Virus record (IMG/VR): IMGVR_UViG_3300025118_000014 | Span: 1 to 59,283 of that record | From: a virus | Direction: 5' to 3' (one strand) | DNA length: 59,283 bases | Shown: positions 1-59,283 of the stretch, in pieces | How the letters are laid out: every line of letters begins with the position of its first letter | How positions within the stretch are numbered: the first letter of the stretch is position 1 | Translations under genes and position numbers: made by a program | The notes under the pieces: model-generated | The model's database searches: none | What the model was told of the DNA's origin: nothing | The model's input: only the letters and a program-made list of their open reading frames with translations

Positions 1-127
1 TCCCATCCGCTCACACCTCTATAGTAATCGTTTGACGGGGGATCGCCAGTACTTTCGACGCGATCGCGATCATTTCTTTTCTATTCGATGGACGTGTCTG
101 CGATCCCCAAAAAAAATAAAGAAAACA

Positions 128-157
128 CTAACATTCAGACGATCCGGCACCGATAAT
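128..157 (+). promoter_or_regulatory. Putative rightward early promoter with GATCC core
   Basis: CTAACA (128-133) and GATAAT (152-157) are 18 bases apart, before the first rightward gene. The spacer contains AGACGATCCGGC, which is identical to the spacer core of a leftward early promoter at 9764-9792. Two more TTGACG/TGGACG hexamers followed by GATC (32-37 and 89-94) lie upstream but have poor -10 partners. The -35 match is weak, so the case rests on the shared core. Confidence 0.4.
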
Positions 158-205
158 ACTTGTGTAGCCGGGAACACTAACCAACTACCCGGCATTGGAG
201 CCAAT

Positions 206-676
206 ATGAGCAAGACACACAACACCGACAGCAAAACCGCGAAACTAGCCTATGATGTAATTTGGGAGATCGCACGGTTTCACGATCCGCGCCAAAACTG
301 GTCAGGCCAGGAGATGACAGCGCACGAGTCCGCTATCCGTAGAGAAGCACGAACACGCAATGGATGGACTTCTAAAGAGATTAATATTGTATCCAAGGTC
401 TGGATCATGGAGATCTTCGTTCAATACAGCGCCCGCACAAAACAGGATGTGTACAGTCTAGCGGTCTGGAGTCCGGCGTTTCAGCAACTCGCTTTCAGTT
501 GTTCACGGGTCGCACACGATATCGAGCGCGCGAAGGCGACCATTAAGCGCAATAAAGACAGCGATAACCCCTATGATCAACGACGCGTGAAGGAAGCTAA
601 GGAGTTGATCGCCCGTCACCGAAAGCTAGTGCGACGCGTAAAGGCTACAATCAAGGCGTGTTACATCGAACGATAG
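206..676 (+). CDS. Unknown rightward early protein, 156 aa
   Basis: First gene of the rightward operon. The reading frame is open from base 32, but the ATG at 206 is preceded by GGAGCC at ribosome-site distance, so I start there. The product is basic, with no signal peptide or membrane segment. The second half (from about residue 105) is rich in Lys, Arg and Glu and looks helical (runs such as RRVKEAKELIARHRKLVRRV). I do not recognise a family. It is followed by 84 untranslated bases holding a hairpin (702-730) and then the next gene. Position and small size fit a host-takeover gene, which is inference only. Confidence 0.7.
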   Translation: MSKTHNTDSKTAKLAYDVIWEIARFHDPRQNWSGQEMTAHESAIRREARTRNGWTSKEINIVSKVWIMEIFVQYSARTKQDVYSLAVWSPAFQQLAFSCSRVAHDIERAKATIKRNKDSDNPYDQRRVKEAKELIARHRKLVRRVKATIKACYIER

Positions 677-677
677 A

Positions 678-694
678 CCATAGCCGGATAGTTG
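678..694. repeat. 17-base repeat CCATAGCCGGATAGTTG, copy 1
   Basis: CCATAGCCGGATAGTTG lies just after the stop of the 206-676 gene. The same 17 bases recur at 1980-1996, and the first 15 recur at about 4607-4621 inside the homing endonuclease gene. The function is unknown; a protein-binding or recombination site is possible. Confidence 0.5.
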
Positions 695-701
695 CTCTTT
701 G

Positions 702-730
702 GTTGCCCTATAGCGCGTCTATAGGTCAAC
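702..730 (+). ncRNA. Leader hairpin A (covaries with hairpin B)
   Basis: Outer stem GTTG/CAAC, an opposed C/T mismatch, inner stem CCTATAG/CTATAGG and loop CGCGT. It lies 30 bases before the ATG at 761. Hairpin B at 1027-1053 keeps the same loop and the same C/T mismatch while both arms change together, which indicates selection on RNA pairing. It could be a processing site, a translation control element or an antitermination signal. Confidence 0.65.
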
Positions 731-760
731 AATGGACTAACTAACCAAACGAGGTAGAAC

Positions 761-1009
761 ATGAACAATCCAATTCAACCAACAACCGAACAGCGATCAA
801 CCCTCATGAAGTACGGGTTTACACCTAGTAACTTTGGTGACCATGTCGACTCAAACGGGCACCGTGCATATCGATCGGATCGTTGTGGTCGGGTGTTGTT
901 CATCCAGATCATACATTGTAACTATACCGGCCGTCCCACTCACAGCCAGACACAATACTTCGCTTCATGGGACGACATGATCGCAGTCTGTATCGTCGGT
1001 GTGAAATAG
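761..1009 (+). CDS. Unknown early protein, 82 aa
   Basis: Small soluble protein with GAGGTAGAAC directly before the ATG as ribosome site. It is behind leader hairpin A. No family is recognised. It has four Cys (at least RCG and HCN contexts) that do not form an obvious CxxC zinc site. The C-terminal part is hydrophobic (MIAVCIVGVK) but too short for a membrane anchor. It is read in the same direction and with similar base composition as its neighbours at 206 and 1081, so it very likely belongs to one early transcript. The role is unknown. Confidence 0.65.
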   Translation: MNNPIQPTTEQRSTLMKYGFTPSNFGDHVDSNGHRAYRSDRCGRVLFIQIIHCNYTGRPTHSQTQYFASWDDMIAVCIVGVK

Positions 1010-1026
1010 CCTGTATTGATTTTCGG

Positions 1027-1053
1027 CGGCCCTGTAGCGCGTCTACAGGTCCG
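1027..1053 (+). ncRNA. Leader hairpin B (covaries with hairpin A)
   Basis: Outer stem CGG/CCG, C/T mismatch, inner stem CCTGTAG/CTACAGG and loop CGCGT, 27 bases before the ATG at 1081. Relative to hairpin A the fourth inner pair changes from A-T to G-C and the outer stem changes on both sides, while loop and mismatch are unchanged. Confidence 0.65.
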
Positions 1054-1080
1054 TAGTGAACCAATAGAGGTAAAGACCAT

Positions 1081-1207
1081 GATCACTAAACTATCAATAC
1101 ACTACAGAACAGCGCACGTCACGATCGACGGCGTCAACTACCGGATCGAGTTCCCTTCTATGTCTGAAGCATACGCCTACGCGGACGCGAACGGGGGTCA
1201 ACGATGA
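1081..1207 (+). CDS. Small early protein, 41 aa
   Basis: Very short gene starting MITKLSIHYR behind the ribosome site AGAGGTAAAG and leader hairpin B. An upstream in-frame ATG at 1019 exists, but it lies inside the hairpin region and lacks a ribosome site, so I reject it. The pattern (alternating beta-like N-terminus, then a helix ending SEAYAYADANGG) resembles small DNA-mimic or modulator proteins of phages, but no family can be named. Its stop overlaps the next start as ATGA, which implies translational coupling. Confidence 0.6.
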
Positions 1208-1575
1208 GGATCTACATCACACCGAATCAGAAGATCACCGCACCTCTGTTAGAAGTGCTACCCGCCTATGAATTGGAGCGGGATAGCGAGCCTAGCGATC
1301 CCGAATCGTTGACGGGTGAGGGCTGGCGTTATGCGCAGTATGAACGAACCGGGTATCGGGTGCTTGTCAACGTCAATAGTTGGACGCGGCGCTATTCCAA
1401 AGGATGGAATTGCTATGTTTTCACGGTACAGGTTCGTGAGGTCGAGACCGTACCCAATGAGGCGTGCACGGGTGTGTGTGCCGACCTGGGAGCGCCCGCA
1501 CAAAACATGATCGTCCGTGAAGAATACCTGAAGTGTATCGATCACGCGCACGCGATCATGAACTGGAGGAATTAG
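1204..1575 (+). CDS. Unknown early protein, 123 aa
   Basis: Starts in an ATGA overlap with the 41-residue gene before it, so the two are probably made in step. The product is acidic and aromatic-rich (ERTGYRVLVNVNSWTRRYSKGWNCYVFTVQVREVE) and looks like a small beta-sheet domain. No catalytic motif is visible and no family is recognised. A strong hairpin follows the stop by about 30 bases. The opposite-strand open frame at 1258-1755 is a shadow without a ribosome site. Confidence 0.65.
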   Translation: MRIYITPNQKITAPLLEVLPAYELERDSEPSDPESLTGEGWRYAQYERTGYRVLVNVNSWTRRYSKGWNCYVFTVQVREVETVPNEACTGVCADLGAPAQNMIVREEYLKCIDHAHAIMNWRN

Positions 1576-1899
1576 CGAAAAGTACAGTTTCCAAGGTGAT
1601 AAGTGTCCTAGCTCGATCCGAGTACTAGGACAAGGGTGTACCCATGAAATAGCGTGACAGGGCCAATAAGGCGCCCACACGCGGTGTACGGGTTTAGTGT
1701 AAGGCAAGGGTATAACTGAAACACAGGGAGGAGAGTTGACACAAGAACTGGGCAAAAAGGGGGCCGTCGATCAGGATGGCCGCGATCGCGGATGTCAAAA
1801 GATCGTTAAGTGCTTGACGCGCGGGAATGGAGCGACTAGCGGCCCGACCCAAGGGGGCATTGCAATTCTCGTGCCAAGACTTTACATGAAGGGATCGTC
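1576..1899 (+). other. Mostly untranslated stretch
   Basis: Holds the hairpin at 1604-1632, one rightward copy of the late-type box (GGGTATAAC at 1708-1716, the only plus-strand copy seen) and a very strong purine ribosome site (GGGAGGAG at 1727-1734). The site precedes a TTG at 1736, from which 58 codons are open to 1912. Confidence 0.4.
1604..1632. other. Strong hairpin after the rightward operon
   Basis: TGTCCTAG/CTAGGACA (1604-1611 with 1625-1632) encloses CTCG-ATC-CGAG with a two-base bulge, giving about 12 pairs. There is no U-run, so it is not a classical terminator. It may be an RNA end stabiliser, a processing site or an operator (it contains a GATCC). Confidence 0.5.
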
Positions 1900-1912
1900 A
1901 TGTCAAATCTGA
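1736..1912 (+). CDS. Possible 58-aa protein (TTG start)
   Basis: Open frame beginning TTG ACA CAA directly after GGGAGGAG and 20 bases after a rightward GGGTATAAC box. It overlaps the next candidate (1900-2115) by 13 bases. The composition is Gly/Lys-rich and unremarkable, and no family is recognised. The close spacing between the ribosome site and TTG is slightly tight. It is reported because promoter-like box, ribosome site and frame line up, but it may be fortuitous. Confidence 0.25.
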   Translation: MTQELGKKGAVDQDGRDRGCQKIVKCLTRGNGATSGPTQGGIAILVPRLYMKGSSCQI

Positions 1913-2115
1913 GGGGAGATCCCACGATTTTACTTGACACGCTTAGAGCCCGCTCACGAGGCGCGTATTTTGAAGGGGTCCATAGCCGGATAGTTGGCCA
2001 GGACCGCTACAAAGGGCACCTGACGGGCTCCAAATGGGCGCACCGGCTGATAATGACGGTCCAACCGACGGAATGGGGCACCGTATCAGAAATGAGAGGG
2101 GGGGGTCAGAAATGA
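1900..2115 (+). CDS. Possible unknown protein, 71 aa
   Basis: Open frame MSNLRGDPTILLDTLRARSRG with a modest ribosome site (AAGGGA, five bases before ATG). It contains the second copy of the 17-base CCATAGCCGGATAGTTG repeat. It ends in a G-run that forms the left arm of a hairpin. The residue mix is not typical of a folded protein and no family is recognised. If real, it is the last gene of the rightward operon. Confidence 0.35.
   Translation: MSNLRGDPTILLDTLRARSRGAYFEGVHSRIVGQDRYKGHLTGSKWAHRLIMTVQPTEWGTVSEMRGGGQK
1980..1996. repeat. 17-base repeat CCATAGCCGGATAGTTG, copy 2
   Basis: Identical to copy 1 at 678-694, and shares 15 bases with a third copy at about 4607-4621. Confidence 0.5.
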
Positions 2116-2126
2116 GTCACCCCCAT
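2099..2126 (+). terminator. Possible rightward terminator hairpin
   Basis: A G-run (about 2099-2105) faces CCCCC (2120-2124) across a short loop, at the very end of the rightward genes and before the leftward ones begin. The U-tract is poor (ATTTC), so termination is uncertain. Confidence 0.3.
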
Positions 2127-2491
2127 TTCACGACTTTTGGGGTAAGCCTCTATAAATTGTGCATAAATCTCAAGTAAGATAAATCTCGATGGCTCACACA
2201 AAACAAACTTCAACACAAAATCTCACACAAAAAAGTTTGAGAAAGTTGTGGCGGAATGATCTCAAACGACTATTATATTAGTACCGGGCGACACACCGGA
2301 GGAACAAAGTGTAGGAAGGGTCATGGCTGGGGGAGATCCGTCTAAAGACCCTGTGCTCACGCCGCTGCGCTAGGGCTGGTTCTGGGTGAGAACAGACTAC
2401 CCCGACCACATGGGCCGACTGGGTGATTGACCAGGGTTCCCCTTCCCTTACTAATATAATACTCGTCCTGGAACGGAAGTCCAGTACTTTC
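2127..2491. other. Intergenic stretch between rightward and leftward operons
   Basis: The first part (2130-2290) is A/T-rich with repeated CACAAAA words. The second part holds a TGGACT/TATTAT promoter-like pair pointing leftward (about 2455-2482) but no start codon with a ribosome site behind it. The leftward open frame reaching 2278 has no credible start. This is the convergence point of the two transcription directions, and no tRNA is recognised. Confidence 0.4.
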
Positions 2492-2665
2492 TTAGGAAAG
2501 ATCCTCCAGGGTGATCTCCATGAAGAATGCCTCCGCTTCCTCAAGGGTGTCGAACCGCTCAGCACACGGCTCCACAGTCGCGATGGACTGCACGATGAAG
2601 AAGTCCCACATCGTCTTGATGAGGGTTTTGCGGTCTGATGAGATGCGAATAGTTGTCGGTGTCAT
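2492..2665 (-). CDS. Small early protein, 57 aa, paralogue of 9545-9739
   Basis: Begins MTPTTIRISSDRKTLIK with GGAGT before the ATG. The frame is open further upstream, but that part lies in the promoter and terminator region. It is clearly related to the 64-residue protein at 9545-9739: both start MTPT-IR-S-DRKT, share FIVQS and E-CVERF/CAERF, and end F-TL-EAEAFFM-IT--DLS. The duplication extends past the stop codon into the same flank (CTTTCCTAAGAAAGT then CTGGAC). Function is unknown. The C-terminal half resembles the helix-strand pattern of small phage modulators. It sits behind its own promoter and a terminator for the upstream gene. Confidence 0.7.
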   Translation of the reverse strand: MTPTTIRISSDRKTLIKTMWDFFIVQSIATVEPCAERFDTLEEAEAFFMEITLEDLS

Positions 2666-2698
2666 TGTCGATACTCCATGTTGTTTGGCTATGTACAC

Positions 2699-2727
2699 AA
2701 GGTAGGCGCTGACAGGATCCCCGTCAA
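2699..2727 (-). promoter_or_regulatory. Sigma-70 type early promoter
   Basis: TTGACG (2722-2727) and TACCTT (2699-2704) on the coding strand with a 17-base spacer containing GGATCC. It lies 34 bases before the 57-residue gene. Confidence 0.6.
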
Positions 2728-2735
2728 GAACTAAA

Positions 2736-2770
2736 TGAAAAAGGGGATCGCCCTCAGTAGACGATCCCCC
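2736..2770 (-). terminator. Leftward terminator after the small terminase gene
   Basis: Perfect stem GGGGATCG/CGATCCCC (2743-2750 with 2762-2769), followed on the coding strand by TTTTTCATTT. It ends the transcript of the 2853-3767 gene just before the next promoter. Confidence 0.75.
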
Positions 2771-2852
2771 AGTTCTGGAAGTGAATCTCAATTCGATTTT
2801 GCTTTTGAAACGAATTCCTGTAGAATTGACCCCACCGGACCCCCACCCCCTA

Positions 2853-3767
2853 TTAGCCTAGCTCGTCCATCAAACGCTTGCGCTCGGCTTCAACTTCGAT
2901 GTCGTGCTGCTTGGCCTGCTCACGCTGGTCCCACAGGGCCTGGATAATCGTGTTGATGTCCTTCGTGTCCTTACGCAGGGCCACAAGTAGATCCGATTCC
3001 TGTTCCCGCGCGAACCTGACGCGAACCGACTCAACCCCACGGGCCTTTCCACCCTCGTCAAAGGAGAAGCCATACAGTTCCTGGGACATCACCATGAAGT
3101 TCTGGAGATCCTTCGGACTGATCTTCATGCTGCCGTCTTTCAACCCTTCTACACCACGGCCGATGACTGCACGGGTGATCTTCTTCTGCTCTTCCAGCAG
3201 CCTCTTACGCTCGTCTACCGTGTTCGTAGCCGCAACCTCGGTCTCAACGTCGTTGATGGCCTGTGCTACCGCCTGCACGACAGGAGACTCGTCCTCTACC
3301 GGAGCGATCCTCGGACGTGACACAGCCTCCAGGGCCGGATTTAATTTCTGGAAGGATGCGATTGGATCAAACCGCATGGCCCGTGAGACCGCGCGCAGCT
3401 CAACATGAGTCATTTCTGATACACACCTACTACAATACGCTTTGAACGCTCTTCGGTCAGCTTGCGACTTTTCCCTGTTAATCCTAGTTTGCCAATCCTG
3501 AGCTTTAGCCAGTTTCCTAGCCCAGAAGTCGCTCTTGCTTACTGCCTCCGCACACTTACGGTATGATCGACTCTTCGACTTCATCATAGCATACAGCAAA
3601 AAAGCCTTGTATTCAAGCGGACTTTCGGTGTCTCGCTTCTCGAAATGCTGTGTGTCCGGAACGTACGACGCATCGTGGTTTTCGGATCTCGTGATCTCGT
3701 TTTTGTCCTTCCCCACATATTCATTGGGGATTCTCTGCTTAGTATCTGGAGTATTGTCGTCTTTCAT
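2853..3767 (-). CDS. terS: Small terminase subunit-like protein (candidate)
   Basis: 304 residues. The stretch PLEYKAFLLYAMMKSKSRSYRKCAEAVSKSDFWARKLAKAQDWQTRINR resembles the helix-turn-helix opening of phage small terminase and related DNA-binding packaging proteins, in which a short helix-turn-helix recognising pac/cos DNA is followed by DW--R. The middle and C-terminus are long charged helices (VDERKRLLEEQKKITRAVI; QREQAKQHDIEVEAERKRLMDEL) suited to oligomer formation. I start at the ATG with AGGA upstream rather than the TTG 21 bases earlier. A late-type box lies at 3827-3837, which suits a packaging gene. There is no large subunit beside it, so the assignment stays tentative; it could be another DNA-binding protein. 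Confidence 0.5.
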   Translation of the reverse strand: MKDDNTPDTKQRIPNEYVGKDKNEITRSENHDASYVPDTQHFEKRDTESPLEYKAFLLYAMMKSKSRSYRKCAEAVSKSDFWARKLAKAQDWQTRINREKSQADRRAFKAYCSRCVSEMTHVELRAVSRAMRFDPIASFQKLNPALEAVSRPRIAPVEDESPVVQAVAQAINDVETEVAATNTVDERKRLLEEQKKITRAVIGRGVEGLKDGSMKISPKDLQNFMVMSQELYGFSFDEGGKARGVESVRVRFAREQESDLLVALRKDTKDINTIIQALWDQREQAKQHDIEVEAERKRLMDELG

Positions 3768-3826
3768 AGCGGGCTTTCCTAAAATCAAAATCAGAAACTG
3801 CGAGTATCACTGTATCCTGTACCTAT

Positions 3827-3837
3827 AATATACCCCT
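3827..3837 (-). promoter_or_regulatory. Late-type box (variant AGGGGTATATT)
   Basis: Coding-strand AGGGGTATATT, 60 bases before the small-terminase-like start. It matches the distributed AGGGGTATAAC box except for the last bases, and no -35 hexamer is seen. Confidence 0.5.
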
Positions 3838-4518
3838 GAGAGTCCCTTAAACGCACCACCACGCAGTGTTTTAGAGTCCATTGAGTATCGAATCGCACTA
3901 GCCCCACGGACAGCACCACGGGGCCTATTAGGAGCTTTGCTTCTAGCGTGTCCCGCACGAGCGGCAGAACCTAAAGTAAATCCCTAACTTGGAATCGAAT
4001 TCCGAAACATCTTTCTCTTTTAGTCACTAGGTGCGATTAGTCAAGAAAATAAATGTTCCGTGCTCGCACTAAAAACGAAAAAAACAGTTTTCCTTGAGGC
4101 CAACTTCTCCTTGTTGCTATTGAGGCATCGAATGCAATAGGGGGAATTGAGCCGAAAGGGAAACCCCGTATAAGATTATATACCTTTAGGTATATACCTT
4201 ATACTCCTATGTTCTTCCGCTAGTGGTTCCCAGGTTGAACCTGGGGTATGCGCAAAGTAATATCGATGGAGCGTTTTGGGGGTCAAAAAATAAGTGGACG
4301 ATAATGCACTTTCTTCCGTTTATTTCTGTCTTTACGAATTACAATGAGGATGCAGTTTCTAACTGGACTTTCGCCTGAAATGGCCCCTTTTCGCCTATTT
4401 CACAATGAGGATGTGCTTTGAAACTGCCATATCGCGTTATTGGTGCGAGCCCTCGCAGTTGATGAAAGTCCAGGTTCTATCGTCACGCACTCTAACGATA
4501 CAAAGCCGAATATGAGCC
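3838..4518. other. 680-base non-coding stretch with palindromes
   Basis: No credible gene on either strand. It contains GGAATCGAATTCC (about 3991-4003), a long imperfect palindrome around 4168-4204 (outer GTATAAG/CTTATAC, inner TATATACC/GGTATATA with loop TTTA), CCCAGGTTGAACCTGGG (about 4229-4245), and a direct repeat ACAATGAGGATG at 4341 and 4402. It lies directly downstream of a homing endonuclease gene. An origin, a structured RNA or the debris of an insertion are all possible. I could not identify a group I intron core. Confidence 0.45.
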
Positions 4519-5094
4519 TCAAGATTTCAACGGCTCTGGGTCACCTTGATCAACATTCATGCACATTGGATCATCCCAGTGCGCCATGATAGCCTCCCTC
4601 TCTGAGCCATAGCCGGATAGTACTTCGAACAACAAGCTCTCGCCGTTATAGTGCTTTCTAACGTTTGGGTTCTTGTGCGTTCCTGCCTTCGCGGTAGCCT
4701 TGTGGTTAGTCACCCTGTACTGCAAACAGTCGGTCTTCCCTATGTAGTAGCGTTCTCCCATCCAGAACCTGTATAGAAGGACATCGTGGGATAGTTTCTT
4801 CCTGCTCTCTGCTCTCCTTTCCCTAGCCTTTTTGCGCAGTTCTTCCTTGTTCTTCTCGTAGTATTCCTGACCGTACAAAATGTCCTTCTCACGGTTTCGG
4901 TTCTTTGATTTGTGGTCGAGCCTAGCCCCTCTTTCCTCTTTGGTCTCGTTCTTTATTCTATCGCTGGCGTACTTGCGAGCGCATGCCTTGCATCCGTTCT
5001 TTGTGTAGTACTTGCCCCTCTTTTTGCAGAACGACCCCGAGAACTCCGACAGTACTTTTGTTTCGCCACACTTAACGCACTTCTTTTCTTCCAT
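4519..5094 (-). CDS. GIY-YIG homing endonuclease with N-terminal zinc finger
   Basis: 191 residues, start fixed by AGGAGA. The N-terminus has a zinc module (C6-x2-C9 and C35-x2-C38, pattern CVKCGETK...NGCKAC) common in phage homing and HNH-associated proteins. Residues 45-100 are a very basic linker, and residues 105-180 form a GIY-YIG-like nuclease: LLYRFWMGERYYIGKT with R127 and H131 following. Such enzymes cut a target site and drive copying of their own gene. It is a free-standing insertion between the helicase and the long non-coding stretch, with its own late-type box. It contains the third, 15-base copy of the CCATAGCCGGATAGT repeat. Confidence 0.8.
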   Translation of the reverse strand: MEEKKCVKCGETKVLSEFSGSFCKKRGKYYTKNGCKACARKYASDRIKNETKEERGARLDHKSKNRNREKDILYGQEYYEKNKEELRKKARERRAESRKKLSHDVLLYRFWMGERYYIGKTDCLQYRVTNHKATAKAGTHKNPNVRKHYNGESLLFEVLSGYGSEREAIMAHWDDPMCMNVDQGDPEPLKS

Positions 5095-5123
5095 TGTAAA
5101 GTCTCCTATATGATTACAATAGA

Positions 5124-5132
5124 GTTATACCC
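5124..5132 (-). promoter_or_regulatory. Late-type box GGGTATAAC
   Basis: 30 bases before the homing endonuclease start. A weak TTGTAG lies 17 bases further up. Confidence 0.5.
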
Positions 5133-5166
5133 TTGTGCTGCCAGACCTACAACGTCGGAGGTCTAT

Positions 5167-6771
5167 CTATTTCCTAAGTTTATTTAGGATTCCCCTCATC
5201 TGCTCCATTGAAACTGACCTTCCGACGATGTCACCATACGCTTCCTGGTACGCTTTCTTGCGCGATTGGAATTGCTTATTGAATACGGCCCCGTTGTCTA
5301 CCATGTCAATCATAAGCGGGGTTTCAGCGCCAGCGTTACGCGATAGGCGACCGATTCTCTGGGCAGCCAGACCGCCGAAACGCCCTGCGCTTGCGAGGAT
5401 CAGCAGGTCTAGGTTCGCTATGTCCGTTCCTTCATTCATGATGTTGGCGGAAACTACAACTTGAGCAGAGCCAAACCTCATCGAGTTAAGAATGCGCTCT
5501 CTATCTTTCTTCTTTGTCTTGCCAGTCAACGCGAACGCCTTAATTCCCACGAGAGTCAGCATATCAACGAGGCTCTCACACGATTCGTTTCGACTAATTA
5601 GAACACACACCTTTCTACCAGCAGCAGCGCCACGCACTGCCAAGTCAGCGATGTCTGCAAGCCTACGCTCGTCAGCCATTAGGTCAGTTTCTAGGCGGCT
5701 AAAGTTCAAACCGGCAGGCTTTCTACTGCACATGCTTGTGAGTCTACACTTACACTTGCGGCACCTTGTCATGCCCTCCTCGATATGCGGCCAGGATAGC
5801 TTGTTACGGTAGGTTCCGCAGTTAGTACACCTCACGTTGTGAAACGAGTGTCGGTCGCTGTCTATGCCGTATTGCGTCCTTACTGGCAACACGTTGGGCC
5901 TACGCAAGTATCCCTGTTCAACCAAGTCAATGCTCGTAACCCGGTAAAAGATCTCCCCGATGGTTGAATTTACAACGAACGACATGCCGTCTGCTCGCTC
6001 AGGTGTAGCAGTGAATCCGATTCTGTACCTTGCAGGCACCTTATTGATGACCTTCAACCAAGTCTCCGATGCAGCGTGATGGCACTCGTCTACAAGGCAG
6101 GCACCAGCGGACAGCATTACGTTCTTGTACTTGGCAGTGTCCCTGGACAGCGTTTGAATGGTAGCCACGCATATCTCTCCAGGGGCCAGGGGGCTTAGGT
6201 CTTTCTTGCCCTTGCCTCCCAGCACCCTGATTTTCGCCTTGCCCTTGGATAGCCACACAAAGCACTCCACCCACTGTGTCAGGAGGTCCATGGAATGGGT
6301 CAATACCAAGGTCGACTGCCCTGAATTGAGCGAGAACGCAACTCCAGTTGTCGTTTTACCTGCACCACATCCCGCTACCATGATCCCACGCTTGCGCTTG
6401 AACATCAGGTCGATTGCGTCTAGCTGGTAGTCCCGGACCTTTGCCCCTAATTCGTCGAACGCCATACCATCCGATCTGTTCTGCTGCGTGTTCTGCACCC
6501 ACTCGATCTGTACGTAGTTCTTCTTTGCTATCCGCAGCACTGTAGAGAACTCCCCTGACGGTACAGTAAACGTACTCGCAGCGTCGGTGTACAACTTGTA
6601 GAACTGCTTAACGCCCTTAGCAGGCCGACGTCCTTTCGACTTGGCTGCATGGTATCTAGGGTCTGACTTGGTCAGTGCGGCTCGGAGATCTCCGATGAAC
6701 TTTGATGTCCTGGAACTCTTCTCCTTCCTGAATCTAATGGCCGAACCGACGTACGCTTTAATGGTGTGCAT
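5167..6771 (-). CDS. DEAD/DEAH superfamily 2 helicase with zinc insert
   Basis: 534 residues, ATP-dependent nucleic-acid helicase of the XPB/UvsW-like branch. Walker A GCGAGKTT at about 134-141, motif II DECHH at 228-232, motif III-like GFTATPER, and motif VI QRIGRLSR at about 471. A four-cysteine zinc knuckle (C315, C318, C337, C340) is inserted between the two RecA-like lobes. The frame is open to 6789, but AGGAGACGCC stands directly before the ATG at 6771 and a promoter box covers the earlier ATG, so I use 6771. The likely role is remodelling of replication or recombination intermediates. Its late-type promoter box suggests it acts with packaging or late replication. Confidence 0.85.
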   Translation of the reverse strand: MHTIKAYVGSAIRFRKEKSSRTSKFIGDLRAALTKSDPRYHAAKSKGRRPAKGVKQFYKLYTDAASTFTVPSGEFSTVLRIAKKNYVQIEWVQNTQQNRSDGMAFDELGAKVRDYQLDAIDLMFKRKRGIMVAGCGAGKTTTGVAFSLNSGQSTLVLTHSMDLLTQWVECFVWLSKGKAKIRVLGGKGKKDLSPLAPGEICVATIQTLSRDTAKYKNVMLSAGACLVDECHHAASETWLKVINKVPARYRIGFTATPERADGMSFVVNSTIGEIFYRVTSIDLVEQGYLRRPNVLPVRTQYGIDSDRHSFHNVRCTNCGTYRNKLSWPHIEEGMTRCRKCKCRLTSMCSRKPAGLNFSRLETDLMADERRLADIADLAVRGAAAGRKVCVLISRNESCESLVDMLTLVGIKAFALTGKTKKKDRERILNSMRFGSAQVVVSANIMNEGTDIANLDLLILASAGRFGGLAAQRIGRLSRNAGAETPLMIDMVDNGAVFNKQFQSRKKAYQEAYGDIVGRSVSMEQMRGILNKLRK

Positions 6772-6787
6772 GGCGTCTCCTATGTAC

Positions 6788-6797
6788 ATTATACCCC
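6788..6797 (-). promoter_or_regulatory. Late-type box GGGGTATAAT
   Basis: Coding-strand GGGGTATAAT, 17 bases before the helicase ATG at 6771. It overlaps the alternative ATG at 6789, which argues against that start. No -35 element. Confidence 0.55.
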
Positions 6798-6815
6798 CCT
6801 ATTTGACCAACGATC

Positions 6816-8777
6816 TCATGAGACACCGATACCGTTTTCGGCCATGTTCTCGAACCTTGTCGTGCTCATGTGGTAGTCTTCCGAATGTATGGGGTTATTG
6901 CCTGTACCCCCAACGTAGACCACTTGGTTTTCAACTGTTGCGTGCGTTGCGACACAAGATAACGCGTCCTGGATGGCGTCTACTAGGAAGCGTGGAGGCA
7001 CCCCAGTCTTCGTGTACCAGCTAGGCTTCTCAACCCAGACTCCCTTCTCGATCCAGTGATAGTGGCAGTTGCTTATACTGGAGTATCTATCTTCCATATA
7101 GCTCTCCAACTCCATTTCAATCACTCCGTTACGGTACACCTTTGTGTTGCTGACTCGCACCTCGTGGATCCTATTGTGCCTGCTGATCCTGTCGGTCAGT
7201 TTCTTCATGGCCGCACCCCTGGTCTCTTCGCTGTGTCCCAGGTGGAGTGGGTCAACCTTGGCGAACACTCGTGTGCCCCATCTGCGATCCCACTCTGGCT
7301 CTACGTTCTCATTATGTGCGGCCTTCGGGTCTGACACGGCCGAATTAAGCACGGACAGATTGCCTCCCTTGGTTAGGTTAAGGAAGTACGGCCCGTCTGG
7401 CCTGATGAACTTCGTTTGCTCTCCCAGTCCCTTAGTGGCTGCATCCAGGATCACACTCCCAGGTCTCAGGTCCATGCTGGACAGCTTGTTGTACCGGTAG
7501 TGTTCGTAGGCTACGTCTTCAGCCAAGTCATCCAGGCCCCATACCATGTACTTCAACCCCTTGTCGGTCTTGTTTCTAATGGCTGCCAGCTTGCTGTACA
7601 CGTCCTTGTACGTCAGGGTCCTGGACGTGGTTGCTCCCTTCCGCGCCTGATCCCTAGCGCCCATAGTTCCTAGCGGCTTGAACATGCGGAACAGCATGTA
7701 GTCCTCGTCCTCATGCTTATCCTGCAGCATGTTTGTGGACCTAAGCTCCATGCCTGTTAGCTGGCACCGCATTACCCAGGTCTCGCACATGTCGGCAGAG
7801 TTTCTCTTACGTCTCCTTGAAGCCCAGTACCGGTGTGACTTGCCCTTCTTCTTGCGGGACTCGAACTTCGATCCGTATGCCGTTCCCCTCTTCTTCTCGT
7901 ACTCGCCCTTCATTGGCGCAAGCCGGAACACAAGGCCCTCCATGTTCACGAGTGCACCCTTTTCCAGGCACTGCCTTCTGACGTGAACCCGGATCCCTCT
8001 TTCAATCTCAACTGCAGACCTTGGGGTGTACACATGGAACACTGGGGTCAGCTTGGTGATCTCACCTATGGCTGCAAACAGGGCGAGCGCATCCCGTCGA
8101 TTTATTACAAAGCCGAATGCTGTAGCGGGATCCTTCGTTGCGCCTATCCTGGTGTGATGGAAGATCTTGTCTTCAGGGAAATCCCCTCTTCCCTTGTTCC
8201 AGCAACGCCTTACAAGGCCGGTGGCTTCCAGCACTCTGATTGTCGCTTCCCTGCGCTGGGTGAAACTGATGTCGTTCATGGTCCTATCGAGCACTCCCTT
8301 GACGTACGACTTGGAGAAGTTGAAGCACAACGTGCCGCTCTGGCCTGGAACCGAATAGTATTGTCCGTCACAGGCCAGATACTTCAGCAAGACCTTGGAC
8401 GCTTCGATTGCTGACTCCAACGGGAATCTGCGACACTTGATCGACCGCAGCGCGACGTCCAGCACGCCAACCAGCTTGGAAGCCTGCGCTGACACCTGCT
8501 CATCCACAAGGGACGACAGTGTGATCGGCTGCCTACGCAGTGACCTGTTGATGCAGGTTGTGAGCGCTGACTGCTGCCAGAAGTGTGGGTCTCCATGATC
8601 CCGCCTGATCTTGATCACGTCGGAGTTTGACATTGAGTTAATCTCGGCACACAACGGACCACGTCTCAGCTTTTTACGGCCATCGAAGTCCTCTTCGTTG
8701 ATGTCCTCGATCTTGATCCTCACGTCGTCTCCATTGTTGTTGTCTCTAATGTATATCCCTGGACAGACAAAGTCCAC
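6816..8777 (-). CDS. Large protein of unknown function, about 650 aa
   Basis: The longest unrecognised gene of the window. The frame is open to 8915, but that end overlaps the gene before it. The nearest plausible start is a GTG at 8777, 17 bases after that gene's stop, without a strong ribosome site; an ATG at 8633 (MSNSDVIKIRRD) is the alternative. A segment SFTQRREATIRVLEATGLVRRCWNKGRG looks like a winged-helix DNA-binding unit, and a basic patch follows (ESRKKKGKSHRYWASRRRKRN). There is no Walker motif and no polymerase or nuclease signature. It is last in the early cluster. A replication-initiation or transcription role would fit, but this is inference. Confidence 0.65.
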   Translation of the reverse strand: MDFVCPGIYIRDNNNGDDVRIKIEDINEEDFDGRKKLRRGPLCAEINSMSNSDVIKIRRDHGDPHFWQQSALTTCINRSLRRQPITLSSLVDEQVSAQASKLVGVLDVALRSIKCRRFPLESAIEASKVLLKYLACDGQYYSVPGQSGTLCFNFSKSYVKGVLDRTMNDISFTQRREATIRVLEATGLVRRCWNKGRGDFPEDKIFHHTRIGATKDPATAFGFVINRRDALALFAAIGEITKLTPVFHVYTPRSAVEIERGIRVHVRRQCLEKGALVNMEGLVFRLAPMKGEYEKKRGTAYGSKFESRKKKGKSHRYWASRRRKRNSADMCETWVMRCQLTGMELRSTNMLQDKHEDEDYMLFRMFKPLGTMGARDQARKGATTSRTLTYKDVYSKLAAIRNKTDKGLKYMVWGLDDLAEDVAYEHYRYNKLSSMDLRPGSVILDAATKGLGEQTKFIRPDGPYFLNLTKGGNLSVLNSAVSDPKAAHNENVEPEWDRRWGTRVFAKVDPLHLGHSEETRGAAMKKLTDRISRHNRIHEVRVSNTKVYRNGVIEMELESYMEDRYSSISNCHYHWIEKGVWVEKPSWYTKTGVPPRFLVDAIQDALSCVATHATVENQVVYVGGTGNNPIHSEDYHMSTTRFENMAENGIGVS

Positions 8778-8793
8778 AAGTTTGTGTATAAGA

Positions 8794-9090
8794 TTATGCT
8801 CCCATCCACTGTGCTGCTGCCACGATCTCCTCCGGAGTTCCACGAGCAACGTCGAGGTTGCCGTTGCTGCACCAGTACAGGAACTCATAGTCTTCCTTGC
8901 CGCCTGAGCGGGCAAGTCGCCTAGCCCTGTCTTCTGGCGGATTCTGCTCCACCCGGATGTAGAGATCCCCCTTCTTCAAGGTGCGAACGATGCAGTAGTC
9001 CTTTCCTGTCTGCAGGTAGTAGGAACCCCACAGGGCTTCCTCCACGCACTCAGCGATTAGCTGCATTGTATTTGATTTGTCTAGGTTCAT
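8794..9090 (-). CDS. Unknown early protein, 98 aa
   Basis: Starts MNLDKSNTMQLIAECVEEALWGSYYL in an ATGA overlap with the preceding gene, so translation is coupled. The sequence continues with TLKKGDLYIRVEQNPPEDRARR, a small alpha/beta pattern, and ends in a helix EEIVAAAQWMGA. No family is recognised. It is part of the early cluster whose members each have a GATCC-cored promoter, and it shares the promoter at 9508-9536 with its neighbour. Confidence 0.7.
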   Translation of the reverse strand: MNLDKSNTMQLIAECVEEALWGSYYLQTGKDYCIVRTLKKGDLYIRVEQNPPEDRARRLARSGGKEDYEFLYWCSNGNLDVARGTPEEIVAAAQWMGA

Positions 9091-9485
9091 CCCATCTCCC
9101 CTGCGATGTTGCGCAAGATAGTGCGTTCTTCTTTGGCCTGGAACGCTCGGATGATCGCTGGCTTGCATGTGCCTGTGTCAATCAAGATGGTCGCCTGATC
9201 CTGCGCGATTGACCGGATGTTCTCGCGAATCTTGCCCTCGAACGCTCCGTCGTTGAACGTCAGCGGCGCATGACAGTGCAGGTTGCCGTCGAACTTCTCA
9301 ACGATCATGCTGTCGTCTGCCACGTCACAGCGGAACACTTTGGCGAGTACGATCTTTCCGCTCATGCGAGGGCTGCATCGGTACACCTTGACCATGACGA
9401 TGTCGGCCTCTGGTGGACAGACCGTCCGGAATGGATTGGATGGGTCCGTGCTATAAAAGGTGTGCATTTCGCGTGTGAGTGTCAT
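9087..9485 (-). CDS. Unknown early protein, 132 aa
   Basis: Start fixed by AGGAGAACACC before the ATG. The N-terminal half looks like a beta-rich domain (PEADIVMVKVYRCSPRMSGKIVLAKVFRCDVADDSMIVEKFDGNLHCHAP). The C-terminal half is helical (RENIRSIAQDQ; AIIRAFQAKEERTILRNIAGEMG). Three cysteines in this region do not make a zinc site. No family is recognised. It is the first gene behind the promoter at 9508-9536 and is coupled to the 98-residue gene after it. Confidence 0.7.
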   Translation of the reverse strand: MTLTREMHTFYSTDPSNPFRTVCPPEADIVMVKVYRCSPRMSGKIVLAKVFRCDVADDSMIVEKFDGNLHCHAPLTFNDGAFEGKIRENIRSIAQDQATILIDTGTCKPAIIRAFQAKEERTILRNIAGEMG

Positions 9486-9507
9486 GGTGTTCTCCTTTGT
9501 TGTATCT

Positions 9508-9536
9508 ATTGTGATCGTTGGATCGCCGCGTGTCCA
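9508..9536 (-). promoter_or_regulatory. Sigma-70 type early promoter with GATCC core
   Basis: TGGACA (9531-9536), 17-base spacer, CACAAT (9508-9513). The spacer has the shared core GCGATCCAACGAT. It precedes the 132-residue gene. Confidence 0.7.
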
Positions 9537-9544
9537 GAACTTTC

Positions 9545-9739
9545 TTAGGAAAGATCCTGCGATGTGATCTTCATGAAGAACGCTTCAGCCTCAGCGAGAG
9601 TTTCGAACCGCTCAACGCACTGCCCAGCAAACGCTGTGGACTGGACAATGAAGTAGTTCTCCGGGTCATAGTAAGAAATACGCTGCGCCTTGATGATGGT
9701 CTTACGGTCTGCTGATTTTCGGATAATTGTCGGTGTCAT
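9545..9739 (-). CDS. Small early protein, 64 aa, paralogue of 2492-2665
   Basis: Start fixed by AAGGAGAAACACT. It shares its N-terminus (MTPTIIRKSADRKTIIK), middle (FIVQS) and C-terminus (ERFETLAEAEAFFMKIT-QDLS) with the 57-residue gene at 2492-2665, and has eight extra residues in the middle (RISYYDPENY region). The stop codon is followed by the same CTTTCCTAAGAAAGT segment in both copies, so a block of gene plus flank was duplicated. Function is unknown. Confidence 0.75.
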   Translation of the reverse strand: MTPTIIRKSADRKTIIKAQRISYYDPENYFIVQSTAFAGQCVERFETLAEAEAFFMKITSQDLS

Positions 9740-9763
9740 AGTGTTTCTCCTTGGTATGTATAT

Positions 9764-9792
9764 ATTATGATCGCCGGATCGTCTGGTGTCCA
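9764..9792 (-). promoter_or_regulatory. Sigma-70 type early promoter with GATCC core
   Basis: TGGACA (9787-9792), 17-base spacer, CATAAT (9764-9769). Spacer core AGACGATCCGGC, identical to the site on the other strand at about 136-147. Confidence 0.7.
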
Positions 9793-9799
9793 GAACTTT

Positions 9800-10345
9800 C
9801 TACCAAGTGTTGTTTAATTTCTCCAGCTTGATCTCCGCGTGATGCGCTGTCATACCCCACATGTCGGCACATCGCTCCACAAACAGTTCCCAGATTGGTT
9901 CCTCTACGGCCCTGGCTGCTACTTCGTGCGCCTTGTTCCAGTAATCGGTATCGTTCTGGTCGATCCCCTTGTAGACCTGTGAGCCCGTAAGCTCTCCAGT
10001 TGTGTACTGGCGAGCATGCTCTAGCTCGTGCGCGAGCGCTGTAACGAAGCTCCTCATCTTCAAGTTGGCCTTGATTGCAATCTGGATTTCGTTAGGGGCT
10101 AGGCCGAGGTCCTTGTCCATCTCTGTTTCCCACACTGAGCGACAGTACCCGTGCGTGCGCTTTCTAAAGCCCGTCATGTTGGCGCGGATGGTGATCTTCT
10201 CGCGTCGAAGGCCCAGGACCTCCACAGCCAAGTCGAGGGCTACCGACCACAGGTCCTGAACGATCTCGCTGCGCTTGTGAACCCTCTTGGATTCCCGCAC
10301 GAAGATTCGGTGGCTCTGGCATTTGTATCCGCTCTTGACTTCCAT
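9800..10345 (-). CDS. Zinc metallopeptidase-like early protein
   Basis: 181 residues from the ATG at 10345 (AGGAGAACAAC before it); upstream codons of the frame lie in the promoter. The sequence AHELEHARQY (H106, E107, H110) is a canonical HExxH zinc-protease motif, and HEVAARAVEE about 30 residues later (E141) supplies a third ligand in the gluzincin manner. Known relatives include SprT-like and phage-encoded anti-restriction or unknown metallopeptidases. An early phage protease could cleave a host regulator or defence protein; that role is inference. It is driven by its own promoter at 10368-10396. Confidence 0.75.
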   Translation of the reverse strand: MEVKSGYKCQSHRIFVRESKRVHKRSEIVQDLWSVALDLAVEVLGLRREKITIRANMTGFRKRTHGYCRSVWETEMDKDLGLAPNEIQIAIKANLKMRSFVTALAHELEHARQYTTGELTGSQVYKGIDQNDTDYWNKAHEVAARAVEEPIWELFVERCADMWGMTAHHAEIKLEKLNNTW

Positions 10346-10367
10346 GTTGTTCTCCTTTGTTACCAGT

Positions 10368-10396
10368 ATCTTAGCCAGGGGATCCTGGCCTGTCCA
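10368..10396 (-). promoter_or_regulatory. Sigma-70 type early promoter with GGATCC core
   Basis: TGGACA (10391-10396), 17-base spacer, TAAGAT (10368-10373). The spacer contains the palindrome GCCAGGATCCCCTGGC (one mismatch). Confidence 0.65.
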
Positions 10397-10401
10397 CAGG
10401 T

Positions 10402-10650
10402 TTATTGGGTTACCTTCAGGTCCACGAAGTACGGGCTGTAATCTCCGCCGCGACCTGGACGCATGATCCAGAATTCGTGCGGCCCGTGTTCCAGCCAACA
10501 GAGGCCACAGGGCAGCTTGTCTTCCGAGCCGTCGTGTCCACAGACCATGATCATCCCGTCTTCCTTAACCACTTCGATTACGAACCACCCCGTCAGGACC
10601 ATGTGTCTAACCATGTTTGTCTCAATGTTGAATAAGTCTACGTTGTCCAT
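10402..10650 (-). CDS. Unknown early protein, 82 aa
   Basis: ATG at 10650 behind AGGAGAACACT. The sequence is MDNVDLFNIETNMVRHMVLTGWFVIEVVKEDGMIMVCGHDGSEDKLPCGLCWLEHGPHEFWIMRPGRGGDYSPYFVDLKV. C-x2-C (CGLC) with nearby Cys/His (CGHD, LEHG, PHE) could hold a metal ion, but the pattern matches no named zinc finger. No family is recognised. It has its own promoter and lies between the metallopeptidase and another single-gene unit. Confidence 0.7.
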   Translation of the reverse strand: MDNVDLFNIETNMVRHMVLTGWFVIEVVKEDGMIMVCGHDGSEDKLPCGLCWLEHGPHEFWIMRPGRGGDYSPYFVDLKVTQ

Positions 10651-10672
10651 AGTGTTCTCCTTTGTTACCAGC

Positions 10673-10701
10673 AAGGTAGTCGTGGGATCCCCCCTAGTCA
10701 A
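10673..10701 (-). promoter_or_regulatory. Sigma-70 type early promoter with GGATCC core
   Basis: TTGACT (10696-10701), 17-base spacer with GGGGATCCC, TACCTT (10673-10678). It overlaps the end of the gene upstream. Confidence 0.6.
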
Positions 10702-10954
10702 GAACTTCTTTCCACAACTCGACAGATTCAAGAGTCAGGGCTGTGATCTTGGCTGTGTACGTGCAGTACAACTCTGACATCAAGTCGTATTGTCCATTCA
10801 GCCTAGCGTGCTTCTCGTTGAACTCAGGGTCTTCGACGTCCAGGGCCATGATAGCTTCGAACACGTCGTTGTTAAGGTCGCTTACGATTGTGCGTGCCTC
10901 GTTGAGTGCTTCCCGCTTTCCCATATTCTCGTTGATTTTTTCGTAGTCTAGCAT
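10694..10954 (-). CDS. Unknown early protein, 86 aa, helical
   Basis: ATG at 10954 behind AGGAGAACGAC. Nearly all helical and acidic: MLDYEKINENMGKREALNEARTIVSDLNNDVFEAIMALDVEDPEFNEKHARLNGQYDLMSELYCTYTAKITALTLESVELWKEVLD. Probably a two-helix hairpin or small coiled coil. No family is recognised. Its composition and position match the 115-residue helical protein next to it. Confidence 0.7.
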   Translation of the reverse strand: MLDYEKINENMGKREALNEARTIVSDLNNDVFEAIMALDVEDPEFNEKHARLNGQYDLMSELYCTYTAKITALTLESVELWKEVLD

Positions 10955-10976
10955 GTCGTTCTCCTTTGTTGTATAC

Positions 10977-11005
10977 ATTGTGATCGTCGGATCGCGCGGT
11001 GTCCA
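10977..11005 (-). promoter_or_regulatory. Sigma-70 type early promoter with GATCC core
   Basis: TGGACA (11000-11005), 17-base spacer with GCGATCCGACGAT, CACAAT (10977-10982). Confidence 0.7.
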
Positions 11006-11017
11006 GAAGTTTCTGAA

Positions 11018-11365
11018 TTATTTCCAGCCCAATTCTTTCTTGAGAACCTTAACAAGCAGTTCCTTACGGGTCAGGCCCTGAAGATCGTCCCGGTATTGGA
11101 CAGCGCCGACCAGCATATCGAGGCTGGCGTCCACGTCTTTGTGGTGCTCAAGGTCTGATGCCCAGTAATCGACATCGTCGTGCAGCTTGCGGATTTCCCG
11201 CTTAAGCTCGTACTTAACTTCGTTCAACTTGCGGAATTCTTCCCAATCCGTACCCTCTGCTAACATGAGACGCTTGATTGACTCAAGTCGTTCTTCCTTT
11301 ACGGCCTTGAGGCTAGATAACTTCTTTAACATACGTTCTGCGTTCTTGATTGCTAAGTCTTCCAT
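11018..11365 (-). CDS. Unknown early protein, 115 aa, coiled coil
   Basis: ATG at 11365 behind GAGGAGAAACACA. It starts MEDLAIKNAERMLKKLSSLKAVKEERLESIKRLMLAEGTDWEEFRKLNEVKYELKREIRKLHDDVDYW, which reads as two long charged helices, then a shorter C-terminal helix (LTRKELLVKVLKKELGWK). No family is recognised. The frame continues upstream to 11599, but that part crosses a terminator and a promoter and is not translated with this gene. Confidence 0.7.
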   Translation of the reverse strand: MEDLAIKNAERMLKKLSSLKAVKEERLESIKRLMLAEGTDWEEFRKLNEVKYELKREIRKLHDDVDYWASDLEHHKDVDASLDMLVGAVQYRDDLQGLTRKELLVKVLKKELGWK

Positions 11366-11389
11366 TGTGTTTCTCCTCTCTATGCCTAT

Positions 11390-11418
11390 ATAGTGATCGT
11401 CGGATCGTCCCGTGTCCA
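11390..11418 (-). promoter_or_regulatory. Sigma-70 type early promoter with GATCC core
   Basis: TGGACA (11413-11418), 17-base spacer with ACGATCCGACGAT, CACTAT (11390-11395). It begins the early cluster immediately after the terminator of the lysis cluster. Confidence 0.7.
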
Positions 11419-11421
11419 CAT

Positions 11422-11461
11422 AAAAATGAAAAAGGGGGATCCCATCGCTGAGATCCCCCTT
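11422..11461 (-). terminator. Leftward terminator after the membrane-protein cluster
   Basis: Perfect 10-pair stem AAGGGGGATC/GATCCCCCTT (11432-11441 with 11452-11461), followed on the coding strand by TTTTTCATTTTT. It separates late lysis-type genes from the early cluster. Confidence 0.85.
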
Positions 11462-11483
11462 GAAGTTCGGAATTGAACACAAC

Positions 11484-11852
11484 CTATTTTGGCGGAACAA
11501 CCTCTTCTTCTTCGATAACCTTTTCGGTCTGCACTCGCTTGGCGAACTCGCGTGTAGCCGAGTGACCAAGTACTGCCATGGCTCCACTGGAGATTCCATG
11601 TCCGATGATAGACACGTAGTCTGCAGTGACTTCAGGAGGATGCCCTGAGATGACGCTGATCATGCCGTGAGCGAACACGGATGCCATGACTGCCAACAGA
11701 GGAGCGTATGTCCTGATGAACTGCTCGATGAGGGGGTACTTAGCAGACGCCTTGCGCGCTGCTGTGATCAATAGGATGGCAGCGATTGCAACCATCGGAT
11801 CTTCAGTGGGCACGCCCATGAGACCGCTCTGCTGAATAATTAATTCTTCCAT
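11484..11852 (-). CDS. Membrane protein, holin candidate
   Basis: 122 residues with two or three membrane segments: about 21-33 (VAIAAILLITAA), 49-70 (YAPLLAVMASVFAHGMISVISG) and 78-95 (YVSIIGHGISSGAMAVLGHSA). The tail is charged (KRVQTEKVIEEEEVVPPK). Size, short hydrophobic segments and charged C-terminus are typical of phage holins, which open the inner membrane at lysis. Its start overlaps the stop of the preceding gene (TAATG). That gene is also membrane-anchored, and together they resemble a holin plus XhlA-like pair. The endolysin lies elsewhere (24.4 kb), so the assignment is by protein form only. Confidence 0.55.
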   Translation of the reverse strand: MEELIIQQSGLMGVPTEDPMVAIAAILLITAARKASAKYPLIEQFIRTYAPLLAVMASVFAHGMISVISGHPPEVTADYVSIIGHGISSGAMAVLGHSATREFAKRVQTEKVIEEEEVVPPK

Positions 11853-12136
11853 TAGAAAACTCCAAGTATTTTGGCAGTGGATGCACCAATGAGTCCGCTG
11901 GAGCCCAGTACCGCTAGTATGGCTATGATTGCCCGTTTGTGGATGTCCAAGACAGACGAGTGCTTGTGAAGCTCGACGACTGCCTCTTGAACGTCCTCTT
12001 GCAGTGACTCAATCTTCTCGATGATGAGACGGTCAGAAGTTTCCACCCGCCCCTCAAGGGATTTAAGTCGTCCGGACATGGCCTCATATTGGCCACTTAA
12101 CTTTCCGATCTGCACAAGTGAATCGCTATTGTCCAT
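11852..12136 (-). CDS. Coiled-coil protein with C-terminal membrane anchor (XhlA-like)
   Basis: 94 residues from the ATG at 12136, which overlaps the last codons of the preceding gene. Residues 1-65 form an amphipathic coiled coil (LSGQYEAMSGRLKSLEGRVETSDRLIIEKIESLQEDVQEAVVELHKH), and residues 70-94 are one membrane segment (AIIAILAVLGSSGLIGASTAKILGVF). This is the layout of XhlA/hemolysin-type lysis helpers that sit beside holins. The family call is from layout, not from sequence identity. Confidence 0.55.
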   Translation of the reverse strand: MDNSDSLVQIGKLSGQYEAMSGRLKSLEGRVETSDRLIIEKIESLQEDVQEAVVELHKHSSVLDIHKRAIIAILAVLGSSGLIGASTAKILGVF

Positions 12137-12587
12137 CTTCGTCACCTTCGTCGGCAGCGGGGGCTGCTTCCTCAGTGGCTTCAGGTGGTGCTTCTTCTTC
12201 CTCGGACAACCATCCATGCTCTTCCATCTCGTCGTAGATGCGCTCTACTTGAGGGCGAAGCAGTTCCTTAACGATGACGTTGATTATTAAACCATCAACC
12301 ATCTCCAGGATGGAGCCAACGATCCCGAGTCCACGGAAGTCCATGAATTCGTCGATACGATCAACCAATTCGTCCAGCACTTCATCAAGTTCTTCATCAC
12401 GCGGGAGAACTTCGTCAGCAAGGTCGCGGATAGTTTCCTTGGCGAGTTTCTCGAACATTTTGAATTGGAAAATTTTGCGAAAACGCTCTGCTGTACGCTT
12501 GCGTCGTTCTTTGCGACGTTCTTTGCGGATTGCTTTCTTTTCGTCTTTTGAGAGATTCTTTCTTTCTTCTCTAGTCAGTAATGGCAT
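12126..12587 (-). CDS. Highly charged protein of the membrane cluster, 153 aa
   Basis: Start fixed by CCAGGAGG. The first 40 residues are extremely basic (KDEKKAIRKERRKERRKRTAERFRK), the middle is acidic and helical (VLPRDEELDEVLDELVDRIDEFMDF), then comes a hydrophobic stretch (GLGIVGSILEMVDGLIINVIVKELL) that may touch a membrane. The C-terminus is an acidic Ala/Glu tail (EEEEAPPEATEEAAPAADEGDEDGQ). No family is recognised. It is first in a tightly overlapping three-gene unit with two membrane proteins, behind a late-type box, so a role in lysis or membrane attachment is likely. Confidence 0.65.
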   Translation of the reverse strand: MPLLTREERKNLSKDEKKAIRKERRKERRKRTAERFRKIFQFKMFEKLAKETIRDLADEVLPRDEELDEVLDELVDRIDEFMDFRGLGIVGSILEMVDGLIINVIVKELLRPQVERIYDEMEEHGWLSEEEEAPPEATEEAAPAADEGDEDGQ

Positions 12588-12623
12588 GTCTGCCTCCTGG
12601 TAATATGGGTGAGGGCTACTCGT

Positions 12624-12632
12624 GTTATACCC
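12624..12632 (-). promoter_or_regulatory. Late-type box GGGTATAAC
   Basis: 37 bases before the 153-residue gene that opens the membrane/lysis cluster. No -35 element. Confidence 0.5.
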
Positions 12633-12655
12633 TCAAAACCCTATCCCTGAAAGTC

Positions 12656-12931
12656 TCAAAACATCTCTATTTCTCTAGTGGAGTCAGGTACTGCCCTTTC
12701 GGTTGAAGTTTTATTCTTGGCCTTGCCCTCGTCTTTTCCGGCGTACTTGAACTTGGGCTCCCAGTACGGGAATCCCTTAGAGCGCTCCGTTTTGCCCTGC
12801 GAAGCGTTCTTAACCTTGAATCCCTCTATCTGTTCTTCAGACGCGCCGGATTGCTCTAGCATGGCTATGCAGTCCTCCTTGCTAATGTAGAAAAGATCAA
12901 ACATCCTCTGTATTGTCTCAATTCGGCTCAT
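12656..12931 (-). CDS. Unknown protein, 91 aa
   Basis: ATG at 12931 behind GGAGGATTG (a TTG one codon earlier is less likely). The N-terminal part is helical (IETIQRMFDLFYISKEDCIAMLEQSGASEEQIEGFKV), then comes a basic, polar tail (NASQGKTERSKGFPYWEPKFKYAGKDEGKAKNKTSTERA). No family is recognised. It lies right after the tailspike and its terminator-like hairpin. It could be a tailspike chaperone by position, but nothing in the sequence proves this. Confidence 0.6.
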   Translation of the reverse strand: MSRIETIQRMFDLFYISKEDCIAMLEQSGASEEQIEGFKVKNASQGKTERSKGFPYWEPKFKYAGKDEGKAKNKTSTERAVPDSTREIEMF

Positions 12932-12940
12932 CAATCCTCC

Positions 12941-12981
12941 AAAGAAAAGGGCCCTGGACAGAGAGTATCCATCCAGGGCCG
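12941..12981 (-). terminator. Leftward terminator after the tailspike
   Basis: Stem GGCCCTGGA/TCCAGGGCC (about 12950-12958 with 12972-12980), followed on the coding strand by CTTTTCTTT. Confidence 0.7.
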
Positions 12982-13011
12982 GTTAGTCAATGACTTTCTA
13001 CAAAGTTCCCG

Positions 13012-16000
13012 CTAATCCTCGGGGGTTGCGCTTACTAAGTCAGCGCTACTCATGTTGTAAGAGTACCATTTATAAACTGAGCCACTGGTATTAGTGTAAC
13101 CCTGATTATATAAAGAGTTCCAAGTTTCTGGATTTCCATAATGGATACCATCTCCACACCATAAAGAGTTAACGTATTTATGTGTATTAGCGTTATTGTG
13201 CACGTAACCACTAGCATTGTTATAAGTCGCTTTACGCCAAAGTCTGCTAGTCATTACATCCTCCATGAACTTCTTAGGATTGTTACAATGCCAAGCTATC
13301 TCTTCATCAGTTAATAAAGCTACTCCTTGAGGTAATGTTGACGCAGTACACGCTGCAACTTCTCCCATAAAATACTTTGCTGAGAACTGTTGCCCGACAT
13401 AAAAATAAACATCTATCTTGTCATTAAACCCGTAATTGCTATGAGTCCAAGTACCTTGAACTTCAGAAACTGCACCAGTTGCCATTACTCTATTGATAAT
13501 GAACCTGCTATAGTAATCATTCACATTTGAACTTGAAGAACCTGTTAAGCCTCCATCGTATTGGATGTTGATTCCATACCATTCGTCAGTATTAATGTTG
13601 TCAGTGCTTGTGAATTCTAAGTTATTAGATGTTGAGCCAAACTTGAAGTTCAATTTACCATTCTTTCTTGTTAGCATTACGCCACCTGCCGTATTGCCTT
13701 GAGTCCAAATAGCTCTCTCATTAGCTGTATTAGAATCCGTACACCTAAACCATACACTGACAGTCCAAGGTTGAGAATTACTCCAAGCCTCACCAGGGTT
13801 AACAGTTGTGCCGCCTGACTGGTTATACATGTAAAGAGGGTTACTCTGTGAACTACTTGGGTTAGCTCTCAAGTAATCGTTAGAACCATCAAACGACATA
13901 GCCTTAGTAAACGGAGTATCTGAGCCACCGATAGATATATCTGTGTCATCATTACTAACGTCATTCAAGACATCAATCGTAATAGTCCCTGTATCTGACC
14001 CGTAGTTGTTAGCCATAGTCACATTCAATACATGCTGAATGTCAATGCCGTCTGTGATAGTTTCTGCCGTTCCAATGATGGCAGTGCCATTGTCAGCGTA
14101 CCCGCTCGGCACACCTGTCACGTTATACGTGTGGGTGTCTCCCGCAGCTTTGTAAACTATATTTACAGAACTGCCTTCCATTACATTTTGTTGAATGTCT
14201 GTGAAGGTTGGCGCGTAGTTGGTGTCGACATCTGTTACCTGCTCATTCCATACAATAGAAGTAGAGCCGCCCCAGATCCCGTGACTGGGCGCCACAGTCC
14301 CGCTGCTAACAAAGTTCGTGTCTGGATAGTACCAAGTTGTATTAGTCAGGTCGTCGTCGTATGTCTTCGATGAACTAGAGCCAGAACCGCCCTCAACCAA
14401 GTCAATCGCGTTCGCTTCTGCCTCCGTCCTAAACAAAGGATACTCGAAGTTGCCATCAGGCGATTCGATGAAGAACCAAGTGGCCACGTTGGTGCCGCCT
14501 GCTACTGCATCCAAGTTGTACTTGCTTAAAACTGGGATTGTGGAAATGCTGGAAGCGTAAGCGTTAGCGCCAAAGAACATGTGAACAGCGGCCCCGCCAG
14601 TGGAGCTATTCAGAGTCATTATCAGTTCGTCTGCATCTTCGTCCCACATTTCTAGTGTATTGTCAGACAAGTGCCTCCACGATACCAGTATCTGGTTGCC
14701 ATGAGTTGGGTTCCATTGTCCTCCGTAGTTAACAGTATCGTAGTAACTGTTGCTGGAGTTCATGGTCCACCCGTTGGTTGTAGCGTGTTGGAGAATTTCG
14801 GTTGTATGCCATCTAAATCTGTTTTCCAGATCATTTACCGGGTTCGACTCTCCTATTGATGTGCCTGTATAATCTAGCGCATAATACCTATTGTGACCTG
14901 CGGAGGGCAGCGTGAAAGTAAATTTCTCATTAGGCAAAATTGACATATTAGACTTGATGATAGTCTGAGTTTCGATTCCGTCAGACCATTCTCCATTCTC
15001 GGAGTCGTCTAAATCTGCAACAACGGTCCACCGCTCAGTTCGTTCCTGCATGACAGGGAACTTCGCGTTAGGCTGGTTGGCTCCACCCATAAAGATGGTA
15101 ACTTCGTCGCCCACGAGGGCCACATTGCTCCTGCCGACTGTAACCTCTTCGCCGCCCGTTATGTCGAGCAGGTACAGGTAACCGTCGTTACCATACCTCA
15201 GGCACAGTACCGTGTTGTTGGTTATGTCGTACCCTGAAGCAAACCTGCTTGCAACGTCAACGCCTATAGAGGTCTCTCTAACTGTATTAGTCGAACTGCT
15301 GAATTTGAAGTTGGTGGACCATCTCGTGTCGAGCATGACATCGACTTCGTCGTAAGTCGTCTCTGCGCCGCTCCAGACACCCAGTATGTAAGTGCCGTTG
15401 TCGCTGTGAGTCCAGATGTACTCGTGGCCCTTTTCTAAGAAGTCACCGTTGTAGAACGGCTGGCTGCCCTTGTATGTGGCCGTAACAGTCGGATCCGTTA
15501 CTGCATCCTCAGCATCTACTCCATAAGCGATGTACCAGTTGTCCGCCTGCGCTGGCAGCGATGAGCCACCTCCGCCGCTAGTGTTGACTCCAACTTCTGA
15601 CTCCAAGAATGTCTTGTAGTTCATGAGCGACATCTCGAAGGCCGCATTCATCGTGTCATTCATGGAATTGACATCACTCCCCGCAACGACGCCATTGACG
15701 TACACGTTGGGGTAAGTCAAGTCGCTTAATTGGACTTTCTTGCTTCCCTTCTGGATCACGTCAACGAATGTTCCCCTGTTTATGGATTGCAGCTCGTTAA
15801 TGCCGTATACGTTGACTGTATCACCACCCACCCCGTCGCACAGGGCAACGGTCATCTTGATGGTGTCCACGACCACGTCCAACGTCTTGACGCTCGTTGA
15901 GTGATTGCTGAATGGTAGCTCAAAGTGACTGCCTGCACCAGTGTGCAAGACATTCTTCTCGGCTGTATCAATGTATCGACAGTCTCCGATTGTTACTCTG

Positions 16001-17544
16001 ACCTTGCTCAGGTCGCAATTTGTTTCCAAGGCATAGTCTTGACCCACAAACCCAACGTCGTCAATGTTGATTAACGAGATGGACCTGTCGTTGATGTTGG
16101 AGACATCGCTTGAGATCCGCAGGCCCACTCTGGACGTGTTGGCACCCAGACCCGAATTATACACCTGCGTATCCAGTATGTCTACCAGGTATGTGGCGCC
16201 AGGGTTTATGGTTCCGCCAGCAATGCTGATGGACGCGTGCGCGTCTCCATTGCTTCCGATGCCGTTGAGCGCGGACCGATTGTTGTCGTTTAGGTCCATG
16301 TCTCGGAAGCGTGTATTGGATACGTGCCAGCCCATGACGCCAGCGTTCCAGTTCCCCTCGATCACATTCAGGGAGATCACGTTGTTAATGCCGCCAATCA
16401 CTAGCATGCCATTGTTGGCGTTGAACTTAGATGAGTTGTTGTACACGGTGAAGTTCTCACAGCCACCTGTGGCGTTGTAGGGTCCACTTGCCAGATAGAT
16501 GCCTGACTCGATGTTATTGTAGCACTGGTTTCGAGCGATATACCCGTAACCTCCTGCGCCGCAATCCTGGATCCGCATTCCGCGAAGGTTGTTGTGCACA
16601 TCGCAGTCTGTGACCTTCACGACTGTCGTAGAGCGGATTCTCATCGCGCCCCCGTTAGATGTCTCTGTTCCTGCCCAGAATGCCTGCAGGTCCACCTGCG
16701 CGGAATCATATCCGAGCGTTCCACCGTCCTCAGCCAGGATGGTGCTTAGCCCCAGTCCAGACCATCCGTTCTGGAAGAATTCACAGTTTGTGATTTCAAC
16801 CTTGGCAGCGGATCGGATATACAGAGCGTATGAACCAGCGTTGACCCACTTGATGTTGTCGAAAGAGTATTCCTTCGTACACGAGGAGGATGACTGGTAT
16901 GCCAGCATTCCGTTTGTGTTGACATATGTTGGGTAACAGATGATCGTGTTCTTAGCGCCGAAGAAGTGCAGTGACCTGTCGGATGGAAGAACAAGGTGAG
17001 TGCTAAGGCGGAAGTCGCCCTTGACAAGGATCCGGTCTCCATCTTCAGCCACATCGATAGCATCCTGGATGCTTGAAAATGGGTTAAGTGCAGAGCCGAT
17101 TGGCGTTGCGCTTGTGGAGCTTTCAACAACGTGCAGGTCGTACTCGTTGAATCCAGAACCTTCTACATCTTCAGCGATGGAGCGGTTGAATTCAGTAGCC
17201 AGATATGCGACCACTTCAGCGATTGCTGTCGCGGCGTCTGTAGCCGTCGTTACTCGTGTCCCGTCTTCCTTGAAGAAGAACCAGATCGCCTTCCTCTTGA
17301 TAAGGATGCGGTCAGTGCCGTCAGCGCGCTGCTGATCGCTTCGTCGGATGATGATTCTTGGAGCGTCCACTGTTGAGCCATACTCGGATTCGTAGGCGTA
17401 ACAGATTGCCGGAGCCTTGGGGTTGATCCCGTGGTTCTCGGATGTGAAAATAACTTCATTCGACTCGGTCTTGGCAAAGATCTTGATGTTTCGATGATCG
17501 TCTCCATATGCCAAGTTCGTCGTTGCTATGTTTGGGAATGCCAT
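13012..17544 (-). CDS. Tailspike/tail fibre with parallel beta-helix and lectin-like C-terminus
   Basis: 1510 residues, start fixed by TGGAGATAGTT. Residues 1-130 are probably the virion attachment domain. About 135-600 shows the repeated short-strand pattern of a right-handed beta-helix (FSSIQDAIDVAEDGDRILVKG; repeated N-rich turns such as VHNNLRGMRIQDCGAGGYGYIARNQCYNNIESGIYL), as in tailspikes that bind or cut polysaccharide. Beta-sandwich repeats follow. Residues about 1180-1400 (FDGSNDYLRANPSS...WTVSVWFRC...LNFKFGSTSNN) look like a LamG/concanavalin carbohydrate-binding domain. The last 1.3 kb of the gene is visibly more A/T-rich than the rest, which suggests a swapped-in receptor module. 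It likely determines host surface recognition. Confidence 0.85.
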   Translation of the reverse strand: MAFPNIATTNLAYGDDHRNIKIFAKTESNEVIFTSENHGINPKAPAICYAYESEYGSTVDAPRIIIRRSDQQRADGTDRILIKRKAIWFFFKEDGTRVTTATDAATAIAEVVAYLATEFNRSIAEDVEGSGFNEYDLHVVESSTSATPIGSALNPFSSIQDAIDVAEDGDRILVKGDFRLSTHLVLPSDRSLHFFGAKNTIICYPTYVNTNGMLAYQSSSSCTKEYSFDNIKWVNAGSYALYIRSAAKVEITNCEFFQNGWSGLGLSTILAEDGGTLGYDSAQVDLQAFWAGTETSNGGAMRIRSTTVVKVTDCDVHNNLRGMRIQDCGAGGYGYIARNQCYNNIESGIYLASGPYNATGGCENFTVYNNSSKFNANNGMLVIGGINNVISLNVIEGNWNAGVMGWHVSNTRFRDMDLNDNNRSALNGIGSNGDAHASISIAGGTINPGATYLVDILDTQVYNSGLGANTSRVGLRISSDVSNINDRSISLINIDDVGFVGQDYALETNCDLSKVRVTIGDCRYIDTAEKNVLHTGAGSHFELPFSNHSTSVKTLDVVVDTIKMTVALCDGVGGDTVNVYGINELQSINRGTFVDVIQKGSKKVQLSDLTYPNVYVNGVVAGSDVNSMNDTMNAAFEMSLMNYKTFLESEVGVNTSGGGGSSLPAQADNWYIAYGVDAEDAVTDPTVTATYKGSQPFYNGDFLEKGHEYIWTHSDNGTYILGVWSGAETTYDEVDVMLDTRWSTNFKFSSSTNTVRETSIGVDVASRFASGYDITNNTVLCLRYGNDGYLYLLDITGGEEVTVGRSNVALVGDEVTIFMGGANQPNAKFPVMQERTERWTVVADLDDSENGEWSDGIETQTIIKSNMSILPNEKFTFTLPSAGHNRYYALDYTGTSIGESNPVNDLENRFRWHTTEILQHATTNGWTMNSSNSYYDTVNYGGQWNPTHGNQILVSWRHLSDNTLEMWDEDADELIMTLNSSTGGAAVHMFFGANAYASSISTIPVLSKYNLDAVAGGTNVATWFFIESPDGNFEYPLFRTEAEANAIDLVEGGSGSSSSKTYDDDLTNTTWYYPDTNFVSSGTVAPSHGIWGGSTSIVWNEQVTDVDTNYAPTFTDIQQNVMEGSSVNIVYKAAGDTHTYNVTGVPSGYADNGTAIIGTAETITDGIDIQHVLNVTMANNYGSDTGTITIDVLNDVSNDDTDISIGGSDTPFTKAMSFDGSNDYLRANPSSSQSNPLYMYNQSGGTTVNPGEAWSNSQPWTVSVWFRCTDSNTANERAIWTQGNTAGGVMLTRKNGKLNFKFGSTSNNLEFTSTDNINTDEWYGINIQYDGGLTGSSSSNVNDYYSRFIINRVMATGAVSEVQGTWTHSNYGFNDKIDVYFYVGQQFSAKYFMGEVAACTASTLPQGVALLTDEEIAWHCNNPKKFMEDVMTSRLWRKATYNNASGYVHNNANTHKYVNSLWCGDGIHYGNPETWNSLYNQGYTNTSGSVYKWYSYNMSSADLVSATPED

Positions 17545-17546
17545 AA

Positions 17547-18185
17547 CTATCTCCAGATATAAAGGGTGTGACCGCGAGGCTTGATGATGCCCCCGGTGTT
17601 CTTAAGGACAATTTTAGGGGTAATGACGGTGGGGTTACCCGTTCCGTCGTCATGGAATGTGCTGGATACGAACACTGGGATCGTAGCGATTCCGACGTAG
17701 TCGATTCCGGCACCGTCAGACATAGACAGGAACTGCTCTTCGATGACGATGCTGCGGCCAGAGCCGGTAACAGCGTCAAGCTGGAGCATGGCGGACGATT
17801 CGTCAGAGTCGGGCTCGATGTCAATCTGGAAGCGGAACAACAACATGTCAGACTTCTCGAAGCCGTTGAGCGTGAATAGCCCGGTATTGAGGTCATATGG
17901 GTTGGTCATGCCTTCAGGGATGTATGTGGAGTTCTGCGAACCAACTCGACTCATCTTGAATGAGGTAGGGACGCCCTCTTCAACATCTTCGACGATGTCG
18001 GCATTTCCTACGTGCGTATTTCCATCAGCGTAGTATGTTGAGTTTCCGTAAGTAAAGCCGTTGGCATCGTGCGCTACGGTGTCGCCAGCCACGGACAAAA
18101 ACTCCATAACCTTGTTGGACAACTGTCTGTTATTGAGAGCAGCATACATCTGCTGTTTTTCTAATTGGGAAAATTCATAAGCCAT
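17547..18185 (-). CDS. Tail/receptor-binding structural protein, 212 aa
   Basis: Start fixed by CAGGAGGCCATACA. The N-terminal helix (LEKQQMYAALNNRQLSNKVMEFL) is clearly shared with the 323-residue protein encoded just upstream (MKQRIAAALNNKQLSEMLARQ), and both end in a similar strand with an IKP/IRP motif, so they are paralogues. The rest is beta-rich, with long strands (MLLFRFQIDIEPDSDESSAMLQLDAVTG). Position between fibres and tailspike makes a minor tail or fibre-associated protein likely. The enzyme or receptor is unknown. A late-type box precedes it, and the tailspike gene follows two bases after its stop. Confidence 0.65.
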   Translation of the reverse strand: MAYEFSQLEKQQMYAALNNRQLSNKVMEFLSVAGDTVAHDANGFTYGNSTYYADGNTHVGNADIVEDVEEGVPTSFKMSRVGSQNSTYIPEGMTNPYDLNTGLFTLNGFEKSDMLLFRFQIDIEPDSDESSAMLQLDAVTGSGRSIVIEEQFLSMSDGAGIDYVGIATIPVFVSSTFHDDGTGNPTVITPKIVLKNTGGIIKPRGHTLYIWR

Positions 18186-18230
18186 TGTATGGCCTCCTGT
18201 AGGGTTATAGGGGTAGATATATCTAACCCC

Positions 18231-18239
18231 GTTATACCC
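18231..18239 (-). promoter_or_regulatory. Late-type box GGGTATAAC
   Basis: 46 bases before the 212-residue tail gene. No -35 element. Confidence 0.5.
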
Positions 18240-18251
18240 TTCAGGCGAGCG

Positions 18252-19223
18252 TTACCTTATAATGGTTGTGAGCAGAGACTTGGGCCTTATAATGACTGGG
18301 TTATCTGCCTTGATCGACGGAAGCGCAATAGCATGAACATCTTCTTCTGACGCAAAATATGCTGAGATCATCGGTCTATTCAGGTACACCTTGCCCACTG
18401 TACCGGCCCCGTAAAAAAGCGGAGTCGTAGTAAGTGGGAACTCAAAAGTAACATCCAACGTCTCAGGATTCCTTGTCGCGAACGTGAGCCCAGTCTCTAT
18501 TGTTGTATTGGCTATCTGCGGTATAACTTCGAAGTCGAACCTGCACATTAGGAGATCTCCCGTCCTGCATTTAGAAAAGTCCAAAGTGCCTATTGATCCA
18601 TCTTCCCAGTCATTGAATGAGAAGTCGTACAGCCCAGAAACGCCGTATGGCAAGTGTTGGCCCCCGAATACTCCAAGGCCGACATGTGGTAGGGGAGTTG
18701 GGGTTGTCCAGTAAGGTATGTCTGAAGACAGGTGGACCTCATAGTCGAGTTCCAGTTTCATCCAAGCGCCCGCGTCAACCATGTCCTGAGTGTACTCTAT
18801 GCCGCCTGCTCCTTCCCAAGCATACGAGGCATTCGAGACCCTAGAACCTGATGAGTGCTCTACAGCATCACTACCCAATGCGCCCCTGCTTACTCCTGTG
18901 AGTTGATTTCCGACCACGCCGCCGTACTCAACAATCTCAACTCCGCCAATTATCGCTCTGCCTCCTGATGGATTAAACCCCGCCGAAGAATCTAACGTCA
19001 CAGCGTCAACCGATGCGTTGATTGGCATGAATAGATCTGTAGAAACAGTCGTCTTTCCCTTGAATCCTGCTGTGAATTCATATCCGCCGTTGAGTCCAGT
19101 ATTTTCTGGGGCAGAATCCTCCCACTGCCTCGCAAGCATTTCTGATAACTGCTTGTTATTCAGTGCCGCAGCGATGCGCTGCTTCATGTTCTGGGTAAAT
19201 ACAAAGTTCTTCTTGCTGGGCAT
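18252..19223 (-). CDS. Tail/receptor-binding structural protein, 323 aa
   Basis: Start fixed by AGGAGCCAGG. The N-terminal segment NMKQRIAAALNNKQLSEMLARQW matches that of the 212-residue paralogue. The centre has a small all-beta insert (VDAVTLDSSAGFNPSGGRAIIGGVEIVEYGGVVGNQLTGVSRGALGSDAVEHSSGSRV) of a type common in phage and bacterial surface proteins. The C-terminal half is beta-rich (DLLMCRFDFEVIPQIANTTIETGLTFATRN). It is probably another minor tail or fibre protein. It is closely followed by the 212-residue gene. Confidence 0.65.
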   Translation of the reverse strand: MPSKKNFVFTQNMKQRIAAALNNKQLSEMLARQWEDSAPENTGLNGGYEFTAGFKGKTTVSTDLFMPINASVDAVTLDSSAGFNPSGGRAIIGGVEIVEYGGVVGNQLTGVSRGALGSDAVEHSSGSRVSNASYAWEGAGGIEYTQDMVDAGAWMKLELDYEVHLSSDIPYWTTPTPLPHVGLGVFGGQHLPYGVSGLYDFSFNDWEDGSIGTLDFSKCRTGDLLMCRFDFEVIPQIANTTIETGLTFATRNPETLDVTFEFPLTTTPLFYGAGTVGKVYLNRPMISAYFASEEDVHAIALPSIKADNPVIIRPKSLLTTIIR

Positions 19224-19248
19224 CCTGGCTCCTGATGGGGTGGGATAG

Positions 19249-19278
19249 AACCTCCCCCCTCCGTGGAGAGGGGAGGCC
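19249..19278 (-). terminator. Hairpin after the 450-aa tail gene
   Basis: CCTCCCC.../...GGGGAGG stem of about nine pairs (19251-19261 with 19268-19276) in the gap between two tail genes. The U-tract is short, so it may attenuate rather than end transcription. Confidence 0.4.
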
Positions 19279-19327
19279 GGTCAACGTCACTACAGGGGGG
19301 TGTTGTCTTGACCTATGTTAATAAAGT

Positions 19328-20680
19328 TTAGAAAAAAAGCCTGATTTCAATCTCCTGACCATCCTTTCCTGATGGAGGGCTAACGGTTACAGAATCCTGG
19401 CTTATGGTTACAGAGTAATCGTATGAGACTCTGCCTGACTCAAGGACTTGGGCAAACTGACAGGTCTCTCCTGGGAACTCTATTGAATCCTCGCCGGAAA
19501 CTGTGTGCTCAGTGGATGAAATGTCAAAGACGTTCTCTGCGTCCATGAAAAATTGGTCCACCAGATCATCATCGTCTTCATGTGAATCAGTCATAACGCT
19601 AGACCTTGACCAAGCGTATGCTTGTGAGCCACTGGTGGAATACACCAAAAACCCATCACCACAGTCTGCCGCCAGCATAGAGTAAGTGCCAAATGCAGAG
19701 TCGTGATGATCCCAAGCACCTTCAGTCTTAACGTAAACGTCAAAGCCTCCAGTGCACTGGATGAATACTCCTAGTGAGTCTGGAGAGTGGCCATCGCCAT
19801 CGTAATCAGAAGCTGGTTCGCTGTCTACTGTTGGTACTAGCGAGAAACTGTATTCTGGTGCGACATCTCCAATTTGCACAGAATAATAAGCCAAGTCAAA
19901 ACCCGACCCATCACTCTCAACAGTGTGCAGTACGTTGTCGTTTTCGTCTAAGATGTACACCGTCATGGGTGTTACGCCTGCGTTTCCTGAATACATTTGG
20001 ATTCCGTACTCTCCGACAGGGAAAGACATGTCATACTCAAAGGTGTAGCCCGGAACATCGTATGGCCCGCCACCGTCAGTTGCCGTCATAATCCCGACCG
20101 CTGGCCCTTTCGGGGTTCCGTTCCCGTCGGTGTTATGCGCGTTTCCGTCACCCGTATGAATCAAAGTTCCAGCGTCCCTGCCCAGTCGAGCAGACTCGAT
20201 GTAGTAATTATCACCATAAGCAAGAGGCTCAGGCCCGAACGTGGCGAAGAAGGAGTCATCAGACATGTCTAGCATTACAACGGAAGTTGTATACAAAGCG
20301 CCGCCGAAAGTAATCCGGATTTTTGCCGCTGATCCAGCACTAGGGCTAGAGTTATCTTCCTCGCCTCCAGCAGGGTCACTAACGGCTGACCCTAGCGTGA
20401 AACTTCCGTTCAGGCTGACTCCGTTCGCTTGCGCTAAAACTTCACCAGTATCAGTTCTGGTCATCGTAAAGGAAGATTCTTCAATCCAGCTCCCCTCACC
20501 AAAGGTCCAAGTGTAGTCCGCATTGTCGTCAAGATTAAATACATCGGTTCCAGAGTTGCCGCCCTCAAGGGTATGGGCTGCGACCTGTGTTCCGTCACTG
20601 TCAAAAATACGAACCCATTGACCTTGCCAGCCATCCCCGTAGGTGTCGTTTTCTTGAATAGAAATTTCAATTTGTGGCAT
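19328..20680 (-). CDS. Beta-rich tail protein with DTYGDGW repeats, 450 aa
   Basis: Start fixed by AGGAGGCTTAA. It begins MPQIEISIQENDTYGDGWQGQWVRIFDSDGTQV. The D-YGDGW-G motif belongs to a small beta-sandwich found in secreted and viral proteins of aquatic microbes, and it is followed by related repeats (residues about 125-250 with FGGALYTTSVVMLDMSDDSFF; 250-330). The middle and C-terminus remain acidic and all-beta. It has no signal peptide, and it lies between the coiled-coil fibre and two minor tail proteins, so it is probably a fibre tip or decoration that contacts the host surface. The sequence of the motif is seen directly; the role is inferred. Confidence 0.65.
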   Translation of the reverse strand: MPQIEISIQENDTYGDGWQGQWVRIFDSDGTQVAAHTLEGGNSGTDVFNLDDNADYTWTFGEGSWIEESSFTMTRTDTGEVLAQANGVSLNGSFTLGSAVSDPAGGEEDNSSPSAGSAAKIRITFGGALYTTSVVMLDMSDDSFFATFGPEPLAYGDNYYIESARLGRDAGTLIHTGDGNAHNTDGNGTPKGPAVGIMTATDGGGPYDVPGYTFEYDMSFPVGEYGIQMYSGNAGVTPMTVYILDENDNVLHTVESDGSGFDLAYYSVQIGDVAPEYSFSLVPTVDSEPASDYDGDGHSPDSLGVFIQCTGGFDVYVKTEGAWDHHDSAFGTYSMLAADCGDGFLVYSTSGSQAYAWSRSSVMTDSHEDDDDLVDQFFMDAENVFDISSTEHTVSGEDSIEFPGETCQFAQVLESGRVSYDYSVTISQDSVTVSPPSGKDGQEIEIRLFF

Positions 20681-20701
20681 TTAAGCCTCCTCTATAGGGA
20701 A

Positions 20702-20723
20702 GGGAGGGGCGTGGGCCCCTCCC
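20702..20723 (-). terminator. GC-rich hairpin after the coiled-coil fibre
   Basis: GGGAGGGG/CCCCTCCC stem (20702-20709 with 20716-20723) in the gap before the next gene. It has no U-run, so it may be a pausing or RNA-stabilising hairpin. Confidence 0.4.
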
Positions 20724-20732
20724 TGGTTTGGA

Positions 20733-22655
20733 TTAGCAGATAGACCAGCTTCCGTCACCATTGGAGATCAATGACAACATGGCGTAATCGAATGAGATTG
20801 AGAATCCAGCAGAGCCGTCGATGACTCCGCCAGCAACGGATACCGGGCTTGCTGTGAAGCCTGTTCCTAGAGCCTTGATCTCGACCTTTCTTCCGGCTAC
20901 TGCGCCAGCAGGAAGATTTACAGTGGAGCCAGTGCCCGCTGCAACATGGTAGCTGTTGGCTCCCATTGACATTGATTCGCCCGCCCCTACCGACTCGTAG
21001 GAGAAGACTACAGGCACAGTGGCAAAACTGCCGCCAGCCATAGCATCAAGATTAGCAGAATAAGCCTGTGTATCGACTCCGATGACATGCGAGTCCTTCC
21101 AGCCATCAAGGTCTGCGATGATTGCAGCTTCAATAGCCTCTGCTCTTGCGGTTTCGGCTGCAACAGCGTCAGAAGAAGCCTCACCAAGCGCCTCAATGTC
21201 TGACTGAATCGAAGCGACGTCAGCGTTGTGTGTTACCAGCAGGTTGTTCACTGCCGTTGTCACAACTCCGTCAGCGCTTTCAAACGCTTCAATGACTTCC
21301 GTAATTGAATCCACGAACTCTGGGTCAATGTTGCTAAGTACGTCGTCGACCCGAGCGTCGATAGCGGCCTCTGCGGCCTGTGCTCTAGCAGCCTCTGCGG
21401 CCAGCGCGGCGTCGTTATTTGCAACGTAGGCAGCAAGTGCGGCATCTGTTGCTGCATCAGCCTCTGATCTTGTGGTTGCTTCAGCAGCCAAGTCGTCAGC
21501 AACGTCGGTTATCGCGCCAGCCAGGACATCGTCCGCTTCGGTGCGCAGTGCCGCTTCGTTTTCGTCCGCAGCCTGTCTAGCTGCAGCCTCGTCAGAAACA
21601 GAGGTAGCCAGAGTGCCTTCGGCATCGGTTGCCCTGTTTGTTTCGGCTAAAATTGTGGATGCGTTTGCTGCTTCCGCAAGCTGCGCGCGTGTAGCTTCTG
21701 CGGCGATAGCGTCAGCATTGACACCGTCTGCAGCCTCATAAGCAGCCTCCATGTCGCCCATGTCGCTCGCCAATGATGCGTCTGCCGCTACTCTGGCTGC
21801 AGATTCCGCAGCGATTGCGTCTCCAAGGTCGGAGTCGGCGGACTCAAGGGATGTAACGGCGGATCCAAGATCCGCCACAACGCCATCTATGGCCAACTGA
21901 AGTGCATCGTCAGCATCTTCTGATTCCTGCGATAATTCCGCTAATTGCGTAGCTAATGCAGCGTCTCCTGCCTGACTGGCAGCGTCTAGTTCCGCGATCA
22001 GGCTGAAGTAGTCTGCCTGAATTGCGTCATCGGCTGCACTGAGTGCCGCTACTGCAGCGTTAAGCTCTGAAGTGTGAGTGCCCATGACGGTCGTAATGGC
22101 TTCCGAGAGGTCATCGTCAGCGTCCTGGAAGGCAGCGACGACTTCCGTCAGTGAGTCAAGCGCGCTGGGGTCGACATTGGAAATGATGTCGTTGATCATC
22201 GCCTCCAGTTCGTCGTCCTTTGCTGTGCGCGCTGATGCTTCTGCCTCAACTGATGCAGATCGTGCTGCTGACTCGGCTGCGATTGCGGCGGAAAGAACAT
22301 CGTCTGCAGCGTCTCTAGCTGCTGCCTCTGCAGCATCACCTTCAGCCATAGACTCAAGGATCGCTGCTTCTGCCGCAAGCGCCCTAGCCTCTTCGGCTGC
22401 AACTAGACCAAGTGCGGCTACGTTGAGCGCGTCTACATATAGCTTGTTTGTTAAGTGTCCATCACTAGATGGAGCTGCGCTTGAGGAGGCAATAAAGTCT
22501 CCCAGCGCCAATTCTGCTGTTACCTGAAGTCTGTGAAGCTCCATTAATCCTTCAAGGGATTGGTGGTGCTGTCCTACTGAATCTTCAGAAATTCTACCAT
22601 CAGCAAACTGGCCTGAAATTGCCAGTGCTGCGTCGTGTCCTAAATTAAATGACAT
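20733..22655 (-). CDS. Long alanine-rich coiled-coil tail fibre, 640 aa
   Basis: Start GAGGTACAG-ATG. Residues 1-80 are an attachment domain (DGHLTNKLYVDAL is a common fibre motif). Residues 85-530 are almost pure Ala/Glu/Asp/Ser heptads (EAARAQAAEAAIDARVDDV), a trimeric rod. Within the rod a block repeats: SNVDPSALDSLTEVVAAFQDADD (about 159-181) and SNIDPEFVDSITEVIEAFESADG (about 441-463), showing internal duplication. Residues about 540-640 form a beta domain (GTGSTVNLPAGAVAGRKVEIKALGTGFTASPVSVAGGVIDG) like the tips of phage and cyanophage fibres. It presumably holds a receptor-binding or adaptor tip at the end of a rod. Confidence 0.8.
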   Translation of the reverse strand: MSFNLGHDAALAISGQFADGRISEDSVGQHHQSLEGLMELHRLQVTAELALGDFIASSSAAPSSDGHLTNKLYVDALNVAALGLVAAEEARALAAEAAILESMAEGDAAEAAARDAADDVLSAAIAAESAARSASVEAEASARTAKDDELEAMINDIISNVDPSALDSLTEVVAAFQDADDDLSEAITTVMGTHTSELNAAVAALSAADDAIQADYFSLIAELDAASQAGDAALATQLAELSQESEDADDALQLAIDGVVADLGSAVTSLESADSDLGDAIAAESAARVAADASLASDMGDMEAAYEAADGVNADAIAAEATRAQLAEAANASTILAETNRATDAEGTLATSVSDEAAARQAADENEAALRTEADDVLAGAITDVADDLAAEATTRSEADAATDAALAAYVANNDAALAAEAARAQAAEAAIDARVDDVLSNIDPEFVDSITEVIEAFESADGVVTTAVNNLLVTHNADVASIQSDIEALGEASSDAVAAETARAEAIEAAIIADLDGWKDSHVIGVDTQAYSANLDAMAGGSFATVPVVFSYESVGAGESMSMGANSYHVAAGTGSTVNLPAGAVAGRKVEIKALGTGFTASPVSVAGGVIDGSAGFSISFDYAMLSLISNGDGSWSIC

Positions 22656-22699
22656 CTGTACCTCTTATATTATGTGGGTTGGGGGTGGGTGGTTCATTC

Positions 22700-23254
22700 T
22701 CAAAGTATAAACCATTCCAGATCGCATTGGATCAGGGTTATGGCAGACCTTGGGAAAGTCATAATATAGAAATCTTGCCCATCCAGCTTCTGTCCATTCG
22801 CAGGCATTACGCTTACCGGATTCTCCGCTGAACATGAAGAACTTGCCTTTATATTCAGCGTTCTTGCACCCCTTGACACAGGAAGAGAAACTACAGTCTG
22901 CGCGTGAGACTTTAGAATCACAATGTCGTCCTCTGGCTGTACAACATAAACAGTCGAATCCGTTGAGCGGACAAGAGTGTCCGAGCTTCCAGACACGTTT
23001 CCTACTGCTGTAATGTAATCCGCACATTGTTGGGCGCTCTCGAATGGGTTGTTCTGGGCATCTCGAAACACCTGATACGGGATTCTATAAAACTCGTATT
23101 CGGTGTTTCCGGGGGTTGACTTAATGTCGTTAACCACATTGACCTTGTTGCCCTCTGCAACACCTGACAAGCAAGCGTTGAAGTAAACCGGGTTGGATGA
23201 GCCCTCAAAGTTTATGCAGTTTCCCTCGTCGTTTCTAATAATTTTGATAGCCAC
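22700..23254 (-). CDS. Fibre-associated protein, 184 aa
   Basis: GTG start behind AGGGG. Residues 1-90 include a compact N-terminal domain. Residues about 95-184 (STVYVVQPEDDIVILKSHAQTVVSLPVSRGARTLNIKASSSCSAENPVSVMPANGQKLDGQDFYIMTFPRSAITLIQCDLEWFIL) closely resemble in pattern the C-terminal tip of the next fibre gene (VNLPAGAVAGRKVEIKAL...VSVAGGVIDGS...LISNGDGSWSI). Both look like the same trimeric beta tip fold, so this may be a short fibre. Unlike other tail genes it has a sigma-70 type promoter (23284-23313). Confidence 0.65.
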   Translation of the reverse strand: MAIKIIRNDEGNCINFEGSSNPVYFNACLSGVAEGNKVNVVNDIKSTPGNTEYEFYRIPYQVFRDAQNNPFESAQQCADYITAVGNVSGSSDTLVRSTDSTVYVVQPEDDIVILKSHAQTVVSLPVSRGARTLNIKASSSCSAENPVSVMPANGQKLDGQDFYIMTFPRSAITLIQCDLEWFIL

Positions 23255-23283
23255 TCAACACCCCTGACCGCGTCGTATTAGTA

Positions 23284-23313
23284 CTTATACCACGCCAGCC
23301 AGTACCCTGTCAA
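23284..23313 (-). promoter_or_regulatory. Sigma-70 type promoter
   Basis: TTGACA (23308-23313), 18-base spacer, TATAAG (23284-23289), before the 184-residue fibre-associated gene. The spacer begins GGGTACTGGCTGG. Confidence 0.65.
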
Positions 23314-23331
23314 GCCCAAACTTTCAATTAT

Positions 23332-24039
23332 CTAAACCCTATTGATCTCGTGACATTCATCGATGGCCATCATAATCACTTCGCTTGTCGACGTTAAACC
23401 CCAGTGATCAGCCAAGCTCTGGATGGAGGATGTGAACCTCTCTTGTTCCTCTGGCTTGATGAAAAGCTGGATCACAACTGACTCTGGCTTGGATGGCGCT
23501 GATGGTGCAGCAGGCACGTCGTCCTTGAACTCGTCGTCCACACTTACGGCCTCGTCGAACTCATCTCCGAAGGCGTCCTGATCGTCCGAGAAGTAATCCT
23601 CGTTGACCTCTTCTCCGCCGAATGGGTCTTCCTCCACGATGCTGTCGAGAATGCTGGAGTCGAACCCAAGGTCCTCAAGATCGAAGTCTGGCAAGGTGTC
23701 CGTCAGGTCCTTCAGTTGGCCCGCCAGGACGTCCTCGTTCCAGGACGCTAATTCACCGCTCTTGTTGAGCGTGATCGCTAGACGCTTGCTCTCAATGTCG
23801 TCAGCCTCTATAATCCAGCAAGCAGCTTCCTTGATGCCCATTTCGCGCATCGTTTCGACACGTAAATTGCCGTGGATGATCTTGTTGGTCCCTGCTTGGA
23901 CGAGGATCGGAACGACCTGCCCGTGCGCGCGGAGACTGGATTGAACCGATCTGCGGTTAGCGATACTATCGTGATTCCGGGGATTAGTGTCGTCATGAAC
24001 AAGATCCGAAATGCTAATTGTTTTTTCGACATGTCTCAT
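23332..24039 (-). CDS. ParB-like nuclease-domain protein
   Basis: 235 residues. Residues 5-100 fit the ParB/Srx N-terminal fold (ISDLVHDDTNPRNHDSIANRRSVQSSLRAHGQVVPILVQAGTNKIIHGNLRVETMREMGIKEAACWII), with the conserved G-HR-like box as IHGNLR. There is a very acidic linker (about 118-180, DLEDLGFDS...EEDPFGGEEVNEDYFSDDQDAFGDEFDEA) and a C-terminal helix-turn-helix-like end (ITSEVIMMAIDECHEI). In phages such proteins accompany DNA modification or packaging, or act as CTP/ATP-using nucleases. The start overlaps the stop of the membrane protein before it (ATGA). Confidence 0.8.
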   Translation of the reverse strand: MRHVEKTISISDLVHDDTNPRNHDSIANRRSVQSSLRAHGQVVPILVQAGTNKIIHGNLRVETMREMGIKEAACWIIEADDIESKRLAITLNKSGELASWNEDVLAGQLKDLTDTLPDFDLEDLGFDSSILDSIVEEDPFGGEEVNEDYFSDDQDAFGDEFDEAVSVDDEFKDDVPAAPSAPSKPESVVIQLFIKPEEQERFTSSIQSLADHWGLTSTSEVIMMAIDECHEINRV

Positions 24040-24332
24040 ACTCCACCTGCCAGCCAGTTGATCAGGCCGGTTGTGATACCTGCCACAAGGCCGATGAAGG
24101 GCGCCGCAACAATCAGACTACTGGGATCAATGATGTATGGCCCCTTGTCTACCGGTGGAGCCATAACGGCAAGCCAGAAGTATTTATCGCGCTCCTGGAT
24201 TGGCTGTACATCAACGATGGTCCATCCCTCTGCGTGCAATACTGCGATCTCAGCGTTCTTCTGAATGTTGTCTTCAAAGTCTGACGTGTTTACTTTCACG
24301 ATATGGAACCGTGTTGCTTTTTTCTCGATCAT
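24036..24332 (-). CDS. Small protein with C-terminal membrane segment, 98 aa
   Basis: Start at the ATG with AGGAGGAAGC upstream. Residues 1-65 are soluble (FHIVKVNTSDFEDNIQKNAEIAVLHAEGWTIVDVQPIQERDKYFWLAVM), and residues about 72-95 are one hydrophobic segment (LIVAAPFIGLVAGITTGLINWLAGGV). It follows the endolysin gene, so a lysis role (holin or spanin-like) is possible; its ATGA overlap with the ParB-like gene links it to that gene instead. No family is recognised. Confidence 0.6.
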   Translation of the reverse strand: MIEKKATRFHIVKVNTSDFEDNIQKNAEIAVLHAEGWTIVDVQPIQERDKYFWLAVMAPPVDKGPYIIDPSSLIVAAPFIGLVAGITTGLINWLAGGV

Positions 24333-24352
24333 GCTTCCTCCTAGTGTTTAGG

Positions 24353-24381
24353 ACCATAGCCGTTAGGCCATGGCCCGTCAA
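24353..24381 (-). promoter_or_regulatory. Sigma-70 type promoter with palindromic spacer
   Basis: TTGACG (24376-24381), 17-base spacer, TATGGT (24353-24358). The spacer and -10 form a near-perfect inverted repeat (GGCCATGGCC then TAAC then GGCTATGGTCC), a possible operator or hairpin. It precedes the membrane/ParB pair and follows the endolysin stop. Confidence 0.55.
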
Positions 24382-24385
24382 GTGT

Positions 24386-25201
24386 TTATTCAGGTCCGCT
24401 CGCAAGCCACTCTCGAACACCCTCGATGTTGAGTGACACGATGTGTACCGCTACGTTGGGCCCGTATATGCGGTTTTCCCAGGTCTGCGTTACGTAGTCC
24501 GCCCAATTCGGCCCTGGATTCAGGCACTCTCGCAGCGGTCCAATCTGATGGTATCCGTTACCGTTGATCCATGCGTTGCTCTCAAGGGTCAGGATCTTCC
24601 CTGTGGATTCATCGTGATCAAGTACGATATACGAATGTCCGCCCCGTTGAGTAAATGTCTGCACAAGCCATGGACCGTTGCCTACTGGCCCGCTCTTCGT
24701 GATTCCCCAGTCCATAGCTACCCGTGGACCAAAGCCAGGAACTCTATTGCGGCCGACCGCATCGCTAGAGCACATCCAGGATTTCCAATCATTACGTGAG
24801 AACTGCACGCCATCGAACGCGTGACCAATCAGCCACGAAGTGAAGAGCACGCAGTTGGACTTCTCTTGTCCGATGCGGCGCAACTTCATTCCAGGTGGAT
24901 TGCTTGGTGCCTGCGCTCCGCTGAGAACGTACTTCTGAGTGAGGCACTGCGGGAACAATCGATCTGCGATGTCCTGCATCTGCGCTGGCTTAGGTTGATG
25001 AACCTTCTCCAGTGCTGCCCACGTTCCTCGGCCGACGATACCGTCAGCCTGAAGTCCGCTGTCCTTCTGGAACTTGCGCACAACCTTGTCCGTTCCTGGA
25101 CCGAAGGCCCCATCTACGGATACCTTGTACCCTGCTGACTTTAGTGAATTCTGCAATTTGGTTACTTCAGCGCCTTCAGCGCCACGTCTTAGTGTCTTCA
25201 T
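24386..25201 (-). CDS. Endolysin: peptidoglycan-binding domain plus cysteine peptidase
   Basis: 271 residues, start behind AGGAGGATCTA. Residues 4-66 are a PG_binding_1 repeat (GAEGAEVTKLQNSLKSAGYKVSVDGAFGPGTDKVVRKFQKDSGLQADGIVGRGTWAAL) that anchors to the cell wall. The remainder looks like an NlpC/P60 or CHAP-type papain-fold peptidase with C117 (KSNCVLFTSW) and H189 (RGGHSYIVLDHD) as the likely catalytic pair. It would cut stem-peptide bonds to release progeny. There is no signal peptide, so export would need a holin. A degenerate late-type box (GGGGTAGAAC) precedes it. Confidence 0.85.
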   Translation of the reverse strand: MKTLRRGAEGAEVTKLQNSLKSAGYKVSVDGAFGPGTDKVVRKFQKDSGLQADGIVGRGTWAALEKVHQPKPAQMQDIADRLFPQCLTQKYVLSGAQAPSNPPGMKLRRIGQEKSNCVLFTSWLIGHAFDGVQFSRNDWKSWMCSSDAVGRNRVPGFGPRVAMDWGITKSGPVGNGPWLVQTFTQRGGHSYIVLDHDESTGKILTLESNAWINGNGYHQIGPLRECLNPGPNWADYVTQTWENRIYGPNVAVHIVSLNIEGVREWLASGPE

Positions 25202-25218
25202 TAGATCCTCCTGTTTGG

Positions 25219-27294
25219 TTATATAGTTCTACCCCTGACAGACCTTGCTCTCCTCATCGCAAACTGAATTGGTTCGCCGTCTATCGCGTTCTGTATGTCC
25301 CTGCTTGATGTGCTGACCGGGAATGGCGGAAGTACAGACAGGATCCTGTTGGACATCCGTCCCAGAGCAGCCCTGCGATCCAGTATGACCACAACCCCAC
25401 TATCCCGCTTACTTCTAATCAATCGGCCCGCTGCTTGCTGCAGAAGGTTGCACGCCTTTGGTATTATTCTGGCCTCGAATTCAGACATCTTGCTTCTCTT
25501 GACCAGCGACTTCGTCACGACCTTCTCAACAGGATCGCTGGGTGGAGCGAATGGAATTCGGTCGATCACTACGCAGGACAAGCTCTCACCAGCCACGTCG
25601 ATGCCCTGAAAGAAGCTCCTGGAAGCCACGAGAACGCCCTCAGTGCAGTTCGCAAACCAGTCTTTCAACTCTGTCCGCCCAGCATCGCCCTGCACCTTTA
25701 CGGGCCACTTGGTTTCAGTCTCGATGGCCTCTTTGTATCTCTGCGCCATTCGCATGGATGATGACAGCACGAGCGTGCGTCCGCCCATCAGGTTTACTGT
25801 GTGGACCACGGCCCTTACTGCCCAGTCTGACCAGACGTTGTAGTCGTTCTTTGGATCAGGAGCGTTCGTCGGAATAACCGTGACGCCCATGCTGGACAGT
25901 TGGTACGGACTGGGAACTGCCAGCGTGTAAGCTAGGTCTCTTGGTGCCTCTTCCCCTTGCTTGTCGAATCCAAGGCACGATCTAAAGTAGTCGAAGGTCT
26001 TCTTCTGCGACATGGTTGCTGAAGTGAGTACGGCCACCGGGTACTTCTCCTGTAGAGTACTCACAATGTGGCTAACTTCTGCCGGACAGGCTTCCAGCGT
26101 TACGCGATCACCGGACACGGAACCGTACACAGCCCAATCTCCGTCAGCGTAATCCTTGAGCGTCTTGTGGTACCCACTTGCACACGCCATAGCCAGCATA
26201 GCTACATCCGTCATCCTCTTGTGGAACCGTCCAGCGACCTCTTTCTCTGCTGGATCGTGTATCTGCTTGGCTGCTGCGCCAACTGCTGCAACTGCCTCGA
26301 ATAGTGGGTGCATGTCCTCTCCCTTCACCCTTCCCCATCCTGGATGGAACGACTCGGTCTCCCCGTCGTCCAGCCTTGAAGACACGTCAGCGAACAGCAT
26401 GCTGAGTGGATCCTTGATTAGGGCTATCGACTCCTGGTTGCTGATGTAGTCCCTGGCCCTGGCGATCAGCCCCGTCAGGTGTGCCGACGATAGATTTAGC
26501 GACGTTGCGCTGCGCACGGAGTCCTCTAACTCGTGAGCCTCATCTATCGCCAGACACACTGCAGCAAAGCCAGGATGTTTGGCTAACATGTGATGATTCA
26601 TCACCACGACGTCCGCTTCATTGGCTGTCTTTACGGCAGCGGTAGACGGACACTCGTCCTTGAATTGGCAAAACGATCCCATGCAGGAACCGGGTTCGAC
26701 AGAGACTTTCGCCCAGTCGCCTTTCGGGTTGAAAGGCAGGTCTTCTTTGTCTCCAGAGCATCCTGGTTCTTTGAACCAACCTGTTAGACGGTTTACGCCG
26801 CGTGATTCAAACATGGCACCGAAGTTGCCGGAATCCACCTTCATTGGGCAGATGTAGTTGTTGCGACCCTTTAGGATCGCCCCAAATAGCGGGACACCCA
26901 ACACTCTGGATACAGCAGGGACGTCCTTCTGGACAAGCTGCTGCTGCAGGCTGATGTTGGATGTGGACACGACAACCTTTGGCGAGTCAGGATCTTCCTG
27001 CCAGCCTGGATTCCGTGCGCGATACTTAAGGAGTGCGATGCAGGAAGGGATTAGATAGCCTATTCCCTTACCAGTCCCAGTCGGCGCTTCCACCGCACCC
27101 CAATTCACTCCACCCTGATCGATGGAGTCTGCTATGGATTGGGCCATCGCCCACTGTCCACGTCTAACGTCTAGCCCCATGGCCTTCAGGGGTCCTCTCT
27201 CCCCGAAGATAAAGTCGACGCAGCCCCTTACGGTAGTTCCGTTTGAAGCTATATATCTAGCGATTGCGCCTGAATTTACTTGTGTTTCCGCCAT
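25219..27294 (-). CDS. dinG-like: DinG/XPD-like iron-sulphur helicase
   Basis: 691 residues. Walker A APTGTGKG (about 70-77), DEAH box (251-254), and four cysteines between motifs I and II (C149, C204, C209, C215), the signature of the iron-sulphur cluster of DinG/XPD helicases. These unwind DNA 5' to 3', including R-loops and repair structures. The C-terminal half carries RecA-like lobe 2 motifs (AVLTSATMSQKK; LLQQAAGRLIRSKRDSGVVVILDRR). Start ATG at 27294 with GAGGGG upstream, overlapping the end of the small basic gene before it by 38 bases. It is part of the operon of FmdB-like, sigma-like and small basic proteins. Confidence 0.9.
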   Translation of the reverse strand: MAETQVNSGAIARYIASNGTTVRGCVDFIFGERGPLKAMGLDVRRGQWAMAQSIADSIDQGGVNWGAVEAPTGTGKGIGYLIPSCIALLKYRARNPGWQEDPDSPKVVVSTSNISLQQQLVQKDVPAVSRVLGVPLFGAILKGRNNYICPMKVDSGNFGAMFESRGVNRLTGWFKEPGCSGDKEDLPFNPKGDWAKVSVEPGSCMGSFCQFKDECPSTAAVKTANEADVVVMNHHMLAKHPGFAAVCLAIDEAHELEDSVRSATSLNLSSAHLTGLIARARDYISNQESIALIKDPLSMLFADVSSRLDDGETESFHPGWGRVKGEDMHPLFEAVAAVGAAAKQIHDPAEKEVAGRFHKRMTDVAMLAMACASGYHKTLKDYADGDWAVYGSVSGDRVTLEACPAEVSHIVSTLQEKYPVAVLTSATMSQKKTFDYFRSCLGFDKQGEEAPRDLAYTLAVPSPYQLSSMGVTVIPTNAPDPKNDYNVWSDWAVRAVVHTVNLMGGRTLVLSSSMRMAQRYKEAIETETKWPVKVQGDAGRTELKDWFANCTEGVLVASRSFFQGIDVAGESLSCVVIDRIPFAPPSDPVEKVVTKSLVKRSKMSEFEARIIPKACNLLQQAAGRLIRSKRDSGVVVILDRRAALGRMSNRILSVLPPFPVSTSSRDIQNAIDGEPIQFAMRRARSVRGRTI
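25226..25235 (-). promoter_or_regulatory. Degenerate late-type box GGGGTAGAAC
   Basis: 25 bases before the endolysin start, at the spacing typical of the other boxes, with one change in the TATAAC part. It is the obvious candidate for endolysin expression but weaker than the others. Confidence 0.4.
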
Positions 27295-27556
27295 AGTAAC
27301 TATTCCCCTCGTTTACATGCGTCCTACTGGTTAGGTAGTACCGCTTTTCTACTTCAATGATGACCGGGTCTGTCCCGATGTTTCTCAATACCTTATAGGC
27401 GTCTACGACCGCGTTGTCTACAACTTTATTCAAGTCTGGCAAAATTACTTGAGTGCCAGCGGGCAGGTAAAAGGGTCCGAGTACAGGGTGAACATAGTTC
27501 AAGTCTCGCACTAGCGTTCCGCGCCTCTTCTTGGATTTCCTTTTACCCCAGCCCAT
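27257..27556 (-). CDS. Small basic protein, 99 aa
   Basis: Start overlaps the stop of the sigma-like gene (TAATG). It begins MGWGKRKSKKRRGTLVRDLNYVHPVLGPFYLPAGTQVILPDLNKVVDNAVVDAYKVLRNIGTDPVIIEVEKRYYL. There is a very basic N-terminal tail followed by an SH3-like or beta-barrel pattern, suggesting nucleic-acid or RNA polymerase binding. No family is recognised. Translational coupling to the sigma-like gene is suggestive of a shared function in transcription. Confidence 0.65.
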   Translation of the reverse strand: MGWGKRKSKKRRGTLVRDLNYVHPVLGPFYLPAGTQVILPDLNKVVDNAVVDAYKVLRNIGTDPVIIEVEKRYYLTSRTHVNEGNSYYGGNTSKFRRNR

Positions 27557-28044
27557 TACTTGTTCCCTTTCTCAAGTCGCTTGATGTGGCGCTTGATGCG
27601 TTGCTGCTTTGATTGTCCGCTTACGCCGAGTGCCTCGCGTGTCTCGCTGGATGAAAGTCCCAGGGCTTGGGCCATGAGGGCCTCCTGCACGATTAACGGT
27701 GCCCGTTCCATCAGAAGGCTCATCTCGGCCTTGGACTCAACAACCTCTTGACCCATGTACATCTCGTCAAGGATGTCCCAGTTCTCTACGTATTGAGTGT
27801 TCGATAGTGGTTTGATTGCAGCGCGCCTAGTGTACCGGTCCCGGATCTTCATGGTGCGATACCATGCCCAGGTGCTGAATGAGCCCTTGCTTGGGTCATA
27901 CTTCGCCCAGTGTGTCAGAACGTCCGCGATCACGTCGCCAGTGTAGTCTTCTAACTGGTTCTGTGGACCACGCCAATTCTTCGCACATAGCTTCTGCAGT
28001 GTGTTGTATTGGTCTATTGTCATCTCATGTTGTTTTGCCGCCAT
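27556..28044 (-). CDS. Sigma-factor-like protein (candidate late sigma)
   Basis: 162 residues, start behind AAAGGAGACACTTAAA. Residues about 34-75 (YTGDVIADVLTHWAKYDPSKGSFSTWAWYRTMKIRDRYTRRA) fit sigma-70 region 2, which carries promoter -10 recognition and core binding. Residues about 116-160 (LIVQEALMAQALGLSSSETREALGVSGQSKQQRIKRHIKRLEKG) fit a region 4 helix-turn-helix. It is short, like phage gp55-type or ECF sigma factors. Its gene is under a consensus sigma-70 promoter (28326-28354) shared with the FmdB-like gene. It is the best candidate to recognise the TATAAC-type late boxes found across the window. Confidence 0.75.
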   Translation of the reverse strand: MAAKQHEMTIDQYNTLQKLCAKNWRGPQNQLEDYTGDVIADVLTHWAKYDPSKGSFSTWAWYRTMKIRDRYTRRAAIKPLSNTQYVENWDILDEMYMGQEVVESKAEMSLLMERAPLIVQEALMAQALGLSSSETREALGVSGQSKQQRIKRHIKRLEKGNK

Positions 28045-28118
28045 TTTAAGTGTCTCCTTTGTTGTTGTTTGTAAATTGAATTGACTATCTTGTTTCCCAA
28101 CGCTGTAACCCTATTCAA

Positions 28119-28304
28119 TTATTTCTGGTATCCATCCTTGTACCAGCCCTTCCCTTTCAATGAGAAGGATGTCCTGTTTACTTCCAGCCTTTTAGCTGTC
28201 CCGCCGCATTCCTTACATGGAACTTCGTCCTTTCTCTGTGTGTATGCTTGCAGTTTCTCCTGTGAGACCCCGCAACCGCTGCATTTGTATTCGTATATAG
28301 GCAT
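28119..28304 (-). CDS. FmdB-family zinc ribbon protein, 61 aa
   Basis: ATG at 28304 behind GGAGGACACT. MPIYEYKCSGCGVSQEKLQAYTQRKDEVPCKECGG is the classic opening of FmdB/CxxC zinc-ribbon regulatory proteins (C8, C11, C30, C33). Small zinc ribbons of this family are common in phages, and the biochemical role is unclear. It is first gene of the operon that also encodes the sigma-like protein, under the strongest consensus promoter of the window, so it is expressed early. Confidence 0.85.
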   Translation of the reverse strand: MPIYEYKCSGCGVSQEKLQAYTQRKDEVPCKECGGTAKRLEVNRTSFSLKGKGWYKDGYQK

Positions 28305-28325
28305 AATAGTGTCCTCCACTAGGTG

Positions 28326-28354
28326 ATTATACACGCCCCTAAGGGCTATGTCAA
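28326..28354 (-). promoter_or_regulatory. Consensus sigma-70 promoter of the sigma-like operon
   Basis: TTGACA (28349-28354), exactly 17 bases, TATAAT (28326-28331), both perfect. It drives the FmdB-like gene, the sigma-like gene, the small basic gene and the DinG-like helicase. Confidence 0.85.
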
Positions 28355-28356
28355 GC

Positions 28357-30357
28357 CTAACTTGTTAGCTCGTCAGGCGTGTCTGCGTATTTAACTGACT
28401 CTGGATTGAACGCCAGCGTAGTACTTTGTCCAGCAAGGCCAAACTCAGATCGACACTTGTCTAGGTGTACCGTCGAGTGATTGTATGGAGTGTTGCGGTC
28501 AGGCTGACCACGCTCGATAACCATAACAATGCTGGCATCCTGACGAATGGCCGAAGCGCCTTTCAGGTCGTGCATCTGTACCCGACGTCTCTGGTTTACA
28601 GAGTTGTTGTTCGGGTGTGCGATGAGGCAGATCGTGATCCCCTCATTGTAAGCAAGCAAGGCCAGGGCACGGACAACGGTCTCGATTTCACGTCGCTCGT
28701 CTTCCGCTTCGCTGGAGATCAGGAACCCTAGATGGTCGATGAGGATCATTCTAGTTCCGTGTCTCCGAACGGAGTAACGAACGGTTTCGACAACGTCGCT
28801 GAACTTCATGTGTCCAGCATGGTCGAGAATGTATAGGGGCATCTCCCCAATCTCGGCCAGGGCATCGCGTCTCTGGTCCTTGCTTAAAGATGTAAAGTCT
28901 CCACCCACATGCTGACGAAGCAACTTCTGTACAGCGGAGATCGGCCTGTTCTCGAACGATGTGATTGCAGTCGGAATCCCTCGGATCGCCTGCTGGTACA
29001 TCGCCCATGTCATAAAGGTTGTTTTACCGGAGCCCGTGTCAGCAGTCACGATGGCCAGCCCTGGTCTCCATCCGCCCATCATGGCGTCTAGCTTGGCAGA
29101 ACCCGTCGTCATACCCTTCAGCTTGTCTGGCTCGCTAATGAGCAACTCAAGCTCGTCCGCGAACGCGTCTGCGGTCTTGAAGTCAGACTTGAGCATTGAC
29201 TTGGCTCTGTCGACTGCGCGTCTAACGTCAGCCTTGTCCAGACCCTTCTCTAGGCACGCTCCGATGTCGTTCTCTGGGAACAATGCGCGGGCACACCGGT
29301 ATCGGCCCAGCTTTTCAGCCAGGGCGTCTGCGCCAGTGTTTCCAGCCTCATCGTCATCCAGGGCCAGAGTGAATGAGCGGTATGGCTCAATTAGGTCCAG
29401 CCATTCTTCCTTAAACGTGGTTGCTCCAGCAGTAGACGACACGACGTTCGAGTCATATCCGTACTGTGAAGCCGCAATAACGTCAAGTTCTCCCTCAAGC
29501 ACAAGCACGCTGCTGTCAGTGTTCGCTGACAAGGTGTGAGCGCCGAACAGGACAAGCGGCCGACCTGTACATGGACGGTATTTCTTCTTTACTTCGCCAG
29601 TGTCCTTGCACTGCTTGCATCCTGCGCCAGCACAGTACTTGCACTTGCCAGGAACTGATCGGAATCGAAAGTTGACCGGACGCATGTGCTCGTTGAGCAT
29701 AGGGATCGAGATGAACTCCTCGTAGACCTTGCCGCCCCTCTGCATCGTATAGAAGCCGATCTTCCAGTTCTTGATTGTCTCGTCCGTGAACCCACGGCCA
29801 TCCTTGAGGTACTTTAGAGCGTTAGCGCCAGCGTCCGTGTAAAGGGCATCATGCCACACGTCAACGTAGCGTGGATCCCAGGGAAAGTCGCCCTGTGGTA
29901 GAGGCTTGGAGTCGTCTACAACTTCTGGCTCTGGAGCCTTCTCGACTGGCTTCTTCTTCTTTGGAGCGGTCTTCTGCAGGATTGCCTCGACCATCTTGGA
30001 TACAGGGATCATCTTCTCGCCAGTATTGTGGCTTGAGTAATTCTTCTCGGACTTCCATCCGTGACGTGCGCATGCTGTCTCGAAAGCCTTGCGGCCTTCT
30101 GCATTCAACTCACGAAACCTCTTGCCCATGAGCCGTTGACAGATAAGGTCTGCAGTGTCGAAGCGCTCGTTGCATGCGTGACACACGCCGCCAGCCTCAG
30201 AGGATGTGCCTATCGGTGCCCGCGAGTCAGCAGAACCGCGAGTCTTGGACCCACAAAATGGGCAGTCTCCGAACGTCCCTCGGCTTCGTCCGCGAGAAAT
30301 GCCGATAACGTGTAGTTCGGACATTTTCACTTCTTTTAATCTCTCAATGATGCTCAT
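28357..30357 (-). CDS. Primase-helicase (T7 gp4/Twinkle type)
   Basis: 666 residues from the ATG behind GGAGGATTTA; a TTG four codons earlier is less likely. Zinc-binding primase finger (C32, C35, C59, C62: DCPFCG...GVCHACNE). A second cysteine knuckle C-x2-C-x-G-x-G-C-x2-C (about 239-250) precedes the TOPRIM domain (EGELDVIA at about 288-295, LDDDEAG at 333-339). The C-terminal RecA-type helicase has Walker A TADTGSGKTT (about 438-447) and Walker B MILIDHLGF (about 537-545). It unwinds the replication fork and makes RNA primers. It overlaps no other gene and is behind the sigma-70 candidate at 30388-30416. Confidence 0.9.
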   Translation of the reverse strand: MSIIERLKEVKMSELHVIGISRGRSRGTFGDCPFCGSKTRGSADSRAPIGTSSEAGGVCHACNERFDTADLICQRLMGKRFRELNAEGRKAFETACARHGWKSEKNYSSHNTGEKMIPVSKMVEAILQKTAPKKKKPVEKAPEPEVVDDSKPLPQGDFPWDPRYVDVWHDALYTDAGANALKYLKDGRGFTDETIKNWKIGFYTMQRGGKVYEEFISIPMLNEHMRPVNFRFRSVPGKCKYCAGAGCKQCKDTGEVKKKYRPCTGRPLVLFGAHTLSANTDSSVLVLEGELDVIAASQYGYDSNVVSSTAGATTFKEEWLDLIEPYRSFTLALDDDEAGNTGADALAEKLGRYRCARALFPENDIGACLEKGLDKADVRRAVDRAKSMLKSDFKTADAFADELELLISEPDKLKGMTTGSAKLDAMMGGWRPGLAIVTADTGSGKTTFMTWAMYQQAIRGIPTAITSFENRPISAVQKLLRQHVGGDFTSLSKDQRRDALAEIGEMPLYILDHAGHMKFSDVVETVRYSVRRHGTRMILIDHLGFLISSEAEDERREIETVVRALALLAYNEGITICLIAHPNNNSVNQRRRVQMHDLKGASAIRQDASIVMVIERGQPDRNTPYNHSTVHLDKCRSEFGLAGQSTTLAFNPESVKYADTPDELTS

Positions 30358-30387
30358 TAAATCCTCCAAGATTTGTTTGACTGTGCA

Positions 30388-30416
30388 TAAGTATACGCTG
30401 ACCGTTTATTAGTCAA
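30388..30416 (-). promoter_or_regulatory. Sigma-70 type promoter of the primase-helicase
   Basis: TTGACT (30411-30416) with TACTTA (30388-30393, 17 bases) or TATACT (30390-30395, 15 bases) as -10. It overlaps the 3' end of the upstream gene. Confidence 0.5.
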
Positions 30417-30861
30417 CAAGTTTTTTGTTTTTCCAGTATTTTAATTCTTCCTCAAGCACGGGCTGAAACTTCCCGTCAACATTCCAATACCCCAGCTTGC
30501 CGCCGATCCGTACCCACTCCACATCATTCCTGATATAGTAGGGAACAGTGCTGGCGTCTTCGGCCGCTGATATGGAGTCCTGGATGCGCCTGGATATGTT
30601 CTGCTTGCGGAACAGGTTCTCTAGGTTGGTGTAGCCACCACGCATGTGAATGGCCCAGTAGTCCTCACTGGTGTAGACGTACTTGAAGTACCCCTTGACC
30701 TGCTCGAATGTGCGCTCCTTCAGCACCTTGCTGATTAACTGGATCGCTTTTTGGCTCGGCTTTTCGCGGCGCGCTTTTTTGATGTAGTAGGCTTCAGCTT
30801 TGACCCAGAGGTCGTAGAGCTTTCTTGCTTCTGTATCTTTTTGGCTTGTTTCGTTCCCCAA
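30409..30861 (-). CDS. Unknown protein, 150 aa, overlapping the resolvase gene
   Basis: TTG start with AGGAG seven bases before it. The first 42 codons (MGNETSQKDTEARKLYDLWVKAEAYYIKKARREKPSQKAIQLISK) lie inside the resolvase gene in another frame, a 127-base overlap. The remainder (EQVKGYFKYVYTSEDYWAIHMRGGYTNLENLFRKQNISRRIQDSI) resembles helical phage replication accessory proteins with a YFKYVY...W...GG-TNL-NLFRKQN pattern often seen beside helicase loaders or primases. No family can be named with confidence. Both overlapping reading frames look real. Confidence 0.65.
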   Translation of the reverse strand: MGNETSQKDTEARKLYDLWVKAEAYYIKKARREKPSQKAIQLISKVLKERTFEQVKGYFKYVYTSEDYWAIHMRGGYTNLENLFRKQNISRRIQDSISAAEDASTVPYYIRNDVEWVRIGGKLGYWNVDGKFQPVLEEELKYWKNKKLVD

Positions 30862-31418
30862 AATGCTACTCCTGCGCTATCGGTTATATCGTCTTCGTTT
30901 CCTAGATTAGCTAGTATTTGGGGCAAGTCAACAACTTTCTCAGGGACAAGCAGAAGTGAAAGCTCCTTCGTTCCCAGCTTGTCACCCTCAGTGTGCCTCT
31001 TTGTGGACGCCTTGGTGCCAATAACGGACTTGCGCCACACGTTGGCCTTGACGAATTCTGGAGTATGGTTGTGTGCGTGAGCCTCAAGCGGGCCGCAGAT
31101 GCGTCCTGCGTTCCTGGCCACAATGATGCTGGTCTTCTTGTTGCGACCCACGTATGCGTCTTCTACTGCGAGCAGGTAGCCAGGGCCGCATACTCTATGC
31201 GCTTCCTTCGACAAGAAGACACCTATGACGCCCATGGATGGCATGATCCTCTCGTCGTAAACGAACTTGCCGTTGATGAGGTTACAGTAAGAGACCTTGA
31301 ACACCTTGACCTTGTTCCGGGTGCACCTCTTCCAGTGATACACTGCAAGGATCCCCCCATCAGGCTTCATCATTGTAACTGCTCCAGCGGTAGCCGGATC
31401 GCATCCCACGACATTCAT
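30735..31418 (-). CDS. RuvC-like Holliday junction resolvase
   Basis: 227 residues from the ATG behind CAGGAGGACAAT; the frame further upstream is not translated. It has the RNase H/RuvC-like acidic set: D7 (VVGCDPATAGAV), E86/D87 (LLAVEDAYVGRNKKTSIIVARNAG), and D177/D180 (DDITDSAGVAFWG). The last 40 residues are an extremely basic Lys/Ser tail (KKRAAKSRAKKRSS) that overlaps the next gene. Such enzymes resolve branched phage DNA before packaging. A late-type box and an upstream terminator place it in the late class, as for other phages' debranching nucleases. Confidence 0.8.
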   Translation of the reverse strand: MNVVGCDPATAGAVTMMKPDGGILAVYHWKRCTRNKVKVFKVSYCNLINGKFVYDERIMPSMGVIGVFLSKEAHRVCGPGYLLAVEDAYVGRNKKTSIIVARNAGRICGPLEAHAHNHTPEFVKANVWRKSVIGTKASTKRHTEGDKLGTKELSLLLVPEKVVDLPQILANLGNEDDITDSAGVAFWGTKQAKKIQKQESSTTSGSKLKPTTSKKRAAKSRAKKRSS

Positions 31419-31434
31419 ATTGTCCTCCTGACCT

Positions 31435-31444
31435 GTTATACCCC
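31435..31444 (-). promoter_or_regulatory. Late-type box GGGGTATAAC
   Basis: 17 bases before the resolvase ATG, right after the terminator of the SSB gene. No -35 element. Confidence 0.55.
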
Positions 31445-31452
31445 GAAGACAG

Positions 31453-31484
31453 AAAACCCCCACCATCATGGATGGCAGGGGCCT
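31453..31484 (-). terminator. Terminator after the SSB gene
   Basis: Two-part stem (CCCC with GGGG, and CCATC-ATG-GATGG inside) followed on the coding strand by TTTTC. It lies between the SSB stop and the resolvase box. Confidence 0.6.
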
Positions 31485-31500
31485 TGGCTTTAGCCTTTGT

Positions 31501-32088
31501 TTAGAAAGGTACGTCGTCTGATGAGAACGGTGCTGCTGGTGTTGCAGCGGCAGCAGGTGCAGCGTTGTTGTTGCTGTACTGTGCGGCACGCTCTTGCTTG
31601 CGGGCAACATAGCCATCGAACCAGTCGCCTAATTCGCGAACTGTGTCTTCCCACTCAGGTTGCTCGCCGCGTGATGGGTCGAAGAACACTGGGCTTGTTG
31701 AAGAGCCTTCAGAACCGTCTGACTTGGTGTACGTTTCAGTCTTCAATGTAGACTGCACGTATCCCTGTGACAGAGCCTTGTCCAGGTCATCATCGCTGTC
31801 GGTGTCGAAAGCGCTAGTGACGCCAAGGGCACGGAAGAACTTGGCAAGCATAGAGATGCTCCGCTCTGTGATCCAGAAGTCGCGAGTCGTAACTGCGCCT
31901 TCTTCGCCCGAACCGTCAAGGTCCTGTACACATACAAAGCCGATGGTGATGCACGGGGTTCCTTTCTTGGAACTGTTCCATCGGTAGAAACCGACAGGTG
32001 CTAGGACTCGCTTGCCCGCTGTAAGGTAGCGAGTGCGGTTAGTGTTTTCTGCTGGAGCGAACTCTTCTGACATTGGATTGATTTGCAT
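31501..32088 (-). CDS. ssb: Single-stranded DNA-binding protein
   Basis: 195 residues from the ATG at 32088 (GGAGG 11 bases upstream; a GTG six codons earlier is the alternative). Beta-rich OB-like core (YLTAGKRVLAPVGFYRWNSSKKGTPCITIGFVCVQDLDG; DFWITERSISMLAKFFRALG), low-complexity Ala/Asn linker (QYSNNNAAPAAAATPAAP) and acidic tip SSDDVPF, the hallmark C-terminus by which SSBs recruit partners. It coats ssDNA in replication and recombination. It lies next to the Sak4-like ATPase, as in many phages, and has its own hairpin-containing sigma-70 promoter. Confidence 0.85.
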   Translation of the reverse strand: MQINPMSEEFAPAENTNRTRYLTAGKRVLAPVGFYRWNSSKKGTPCITIGFVCVQDLDGSGEEGAVTTRDFWITERSISMLAKFFRALGVTSAFDTDSDDDLDKALSQGYVQSTLKTETYTKSDGSEGSSTSPVFFDPSRGEQPEWEDTVRELGDWFDGYVARKQERAAQYSNNNAAPAAAATPAAPFSSDDVPF

Positions 32089-32161
32089 AGTATTATTATC
32101 CTCCACCGGATTAAGGCCCCGGTAATTGCCTTTATTAATGAAACTGTTTTGTTGTGTCTAG

Positions 32162-32190
32162 GTTATAGCCCCCGTGAAGGGGGCTGTCAA
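32162..32190 (-). promoter_or_regulatory. Consensus sigma-70 promoter of SSB with palindromic spacer
   Basis: TTGACA (32185-32190), exactly 17 bases, TATAAC (32162-32167). The whole spacer is a perfect inverted repeat (GCCCCC-TTCAC-GGGGGC), so it can be an operator between the two hexamers or the RNA end of the upstream transcript. Confidence 0.8.
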
Positions 32191-32198
32191 GGGTTAAT

Positions 32199-32954
32199 TT
32201 AAGAATTGTTAAGAATAGTGAACCATTCGTGCATAGCGTCCTCACGGATGCCGCCCAACTCGCCTGCAGGCTTGCAGAGATACCGGCTATGTCCTTCAAA
32301 CATTGAGATGCGTCGAACGGGTTGACCCTTGCGTGCTGGGTCGACGTTGGTGCAATACGCTACAGCAGTGAAGAACTGTGGAACTGCGTTGACTGTGCTC
32401 TTGCCCTGAAGCTGGAGTCGGATGCGTAGTGGCTCACTCTCTTGTCCGCCCTCTTCATTGGTCAAGCATGTACATACCACGTTGTACGGAATGCTGCGGA
32501 GCCATCGCATGAACTTGCGCATACGCTCCCCAAGTAATCCCCACTCCTGAAGTTGCATCAACTCTCGCTGATCCGCTGGCTTCTTGGCTAGGATCTCATC
32601 CTTAAGCAAGGCTTGGATCTCTGTGAGTCCATCGAATGCGACCACTGTGACGCCCATGTCTTTCAACTGGGTGCCTGCGCACATCTTCATGGCTTGACGT
32701 AATTCGTCAGCGTTGCTCACGTAGTTACGCACGTTTCCTTCTGAATCCTCGAACTCCGGAAGGAGCACATTAGGGTTGGCCGCTTTGGCGCTAACCACAC
32801 CGTTGGCCTCTGTTAGGATTAAGAAAACCAGTTCCTTATCCTGACTGGGGTCAACAGCCTGAGCAGCCCGGTATGTCTTGCCCGCACCTGATGGTCCGTG
32901 CATTAGAATGAGCGACTTGGTGTTTTTGATTTCGCTTGCGCGTCTTAGTTTCAT
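32199..32954 (-). CDS. Sak4-like RecA-fold ATPase (recombination)
   Basis: 251 residues, start behind AGGAGGTAAT. Walker A HGPSGAGKT (about 19-27), Walker B VVAFDGL (about 104-110), with motif TCLTNEEGG. Matches in form the AAA_24/Sak4 group, which acts as a single-strand annealing or RecA-like partner of phage SSB. A product starting MKLRRASEIKNTKSLILMHGPSGAGKT is typical of the group. It is expressed from its own promoter, downstream of the Cas4/RecB-like nuclease. Confidence 0.85.
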   Translation of the reverse strand: MKLRRASEIKNTKSLILMHGPSGAGKTYRAAQAVDPSQDKELVFLILTEANGVVSAKAANPNVLLPEFEDSEGNVRNYVSNADELRQAMKMCAGTQLKDMGVTVVAFDGLTEIQALLKDEILAKKPADQRELMQLQEWGLLGERMRKFMRWLRSIPYNVVCTCLTNEEGGQESEPLRIRLQLQGKSTVNAVPQFFTAVAYCTNVDPARKGQPVRRISMFEGHSRYLCKPAGELGGIREDAMHEWFTILNNS

Positions 32955-32977
32955 ATTACCTCCTGTTTGGTATTCTA

Positions 32978-33006
32978 TTTATAGCCCTGGGGCTGATGTT
33001 TGTCTA
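32978..33006 (-). promoter_or_regulatory. Sigma-70 type promoter of the Sak4-like gene
   Basis: TAGACA (33001-33006), 17-base spacer, TATAAA (32978-32983). Confidence 0.65.
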
Positions 33007-33016
33007 CAAAAAGTTT

Positions 33017-34333
33017 TTATTTCTTCCAGGACTGTACGCCCTTTCGCTTGTAGCCCTGGAAATTGTCGTGTGCGTCGGACGAGCATAGACCCTTATATGA
33101 ACAGTACCCTCCTCCGCCCATGCACACCGGCATACGGGGTGCAGCGATGTCGAGATCCTCCACGCATTCAGCCTCTGCCACCATGCGCCTGCGTCCCGCC
33201 AACTGTGCTGCGAACGCGTAGAACTCCGCCTGATTACGCTTTAACTCAACTTCAGACGTCCGATCCTGCTCTCGGATGAACAGTTCGCGGTCTACGGTAT
33301 ACATGAGCGTCTCGATGTAATCCTCGTACTCCTCAATGGGTAGGTCGAGTTCTCGAACCTTGTCCTCGTACACGAATGAAAGAATCTTGGCCTTGGCCTT
33401 GGACAGCTTGCCGTTCTTTAGAACCTTTGGCTCGTAGAGTTTGCCGCTGTACGCTAAGTCAATCTGTAGGTCGCCCTTAAAGGTGGGCTCCATGACTGGC
33501 TTGACCAGCTTGAGCGTTCCGTTCTCAAGGTTGTACTTGACTAAATTGCTGTATGATGGAATCTGTGGGTCGATCTCCATCTTGCTCAAGTAAGAGCGTG
33601 GCGATCCGGATGTCTTGTGTTCTCGAATCATGAGTGATCCGTTCTTCCTGTGCTGCATTAAAGCGTCCATCTTGCCGATGAAATACCAGGGCATGCCAAC
33701 GGTCGTCTTGATGGTCAGGGACTCGTCACGGGCCTCTCCAGGACGCGCAAAGCGGTATCTTCCGTCTTCTTCCACAAGGTGTACTGTAGACTTGAATTGA
33801 TCTCCCTTTACAGGGTGAACTACGGGCATGGCCAGTTGAAGCTCGACGCCCACTACCTTGTAGTTCTGATCGGGCTCCAGGCCCCATCTGCGCAGATAAC
33901 CGCTCAAGACAATTCGTAGAGTCGTAAGATCGTCAGCGTACTGCTTTGGGTCCAGCTTGCCTTCCCCGACGAACGCTTCCCAGTCCCGAATCGTGATGGC
34001 CAGGAGGTTCTTCCCTTCGCTACACAACTCGCAACCCTTGCCATCACAGTGTAGGCAGTTCCCGTCCATGTACTTCTCAACCGGGAATGTTGTATCCTCG
34101 TATGCGAACCACCTGTGTAGATCCTCCATGATAGCGTGAAAGGCAGAGCCGAACCGTAATGGGCGAGCATCACCGTCAAACTCAAGCCCGTGAGAGTGTG
34201 CGTACAGCCATTGGCGTGGACACATCAACTTCTTTACCTCACTCTGCGTGAAAGTAACGCAGTACCCTGACTCTGGTAGGCCAGCGATCTCCTGCACGTC
34301 GTATCTCGGAATGTGTATTCTTGGTTCTGTCAT
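33017..34333 (-). CDS. Cas4/RecB-like PD-(D/E)XK nuclease with iron-sulphur cysteines
   Basis: 438 residues, start behind AGGAGGAAATAAC. It has the RecB-family set: C38 and R40 in CPRQW, H66 (GSAFHAIMEDL), D223 (GKMDAL), E238-x-K240 (REHKTS), and a C-terminal cysteine group C404, C411, C417 that with C38 can bind a 4Fe-4S cluster. An extra knuckle CLHCDGKGCELC (C93-C104) is inserted in the N-terminal half. It probably degrades or trims DNA ends to 3' overhangs for the Sak4/SSB pathway. Confidence 0.85.
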   Translation of the reverse strand: MTEPRIHIPRYDVQEIAGLPESGYCVTFTQSEVKKLMCPRQWLYAHSHGLEFDGDARPLRFGSAFHAIMEDLHRWFAYEDTTFPVEKYMDGNCLHCDGKGCELCSEGKNLLAITIRDWEAFVGEGKLDPKQYADDLTTLRIVLSGYLRRWGLEPDQNYKVVGVELQLAMPVVHPVKGDQFKSTVHLVEEDGRYRFARPGEARDESLTIKTTVGMPWYFIGKMDALMQHRKNGSLMIREHKTSGSPRSYLSKMEIDPQIPSYSNLVKYNLENGTLKLVKPVMEPTFKGDLQIDLAYSGKLYEPKVLKNGKLSKAKAKILSFVYEDKVRELDLPIEEYEDYIETLMYTVDRELFIREQDRTSEVELKRNQAEFYAFAAQLAGRRRMVAEAECVEDLDIAAPRMPVCMGGGGYCSYKGLCSSDAHDNFQGYKRKGVQSWKK

Positions 34334-34356
34334 GTTATTTCCTCCTAGTTGGCTCC

Positions 34357-34385
34357 AACCTAGCCAGCAGGTTTCTCCCTGTCAA
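34357..34385 (-). promoter_or_regulatory. Sigma-70 type promoter of the nuclease gene
   Basis: TTGACA (34380-34385), 17-base spacer, TAGGTT (34357-34362). A further GTGGTATAATG sits just upstream in the terminator region. Confidence 0.55.
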
Positions 34386-34400
34386 TAACATTATACCACA

Positions 34401-34451
34401 AAATAAAAAACCCGTCACAGTGGACGGGCTCAGGCGGACAGAATCTGTCCG
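34401..34451 (-). terminator. Terminator after the tail tip gene, double hairpin
   Basis: CCCGTC/GACGGG stem (34411-34416 with 34423-34428) followed on the coding strand by TTTTTTATTTT. A second perfect palindrome, CGGACAGA-A-TCTGTCCG (34435-34451), stands immediately before it. It ends the structural transcript ahead of the recombination genes. Confidence 0.85.
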
Positions 34452-34452
34452 A

Positions 34453-36417
34453 CTACATACCTGGGACCACCGGGAACACTTTCAGTCCTACGATGCACTT
34501 CCCGCGCTGGTATCTGATCGTCTCGATTACGGCCCTGGAATCCACGAATCCCACCTCTTCGTCCGTTAATTCTATAACGTCACCCAGATTAAGATGGAGC
34601 AGAACCCATGGAGCGAAGCAGTATTCCGCTGTATAGAATGGCCGCGACTTGTGGAACGCGTACCAGCTAAGTAGTGTCTCTGCGTCCAACTCATTGTTTA
34701 TGTACGGACTCTCAATCACTGGCATCTTCTTGGTTCCAAGCATAGTCTCGGATCTCTTACAGTAGATGCTCTCTTCTGGTCCGACCTTTGAAAATAGCGT
34801 GTGCGTTCCCTTTACGGCATCCAGCTTGTACCTGACAGAGAACTCGTTGAACGTATCCTCAAGGTCTGACTCCTGAATTGTGGAGACTCTGTCCATAAGA
34901 GGATATGTCCCAACTTCAAACTTGCCCCTTGAATCGGATCTCGCGTCGAACGCGCATAGCTTGTACTTCCCATCGGAGAAGTACGCCGAAATCATCGGGA
35001 ACGCTGGAAGCAAGGTCGTCTCGATCCACGTTAACGAACCAGACTGGTCTCCATCTCCAGAGCCGTTAATAATAATGCTTGGGAATACGCTGCCCAGAAG
35101 CGGCCTTATCGACTCGACGGATGAATAGTCCAGTATGCTCCCGCCTGCTGGCGAGTACCTTTCCATGACGTCCTTGATTACGTCTGGAACGCTATGCTTC
35201 TCTGTCATCGTTACGGACACGAACGCGCCGTTATTGCTCTTCCAGTCTATGCGCTTCAACTCGTCGTCGTTTGTGAACTCGACCTCGTCCTCACCCTTGG
35301 AGAACAGGTCCTCGTAGCCCGACGGCTCGTCAAACTTCAGTGACGTGTAAGAGTTCCCTCCATCGTCTATCTCGAACGATACGGTTGTTGGATTGTTGAG
35401 CTTAGCCAGCATCTCTCCCTTGGAGTCAAACACTCCACTGTCCTGGTCAATAGTCAGGCTGTGGCCAGAGCATACCACCCATTCGGACTTGTAGTACACA
35501 GCGACGTTGGATATGGTGCTTGTGTATGCTACATGCTCTTCAGCCTCAGTTCCAAACTGAGCCCGCTCTACCTTCTTCATCTCCTTTGCGCTGCTGCCAA
35601 AAGCAGTCGCTGACTCGTACTTCAGTATCTCGTCGTCTATTTTGATGAATGCGTTGCCCTTGCTCCATCCAGGAGAGAATGAGTTGTTGCCGCTAAATAG
35701 GTGACCTGGAATAACCTCTTTGTCTGCTGGCATCGTTGACCTGTTGACCTCAGAAATCACGCCTCTTTGAACTGTCCCTGCGTCAGCATTTGTCCTAATG
35801 CACGGTACGCTCGGCCACTCGTTGTATATTAGAGGAACCCGCTCGCCTATGGATTCCTTTGGAGCGCTCGGGAATCCTTCGCTTGTTACAACGTGGGTAG
35901 GGAACTCGCTATCCAGCATTGACCTGGGATCCTTTATTGAAAGAGTCACCGGCTCACCTGGGTTTCCGAATGACAGGCCCCCGGACATTTGCCCGCGAAC
36001 AACCACTATCCTGTCCTTGTAGTCCTGCCCATCCATCTGTATGCACACTTCACCGAAGCCCGCCAAGAACGCCCCTGAAGACACCATGGAGACCGGATCT
36101 ATCGAGTCTCTCCTGATAGATACAGACACTTCCCTTGACTCCGCTTCAGCCCTTCCCATCTCTATAAACCAGCCAATCTCAGGCTCTTCGACAAGCTCTG
36201 GAAGGTAGTTGATCTCATCGGAGCCGTCGATGACAGTAATAGGATCGGTTGCCATTCTGCGGACAGTGCCGTCTGAGAAATGTAGGTCAAACGTGACCCT
36301 GGCCCTGCGTAAAAACAGGTCCTTCTTGATTTCATTGTGCCAAGATGGCGCAGACGAGCCTATCGACCCCAGCACTGCTAGGTTGTTTAATAGGGTGGCC
36401 CCCTTTACTACAGACAT
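34453..36417 (-). CDS. Tail tip/baseplate hub-like protein, 654 aa
   Basis: ATG directly after the stop of the 1515-residue gene, ribosome site AGGAGG within that gene's end. The N-terminus MSVVKGATLLNNLAVLGSIGSSAPSWHNEIKKDLFLRRARVTFDLHFSDGTVRRMATDP and the internal ESDLEDTFNEFSVRYKLDAVKGTH / WYAFHKSRPFYTAEYCFAPWVLLHLNLGDVIELTDEEVGF look like tail hub proteins, in which a C-terminal beta-barrel reports position along the needle (LGDVI-LTDE). Position after the tape measure and large tail protein fits a tip or hub. Named family not certain. Confidence 0.7.
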   Translation of the reverse strand: MSVVKGATLLNNLAVLGSIGSSAPSWHNEIKKDLFLRRARVTFDLHFSDGTVRRMATDPITVIDGSDEINYLPELVEEPEIGWFIEMGRAEAESREVSVSIRRDSIDPVSMVSSGAFLAGFGEVCIQMDGQDYKDRIVVVRGQMSGGLSFGNPGEPVTLSIKDPRSMLDSEFPTHVVTSEGFPSAPKESIGERVPLIYNEWPSVPCIRTNADAGTVQRGVISEVNRSTMPADKEVIPGHLFSGNNSFSPGWSKGNAFIKIDDEILKYESATAFGSSAKEMKKVERAQFGTEAEEHVAYTSTISNVAVYYKSEWVVCSGHSLTIDQDSGVFDSKGEMLAKLNNPTTVSFEIDDGGNSYTSLKFDEPSGYEDLFSKGEDEVEFTNDDELKRIDWKSNNGAFVSVTMTEKHSVPDVIKDVMERYSPAGGSILDYSSVESIRPLLGSVFPSIIINGSGDGDQSGSLTWIETTLLPAFPMISAYFSDGKYKLCAFDARSDSRGKFEVGTYPLMDRVSTIQESDLEDTFNEFSVRYKLDAVKGTHTLFSKVGPEESIYCKRSETMLGTKKMPVIESPYINNELDAETLLSWYAFHKSRPFYTAEYCFAPWVLLHLNLGDVIELTDEEVGFVDSRAVIETIRYQRGKCIVGLKVFPVVPGM

Positions 36418-39400
36418 TTAGACTACCTCCTCGATTGTTATCCCAAGGTCTCCAGCAAGTCTCCACTTGCCGTTTGCATCCTGATACCATCCCTCTGATT
36501 CAAGGGACAATCCGGACTTGACAACACCGAGTATAGTCATTTCAGAAGTGTTCGCCATTAAAAAAGCGAGGGGTTTCTCAGAATACCCACACAGTCCGCG
36601 AACCATGGACCTGAATGACTCCCGCTTGCGGTCCACATCTCCCACGAATCTGCCCGCAACGGATCTCCTTACTGGACCCTTCAGGAATGACCACTCAATT
36701 CCAGAGTATGTGCTGATTTCTTCAACCTGGGGGTCGTCGTTCTCGGAGATGGACCAATCTAACGGCACGTTGCCTGGATTGAATACCGGGCCAGCCACGA
36801 GCGTCCCAATCTGGAAATACCCCAGGACTGCATTCTGTGCAGGAACCCTGACTCTGAAGAACTCGTAAGACTCCACATCCGAATAAACCGATGACATGGA
36901 AGACCCGAACACAACAACCCGATCCCCGGCAGAGACTGCACCAGGACTTGATACGCTTAGACTGTCGTCAGTAGGGTGACTCAATACCTCGTAAACCTCT
37001 CCTGCTGCGGACCCGTCCACCACAACCACCCACCTGCCCTTGTGCTCACCCTGGGTCATGCCATGGCCGGAGCTAAGTGTGATCCGGTTGCCGGACTTAG
37101 CGGACACCGTCATGTCGCCGGTTATGTCTGCCGACAAGTTGTGTGTTGCTGCTATTGATGAGAAGCCGCTAGATGATGAGTACTCCACGATGGCGGTTCT
37201 GAAGTTGGTGTTAAACAGCGCGATTCCGCCGTGAGTTGAAACGTGCCCGGATGCCTCGTGAGACATCGCTAGAGACTGCTCTGTCGTGCCAGTCGAGCGC
37301 CAAGCTATCCGTGGAGACCTCTCCAGGGCGTTCTCCTTCTGGAAGTGTGTCCTGGTATTAAGTTCGAAGATGTCGCCCTCGTACGCGCCAGCCCCCCTGA
37401 AGTCCACCGATATACCGCTATGGACGTACACAGGGTTTGCCGACGTTCTCTTGCCGAAGACTTCCATTTCGACGCCATTTAATGACGAAGAGCCCAGCAT
37501 TGACGGAAGGTTGTCGCCCTGCGCCGTGCCCCACGCTTCTGCTATGACGCCAAACTCTGAAAGCGCCAGCTTGACCTCTGACCCGAACTCGAATGAGTCC
37601 TCTGCATTATTCCCGCCAAGGGGTCCAATAACTCCGTCGATGGGAAGAGAACCGTATATTTCCTCACCGTCATCCCCTGCAGCCAGTACGCCGGAAGTCT
37701 CCCAGGAGGAATGCTCCCCGACGTCAGATAGGCACCTGTGCGAGATTCTGCAATTAAGGTCGCCATCAACCGACACTATGATTTGATAGTATTTGCTGTC
37801 GTCCACCGTTCCATGTGTGTACGAGTCTACGTATGCTGAAGTCCCTGTGTCCCACGTCTTGAATACAATTCCGTTGGTAGAATCAACGAACACCCGAAAC
37901 TTCCATCCGTCAGACGTTACCGCGTTTGTGCCTGCGGCTTCCGCGTAGTATGACACTGGCGTTTTGCTTGGCTTTACCGTGAAGCCTCCACAGAACCCAT
38001 TCTTGTATCCGAAGGCATTCCCGAGACCCTCGTGTGAGGTGAATTTGTATCTTCTTGTGTTTACGGTGCTGGGAAAAATTCTAAGGGATCCATACTGCTG
38101 AGCGTCAAGTGTCTCTGCCGCTATGCCAGATGGCGTCCACGCCTGACCTGCGCCTGCATTCGTTGAGTAGCTGGTCGGAGCCCCCATCGTTGATGACCAG
38201 TAAGCGATGGATAGGGGGTTGAGTGCAGACGAGTCCCTTGAGTCCAGCCCGTTGGTGATTGGGTGGGTTGTCCACCCGCCAAGAGAGAATTTGGATGCCA
38301 TTACGCAGTCAGAAGTGCTTGATGGATCTATGTGAGAGAAGTGGACATCAAGTCTTGCGCCAACTGACAGCATCCTCATGTGAGACATGGAGCAGAACTG
38401 CATTCCGGACTGAATCGCCCCACCGTCAGCGAGGGAGGTGTCTTCGTACTTGTCTCCAATGGTTGTGGCCCTGACGCTGAAGTCTGGGTTGTAGTCGATG
38501 AACCCCATCACGGAGGTTTCTTTTGTGGATTTCTTGGAGTAGAACACTGCCCCAAGGAGAAGACCGTTGTCGTGCCATGCGGCTGCTACGTTCTGTGGCT
38601 GCTGGTCTACAGACAGAGTTTCCGCTGCACCCAGACCCATTACCGGAACCAGGGCGCTACTACCTACTGACTTGGAAACAGCGAAGAAGTAGTCAGTGCC
38701 AGTAATGGTTACCTCGTAGCAATAGGCATAATAGAATGTTCCGGAGTTGTCGTCCATTCCGACCAAGTCGTGACACGCCTCGTCATTTAACCTTACTGAG
38801 GAGGAAACAACCGTTGGACCCGTGTCGACTCCGCCCGGAATCGCGCCAGTTCCCTCGATTCTACGGCTCCAGGACCCGCCGTTCGTCACACTTGTGCAGG
38901 ATATGACGGCCCCCGACTGGTCCAGCCATACGGCCTTGAGCGTCGATCCGGATGCCGCAAGCCTGAGCGACGTTACTCCAAGAGCGTCCTGACCCGACGT
39001 GATGTCAGACGCGATCTTCACAAATGAAGACTCACCCTTGGTCATCTTGTGTACATTCATCTCGTGAAGTAGCTCTGTTGAGAGGTCATGGTTCTCTCTC
39101 CAGTGATGCGAGGTTAGCACGAACAGGTCGCCAGTACCATTGGCGGCTATCCCGAACTCAATCACTTGGTCGTACGCATCGTCAACAGCGCCACCCACTG
39201 GGAACTCTAGCTGAATCGTGTCCACAAGGGACTCGTCAGAGTAGACAGCGGACCCCTGTGGCATCTTGTAGACCTTAACCCGCAAGTTCGTTACGTCAGT
39301 CGCGTCAGCAACGGCATAGTAAGCCTCTCCGAGCACTCTGGAGTAACACGCGTCAACCCTGTCGGCCTCTTTCTCGCCAAAGCAGGAGCGTGATCCCCAC

Positions 39401-40965
39401 GGGAACAGGGTGTGATCGGCGCCAGAGTAGTTGGAGTCTGAAGAGTTTTTCCAGGAGAACCTGGACTTTCCGACATCGCCAGCAAGTTCGATCCTCGCTG
39501 TTGCGTCCAGGGCCGAACTAGGGTTGCCTGACAAGCCAGCGATAAGCCCGCCTGTGCCTGAAATTAAAGGAGAAGAGCCGAGCCCTAGTCCCTTTTCCGA
39601 AGTAGCGGAGTCAACAACTGTTCCCTGGTCCGGGAATATGAACCTCTGACCAACGGTTCCGTCGTTACTGTCAACAGCGTCCGCCATGGCAAGACCGCCG
39701 AAGTCGACGGACTGGATCATCAGGTCGATCTTTGAACCGGCCATGTGATCGCTTACTCCGTGAAACTTGACGGCCCCATCAGCCTCGTAGTGAAGCCCGA
39801 TAAGCAGCGATGCGTTGTCGTCAGTTGTGTTTGTGGCCTCACCCTGGATGGAGGAGCTTAGAGCCCGCTCGCCGACCCAGATGTTTGACCCGAGAACTCC
39901 ATCACTATACACTTCCGCGCCATTGGACGGGAGTGCGACGGCTACCGTGTCTGGGTTTGAGGGGCTGCCTAGTTCCGTATTGGCCAACGCAAGGATGTGC
40001 TGCACGTCTATCGACGGATGACTTACTGCGTGGATCGCGGTCTTGTAGGGTACGCCGTTCGCCCAGGAGCAAATTGCGACAGAGTTCTTCACGACTCCAG
40101 GCGATACAACTTCACCGACTGAGTGGATGATTGAAGCGTCGTGAGGCACGAGCATGTACTCGGTGAACTTAACGTCGTCGGTCGAGTTCTGTGATGAGAA
40201 GCTAGGGAAGAACATGGTCTTATTGGGAGTGTAGTCGAATCCCAGGGCCAGAATCTGTTGACCTGACGCCGTTACGGATGCGGCGTTTCCACCTGATGCG
40301 CTACCCGTGTAGCGGTTGACGTCCCAGTTGGTGCCCCATTCGATAACACCGTGAACCGAAGTGAACCCGTCAGCCTCGCCCGAGGAAGAGCCGAAAGGGC
40401 TGTATCGCTCGATGGTGAGTTCTGTGGCTGAAGACAGGTGCTCTGCCGCATACATGAGATTAGGGATGGTCGAGCCTGACCCTTGCGTGGTCATGCCCCA
40501 ACCGGACTGGATTCCGTGCACGGTGCACTTGTTGACGTCTACGACACCGGACACAGCATGCGTAGTGGTCACTGCGCCAGAGGCTGATCCTGCAGCGTGA
40601 GTCACATTGATCACGTCACGCAGGATGAACCCGTCAGGGCTATAGGGATTCAGGCACTCGATGATTGTCATGTGCAGCATTGGACGCCTAGCGACAGCGA
40701 CACCAGACTCCACAACGATTGTTCTTGAACTTCCTGACTTGGACAGGTCTCCGGTCCCGAAGGGATCGTGCGTAACCTGGAACGCCATGCGGTCAGGGCG
40801 CTGAGTGGTCAAGTCCTCGTTAGCAGAGCTAATCATGACCAGATAGTCCGGTTTCAGATCGTGCGGAAGGACGATCACATGCTGCGTAGAGTATTCATTG
40901 TCTGTGGCAAGCTCACCGACTTCATATTCGACGTGCGTCACTCTAAAGGTATCCTGAATCGCCAT
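36418..40965 (-). CDS. Large tail tip/fibre-like protein, 1515 aa
   Basis: Start behind GGAGG. The first ~200 residues (FRVTHVEYEVGELATDNEYSTQHVIVLPHDLKPDYLVMIS...HMTIIECLNPYSPDGFILRDVINVTHAAG...) are clearly homologous to the N-terminus of the 575-residue gene at 46494-48221. The central region is mostly beta, with LamG-like stretches (about residues 980-1180, FTVKPSKTPVSYYAEAAGTN...KFRVFVDSTNGIVFKTWDTGT...). The last ~200 residues (LGYFQIGTLVAGPVFNPGNVPLDWSISENDDPQVEEISTYSGIEW) resemble a hub- or tube-type tail structural domain. It is probably a tail tip or central fibre. A late-type box precedes it. Confidence 0.7.
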   Translation of the reverse strand: MAIQDTFRVTHVEYEVGELATDNEYSTQHVIVLPHDLKPDYLVMISSANEDLTTQRPDRMAFQVTHDPFGTGDLSKSGSSRTIVVESGVAVARRPMLHMTIIECLNPYSPDGFILRDVINVTHAAGSASGAVTTTHAVSGVVDVNKCTVHGIQSGWGMTTQGSGSTIPNLMYAAEHLSSATELTIERYSPFGSSSGEADGFTSVHGVIEWGTNWDVNRYTGSASGGNAASVTASGQQILALGFDYTPNKTMFFPSFSSQNSTDDVKFTEYMLVPHDASIIHSVGEVVSPGVVKNSVAICSWANGVPYKTAIHAVSHPSIDVQHILALANTELGSPSNPDTVAVALPSNGAEVYSDGVLGSNIWVGERALSSSIQGEATNTTDDNASLLIGLHYEADGAVKFHGVSDHMAGSKIDLMIQSVDFGGLAMADAVDSNDGTVGQRFIFPDQGTVVDSATSEKGLGLGSSPLISGTGGLIAGLSGNPSSALDATARIELAGDVGKSRFSWKNSSDSNYSGADHTLFPWGSRSCFGEKEADRVDACYSRVLGEAYYAVADATDVTNLRVKVYKMPQGSAVYSDESLVDTIQLEFPVGGAVDDAYDQVIEFGIAANGTGDLFVLTSHHWRENHDLSTELLHEMNVHKMTKGESSFVKIASDITSGQDALGVTSLRLAASGSTLKAVWLDQSGAVISCTSVTNGGSWSRRIEGTGAIPGGVDTGPTVVSSSVRLNDEACHDLVGMDDNSGTFYYAYCYEVTITGTDYFFAVSKSVGSSALVPVMGLGAAETLSVDQQPQNVAAAWHDNGLLLGAVFYSKKSTKETSVMGFIDYNPDFSVRATTIGDKYEDTSLADGGAIQSGMQFCSMSHMRMLSVGARLDVHFSHIDPSSTSDCVMASKFSLGGWTTHPITNGLDSRDSSALNPLSIAYWSSTMGAPTSYSTNAGAGQAWTPSGIAAETLDAQQYGSLRIFPSTVNTRRYKFTSHEGLGNAFGYKNGFCGGFTVKPSKTPVSYYAEAAGTNAVTSDGWKFRVFVDSTNGIVFKTWDTGTSAYVDSYTHGTVDDSKYYQIIVSVDGDLNCRISHRCLSDVGEHSSWETSGVLAAGDDGEEIYGSLPIDGVIGPLGGNNAEDSFEFGSEVKLALSEFGVIAEAWGTAQGDNLPSMLGSSSLNGVEMEVFGKRTSANPVYVHSGISVDFRGAGAYEGDIFELNTRTHFQKENALERSPRIAWRSTGTTEQSLAMSHEASGHVSTHGGIALFNTNFRTAIVEYSSSSGFSSIAATHNLSADITGDMTVSAKSGNRITLSSGHGMTQGEHKGRWVVVVDGSAAGEVYEVLSHPTDDSLSVSSPGAVSAGDRVVVFGSSMSSVYSDVESYEFFRVRVPAQNAVLGYFQIGTLVAGPVFNPGNVPLDWSISENDDPQVEEISTYSGIEWSFLKGPVRRSVAGRFVGDVDRKRESFRSMVRGLCGYSEKPLAFLMANTSEMTILGVVKSGLSLESEGWYQDANGKWRLAGDLGITIEEVV

Positions 40966-40994
40966 TACTCTCGGCCTCCGTATTTACTGTGATG

Positions 40995-41004
40995 GTTATA
41001 CCCC
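40995..41004 (-). promoter_or_regulatory. Late-type box GGGGTATAAC
   Basis: 30 bases before the 1515-residue tail gene. No -35 element. Confidence 0.55.
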
Positions 41005-41024
41005 TGTGGGACGTTTCTAACGAC

Positions 41025-44000
41025 TTAGCTTCTTCCCCAGGGATTGTTCCCAGGGGCGCGTATTCCGGCCCTCTTACCAGCCGTTTTTCTAACCATCCTC
41101 GACACCCCGGTGGCCCGCCCATCGGCGTTGGCTCCAACGACTGCGGAGTCTATCACCGAACCGTCCACAACAGACTGTACAATTACGGTTCCCATTCTTG
41201 AACTGTTACTGTAGTTCGAGGAGGGGGAGGTGGGTCCTCCACTTGAAGCCTGTCCTGGCCTATTCTCATGCGCAGGAACAACGCGCTCTCCCTTGTGCAG
41301 CGTTACGCCCTTCATGTTCCGGGGTACGTACGAAATTCCCGAATAGTAGTTTCCGTCCTTTCCCTTCTTCTTTCCGCCCTTGGGGTGCTCTGCCTTGAGT
41401 GCCCTGAGTGCAGCATCCCTTTCTTCCTTGGTGATTTTTCCGGCCCTGTACGCGTCTTTGATCTCTCTTTTCTTCTCCCTGTATTCCTTGCCTCTGCCGC
41501 CGAATATACCGGCCAGAGCATCAGCAATAGCCTTTGCAATGGCCTTCACGAATTCCCAGATAATCTTTGGAAGCTCCTTGATGATCGCCCAGACCAATCG
41601 AGGAAGCTCCTTGATGACCGCACCAACGATCTGCGGGATTCCTCTGGCCAGGGCCATCACAATGGCTGGGAAGTTCTTGATGAACGCATCCACGATTACA
41701 GGAATAGCCTCAACCAGCTTGTTGATTAGTATAGGCAACTGGTGAGCGATCTGTTCCATAATGTATGGGAGCGCCTGGATAACCGCGTCAATGTAGCCCA
41801 TGATCTGGTCGACCTTGTCCGTCACAACGCTCTTGGCAGCCTCTTCAGCAGACCCACCCTCTTCCATCAACGTCTGCGTTTCACCAGCCATAGCGAAGAT
41901 ACTTCCAACGCTTGCGAGGTTCATTATGTCCGTTGCGATCTTTCCGATCTCGTCTATGACCTCAGTGCCGAAGTTGACAGCTTGACCAAACGTCTGCATG
42001 AGTTCGCCAGACATCTTGCCAACTGATTTCAGCGGACCCATCACAAGAGACGAGATTCCCTTGGCGAGTCCAGCGATAGCTTTTCCGGCTAGGTCAACGG
42101 CACCCTTCAGGATGGTTGTTCCAAGGCCGAACTCTTTGACGTCTGCTGCGAACTTGGCTAACTGAGGGAACTGGCTGGCCATGGCGTTCCCAATGGACTT
42201 ACCCAAATTCAGGCCGCCGCCCTCCTTGAGTTCTTTGCGATTCAGACCACGCAGTTCCTTCTTAGCGGACTTGACTCCAGCCTTGTCTCCACTCTCCTTG
42301 GCCATTTTCAGCTTAAGCTCAAGTTGCTCCCTCAACTCCTTGGTTGTTTTTTTCTCGCTTTCCACTACTTCCAGCGCAGCAGCCCTGCGCCTCTCCAGTA
42401 GCTTTAGGATGCCCTCCAGAAGCTCTGTCTCGCTTCCATACCGCTCGACCAGCGCTGCTGTCTCATCGTCGAATCTTGCGTTTATGATAGCCTTGCGCTT
42501 TTCCTTGCCCTCTTCGAGAAGGTCGTTCTCCATGTCTCGATGCGATCTGGCAGCGCTCAAGCGCAATTCCCTCAACTTCTCAATGTCGGCAGCAGCCTTT
42601 TTAGCGGCAACTTCATCCCTTACGTCACGGTCGTCGCTAATTTTCTTGTTTGCTAACCCCCATGCCTCCAGAAGAGCCATTTTCTCCTCTGCGGTTTCAA
42701 GCTCCTTCATTCTTGCGGCGAATGTAAGGTTGCTTATCTTGGTCTCAAGCTCGAACCTTTCCTGGCTGTTCTTAGTGGAATCTTTCCTGGCCTGAAGAAT
42801 CTCAAGCTCCAACTCCTTCACCTTGCTGACCCTCTCGACAGCGACACCACCACCGCCACCACCCGAATCACCGCCAGCGCCCTCTGAGTCCTTAACAGAG
42901 TCCTCTGCGTCTCTCGCGGCCTCAGCCTTCAACTTTTCAAATTCCGAATGCGCACTAGCGCCAGACTGGTCTCTTCCTGCTATTCCCGCGCCCTGCAACT
43001 GAGCACTGTTCGCCTTGACGCCATCAAGCCCCACGGCATCCCCGGCAGCGCCGATGACGTTGTTGATCTCGTTAAGTGCTGCAGCGGAATCTCCTCCACC
43101 GAACACGAACTTAAACAAGGAGGTTCCGGCGATCTTCTTCCCGACTTTGGATACCTCTTGCGCGACTTCCTTGATCTTCCGTATAGTTCCGCCGAGCCAC
43201 TTGTTGATCAACTTCGAGAAGAACGCCGCTATGAGTGACATAACTCCGCCAACCTTGCCGCTGCCCCCGAAACGCTTGGCTATAAGTCCGGACAAATACG
43301 TGATAATCTTACCTATAGATTGTAGTGCCTTGCTCGCCAGTGCCAAGTTCCAATGTATGAACTTGGTGAACAGGTTTGCCACTACAGCAGACAATATCTT
43401 TATTAGACCGTTGATGAAGATTAAACTCCGCTGTATCGGGCCAGTTACTCTACTCCACGTTGTCCACACGTCTCCAATGAGCGCTATCGCCCCAGCAATA
43501 GCCAGACCGATCCCGATCAGGGCGTCAGCCCATATGTCTGCGGCGTCCTTAGCGTCAACCGCAGGGCCCGTCCATGCCGCAAACGCGGTCCTGAATGCTG
43601 CCTCAAGTACGCCGAACCGATCCATAAAGCTCTCGTAGAACTCGTCCAGGAATGTCCTTACAAAGTTTATGGCTCCACCAAGGCCAGAATTAGAGTCTTT
43701 GCCGACGATAAGCTCAAACAGACGAATCATTAGAGCGTTGAACTTTGAACCAATCTTGAGCATTGAGCCCGTTACAGAGTTCATCATGTCGCTCTGTATT
43801 TTGGCAGCCTTGCCTTGTGAGTCAGCGAACTCTTCAGCCCTCGTTTTCAATTCCGGGAATTTCTTTGCAAGACTGACTAGGTTGCCCTCGTACTGTGCCA
43901 GACCAAGTGCGGACGGAGCGAACCGTGCCCCGAATACATCAATGTAGTCTCCTGTTTCCGCGCCAGCCTTCTTCATTCTAAGGACTGCCTCTTCCATGTT

Positions 44001-44795
44001 CTCAACGCCCTTTCCGGGTGTTATGTCTTCAAAGGTCAGGCCAAGATCTTTAAGTGCGGCTTCTGCCTTGGGCGTTTCCTTAGCTAGGGCACTCAGGCCC
44101 ATTCTCATGCCTGTTCCCGCGATTGATCCCTCAATACCAATGTCGGCAAGTTTTGATAACGTGGTAAATACCTGCTCAACAGACTGGCCAAACTGGTTAG
44201 ATATGGGGCCAGCGTACACCATCGCTGCAGATAACGATTCAAAGTTCAACATGGATTTCGTCAGCGCTACTGCCATCAGGTCAGCCACTTCAGACGCCTG
44301 TGTGGCCTCCATATTGAACTGCCGAAGCATCTTGGACACGAACTCCGCAGACTGGCCCAGTCCAGCCCCTCCGACTGTAGCAACAGCAAGAACCGCTTCC
44401 GTTGCAGCAGCGATCTCGTGAGCTTTGAATCCAGCCTTTGACATGGCCTCAAAGGCATCCGTAACCTGTGACGCTGTGTATTCCGTGTCGGACGCTAGGT
44501 CCAGCGCCAAGGAAGACAGCATCTTCATGTCTTCGCCGGTTCCGCCGAGGAGGGCCTTTACTCTGACCATCTTGTGCTCGAATTCGGATCCGGCCTTTGC
44601 TATGGCCCCGAAGCCGACGGCTATGGCGCCGAGGCCCAGGCTCGCAGTCCCTGCCGCCGCGCCAAACCCCGCGATCACTCGCTTCATGTTGGCCATTTTC
44701 TTGGTGGCCGTATCAGCCTTCCTGTCGAACTGAGCCGTGTCCATCATCATCCGGACAACTAAGCCACTCGCTTTTCCAGCTTTACCAAATGCCAT
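41025..44795 (-). CDS. Tape measure protein
   Basis: 1256 residues, start behind TGGAG. N-terminal segment FDRKADTATKKMANMKRVIAGFGAAAGTASLGLGAIAVGFGAIAKAGSEFEHKMVRVKALLGGTGEDMKMLSSLALDLASDTEYTASQVTDAFEAMSKAGFKAHEIAAATEAVLAVATVGGAGL is the TP901-type tape measure domain. Several hydrophobic helices follow (about 420-560), a central Lys/Glu coiled coil (about 650-860), and further membrane-like segments (about 900-1130) with repeats of LP-L---LVEAIP-IV-AFI. Length sets tail length and suggests about 190 nm if 0.15 nm per residue holds. C-terminal GKKKGKDGNYYSGISYVPRNMKGVTLHKGERVVPA is typical of tape measures. Confidence 0.9.
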   Translation of the reverse strand: MAFGKAGKASGLVVRMMMDTAQFDRKADTATKKMANMKRVIAGFGAAAGTASLGLGAIAVGFGAIAKAGSEFEHKMVRVKALLGGTGEDMKMLSSLALDLASDTEYTASQVTDAFEAMSKAGFKAHEIAAATEAVLAVATVGGAGLGQSAEFVSKMLRQFNMEATQASEVADLMAVALTKSMLNFESLSAAMVYAGPISNQFGQSVEQVFTTLSKLADIGIEGSIAGTGMRMGLSALAKETPKAEAALKDLGLTFEDITPGKGVENMEEAVLRMKKAGAETGDYIDVFGARFAPSALGLAQYEGNLVSLAKKFPELKTRAEEFADSQGKAAKIQSDMMNSVTGSMLKIGSKFNALMIRLFELIVGKDSNSGLGGAINFVRTFLDEFYESFMDRFGVLEAAFRTAFAAWTGPAVDAKDAADIWADALIGIGLAIAGAIALIGDVWTTWSRVTGPIQRSLIFINGLIKILSAVVANLFTKFIHWNLALASKALQSIGKIITYLSGLIAKRFGGSGKVGGVMSLIAAFFSKLINKWLGGTIRKIKEVAQEVSKVGKKIAGTSLFKFVFGGGDSAAALNEINNVIGAAGDAVGLDGVKANSAQLQGAGIAGRDQSGASAHSEFEKLKAEAARDAEDSVKDSEGAGGDSGGGGGGVAVERVSKVKELELEILQARKDSTKNSQERFELETKISNLTFAARMKELETAEEKMALLEAWGLANKKISDDRDVRDEVAAKKAAADIEKLRELRLSAARSHRDMENDLLEEGKEKRKAIINARFDDETAALVERYGSETELLEGILKLLERRRAAALEVVESEKKTTKELREQLELKLKMAKESGDKAGVKSAKKELRGLNRKELKEGGGLNLGKSIGNAMASQFPQLAKFAADVKEFGLGTTILKGAVDLAGKAIAGLAKGISSLVMGPLKSVGKMSGELMQTFGQAVNFGTEVIDEIGKIATDIMNLASVGSIFAMAGETQTLMEEGGSAEEAAKSVVTDKVDQIMGYIDAVIQALPYIMEQIAHQLPILINKLVEAIPVIVDAFIKNFPAIVMALARGIPQIVGAVIKELPRLVWAIIKELPKIIWEFVKAIAKAIADALAGIFGGRGKEYREKKREIKDAYRAGKITKEERDAALRALKAEHPKGGKKKGKDGNYYSGISYVPRNMKGVTLHKGERVVPAHENRPGQASSGGPTSPSSNYSNSSRMGTVIVQSVVDGSVIDSAVVGANADGRATGVSRMVRKTAGKRAGIRAPGNNPWGRS

Positions 44796-44819
44796 TCTAA
44801 ACTCCAGGGATTCAGACCA

Positions 44820-44829
44820 GTTATACCCC
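44820..44829 (-). promoter_or_regulatory. Late-type box GGGGTATAAC
   Basis: 25 bases before the tape measure start. No -35 element. Confidence 0.6.
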
Positions 44830-44834
44830 TAACG

Positions 44835-45613
44835 CTACATAACGGGTATACCCATTGACGCCAATCCAAGCAGCTTGTTCTTCTCTGCCGTGACCCTGTC
44901 CTCTTTAGAGGTAGCCTTCTTCTTGGCTGCCGACTTTGCAGGGCCGTCAGATGTGGCTGGCTTATATTCTGCGCCGAATGCTCCCATGAGGGGCTCTATC
45001 AGCGAGTTAAGGAATTCGACCTTGACCTTCACTATGCACATCGCGGACAGTTGGATCTGATCAAACGTCATATCCAACACGTCATCCAGCGACATACCGG
45101 AGCCCATAAGGACCCCGATAGCAGAGTGTATGGCTTCCAGGCTACTCGCCCCCGACGAGGGGGAGTCACTGCCTACTTGCCCATTAGATTCCCGGCCTTC
45201 GTCAGCGTCTTGGCGAAGGCTACCGCTAAAGGGCCGAATGCCTTGATGAGTTCTTCGATGTCGAAGTTGTCAGAGGGTGAGCCTTCAAAGTTCTTGGCGA
45301 GTGCTGGATAGCACGCGTCGAATGTTTCGTCGATCAAGTCTAGCAGTCGGTCATCACTTAGTACGCCCATGGCTGCACGAAGCATTGATTCCATGCTAGT
45401 GAACGCCTCTTCGTCAACATCGATTTCTTGCAGTAAGTCCGCCGCCTTCTCGACCATGCGTAGCGCTTTGATTTGTCGCCGTGCTGACAACTTGCTTGGC
45501 AACTTGTACTTGTTTCCTTCCAGGTCGTGGATCGTCAGGTCTGACGGCACTAGGTCTTCAAGTAACTGGACGAAGTCCACTGCTTCTGATTCCTCAACGG
45601 TATTCTCTTCCAT
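44835..45613 (-). CDS. Tail assembly chaperone long form (frameshift product, about 259 aa)
   Basis: Fusion of the 45173-45613 frame, up to the slippery heptamer CCCTTTA (45233-45227), with the -1 frame ending at 44835. About 129 residues come from the first frame and 130 from the second. The second frame (starting SGSLRQDAD... and containing MGSGMSLDDVLDMTFDQIQLSAMCIVKVKVEFLNSLIEPLMGAF...) has no ribosome site at its own first ATG (45107), supporting expression only by frameshifting. This is the G/GT arrangement known from long-tailed phages: the long form helps tape measure and tail tube assembly. Confidence 0.8.
45173..45613 (-). CDS. Tail assembly chaperone short form, 146 aa
   Basis: ATG at 45613 behind GGAG; upstream in-frame ATGs lack a ribosome site. 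Sequence MEENTVEESEAVDFVQLLEDLVPSDLTIHDLEGNKYKLPSKLSARRQIKALRMVEKAADLL is an alpha-helical protein typical of gpG-like chaperones. It lies between the major tail protein and the tape measure, the conserved position. It is the ordinary terminated product, made in excess of the frameshifted long form. Confidence 0.85.
   Translation of the reverse strand: MEENTVEESEAVDFVQLLEDLVPSDLTIHDLEGNKYKLPSKLSARRQIKALRMVEKAADLLQEIDVDEEAFTSMESMLRAAMGVLSDDRLLDLIDETFDACYPALAKNFEGSPSDNFDIEELIKAFGPLAVAFAKTLTKAGNLMGK
45201..45233 (-). promoter_or_regulatory. Programmed -1 ribosomal frameshift signal
   Basis: Heptamer C-CCT-TTA in the zero frame (45233 down to 45227) fits X-XXY-YYZ. Six bases later a stem-loop begins: GCCTTCG (45220-45214) pairs with CGAAGGC (45201-45195), with a 12-base loop. 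The -1 frame is open from the heptamer to 44835. Confidence 0.8.
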
Positions 45614-45641
45614 AATACACTCCATTGTTATTGTGTACCCA

Positions 45642-45650
45642 GTTATACCC
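45642..45650 (-). promoter_or_regulatory. Late-type box GGGTATAAC
   Basis: 29 bases before the chaperone start, right after the terminator of the major tail protein. Confidence 0.55.
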
Positions 45651-45659
45651 TTGGGAAAC

Positions 45660-45688
45660 AAAAAGGGGCACCCGAAGGCACCCCTTTA
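45660..45688 (-). terminator. Terminator after the major tail protein (UUCG loop)
   Basis: AAAGGGGTGCC/GGTGCCCCTTT around a UUCG loop, then TTTTTG on the coding strand. Two of the pairs are G-U wobbles that would be A/C mismatches on the other strand, so it works for leftward RNA only. Confidence 0.85.
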
Positions 45689-45708
45689 AATGTGTTAATC
45701 TCTAAGGA

Positions 45709-46260
45709 CTAAGCGATTTGTCGGTGAATTTGCATCAACTGGCTTGTGTAAGCCAATGAGCCGCCAGCCCAGTCAACGCCAGCGCGAAGAGCCTTGAAGC
45801 TATACTCGAAAGAGTGCTCGTCTGCCGTGAAAGGAAGTGTAAGGCCACCGTTAGAAGAAGCCTTCCAGACGTTTACAAGCAGTGTGTCGCCAGTAACGGC
45901 CATCTGGTGCTCAACTTGAAGGGCAAGCTGAGTTACAAGTGGATCGCCACCAAACGCGAAGTGCTCTTCAGTGGAGGTCGTCGTGTGGACGCCAGCGCCG
46001 ATAGCTTTAGCGAAGTTGTCGAAGTTCCACTCGATTCCGGTAACGCTAAGTTGAACGCCCTGTGCTTGTGTGAAAACAAACACTGGAATCTTTGGGTTTC
46101 CTTGAGAGATGTCTCGCTTTTCAGCAGTAATTTCGATGTTGATACCGTCTTCAGTGATAGCGCCAACGTCAACGGTTGGGGTAGCACCAGCGGCACCTAA
46201 TCGGAAAATACCGGGACCGAAAGCGAAGTTATTTTCGGTATAAGTTGGAATGTTAGCCAT
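45709..46260 (-). CDS. Major tail (tube) protein
   Basis: 183 residues, start behind TGGAGATTAAA. Begins MANIPTYTENNFAFGPGIFRLGAAGATPTVDVGAITEDGINIEITAEKRDISQGNPKIPVFVFTQAQGVQLSVTGIEWNFDNFAKAIGAG. The opening, IT-DGINIEI, and alternating strands fit siphovirus tail tube proteins, which form the beta-barrel tube. It lies directly before the two chaperones and the tape measure, the canonical location. It is the only gene here with its own efficient UUCG terminator, consistent with high expression. Confidence 0.85.
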   Translation of the reverse strand: MANIPTYTENNFAFGPGIFRLGAAGATPTVDVGAITEDGINIEITAEKRDISQGNPKIPVFVFTQAQGVQLSVTGIEWNFDNFAKAIGAGVHTTTSTEEHFAFGGDPLVTQLALQVEHQMAVTGDTLLVNVWKASSNGGLTLPFTADEHSFEYSFKALRAGVDWAGGSLAYTSQLMQIHRQIA

Positions 46261-46285
46261 TTTAATCTCCAGATCTGTGAGAGTG

Positions 46286-46492
46286 TTATTGCTTGACCAG
46301 AGTCCATAGACCCATAGTCTTGTCGCAAGAATTACAAGTTAAGTTAATCTTCTCTTTCCTGTAACCGTCTGGAGTGTCTGCGCTGCGAGTGGATAATCCC
46401 TCTCCAGCATAGTCCAGAGCGCAACCGCACTCACAGCGTACGGCCATGTTGAGATTGCGCAGGTTTAAAGGTCGAGAATCAAAAGTGTTCAT
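46286..46492 (-). CDS. Small zinc-ribbon-like protein, 68 aa
   Basis: ATG after the stop of the tail terminator gene, with AGGA within that gene's end as ribosome site. Four cysteines in C20-x-C22 and C53-x2-C56 contexts (VRCECGCALDYAGEGLS; INLTCNSCDKTMGLW) suggest a small metal-binding domain. No function is known. It lies between the tail terminator and the tube protein, so a structural minor role or an unrelated regulator are both possible. Confidence 0.6.
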   Translation of the reverse strand: MNTFDSRPLNLRNLNMAVRCECGCALDYAGEGLSTRSADTPDGYRKEKINLTCNSCDKTMGLWTLVKQ

Positions 46493-46493
46493 A

Positions 46494-48221
46494 TTACAAA
46501 GTTCCTACATAGGTGAACAGTCCACGGATAAAATACCCGTCTACCTGTTGGTTATACCCGTCATGGGGCCGTTCTGTTTCACGTATCAGCCCTTTAGGTG
46601 AAAATCCATCCCGGTGTATCCTGGTATGTTGCAGTTTCGTCCTTACTAATTCGTACATTTGGGCAGCGTCAGAATAACCGTTCCTGGAGTACACGTAAAC
46701 TGCCACATTAACGGTTTGAACTCCGCCATGCCATCTGGCGTTACCGGAGATGGCCTCGACTATAATCCGAGGCATCTTGACTGATGATCCGTCGTCTCCG
46801 GGCTTCACTTGCTCGTGAGTTCCGACAATGCGTCCGTCTACGTGGTCGACCAATTCGTCAATCTCGAATAGCTCTCTAACGATCAGTGACTTCAGCCCAG
46901 GGATCCCCTGCTTTCCGGCCTCGTCAAGAGTGGGCATTGATTCCAGCACATCTTGCTTGGCGATGTTTGATAGGTCCGCCACCTGCACGTACAGGTGTGA
47001 GAGGTCGTCCGTAGTAGCAGCCGAGATTGACTTGTACTTGAACGACTCGCCTTCCAGCATGAAGTCGGCAATCATTGGCCCGTCGTTGTTGTTGTCTGTA
47101 GATCCAGAGTCTCCGGTGTAGTGGACAAGCGGGATTCTTGCGCCAGACGTCTTGTGGAAATTCAGGTCTATCCCTGCTGACGCCGAGTCGGCTTGTTCTG
47201 ACAGGGCCGAGACAATAGGCGCTGGCACTGCGAGGGTTTGCTCAACCCTTGGCATGCGTATGGTTCCGCGCTGAGGGGTAAAGTGCTGCACGCTCATGGC
47301 TGGATTGCTTGCCGTGTATGCCGAGATCTCGAATGAACCTGCGGCATTCACCGCGTTTGTGGCTGCAATATTTGTCTGGACGCCCTGCATGGTTGACGCT
47401 AGACCATTTCCTGGCCGCACTATGGGTATTTGACTGTGCAGTCTTCCGTTGCTTGCTTCGCTGTACCAGGACAAGTGCATCATTGTGTGATCGAAGTCTA
47501 GCGGCTTTGGATTGCCATCCCAGTCGATGATGGTGTGCTGCGTGTAGCTTAGTGGGTTCTCGAAGTCAGGAACAACATTAGTGTGGGTGAAATCCTGCCT
47601 GTAAACTTCCCACTCAGACCCCCACTCGATAACCTGAAGCGTTGTGGTCATGGCTGCATTCAGCACGAAGCCGAAGTTGGAGAACTTTTTAACCTCAAGG
47701 TCGGTGTTGCTTGTAAGGATCTCACGAGTAATGTTAGAACCCAGGGCGGAACCCCCTCCAGCACCTGCTCCCCACATTCCTCCGACTACCCAGCACTGCT
47801 TGAAGTCAGAGACCCCGGACACGGTCTCGGAGTACGTGACGATCCCTGTGGATGTTGTTGCTGGATGATTGATGACCTTGGTGTCGCAAAGCCTGAAGCC
47901 ATTAGGGTCCGACCCATCCAGGCACTCCGTGATTGTCATGTGCACGCGTGGCGCTCTGGATGTGTTGGACTGGTTCTCGATAACTAGAAAGTTGCCGCCA
48001 GACGATCCGAGATCACCAGAACCATATGGGTCTGCAATAACCCGGAAGCTCGCCCGGCTTGGCTGATAGCCTTCGTTATTATCGGGATCAGGCGCACAAT
48101 GGAATACCACAAAGTAATTGCTAGACAGCGTTTGATCAAGCGGGACAACATGAAACCTCCTCAACTCGTCAACAACGTGATGCAGCTTAATTTGTGTTAC
48201 TCTAAATAGGTTTCTGCTCAT
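46494..48221 (-). CDS. Tail terminator fused to a duplicated tail domain, 575 aa
   Basis: Start behind CGGAG. The first ~200 residues (LFRVTQIKLHHVVDELRRFHVVPLDQTLSSNYFVVFHC...HMTITECLDGSDPNGFRLCDTKVINHPATTSTGIVTYSETVSGVSDFKQCWVVGGMWG) match the start of the 1515-residue tail tip protein, a duplicated domain. The last ~135 residues (RIIVEAISGNARWHGGVQTVNVAVYVYSRNGYSDAAQMYELVRTKLQHTRIHRDGFSPKGLIRETERPHDGYNQQVDGYFIRGLFTYVGTL) look like the small tail terminator (completion) proteins that usually stand alone at this position. So a terminator appears fused to an external domain. Confidence 0.7.
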   Translation of the reverse strand: MSRNLFRVTQIKLHHVVDELRRFHVVPLDQTLSSNYFVVFHCAPDPDNNEGYQPSRASFRVIADPYGSGDLGSSGGNFLVIENQSNTSRAPRVHMTITECLDGSDPNGFRLCDTKVINHPATTSTGIVTYSETVSGVSDFKQCWVVGGMWGAGAGGGSALGSNITREILTSNTDLEVKKFSNFGFVLNAAMTTTLQVIEWGSEWEVYRQDFTHTNVVPDFENPLSYTQHTIIDWDGNPKPLDFDHTMMHLSWYSEASNGRLHSQIPIVRPGNGLASTMQGVQTNIAATNAVNAAGSFEISAYTASNPAMSVQHFTPQRGTIRMPRVEQTLAVPAPIVSALSEQADSASAGIDLNFHKTSGARIPLVHYTGDSGSTDNNNDGPMIADFMLEGESFKYKSISAATTDDLSHLYVQVADLSNIAKQDVLESMPTLDEAGKQGIPGLKSLIVRELFEIDELVDHVDGRIVGTHEQVKPGDDGSSVKMPRIIVEAISGNARWHGGVQTVNVAVYVYSRNGYSDAAQMYELVRTKLQHTRIHRDGFSPKGLIRETERPHDGYNQQVDGYFIRGLFTYVGTL

Positions 48222-48246
48222 CAGTCGCTCCGATTAGATCAGGAGT

Positions 48247-48256
48247 GTTATACCCC
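48247..48256 (-). promoter_or_regulatory. Late-type box GGGGTATAAC
   Basis: 26 bases before the tail terminator gene. Confidence 0.6.
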
Positions 48257-48260
48257 TGGA

Positions 48261-48926
48261 TCATTTAAATGACCACCTGACATCCAACTTTCCGAACCTC
48301 CCTTTCGGCCCTCGCTCCCTGATTGTGTCAACCATGGCCTTCTTCATCTTTTTAACGGTCCCTGGCTCGTTCAATGTCTCGTTGATAACGTCTCGGCCCC
48401 GAAGAACCCTAGTTCCGTCTATCACATACTTGGCGTATGGGGCCACCGCCTCATCAAACTTGACCTCATACGTCGAACCGTGCTGGTTGCCCCTGCTCAC
48501 AACTCTTAAAGCGTCAAGCATCCTACCATCTTGATCGTGAATCTCGTAGGGCTTCATTCCGCCAATTCTTGTCGACCCCGCTCCATGCCTCTTAGCGTAA
48601 GGGTGATCCATTCTCTGCAGGTCGCTTTTCGAGTGCTTTGTGCTAGACATGTTCTCCCGAACTGCCTGATGCAGGACCTCCGCTGCTGCACGCATCGCCT
48701 GTCTGCCCGCCTGCTTCACCTTTCTAATGTCCCTTTTTGTTGATCTGAGCGTCAATCGGTACGAGTCCATGTCAAGAACCAGCTTGACGTCTCCCATTCC
48801 TTTATCGGACGGACTGCCCCCCGAAGTCAGGCCTCGAACCGCGCTCCTTCCGAACCTAGTAGCGAACTTCTTGCTCGCCTGACTTGTGATCAGCCTTCCT
48901 GCTGCAGCTATAAGTGGGATGGCCAT
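48261..48926 (-). CDS. HK97 gp10-like head-tail connector component, 221 aa
   Basis: Start behind GGAGTACC. Contains a helical middle (RDIRKVKQAGRQAMRAAAEVLHQAVRENMS) and an end (DEAVAPYAKYVIDGTRVLRGRDVINETLNEPGTVKKMKKAMVDTIRERGPKGRFG) typical of HK97-gp10/minor tail or head-tail completion proteins, in which HGT----AKYVIDGT-VLRGRDVI is a common pattern. It stands directly before the tail terminator, the conserved position. The first 40 residues are basic and probably disordered. Confidence 0.75.
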   Translation of the reverse strand: MAIPLIAAAGRLITSQASKKFATRFGRSAVRGLTSGGSPSDKGMGDVKLVLDMDSYRLTLRSTKRDIRKVKQAGRQAMRAAAEVLHQAVRENMSSTKHSKSDLQRMDHPYAKRHGAGSTRIGGMKPYEIHDQDGRMLDALRVVSRGNQHGSTYEVKFDEAVAPYAKYVIDGTRVLRGRDVINETLNEPGTVKKMKKAMVDTIRERGPKGRFGKLDVRWSFK

Positions 48927-48952
48927 AAGGGGGTACTCCGAGTAACTGCTCG

Positions 48953-48962
48953 GTTATATCCC
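48953..48962 (-). promoter_or_regulatory. Late-type box variant GGGATATAAC
   Basis: 27 bases before the gp10-like gene. One base differs from the consensus in the G-run. Confidence 0.5.
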
Positions 48963-50767
48963 TATTCGAAGGAAGGCACCTCAAAAGAAATCCCTGGCAG
49001 AGGCAGGCCCTTCTCCCGCAGTCCCTTTGGAGTGCCGAGCAGGGGTCGTTCTGGAGCCAGCTTTGTCAGGACTTCGTGAAGCGCCTTTGTTGATTCGTGT
49101 GAACCGTGACCCTGCGAGATCCGGTCAAGGACATTCCCATAATAACGCTTAGCTTCTCTAAGGTGATATGATCCAAGTTCTCGGTGTGGCAGGTACGATC
49201 CCCCGGAGCACTTGACCCCGTTTTGGTAGCACTCGACGGCCTCATCAATGGAACCATCGTTCTCACACTGCAAGCCAAGCGCAACCCACGCCTGCACGCA
49301 GTCCTTGTCATGCTTCAACTCTTCCAGTAGCAGGGCCGTGTACTTGGCCAGCTTGGCGTCAATCTGTTCATCGTCCATGGCTTGGCCTGTATTGACCATG
49401 ATGAAAGGAGCATACTGGCACTTAGGGTGGATGCCCGCTCCACGGATGTTGTTCAAGGAATCTCCAAAACCCTCGTGGATCCTGCCATTCATCCGCATGG
49501 TTCCGTTTCCGTCCAGCCTAGTCATGCGCAGGGTCTCGGACTCGCTTGATTGACCGTCCCGCTGAATGTTCTCGAACTTGACCATCCATCCCCAACAGTT
49601 AGTAATGTCTGCCATTCTGCGAATGTCACGAGCCATTTGCTGCCAGTCTTCACATACCTCGTCAGGGTCGAAGAATAACGCCCAAGCGCATCCCTTGGAC
49701 TCAAGGTAATCGATTCCCGCGTTACGGGCTTCAGCCAAGTGCTTGTCTAGCGGCTTGTAGATCAACTCGGCCTTGTATAACTCAACAACCTTAAGCATCT
49801 CGTCGCTGATCTTATCTTTATCGCCCGTCCATACGACGGCTATATGATCAACGATACTGTAAAGCTCGTCAAAGAGCCTCACATAGTCCTCTGGGCTTTC
49901 TTTCTCGTATGCGAGAACGTGGAGCCCAATTCCGTTCTTAGACACCACCTTGCCCATCTGTAGGCCCTCGTCGTCCAATATATACGTGTGATTCACTCCC
50001 GGCTGCTCCTGTCTTGCGCGCATAAAGGCTCTGACCCGGTCGTCCTGGTTTACAAGGCCGTAAGAGCGTGTACGAACAGCGCATTCTTTAGCAAGCGCTT
50101 CGCCCTCGATTTCCGCGTTGCGGTACATCTTGATGCTTCCCTGCTGACCGCGATACTTGTTGTTGTCTCCCCACGGAGCGTCAACTCGATATAGGCTCGT
50201 GCTATCCCAGTGTGTGTACCAAGACATTCCGTAGCCCATTACGTTGGGGTTAGGGTGGGTCATCAGTCGCTCGATGTGTTCTCGCCCGATTCGGTCTTCG
50301 AGAACGTCGTCCTGATCCAGATACATGATCCAGTCAGGCTCGGTCTCTTTCGCCACTTCCATGGCGCCAGCCATCTCTAGCTCAGGGGAGAAGTCGCCCT
50401 GGTACAATTTGGCCTCTGCACGCTTAGCGATGTTGCCCTTGGTCTTCCCTGCGATAGAAGCAACCCACCCGGCAGTAGCCTTTCGGATCGCTTCAATCTC
50501 ACCCTTAGCGCAAACTTGGAACCAAGTCAGATCGTCCCTGGACCAGTTGGATTCATTCTCCTTCCAGTCGCTGGCCTCTGATGCCGACAGAGGATTGTCC
50601 ACCAAGAGGATCGCGATAGCGTCTGCTACCGTACATGATTTCTGGATGCTAGACTTTAGCGTGAAGATGTCGTGCGCAGACATCAGTCTGGCCTTGTACA
50701 GAACTGTGAGCGTCTGCTCTGCCTGCGTAGACTCCTGGTTCTTAGAATAAAGTGATAGCTTAGACAT
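48962..50767 (-). CDS. Two-domain glycosyltransferase with TPR-like end, 601 aa
   Basis: Start behind GAGGAGGACTA. Two GT-A-type regions: the first near residues 90-200 with DxD-like DQDD at 151-154 (WIMYLDQDDVLEDRIGREH), the second from about 278 (GIGLHVLAYEKESPEDYVRLFDELYSIVDHIAVVWTGDKD...KPLDKHLAEARNAGIDYLES...WALFFDPDEVCED) with DPDE at 367-370, typical of family 2 transferases. After about residue 475, a helical repeat region resembles tetratricopeptide repeats (VQAWVALGLQCENDGSIDEAVECYQNGVKCSGGSYLPHRELGSYHLREAKRYYG). It may decorate virion or host surface. Inserted between connector genes. Confidence 0.8.
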   Translation of the reverse strand: MSKLSLYSKNQESTQAEQTLTVLYKARLMSAHDIFTLKSSIQKSCTVADAIAILLVDNPLSASEASDWKENESNWSRDDLTWFQVCAKGEIEAIRKATAGWVASIAGKTKGNIAKRAEAKLYQGDFSPELEMAGAMEVAKETEPDWIMYLDQDDVLEDRIGREHIERLMTHPNPNVMGYGMSWYTHWDSTSLYRVDAPWGDNNKYRGQQGSIKMYRNAEIEGEALAKECAVRTRSYGLVNQDDRVRAFMRARQEQPGVNHTYILDDEGLQMGKVVSKNGIGLHVLAYEKESPEDYVRLFDELYSIVDHIAVVWTGDKDKISDEMLKVVELYKAELIYKPLDKHLAEARNAGIDYLESKGCAWALFFDPDEVCEDWQQMARDIRRMADITNCWGWMVKFENIQRDGQSSESETLRMTRLDGNGTMRMNGRIHEGFGDSLNNIRGAGIHPKCQYAPFIMVNTGQAMDDEQIDAKLAKYTALLLEELKHDKDCVQAWVALGLQCENDGSIDEAVECYQNGVKCSGGSYLPHRELGSYHLREAKRYYGNVLDRISQGHGSHESTKALHEVLTKLAPERPLLGTPKGLREKGLPLPGISFEVPSFE

Positions 50768-50792
50768 TAGTCCTCCTCATTTGTTCAATAGG

Positions 50793-50802
50793 GTTATACC
50801 CC
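50793..50802 (-). promoter_or_regulatory. Hybrid late-type box plus consensus -35
   Basis: GGGGTATAAC 26 bases before the glycosyltransferase. Exactly 17 bases upstream of TATAAC there is a perfect TTGACA (about 50815-50820), so this accessory gene could be read by both sigma-70 and the late factor. Confidence 0.6.
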
Positions 50803-50823
50803 TACAGAGGAAGGTTGTCAAGC

Positions 50824-51462
50824 CTATTCCTGGCTTTCAGGGTCTCCGTGATCTCTCTTGACGCATACGACTTCCCAGTGGTGGAATCGTCTTCCCCCAC
50901 GGTATATCTTGATCCCGGACACAAGCCACTCCTCGCCCGTATCGTCATCGACTATAAAGTCTCCAACCAATGGAGTGAAGTCTGTGGTGTGCTGGATGGC
51001 GATCATGCAGCTAGAGTCAGCGCGTACGCCCAGCTTGACGGTGTTGACCTCTTGTTCTCCACGGTAGCTGATTGCTCCACGAGTGTTGGCAACAACTGTC
51101 GAGTCCAAGCCTATAACCGCTGACCCGTCAGAACCGGACACTCTCAGGTCTATGGTTGCGCCAGAAATTCCAAGGTCACCCTGCACGCTCGTGATCTCTG
51201 CAAGCGTCTTGTCTCCAACGAACCAGCCATTTCTCTCAACCAGTATATCTTCAGTCAACGGACTGCCAGCAGCGTCTATCCCGCTAACATGCAGAACGCC
51301 TGAACCAGAAACACCTGAAGCCTTCCCCTTGATAAAGGAAGGCACTGAAGGCGTGTAGCTAACTGGCTGAATCAGTCCAGTCAAGACGATGTCTGACGAC
51401 GCAACGCTGGAGCCCTCCCTCTTGATTGTGAGATTGCTTGAGGCTAAGCTAAAGATCGACAT
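50824..51462 (-). CDS. Head-tail connector/closure candidate, 212 aa
   Basis: ATG at 51462 behind GGAGTGCCC; an ATG six bases earlier is the alternative. A beta-rich protein (MSIFSLASSNLTIKREGSSVASSDIVLTGLIQPVSYTPSVPSFIKGKASGVSGSGVLHVSGIDAAGSPLTEDILVERNGWFVGDKTLAEITSVQGDLGISGATIDLRVSG), with a C-terminal end (YRGEQEVNTVKLGVRADSSCMIAIQHTTDFTPLVGDFIVDDDTGEEWLVSGIKIYRGGRRFHHWEVVCVKR) in the style of head-closure proteins: beta-barrel with a long strand pair. The family is not certain. A late-type box precedes it. Confidence 0.55.
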   Translation of the reverse strand: MSIFSLASSNLTIKREGSSVASSDIVLTGLIQPVSYTPSVPSFIKGKASGVSGSGVLHVSGIDAAGSPLTEDILVERNGWFVGDKTLAEITSVQGDLGISGATIDLRVSGSDGSAVIGLDSTVVANTRGAISYRGEQEVNTVKLGVRADSSCMIAIQHTTDFTPLVGDFIVDDDTGEEWLVSGIKIYRGGRRFHHWEVVCVKRDHGDPESQE

Positions 51463-51486
51463 GGGCACTCCACTTGGTTCGAAGTG

Positions 51487-51496
51487 GTTATACCCC
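51487..51496 (-). promoter_or_regulatory. Late-type box GGGGTATAAC
   Basis: 25 bases before the 212-residue gene. No -35 element. Confidence 0.6.
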
Positions 51497-51512
51497 TGCC
51501 AATACGTTTAGC

Positions 51513-52013
51513 TTAACGGCTGCGAGTCTTATTGAAGTGCTCAACCAGCGAATAACCAAACGGGTAGCACCTGTGTACCCTGCCACCATTGTACTCACAC
51601 TTCTTTAGGTGAGCCATGAAGATGGCGAAATCATATGGGCACTCGAAGATTACTTCGTTGGCCTGCTGCTCAGAGACCCAATGTCCGTTCGCGCTGCGCT
51701 TGCGGAACAAAGTTCCCCCAGCACGGATTGCTTCGTGCTCTCTGACGGTCCCTTCAAGTATAGTGACGAACTCGATTCCGCCGTCAATCTCACCACTTGC
51801 GCCAGACTTGTTCTTGTACGACAAGCCCTCGCCACTGACGTGGAAGACGGCCTTCTCGTAATCAACTCCAGCCTCGGCCCTGTTGTAGAACAGCACTAAG
51901 GTCAGAGATTTGCTACGCTGCTGCAGTATGATGTTCGGAACGAACGAGGAGTCCGTCATCTGGAACCCCATCTGAGTCGCCTTGTTTGTGATCCTAAATA
52001 GTTTGTCTGACAT
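51513..52013 (-). CDS. Unknown accessory protein, 166 aa
   Basis: Start behind GGAGGAAAC. Contains MSDKLFRITNKATQMGFQMTDSSFVPNIILQQRSKSLTLVLFYNRAEAGVDYEKAVFHVSGEG, then KKCEYNGGRVHRCYPFGYSLVEHFNKTRSR. It looks like a small alpha/beta domain with a conserved-looking basic end. No family is recognised. Unlike the connector genes around it, it has a sigma-70 promoter (52037-52065), which groups it with the epimerase gene as an accessory (moron-type) unit. Confidence 0.65.
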   Translation of the reverse strand: MSDKLFRITNKATQMGFQMTDSSFVPNIILQQRSKSLTLVLFYNRAEAGVDYEKAVFHVSGEGLSYKNKSGASGEIDGGIEFVTILEGTVREHEAIRAGGTLFRKRSANGHWVSEQQANEVIFECPYDFAIFMAHLKKCEYNGGRVHRCYPFGYSLVEHFNKTRSR

Positions 52014-52036
52014 GTTTCCTCCGGTGTTGTGAGTAC

Positions 52037-52065
52037 GTTATACACACTACGATCCGGACAGTCAA
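52037..52065 (-). promoter_or_regulatory. Consensus-like sigma-70 promoter
   Basis: TTGACT (52060-52065), 17 bases, TATAAC (52037-52042). It begins at the end of the epimerase gene and drives the 166-residue gene; the spacer includes GGATC. Confidence 0.7.
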
Positions 52066-52070
52066 CAACT

Positions 52071-52880
52071 TTAGGAGAAAATCATTAGTTCCCGAGTCAG
52101 GATCGCAGAACCCCTCGCATAGTCAGTGTCGGGCACATAGCCGGTAAGATTGGCTAGGTCGCGGTTCAACTTGCCGTTCTCTGGCCCCTCGACCACGACG
52201 AGTTCGAATGCGTCCAGGTTGTGCCTATTGCTCGAAAGCTGCACGATGGCCTTACACAGATCGTCGATGTACAAGGGATGGCTGTCAGGCTCTCCCAGGG
52301 AAACTCCCCCGTTACGGTGCAACTGGTTATGGTACGCGCGTGATCCTCTTCCTTGCCCAGGGCCGTATACTTCTGCTGGAGACACTACGATGATGTTTCC
52401 AAAGAAGTCCTGCTCCTGCACGTTTGCTAGGTACTCTGCCGCAAAGTTGTGTCCCACCGGATCTCTTCGGTTGTGAAGGTGTATCAGCTTGGACTGCTTG
52501 CCCAGGAAAACACTCTGCTCTCGCCTTGCCTGTACGATGTTGTCGAGTCCCTCAGACAGGCTCTTGAGCACGTCCACACGGTCCTCCGACTCAAGGTCGC
52601 CAGCGCAGTTGATGATAACGTCAGGGTTGAATGACAGCACTCTCGTCCGCACATTCTCGAAGTCCTGGATGTCGTTACCTTCTCCCGCAAGAACCCCAAC
52701 CTTTCCATGCTCTGGCGGTCCGAGTCTAAACGGGACAGAGTTCATCTGAAGCCTGTTTAGGTTGTAGGTCGCCTGTGCGGACCCACGGTCACACACTAGC
52801 ACCTCCATTCCCACGCTATACATCTCTTCTGTTAGACTGGAACCGATGAATCCCATGCCACCAAAAATTAAAACTTTCAT
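52071..52880 (-). CDS. NAD-dependent epimerase/dehydratase
   Basis: 269 residues from the ATG at 52880 behind GGAGGATAAC; the longer reading frame starting 21 bases earlier lacks a ribosome site. N-terminal MKVLIFGGMGFIGSSLTEEMYSVGMEVLVCDRG has the GxxGxxG Rossmann fold that binds NAD(P). The usual Tyr-x3-Lys of sugar epimerases is not obvious (EVYGPGQGRGSRAYHNQLHRNG has YGPGQ-G, a typical post-catalytic motif). Likely makes a nucleotide sugar, perhaps the donor for the glycosyltransferase nearby. It has its own consensus promoter. Confidence 0.75.
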   Translation of the reverse strand: MKVLIFGGMGFIGSSLTEEMYSVGMEVLVCDRGSAQATYNLNRLQMNSVPFRLGPPEHGKVGVLAGEGNDIQDFENVRTRVLSFNPDVIINCAGDLESEDRVDVLKSLSEGLDNIVQARREQSVFLGKQSKLIHLHNRRDPVGHNFAAEYLANVQEQDFFGNIIVVSPAEVYGPGQGRGSRAYHNQLHRNGGVSLGEPDSHPLYIDDLCKAIVQLSSNRHNLDAFELVVVEGPENGKLNRDLANLTGYVPDTDYARGSAILTRELMIFS

Positions 52881-52881
52881 G

Positions 52882-53238
52882 TTATCCTCCATAAAGTTCA
52901 ATCATTATAGACACTATAGTCTCCCTGTCAAGTGGAATTCCTGTTGCACTGTGCGCAACAATGGCTTCAAGTAGCGCGTCCCACACTATCCCGAGCGGAA
53001 TACCGCTCTCCTGGGCACACATGATCGTGTTGAGCATGTTCTCGGACAGCGCTAAAGATAACTCCGCGACGTCTCCTGATTCAAGCGCATTTGAGCACTC
53101 TTCTGCGGACATCTTCATCTTGGCGGAGCATCCCCTTACTGTCGGGTAGTCCGGTATTGAAGGTCTGTCCGAAACGGAGTGCGTTCCAGCGATTACTGAA
53201 AGGCACTCTGCATCTTCCCACGGTGTCCACTTCTTCAC
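52882..53238 (-). CDS. Unknown protein, 118 aa
   Basis: GTG start behind AGGAGGAACC. Sequence VKKWTPWEDAECLSVIAGTHSVSDRPSIPDYPTVRGCSAKMKMSAEECSNALESGDVAELSLALSENMLNTIMCAQESGIPLGIVWDALLEAIVAHSATGIPLDRETIVSIMIELYGG. The first 40 residues (WTPWEDAECLSVIAGTHSVSD...TVRGCSAKMKM) resemble a SANT/Myb-like DNA-binding motif (tryptophan plus acidic spacing), followed by a helical domain. No family is certain. Its end overlaps the epimerase promoter. The late-type box at 53329 lies 91 bases upstream, with a terminator between. Confidence 0.6.
   Translation of the reverse strand: MKKWTPWEDAECLSVIAGTHSVSDRPSIPDYPTVRGCSAKMKMSAEECSNALESGDVAELSLALSENMLNTIMCAQESGIPLGIVWDALLEAIVAHSATGIPLDRETIVSIMIELYGG
52904..52931 (-). 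promoter_or_regulatory. Consensus sigma-70 promoter of the epimerase
   Basis: TTGACA (52926-52931), 16 bases, TATAAT (52904-52909), both perfect hexamers. It lies inside the last codons of the 118-residue gene. It is the strongest promoter in the head-to-tail region. Confidence 0.8.
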
Positions 53239-53255
53239 GGTTCCTCCTTGAGAGA

Positions 53256-53278
53256 CACAAAAGGGGCCGAAGCCCCTT
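53256..53278 (-). terminator. Leftward terminator (UUCG loop)
   Basis: AAGGGGC-UUCG-GCCCCTT followed by TTGTG on the coding strand. It lies between the 136-residue gene and the 118-residue gene and insulates the accessory block from the connector operon. Confidence 0.8.
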
Positions 53279-53328
53279 GAGTATCCTGTACGCGGCTTAA
53301 TGTGCGCGCTGGATCACCTCTCACTGTA

Positions 53329-53337
53329 GTTATACCC
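53329..53337 (-). promoter_or_regulatory. Late-type box GGGTATAAC
   Basis: Overlaps the stop of the 136-residue connector-region gene. It is 91 bases upstream of the 118-residue gene, unusually far, with a terminator in between, so its target is unclear. Confidence 0.45.
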
Positions 53338-53747
53338 TAAGAGATACGTTTAATGTACGACTTAATGTGCTTGATGACTGTTTTTCTTGGCTTGCCGTAC
53401 TTGTTGTCTCCAGCATTCTCTGCGTCAAGCATCTTGTTGGCGTATTCCAGGTCTGGCTCGTGCTCTCGCAGCCAGTTGTCTACCAAGCTGGCAGGAATGT
53501 CTAGCCCGTAGTAATCTCCTGAATCTTCGTTCTTGATCTCTTCAGGGTACACTGGACCGCTGTCCATTACCGCTGGCTCTTCTGGGGCCTCTTTCCAACG
53601 TCGGATCATAAGCGTTCGCTTTCCTCCGCTAGTCTTTGGCTCTGCGTATGCGTAACCATCGTCACCCTTGCGGACTCGGATGACCTCACCCGGCGAGTGG
53701 ATCTTCTTTGGGCACGGGCGCCCCTGTAGCTTCTTTCTCATTAACAT
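53337..53747 (-). CDS. Unknown head-tail region protein, 136 aa
   Basis: Starts in a TAATG overlap with the stop of the connector gene before it. Sequence MLMRKKLQGRPCPKKIHSPGEVIRVRKGDDGYAYAEPKTSGGKRTLMIRRWKEAPEEPAVMDSGPVYPEEIKNEDSGDYYGLDIPASLVDNWLREHEPDLEYANKMLDAENAGDNKYGKPRKTVIKHIKSYIKRIS. The first third is a basic beta strip, the last third a basic helix. Not recognised. Position among connector genes suggests a head or neck protein. Confidence 0.6.
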   Translation of the reverse strand: MLMRKKLQGRPCPKKIHSPGEVIRVRKGDDGYAYAEPKTSGGKRTLMIRRWKEAPEEPAVMDSGPVYPEEIKNEDSGDYYGLDIPASLVDNWLREHEPDLEYANKMLDAENAGDNKYGKPRKTVIKHIKSYIKRIS

Positions 53748-54313
53748 TAGTATGTTCTCCCAGGAATAACGGCCATGTATCGAGACACGATACGGTACAC
53801 GATGGGTGGCCATCCTCCAAAATCGCCCTGATCACCACGCTCGAACTTCTTATAAGAGTACGCTCCGATTGTCTCGGACTGCTTATCGTCAGTCTTCTTC
53901 ATGATGTCCACGGCCAGTAATGTGATCGCTTGGTCGAGGTCTGCTGGAATAGCTGGGAACCCTGAAAGGTACTCAACTGTTACAGTCTGTCGCCCATAAG
54001 CGAATTCTGCAGCCCTGCCTGTAAGGCACAACCATCGGTCGGCCCTGGTGTAGTGGTCGTCCGATGCTAGGGCTGAATCTCCGTTTGTCACGGATGTGAT
54101 AGAGTTAGCCCAACGTCGAAGCCTGAGCGTATCTTGCCCTGACTCCTCAACGTCGTACTTCTCTGTATACGTGGCTTCGGATAGACTGTCTAAATCAAGT
54201 GCTTCAGCAATCTCTGCTTCTGCGGACAATGAGGCTGCCAAGATGATCCCGTCTTGCGACGTATCGCTCGCATTCAGCCCCAAGTAACTTTTAATGTCGT
54301 CTACCCTTGCCAT
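53747..54313 (-). CDS. gp6-like head-tail connector protein, 188 aa
   Basis: Start behind AGGGGTACAGT. MARVDDIKSYLGLNASDTSQDGIILAASLSAEAEIAEALDLDSLSEATYTEKYDVEESGQDTLRLRRWANSITSVTNGD has the DDIK-YL-L and E-Y-V-E--Q--LRLRRWANSITSV patterns of HK97 gp6/SPP1 gp15-type adaptors, which form the ring below the portal. The C-terminal part (DLDQAITLLAVDIMKKTDD...ERGDQGDFGGWPPIVYRIVSRYMAV) also fits the family. Adjacent to the next head gene. Confidence 0.8.
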   Translation of the reverse strand: MARVDDIKSYLGLNASDTSQDGIILAASLSAEAEIAEALDLDSLSEATYTEKYDVEESGQDTLRLRRWANSITSVTNGDSALASDDHYTRADRWLCLTGRAAEFAYGRQTVTVEYLSGFPAIPADLDQAITLLAVDIMKKTDDKQSETIGAYSYKKFERGDQGDFGGWPPIVYRIVSRYMAVIPGRTY

Positions 54314-54322
54314 ACTGTACCC

Positions 54323-54844
54323 CTACTTGATCTGGTTCATACGCTTAGTGATTGCGGCAATTACGCTCTTGCGGTTGCCTTCTCTCTTCTCTTGTACCAC
54401 TAAATCGGCCAAATGCTTATCAAGCTCTCCGAGACCCAGCGCTGTTCTCATGCGAGAAGCGTTCTTTGAAGCCAAGTATGCAGCAGCGTCAAATTCTGGC
54501 TGCTCTTCTGCAACTTCCACAGTCTCTTCAACTACAGGAGCTTCAACAACTTCTGGCTTTTTCTGCCAGTATGTTTCGCGGCTTCGGATGTCTTCAGAGA
54601 TGTCAATCCAACCTAAACGCCATGCGCGCTCAGCGAGGTACTTTGTTCGTGGGTAGATGGCAACAACAACCTCTCCGTCGTACCGCAGCTTGCTGCTGTT
54701 CTGTACTTCAGAGTAATTCTGTACCTTGTACACTAAACTAGGATCTCGGTCACGACGAATCATGATCGCCTTGCACTGGATGTCTTTCATTGGGTGATCA
54801 GGGCTTTCAAGCTCTGGCTCGTACTTGTATTTGTAATTAATCAT
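54323..54844 (-). CDS. Unknown head-region protein, 173 aa
   Basis: Start behind GGAGTTGAT. Sequence MINYKYKYEPELESPDHPMKDIQCKAIMIRRDRDPSLVYKVQNYSEVQNSSKLRYDGEVVVAIYPRTKYLAERAWRLGWIDISEDIRSRETYWQKKPEVVEAPVVEETVEVAEEQPEFDAAAYLASKNASRMRTALGLGELDKHLADLVVQEKREGNRKSVIAAITKRMNQIK. N-terminal alpha/beta domain, then an acidic linker and a basic helical end. It lies where a head decoration, head-closure or adaptor gene is expected. Family not identified. Confidence 0.6.
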   Translation of the reverse strand: MINYKYKYEPELESPDHPMKDIQCKAIMIRRDRDPSLVYKVQNYSEVQNSSKLRYDGEVVVAIYPRTKYLAERAWRLGWIDISEDIRSRETYWQKKPEVVEAPVVEETVEVAEEQPEFDAAAYLASKNASRMRTALGLGELDKHLADLVVQEKREGNRKSVIAAITKRMNQIK

Positions 54845-54870
54845 ATCAACTCCGTCATTAGTTCTGTCTG

Positions 54871-54879
54871 GTTATACCC
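54871..54879 (-). promoter_or_regulatory. Late-type box GGGTATAAC
   Basis: 27 bases before the 173-residue gene, right after the terminator at 54899-54933. Confidence 0.55.
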
Positions 54880-54898
54880 TCGTTAGCACACTAATGAA

Positions 54899-54933
54899 TC
54901 AAAAAAGAACGGGCAGCCACCGTGACTACCCGC
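54899..54933 (-). terminator. Terminator of the small intergenic transcript
   Basis: Nine-pair stem with GU wobbles (GGGTAGTCAC with GTGGCTGCCC), followed on the coding strand by TTCTTTTTT. It stands between two late-type boxes. Confidence 0.8.
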
Positions 54934-54975
54934 TCAAGAGACAACAAAATGAGAATTGCAAGACTTGACACTTGC
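54900..54975 (-). ncRNA. Putative small RNA between capsid and connector genes
   Basis: A late-type box (54982-54991) is followed about 50 bases later by the terminator at 54899-54933, with no open frame between. The predicted RNA of about 75-80 bases would have a 5' hairpin (TTGCAAG/CTTGCAA, 54956-54962 with 54971-54977) and the 3' terminator stem. The arrangement is promoter, hairpin, terminator, without a gene. Confidence 0.5.
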
Positions 54976-54981
54976 AACTGT

Positions 54982-54991
54982 ATTATACCCC
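54982..54991 (-). promoter_or_regulatory. Late-type box GGGGTATAAT
   Basis: Lies between two terminators and drives only a short untranslated stretch before the next terminator; no -35. Confidence 0.5.
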
Positions 54992-55021
54992 ATAAGTGAG
55001 CCAACGCGATACGGCCAGATC

Positions 55022-55052
55022 AAAAAAAACCCCCTGTCCGGAGACAGAGGGA
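55022..55052 (-). terminator. Terminator after the major capsid gene
   Basis: CCCTCTGTC-TCCG-GACAGGGGG stem followed by eight T on the coding strand. A strong stop for the highly expressed capsid transcript. Confidence 0.9.
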
Positions 55053-55078
55053 ATCTTTAAGCGGTTGCTTCAGTGCAA

Positions 55079-56044
55079 TTATGCGCTGATGCCGAGAAGG
55101 ATGCAAAGACCCAAGTCGTTAGCCAGAACCAAGGCCAAGTCGCAGTACATTTCAACTTCGCTGAATTGGCTGGTGCTTTGAGCAACAGGCATAACAGTTA
55201 AAGGAGAAAGTTCTGCGATGTAGCAGTGACGCTTGTTCACAACGCAGAGAGCGGTAGTAGTACCACCGGTCATAGCGGAGATAGCACCGGCACCGTCCAT
55301 GTCGATGACGTCAGTCATGCCTGTGGAGGTTACGAGGGGGATACCATCGTATGAACGAACGCGGAAACCAGCTTTGATTTCGACCATGTCGTTGAAAGCC
55401 TGCTGAGCTTGAAGAGCAGCGTTGACCTTGCGGATACCAGCGAAGGAACCGAAGATAACGATGTCGTTGCGGTTGCCAGAGCCCTTGACTTTGTCAATGG
55501 CTTCGTCCAACTTGGAAAGAACCAAGTCGTCGCCAGCAGCAGCAGTTGAGTTAGCAACAGTCTGACCAGAAGCAACTTGTTTGAACAATCCGTCGATGCT
55601 GTTAGGGTCAACAGTAGAGTTACCTAAGAAGATAGCGTTCTCAAGAGCGTTTGCGTAGTCTTCAGCTTTGCCCTGCAATTCGATTGCAAGTGCGTCACCG
55701 TAAGAAGCAGCGCGAGCAGCAGCTTTACGAGTAACCTTGACTTTCGTCAAAAGGGTCTTGAAAGGGAAAGACTCTTGAGCGTAAGTTCCGCTTTCTTCTG
55801 TGGCTGAATCAGTGTCAGCAACCCATGCGCCACCGGAAGCACCAGCAGAACGCTTGTTGATGTAAACTGCATCGCCGCTTCCAGCTTTGCGATCCAGAAC
55901 GGCTTGTGCGCCCATTTCGCGAAGTGTAAGTTGCTCAACAACCTTGTTAATGTTCTTTTGAAGAAGCACGCTTCCGACGCTTCCGACGCTAAGTGCTCTT
56001 TCAACCATTTCTGACCGCTCAGGGTCTGTAGTTACGAATTCCAT
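55079..56044 (-). CDS. Major capsid protein (HK97 fold)
   Basis: 321 residues, start behind TAGGAGATTCTT. Sequence with LLQKNINKVVEQLTLREMGAQAVLDRKAGSGDAVYINKRSAGASGGAWVADTDSATEESGTYAQESFPFKTLLTKVKVTRKAAARAASYGDALAIELQGKAEDYANALENAIFLGNST is typical of phage capsid proteins with an HK97-like fold. The C-terminal half has the A-domain patterns (GFRVRSYDGIPLVTS; VNKRHCYIAELSPLTVMPVAQSTSQFSEVEMYCDLALVLANDLGLCILLGI). No scaffold domain is fused to it; that role is taken by the C-terminal part of the upstream protease gene. It is followed by a strong terminator. Confidence 0.9.
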   Translation of the reverse strand: MEFVTTDPERSEMVERALSVGSVGSVLLQKNINKVVEQLTLREMGAQAVLDRKAGSGDAVYINKRSAGASGGAWVADTDSATEESGTYAQESFPFKTLLTKVKVTRKAAARAASYGDALAIELQGKAEDYANALENAIFLGNSTVDPNSIDGLFKQVASGQTVANSTAAAGDDLVLSKLDEAIDKVKGSGNRNDIVIFGSFAGIRKVNAALQAQQAFNDMVEIKAGFRVRSYDGIPLVTSTGMTDVIDMDGAGAISAMTGGTTTALCVVNKRHCYIAELSPLTVMPVAQSTSQFSEVEMYCDLALVLANDLGLCILLGISA

Positions 56045-56065
56045 AAGAATCTCCTAAAAATCCCG

Positions 56066-56773
56066 TTATTTGCGGGCAGTAAAGTTATCTGTAATAAGAC
56101 CAGACTCGACACCTTCGCCCAATAAGCTGGACAATGCGTTCGTAAGGTCGTTGTAGTGTGCTTCAGTGAAGTTCACTTCAGCGGTTAAGTTTTGCTTCTC
56201 TTCTTTCTTGTCGTCTGCTTCACTGCGTCCAACGGTTGGAAGTTCTGCTTTCGGCAAAGGTTGTGCTTCAAGTTCTTCAACTTTGGCTTTCAACTCTTCA
56301 ACCTGTGAATTAATGTTAGGCTCGGAACGCTCGACTTCTTCGACTACAGGCTCTTCGGCAACAACAGGAGTCTCAAGAGCAGCAACGCGCTCGTTAAGGG
56401 TCTCGATGGTGTTACGGAGGTCCATGATAACGTCAAGGAGTTCGTTAGAACGATTGTCTTCGTCAGCAGGCTCTTCAGCAGGCTCTTCGGTGTCTTCGTC
56501 GGCTTCAGGAGTTTCGTCGATTTCTTCTGCTTCAGGCGCCTCTTCAATCTCGGCAGCAGGTTCTTCGTCTTCAACGATTTCCTCTTCTTCCTCGACTTCG
56601 TCAGCTTCGTCTGCTTCTTCAATCTCTTCAATCTCTTCTTCGGCTTCCTCGGAAACTTCTTCAGCAGCTTCTACAACTTCTTCTGTGCGCTCTTCAGCGA
56701 CAGCTTCGTTTGCAAGCTCGATAACATCAGACAACAGTTCTTCAACTGTTCCTTCTGTTTCTGTGTTTTCCAT
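56066..56773 (-). CDS. Scaffold protein from internal start (nested in protease gene)
   Basis: In frame with the protease gene, the ATG at 56773 (M251: ENTETEGTVEELLSD) is preceded by CTGGAGATTACT, as strong a ribosome site as any in the window, and by a GGGGGTACAAC box. The product would be about 235 residues, acidic Glu/Ala coiled coil (EEVSEEAEEEIEEIEEADEADEVEEEEEIVEDEEPAAEIEEAPEAEEIDETPEADEDTEEPAEEPADEDN), with a helical Leu-zipper-like middle (LLDVIMDLRNTIETLNERVAALETP; VEELKAKVEELEAQ). This matches assembly scaffolds of other phages, including those made by internal initiation. Confidence 0.7.
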   Translation of the reverse strand: MENTETEGTVEELLSDVIELANEAVAEERTEEVVEAAEEVSEEAEEEIEEIEEADEADEVEEEEEIVEDEEPAAEIEEAPEAEEIDETPEADEDTEEPAEEPADEDNRSNELLDVIMDLRNTIETLNERVAALETPVVAEEPVVEEVERSEPNINSQVEELKAKVEELEAQPLPKAELPTVGRSEADDKKEEKQNLTAEVNFTEAHYNDLTNALSSLLGEGVESGLITDNFTARK

Positions 56774-57523
56774 AGTAATCTCCAGTTCGGATCGGGTTTC
56801 AGTTGGTTGTACCCCCACCACTTCCACTTCTTTACAACGCGAAATTGCATTTCCTAAAGAACGAGCCAGATCTAAGCCGACTGAATCGGGGTTAGCTGGT
56901 CGCCTTGTGATAGCTAGGTGGTCGAGCACAACATTATCAATAATAATTCTTTCAACTTCCTCATCGTCGCCTGTAACCATGCGAGCATCCACGAACCATC
57001 CACCGATGGACATTCCGATTGGCTGCTTGGAATCAAGCCTGCGAGCAAGGGCTTTTGCCTTCGGCTCTGTATCGTACAATTTAGACCATACTCGAAGAAC
57101 ATAGCCCTGCTCATCAGAATCAGCGGCTTCCGCCACCGTGCCAACTCGCTCAACTGTACTCTTGTATGTCTCACCGATAACCTCGTCCCATTCCACAGCG
57201 CCCTGATCACCATTGTGACGGGGAGTAAGTGGAACGCCCGTGTCAAACTGTACAGCCATGGTCTCAAGCCCTCGCAGGCTCATTTCCGTACCGTACGAGT
57301 CGACACTGGTGCTTGAAGCGATTCCAACTACGGCACCAGCGTCTGCTGCGTCGTACTCTTTCTCTTCATCATCCTTCCATGAACCTTGGCTGATGCCAAA
57401 CTTTCTATTGAAAGGAATGCCTGGAAGCGATCTCTCGCCGTCCATTACTTCAAGGAGTTTGTATTCATTATCGGAGATGTGTTCTACATTAAACGTGAGG
57501 TTGTCATATTTGATCGTTTTCAC
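56066..57523 (-). CDS. Prohead protease with fused scaffold domain, 485 aa
   Basis: GTG start behind GGAGATTAACA. Residues 1-225 are the prohead protease (FNRKFGISQGSWKDDEEKEYDAADAGAVVGIASSTSVDSYGTEMSLRGLETMAVQFDTGVPLTPRHNGDQGAVEWDEVIGETYKSTVERVGTVAE... and IIDNVVLDHLAITRRPANPDSVGL, the herpesvirus-like/S78 family signature D/L-ITRRPANP). Candidate catalytic residues are H123 (TPRHNG context) and S175. The C-terminal half is the nested scaffold. The protease cuts scaffold and capsid during head maturation. A late-type box lies 24 bases upstream. Confidence 0.85.
   Translation of the reverse strand: MKTIKYDNLTFNVEHISDNEYKLLEVMDGERSLPGIPFNRKFGISQGSWKDDEEKEYDAADAGAVVGIASSTSVDSYGTEMSLRGLETMAVQFDTGVPLTPRHNGDQGAVEWDEVIGETYKSTVERVGTVAEAADSDEQGYVLRVWSKLYDTEPKAKALARRLDSKQPIGMSIGGWFVDARMVTGDDEEVERIIIDNVVLDHLAITRRPANPDSVGLDLARSLGNAISRCKEVEVVGVQPTETRSELEITMENTETEGTVEELLSDVIELANEAVAEERTEEVVEAAEEVSEEAEEEIEEIEEADEADEVEEEEEIVEDEEPAAEIEEAPEAEEIDETPEADEDTEEPAEEPADEDNRSNELLDVIMDLRNTIETLNERVAALETPVVAEEPVVEEVERSEPNINSQVEELKAKVEELEAQPLPKAELPTVGRSEADDKKEEKQNLTAEVNFTEAHYNDLTNALSSLLGEGVESGLITDNFTARK
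56806..56816 (-). promoter_or_regulatory. Late-type box variant GGGGGTACAAC
   Basis: 33 bases before the internal scaffold start, inside the protease gene. One difference (TACAAC for TATAAC) from the consensus box. Confidence 0.4.
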
Positions 57524-57546
57524 TGTTAATCTCCATACTTAAAGGG

Positions 57547-57556
57547 ATTATACCCC
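57547..57556 (-). promoter_or_regulatory. Late-type box GGGGTATAAT
   Basis: 24 bases before the protease GTG. No -35 element. Confidence 0.6.
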
Positions 57557-57572
57557 TGTGGGCATAATTTCG

Positions 57573-59030
57573 TTAATTCGCTTCTGGTTGGCTATCGCTT
57601 TCTTCTTCCCCGTCGACTTCTGAGTCTGCGTACGCCTGTATGGGCGTTTCGCCCCTGGCTACATCCTCAAGACGAAGAATCATATTCCCTTCCCCAACAG
57701 TGAAAGTGTCACCGTCTTCGATTGGAAGCATCCCCAGAGCTTCGCGAGCCTCGTTGCGAGACATCATGCCCGCTCCAACTGCTCTGCCCAGCATGTCGAT
57801 TCTAGCTTCCTGGTCCTTCTGTGTGAGCTTGGCTTCTCTGTCGAACTTAAACTCAACATGGTCAGCGTGCTCATCTCCGATGTACTCTGCAACCAGGGCC
57901 GGAATAATGCGCTTGTTCAACATGCCCTCAATAAGCTCCAGTATTGGAGTAATCAGGTGTGATGAAGAAACGTCAAGTTGTGCCTGCGCTGTTGAGCGGT
58001 TGACGTCGGACACGGCACCCATCTCTACGGGCATAACGCCAAAGGCGCGCCAGATGGTTCGTGTGATTCGTTCGATTACTTCGCTCAACTCAAGTTCCTT
58101 GGCGGAAGTCTGCATTGAGATCCATTCAGCGTTACCTGCCTGAGGGCTTGGGAAGTGAAGCATTCGTAGCTTCTGGTCGTTTCCGGCCTCGCTCCTGAAG
58201 TCCTGCATGGCATCTTGTGCCGCTCTTCCAGAAACGCCGCTAAGGACCAGCAGTCCCGGAGGAACTTCGTTGGCGTCAGCGGTCTTCATGGCTCGCTCAC
58301 CGTACCGCAGAACGGCGACAATCTCGTTCAAGATAGTCTCGATGATGGGCATACCTTCGCTGTAGCTAGTGTTTGGAAAGAGGTTCATGTAAACTAATTC
58401 GTCCCGCTTGAACTCAATGGCTCCAGCAAGGCCAGCATGCTGTACGTACTTCTCAACCTGTCCGTATCTGTCGGTAACAACGCGGAAGTCGTCTCCCCTA
58501 CGTGCGCGCAGTTCTTGGAGACGCTTCTTTCGGTCCTTGACGGGCTCGATTGCGGCAGCATCGTAAACCAGGAGGTCAACGATGATCATGAAGATGAATT
58601 GCTGGAATGTTCTTCCGTCGCGGTCAGGATTCTTAAGGAAGCGCTGAATCTGGCGGCTCAGCTTGACCATCTTTTCGTAGTGTGCTTGGTCTCCGGTGTC
58701 GACCATGTCCGATACATTTACTGACCAGTCCCAGGTTGATACGCGACGAGCGATGGAGTCAACGCATGCTCTGACTTCAGGAACCTTAAAGTAGCAAGAC
58801 CAAAGCTGCTCTGTGGTAAGGCTTCGGTTAGGGGCGTTAGTCTCAAGATTTCCGACTCCCGACATTGAATTCAGGGATGAGTTAAGAAGCGTGCTGTGCG
58901 CAGGATGTACTGCCTGGGCCTTTCGCTCAGCCACTGGTGCGTGCGTGTCTGCAGCCAACCATCCGCCTAACTTGGCAGGAGGTGCAGTTCTCTTCGCTAC
59001 TGGCATCGGGCCTCTTTTGAAAAATTTCAT
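57573..59030 (-). CDS. Portal protein (HK97 family)
   Basis: 485 residues, start behind GGAGATCCGAA. Sequence with LTTEQLWSCYFKVPEVRACVDSIARRVSTWDW, then FLKNPDRDGRTFQQFIFMIIVDLLVYDAAAIEPVKDRKKRLQELRARRGDDFRVV, DELVYMNLFPNTSYSEGMPIIETILNEIVAVLRYGERAMKTADANEVPPGLLVLSG, and RAFGVMPVEMGAVSDVNRSTAQAQLDVSSSHLITPILELIEGMLNKRIIPALVAEY is the portal signature: repeated helices and the stalk/clip pattern ending in GMMSRNEAREALGMLPIEDGDTFTVGEGNMILRLED. It forms the dodecameric DNA gate. The large terminase gene is expected upstream (to the right of the window). Confidence 0.9.
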   Translation of the reverse strand: MKFFKRGPMPVAKRTAPPAKLGGWLAADTHAPVAERKAQAVHPAHSTLLNSSLNSMSGVGNLETNAPNRSLTTEQLWSCYFKVPEVRACVDSIARRVSTWDWSVNVSDMVDTGDQAHYEKMVKLSRQIQRFLKNPDRDGRTFQQFIFMIIVDLLVYDAAAIEPVKDRKKRLQELRARRGDDFRVVTDRYGQVEKYVQHAGLAGAIEFKRDELVYMNLFPNTSYSEGMPIIETILNEIVAVLRYGERAMKTADANEVPPGLLVLSGVSGRAAQDAMQDFRSEAGNDQKLRMLHFPSPQAGNAEWISMQTSAKELELSEVIERITRTIWRAFGVMPVEMGAVSDVNRSTAQAQLDVSSSHLITPILELIEGMLNKRIIPALVAEYIGDEHADHVEFKFDREAKLTQKDQEARIDMLGRAVGAGMMSRNEAREALGMLPIEDGDTFTVGEGNMILRLEDVARGETPIQAYADSEVDGEEESDSQPEAN

Positions 59031-59062
59031 TTCGGATCTCCACTTGGTTTGATAACAAAGAC

Positions 59063-59072
59063 GTTATACCCC
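59063..59072 (-). promoter_or_regulatory. Late-type box GGGGTATAAC
   Basis: 33 bases before the portal start. No -35 element. Confidence 0.6.
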
Positions 59073-59283
59073 AAATAACACTAAAGGACTAACAATTAGG
59101 TCTGGCCGTAGTGAAATGATGTTTTGTGCCGCACACACGTAAGGGCTCCAGGGCCGTAGAAAATGGGGGCTGACGGGTGGAAAACCTTGAGCGTCAGCGA
59201 ACACTCTTTTCCCGTGAGAGGTCGTTTAAAACGATAATTTTTTAGTTCGACTCGAAGACGTGAGAATTTGAAAAATTGAAAAG
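59073..59283. other. Non-coding right end, 211 bases
   Basis: No open frame or recognisable RNA. It has CGTTTAAAACG (about 59223-59233) and short inverted words such as GAGTGT/ACGCTC. It may contain a terminator for upstream genes or a packaging-related site. The sequence is cut off by the window edge. Confidence 0.35.

Follow-up and report, generated by a model that had tools for sequence, protein, structure and literature searches.

The short rightward operon at the left end of a 59,283-base virus entry, a tailed-phage contig, carries two copies (A and B) of one intercistronic leader hairpin whose arms differ in letters and keep their pairing. Comparison of the two copies establishes that the element exists, that it was duplicated as a leader unit, that it lies between genes and that its pairing is conserved, and we judge it highly probable that A and B form an RNA secondary structure under selection. 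The element is a real and probably functional structured leader, belonging to a known kind of phage mRNA element. Among its candidate roles, we infer that RNase III-type processing ranks first, translational gating second as a close rival, and protein binding third. The window below is the whole stretch of 59,283 nucleotides.

A duplicated intercistronic hairpin

The first-pass annotation had described two leader hairpins, and both lie where it placed them, each being the independent minimum-energy fold of its own segment (−12.1 kcal/mol for A and −16.2 kcal/mol for B, folded separately). The common loop CGCGT, the single C/T mismatch (C706/T726 in A, C1030/T1050 in B) and the change from A-T to G-C (710/722 in A, 1034/1046 in B) were exact as described. 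The outer stem indeed changes with pairing kept, but in B it reads GCGG/CCGU rather than CGG/CCG; it has four pairs, including a G-U at 1026/1054, and the span of hairpin B is 1026–1054, not 1027–1053. The distance to the start codon, put at about 28 bases for both copies, measured 30 nt in A (ATG at 761) and 24 nt in B (ATG at 1079). AACCAA and GAGGTA do occur downstream in both copies, as claimed, but not in register: AACCAA lies at 743–748 in A, 3′ of the long stem, and at 1059–1064 in B, within the long stem.

Folding of the whole gaps (676–763 and 1003–1081) extended both hairpins into a lower stem, and the hairpins of the first reading are only the top of a 53–55-nt imperfect hairpin (Table 1). 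The lower stem pairs 689–700 with 732–743 in A (UAGUUG/UAACUA and UCU/GGA) and 1014–1024 with 1056–1066 in B (UAUUG/CAAUA and UUU/GAA). Its 1×1 mismatches fall at equal places in A and B, and it contributes two more doubly compensated pairs, a change through G-U and a coordinated indel of one base pair. Two extra pairs, 686–687 with 745–746, are predicted in A only. Each element starts 4–12 nt past the upstream stop codon and ends 0–7 nt ahead of GAGGTA.

The folds persisted at 15 °C, as well as with flanks of 0 to 80 nt at either end. With 150 nt of context the fold of A was weaker, and when 990–1120 was folded as one piece the lower stem of B was rearranged. When the 42 gene leaders of the phage were ranked by folding strength relative to shuffles, B came first (z −3.7), the leader of the first ORF fifth (−2.6) and A seventh (−2.0). 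Part of the 5′ arm of B (1012–1020, TGTATTGAT) is also perfectly complementary to ATCAATACA (1093–1101) at the start of the 42-aa ORF, a pairing that is an alternative to the lower stem of B and has no match in A. A third stable hairpin (TGTCCTAG/CTAGGACA, z −3.5) lies at 1604–1633, downstream of the 123-aa ORF; it lacks a T run, and its sequence is unrelated to A and B.

Table 1 Features of the rightward operon and its two leader elements (positions in the window).
Feature	Position	Strand	Remarks
Predicted hairpin of first-ORF leader	146–202	+	over Shine-Dalgarno-like GGAG; sequence and shape differ from A and B
ORF, 156 aa	206–676	+	upstream cistron of A; no family match
Element A	689–743	+	21 pairs; loop 714–718 CGCGU; 1×1 mismatches 695/737, 699/733, 701/731, 706/726
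boxA-like TGCTCTTTG	693–701	+	within 5′ arm of A; B has TGATTTTCG in the aligned stretch
Hairpin A of the first reading	702–730	+	top of element A; GUUG C CCUAUAG CGCGU CUAUAGG U CAAC
GAGGTA, 82-aa ORF	751–756	+	Shine-Dalgarno-like; 7 nt 3′ of element A
ORF, 82 aa	761–1009	+	between A and B; no family match; stop codon 4 nt before element B
Element B	1014–1066	+	second copy; 20 pairs; loop 1038–1042 CGCGU
Hairpin B of the first reading, one G-U pair longer	1026–1054	+	GCGG C CCUGUAG CGCGU CUACAGG U CCGU
GAGGTA, 42-aa ORF	1067–1072	+	Shine-Dalgarno-like; abuts element B; predicted pairing with 1009–1012
ORF, 42 aa	1079–1207	+	downstream of B; dissimilar to 82-aa ORF
ORF, 123 aa	1204–1575	+	start codon overlaps stop of 42-aa ORF (ATGA)

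Covariation between the copies, in RNA or in DNA

The alignment of A with B comprises 55 columns and 21 pairs, and all 20 pairs held by both copies are standard. From A to B, five pairs change on both sides: 697/735 (C-G to U-A), 700/732 and 703/729 (both U-A to C-G), 704/728 (U-A to G-C) and 710/722 (A-U to G-C). Two others change by way of G-U, and B lacks one G-C pair of A, both arms being affected together. Paired positions hold 12 of the 13 substitutions and unpaired positions one. A MAFFT alignment shifted the indel by one column, by which six double changes were counted.

Random placement of the same substitutions kept every pair in 0.06% of trials and gave five double changes at a frequency of 1.5e-5. 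Similarly, random mutants refolded from scratch retained 20 common pairs in 0.04% of trials and gave five double changes at 5e-5 (about 5 of 100,000 trials). The covariation signal was lost when the 3′ partners were slid. A 19-nt core pattern allowing up to three mismatches matched the window twice, at A and B, against 0.01 expected, and 40 random windows contained one same-loop hairpin pair equally alike.

The covariation had been called direct evidence for a functional RNA structure. Conserved secondary structure is upheld, and more strongly with the lower stem included, but "direct evidence" is too strong, because the evidence comes from two paralogues on a single contig, for which no orthologue was found, and because a DNA palindrome would give many of the same symmetric changes. 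As the covariation rests on a single pair of paralogues, it provides good, not conclusive, evidence for RNA.

The element is indeed also an imperfect DNA palindrome, with a core of a 7-bp inverted repeat around 5 bp; its reverse strand folds nearly as well, and the covariance model matches that strand too. These properties are consistent with an operator or other protein-binding dyad, a cruciform or a replication signal in place of an RNA structure, an explanation that we nevertheless consider improbable. A sequence-reading dimer would not need outer arms whose letters change and yet stay complementary. Each copy has two G-U pairs (694/738 and 698/734 in A; 1022/1058 and 1026/1054 in B), one of them common to both, and these would be functional only in + strand RNA; the covariance model gives 21 standard pairs on the + strand and two broken pairs per copy on the − strand. 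Additionally, both copies have the same orientation and sit exactly between a stop codon and a ribosome-binding site, and no promoter-like + strand match overlaps either. The + strand RNA reading is favoured because of the G-U pairs, the altered arms with pairing kept, and the placement between stop codon and GAGGTA.

Setting, copy number and origin of the operon

Nearly all genes of the phage are oriented leftward; family matches place portal and major head genes near the right end and a primase-helicase at 28–30 kb. The exceptions include the rightward operon (206–1575), which has four small ORFs that presumably share one polycistronic transcript. Its 123-aa ORF has no leader of its own, since the start codon overlaps the preceding stop codon. 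Family searches with the operon ORFs gave no match, every search for relatives of the 156-, 82- and 123-aa proteins was negative, and the predicted structure of the 156-aa product was of low confidence. No similarity was found between the 82- and 42-aa proteins downstream of A and B. These proteins being unrelated, the leader rather than the gene is the repeated unit, and homology of the downstream genes is ruled out as the source of the likeness between A and B.

No third copy was present in the window or the fetched relatives, nor in viral, phage and bacterial collections. Further copies had been proposed as a check by covariance-model search; model R1, run over 185 kb including relatives, detected A and B, on the forward and the reverse strand, and nothing else. 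With N at the varying pair, the 19-nt core had no match in viral_contigs, and a 20-base version had none in genome_contigs. A looser core pattern gave eight scattered matches, of which the covariance model recovered none. One of them, L039, resembles an ordinary terminator: its 11-bp hairpin has the same loop and leads into a T run. Searches of the leaders against phages with blastn yielded nothing or chance-level matches only. Neither A nor B matched Rfam at the gathering score; with E up to 5 across 1–4600, two microRNA matches alone appeared, chance-level and far below the gathering score.

Two IMG/VR contigs (L003 and L005) are near-identical parts of the same genome, and two others are distant relatives (L004, portal 72% identical; L006, primase-helicase 45%). 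No DNA match to the operon was seen in any of the four. The hexamer CGATCG occurs four times in 1–2150 (at 61, 872, 1122 and 1783) and is absent from the other 57 kb and from the 3.3 kb added by L003; the density of GATC in 1–2150 is two to three times that elsewhere. Because of this skew, segment 1–2150, operon included, looks like recently acquired or foreign DNA or a chimeric join. Such an origin would leave the source phage uncertain and may explain the failure to reach a relative bearing the element. The covariation would be untouched by it, because both copies sit in the same stretch. The operon may also continue past the contig end, with more copies there.

Several other sequence features were observed. 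The 17-mer CCATAGCCGGATAGTTG is repeated exactly at 678–694 and 1980–1996 and, with two mismatches, at 4607–4623 (chance 0.07 over the whole window), the last copy inside an endonuclease gene; similar sequence in L003, near 98 and near 678, flanks a GIY-YIG-like ORF. The repeat may be a homing or insertion site, in which case the copies at 678 and 1980 would bracket a 1.3-kb cassette. The leader of the first ORF matches the same 17-mer in reverse at 14 of 17 positions (182–198, − strand); its RNA could therefore pair with the leader of A, being largely complementary to the 5′ arm of that element. A GGGGTATAAC-like motif, probably a phage promoter motif, immediately precedes the ribosome-binding sites of about 17 leftward genes, with − strand sites from 5132 to 59071 (e.g., 50801, 51495 and 54879) and a + strand site at 1708. 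At 2266–2466, a GC-rich stretch of ~200 nt, in which a closed fold is possible (z −1.2), is flanked by 18-bp inverted repeats of 94% complementarity. This stretch, for which no Rfam or phage match was found, is a candidate structured RNA or small mobile element.

Candidate roles and known systems

The whole mechanism that we favour, and put forward tentatively, is that A and B are processed as double-stranded RNA by host RNase III. The two would be copies of one cis-acting element in the mRNA of the operon, a long, slightly irregular hairpin of 20–21 pairs between a stop codon and the next ribosome-binding site. An enzyme that acts on double-stranded RNA, most probably host RNase III, would recognise the stem, cut the polycistronic message at the two boundaries and separate the cistrons. 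Each downstream gene would thereby retain a short leader in which the Shine-Dalgarno sequence is free. The length and irregularity of the stem fit RNase III substrates. As at T7-type sites, the stem makes about two helical turns, with arms of 24–25 nt and 1×1 mismatches, and both elements lie between a stop codon and the next start, two in the one operon. The T7 early message carries multiple RNase III sites at cistron boundaries (PMC4858673). No phage-encoded RNase III was found, so the host enzyme would serve, as in T7.

Some observations count against processing by RNase III. The upper part of the element is more conserved in letters than the rest (2 of 23 letters differ in 705–727, and 11 of 30 elsewhere). 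RNase III has no need of such a bias, which points rather to specific recognition. The lack of an orthologue and of a third copy, and the nearly equal fold of the reverse strand, also speak against it. Of the roles first proposed, RNase III processing and regulator binding remain candidates, and antitermination is weakened.

Translational gating is possible but somewhat less probable. The hairpin would cover or abut the ribosome-binding site, and the downstream cistron would be read only once the hairpin is opened or by-passed, either because the lower stem is melted by a ribosome that reaches the end of the upstream gene or because a shorter transcript lacks the 5′ arm. Supporting this idea, the element begins within reach of a terminating ribosome and ends close to GAGGTA. 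In B, AGGU pairs with GCCU at 1009–1012 (four pairs), and the fold of B is the strongest of the 42 leaders relative to shuffles. The leader of the first ORF hides its own GGAG as well, and T4 genes with a ribosome-binding site hidden in a hairpin are phage precedents (PMC2988022). In A, however, the Shine-Dalgarno pairing consists of three weak pairs over a large internal loop with a partner that switches with context, and it is therefore not conserved between the copies. Moreover, blocking the 5′ arm in a simple fold test did not clearly free the Shine-Dalgarno sequence.

An unlikely third candidate is recognition of the CGCGU loop, the upper stem and the C/U mismatch by a specific RNA-binding protein, encoded by phage or host, that acts as a repressor or an activator of both downstream cistrons. 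The identity of loop and mismatch in the copies, and the concentration of letter differences outside 705–727, agree with such recognition, but with two copies this conservation may be mere incomplete divergence. No known RNA-binding regulator was found in the operon and no CsrA in the record, and the loop lacks GGA. In a broader and still less likely version, the hairpins would define a regulon, a leader unit that spreads between unrelated genes. Its fixed CGCGU loop would be the recognised feature, through either a new phage RNA-binding protein or loop–loop pairing of the self-complementary CGCG.

Nut-like antitermination, in which a boxA would precede a hairpin whose loop has 5 nt, is very improbable. 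An exact TGCTCTTTGG, the sole exact match in the window, stands directly 5′ of hairpin A, in the order boxA then boxB hairpin of nut sites (PMC6614801). B carries TGATTTTCGG at this place, with matching changes in the opposite arm (697/735 and 700/732), so the stretch is conserved as a stem and not as a linear box; the boxA-like TGCTCTTTG beside A is thus absent at B, where pairing is kept. In addition, boxA-like matches with up to one mismatch number 9 in the window against 9.2 by chance. An intrinsic terminator was rejected, as neither hairpin appears in the terminator scan and both are followed by A-rich sequence without a T run.

If the RNA reading is true, the operon is a compact case in which one phage has copied a structured leader between genes that are unrelated to each other, its fold preserved by compensatory change. 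It would offer a clean test of whether a phage reuses one hairpin for processing or translation at cistron boundaries, as with the T7 RNase III sites, and would be relevant to the ESAS repeats of actinobacterial phages, which are still unexplained.

The RNase III sites of T7 early mRNA (such as R1.1) are likewise irregular hairpins, of ~60 nt, at cistron boundaries of a polycistronic phage message; here, there are only two copies, of unrelated sequence, the stem is more regular, with 1×1 mismatches only, and cleavage is predicted. The T4-type hairpins (soc, e, segB, mobE, I-TevI and seg43) resemble A and B in lying at or just before the ribosome-binding site (PMC2988022), whereas A and B are duplicates of one hairpin in front of two unrelated genes, in neither was a late promoter identified, and only B clearly hides the Shine-Dalgarno sequence. 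Lambda nut sites are alike in having a 5-nt hairpin loop and a boxA, to which the boxA-like sequence ahead of copy A corresponds, but copy B has no boxA, the stem is much longer, and no N-like protein was identified.

ESAS in Cluster K mycobacteriophages are imperfect inverted repeats with a 4–13 bp spacer just upstream of start codons (PMC3203893), and repeats of this type also occur in Cluster EF Microbacterium phages (PMC7302621). Like them, A and B are short-spacer imperfect inverted repeats (arms of ~25 nt, 5-nt loop) repeated before unrelated non-structural genes of one phage. They differ in number, two here against many there, and in arms whose letters differ with complementarity kept. 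ESAS are also linked to a 13-bp SAS (GGGATAGGAGCCC or similar) at the ribosome-binding site, whereas GAGGTA stands here in ordinary leader sequence without an SAS beside the start. Because this defining motif is missing, A and B are not members of the ESAS, which are nonetheless the closest unexplained parallel and are similarly placed.
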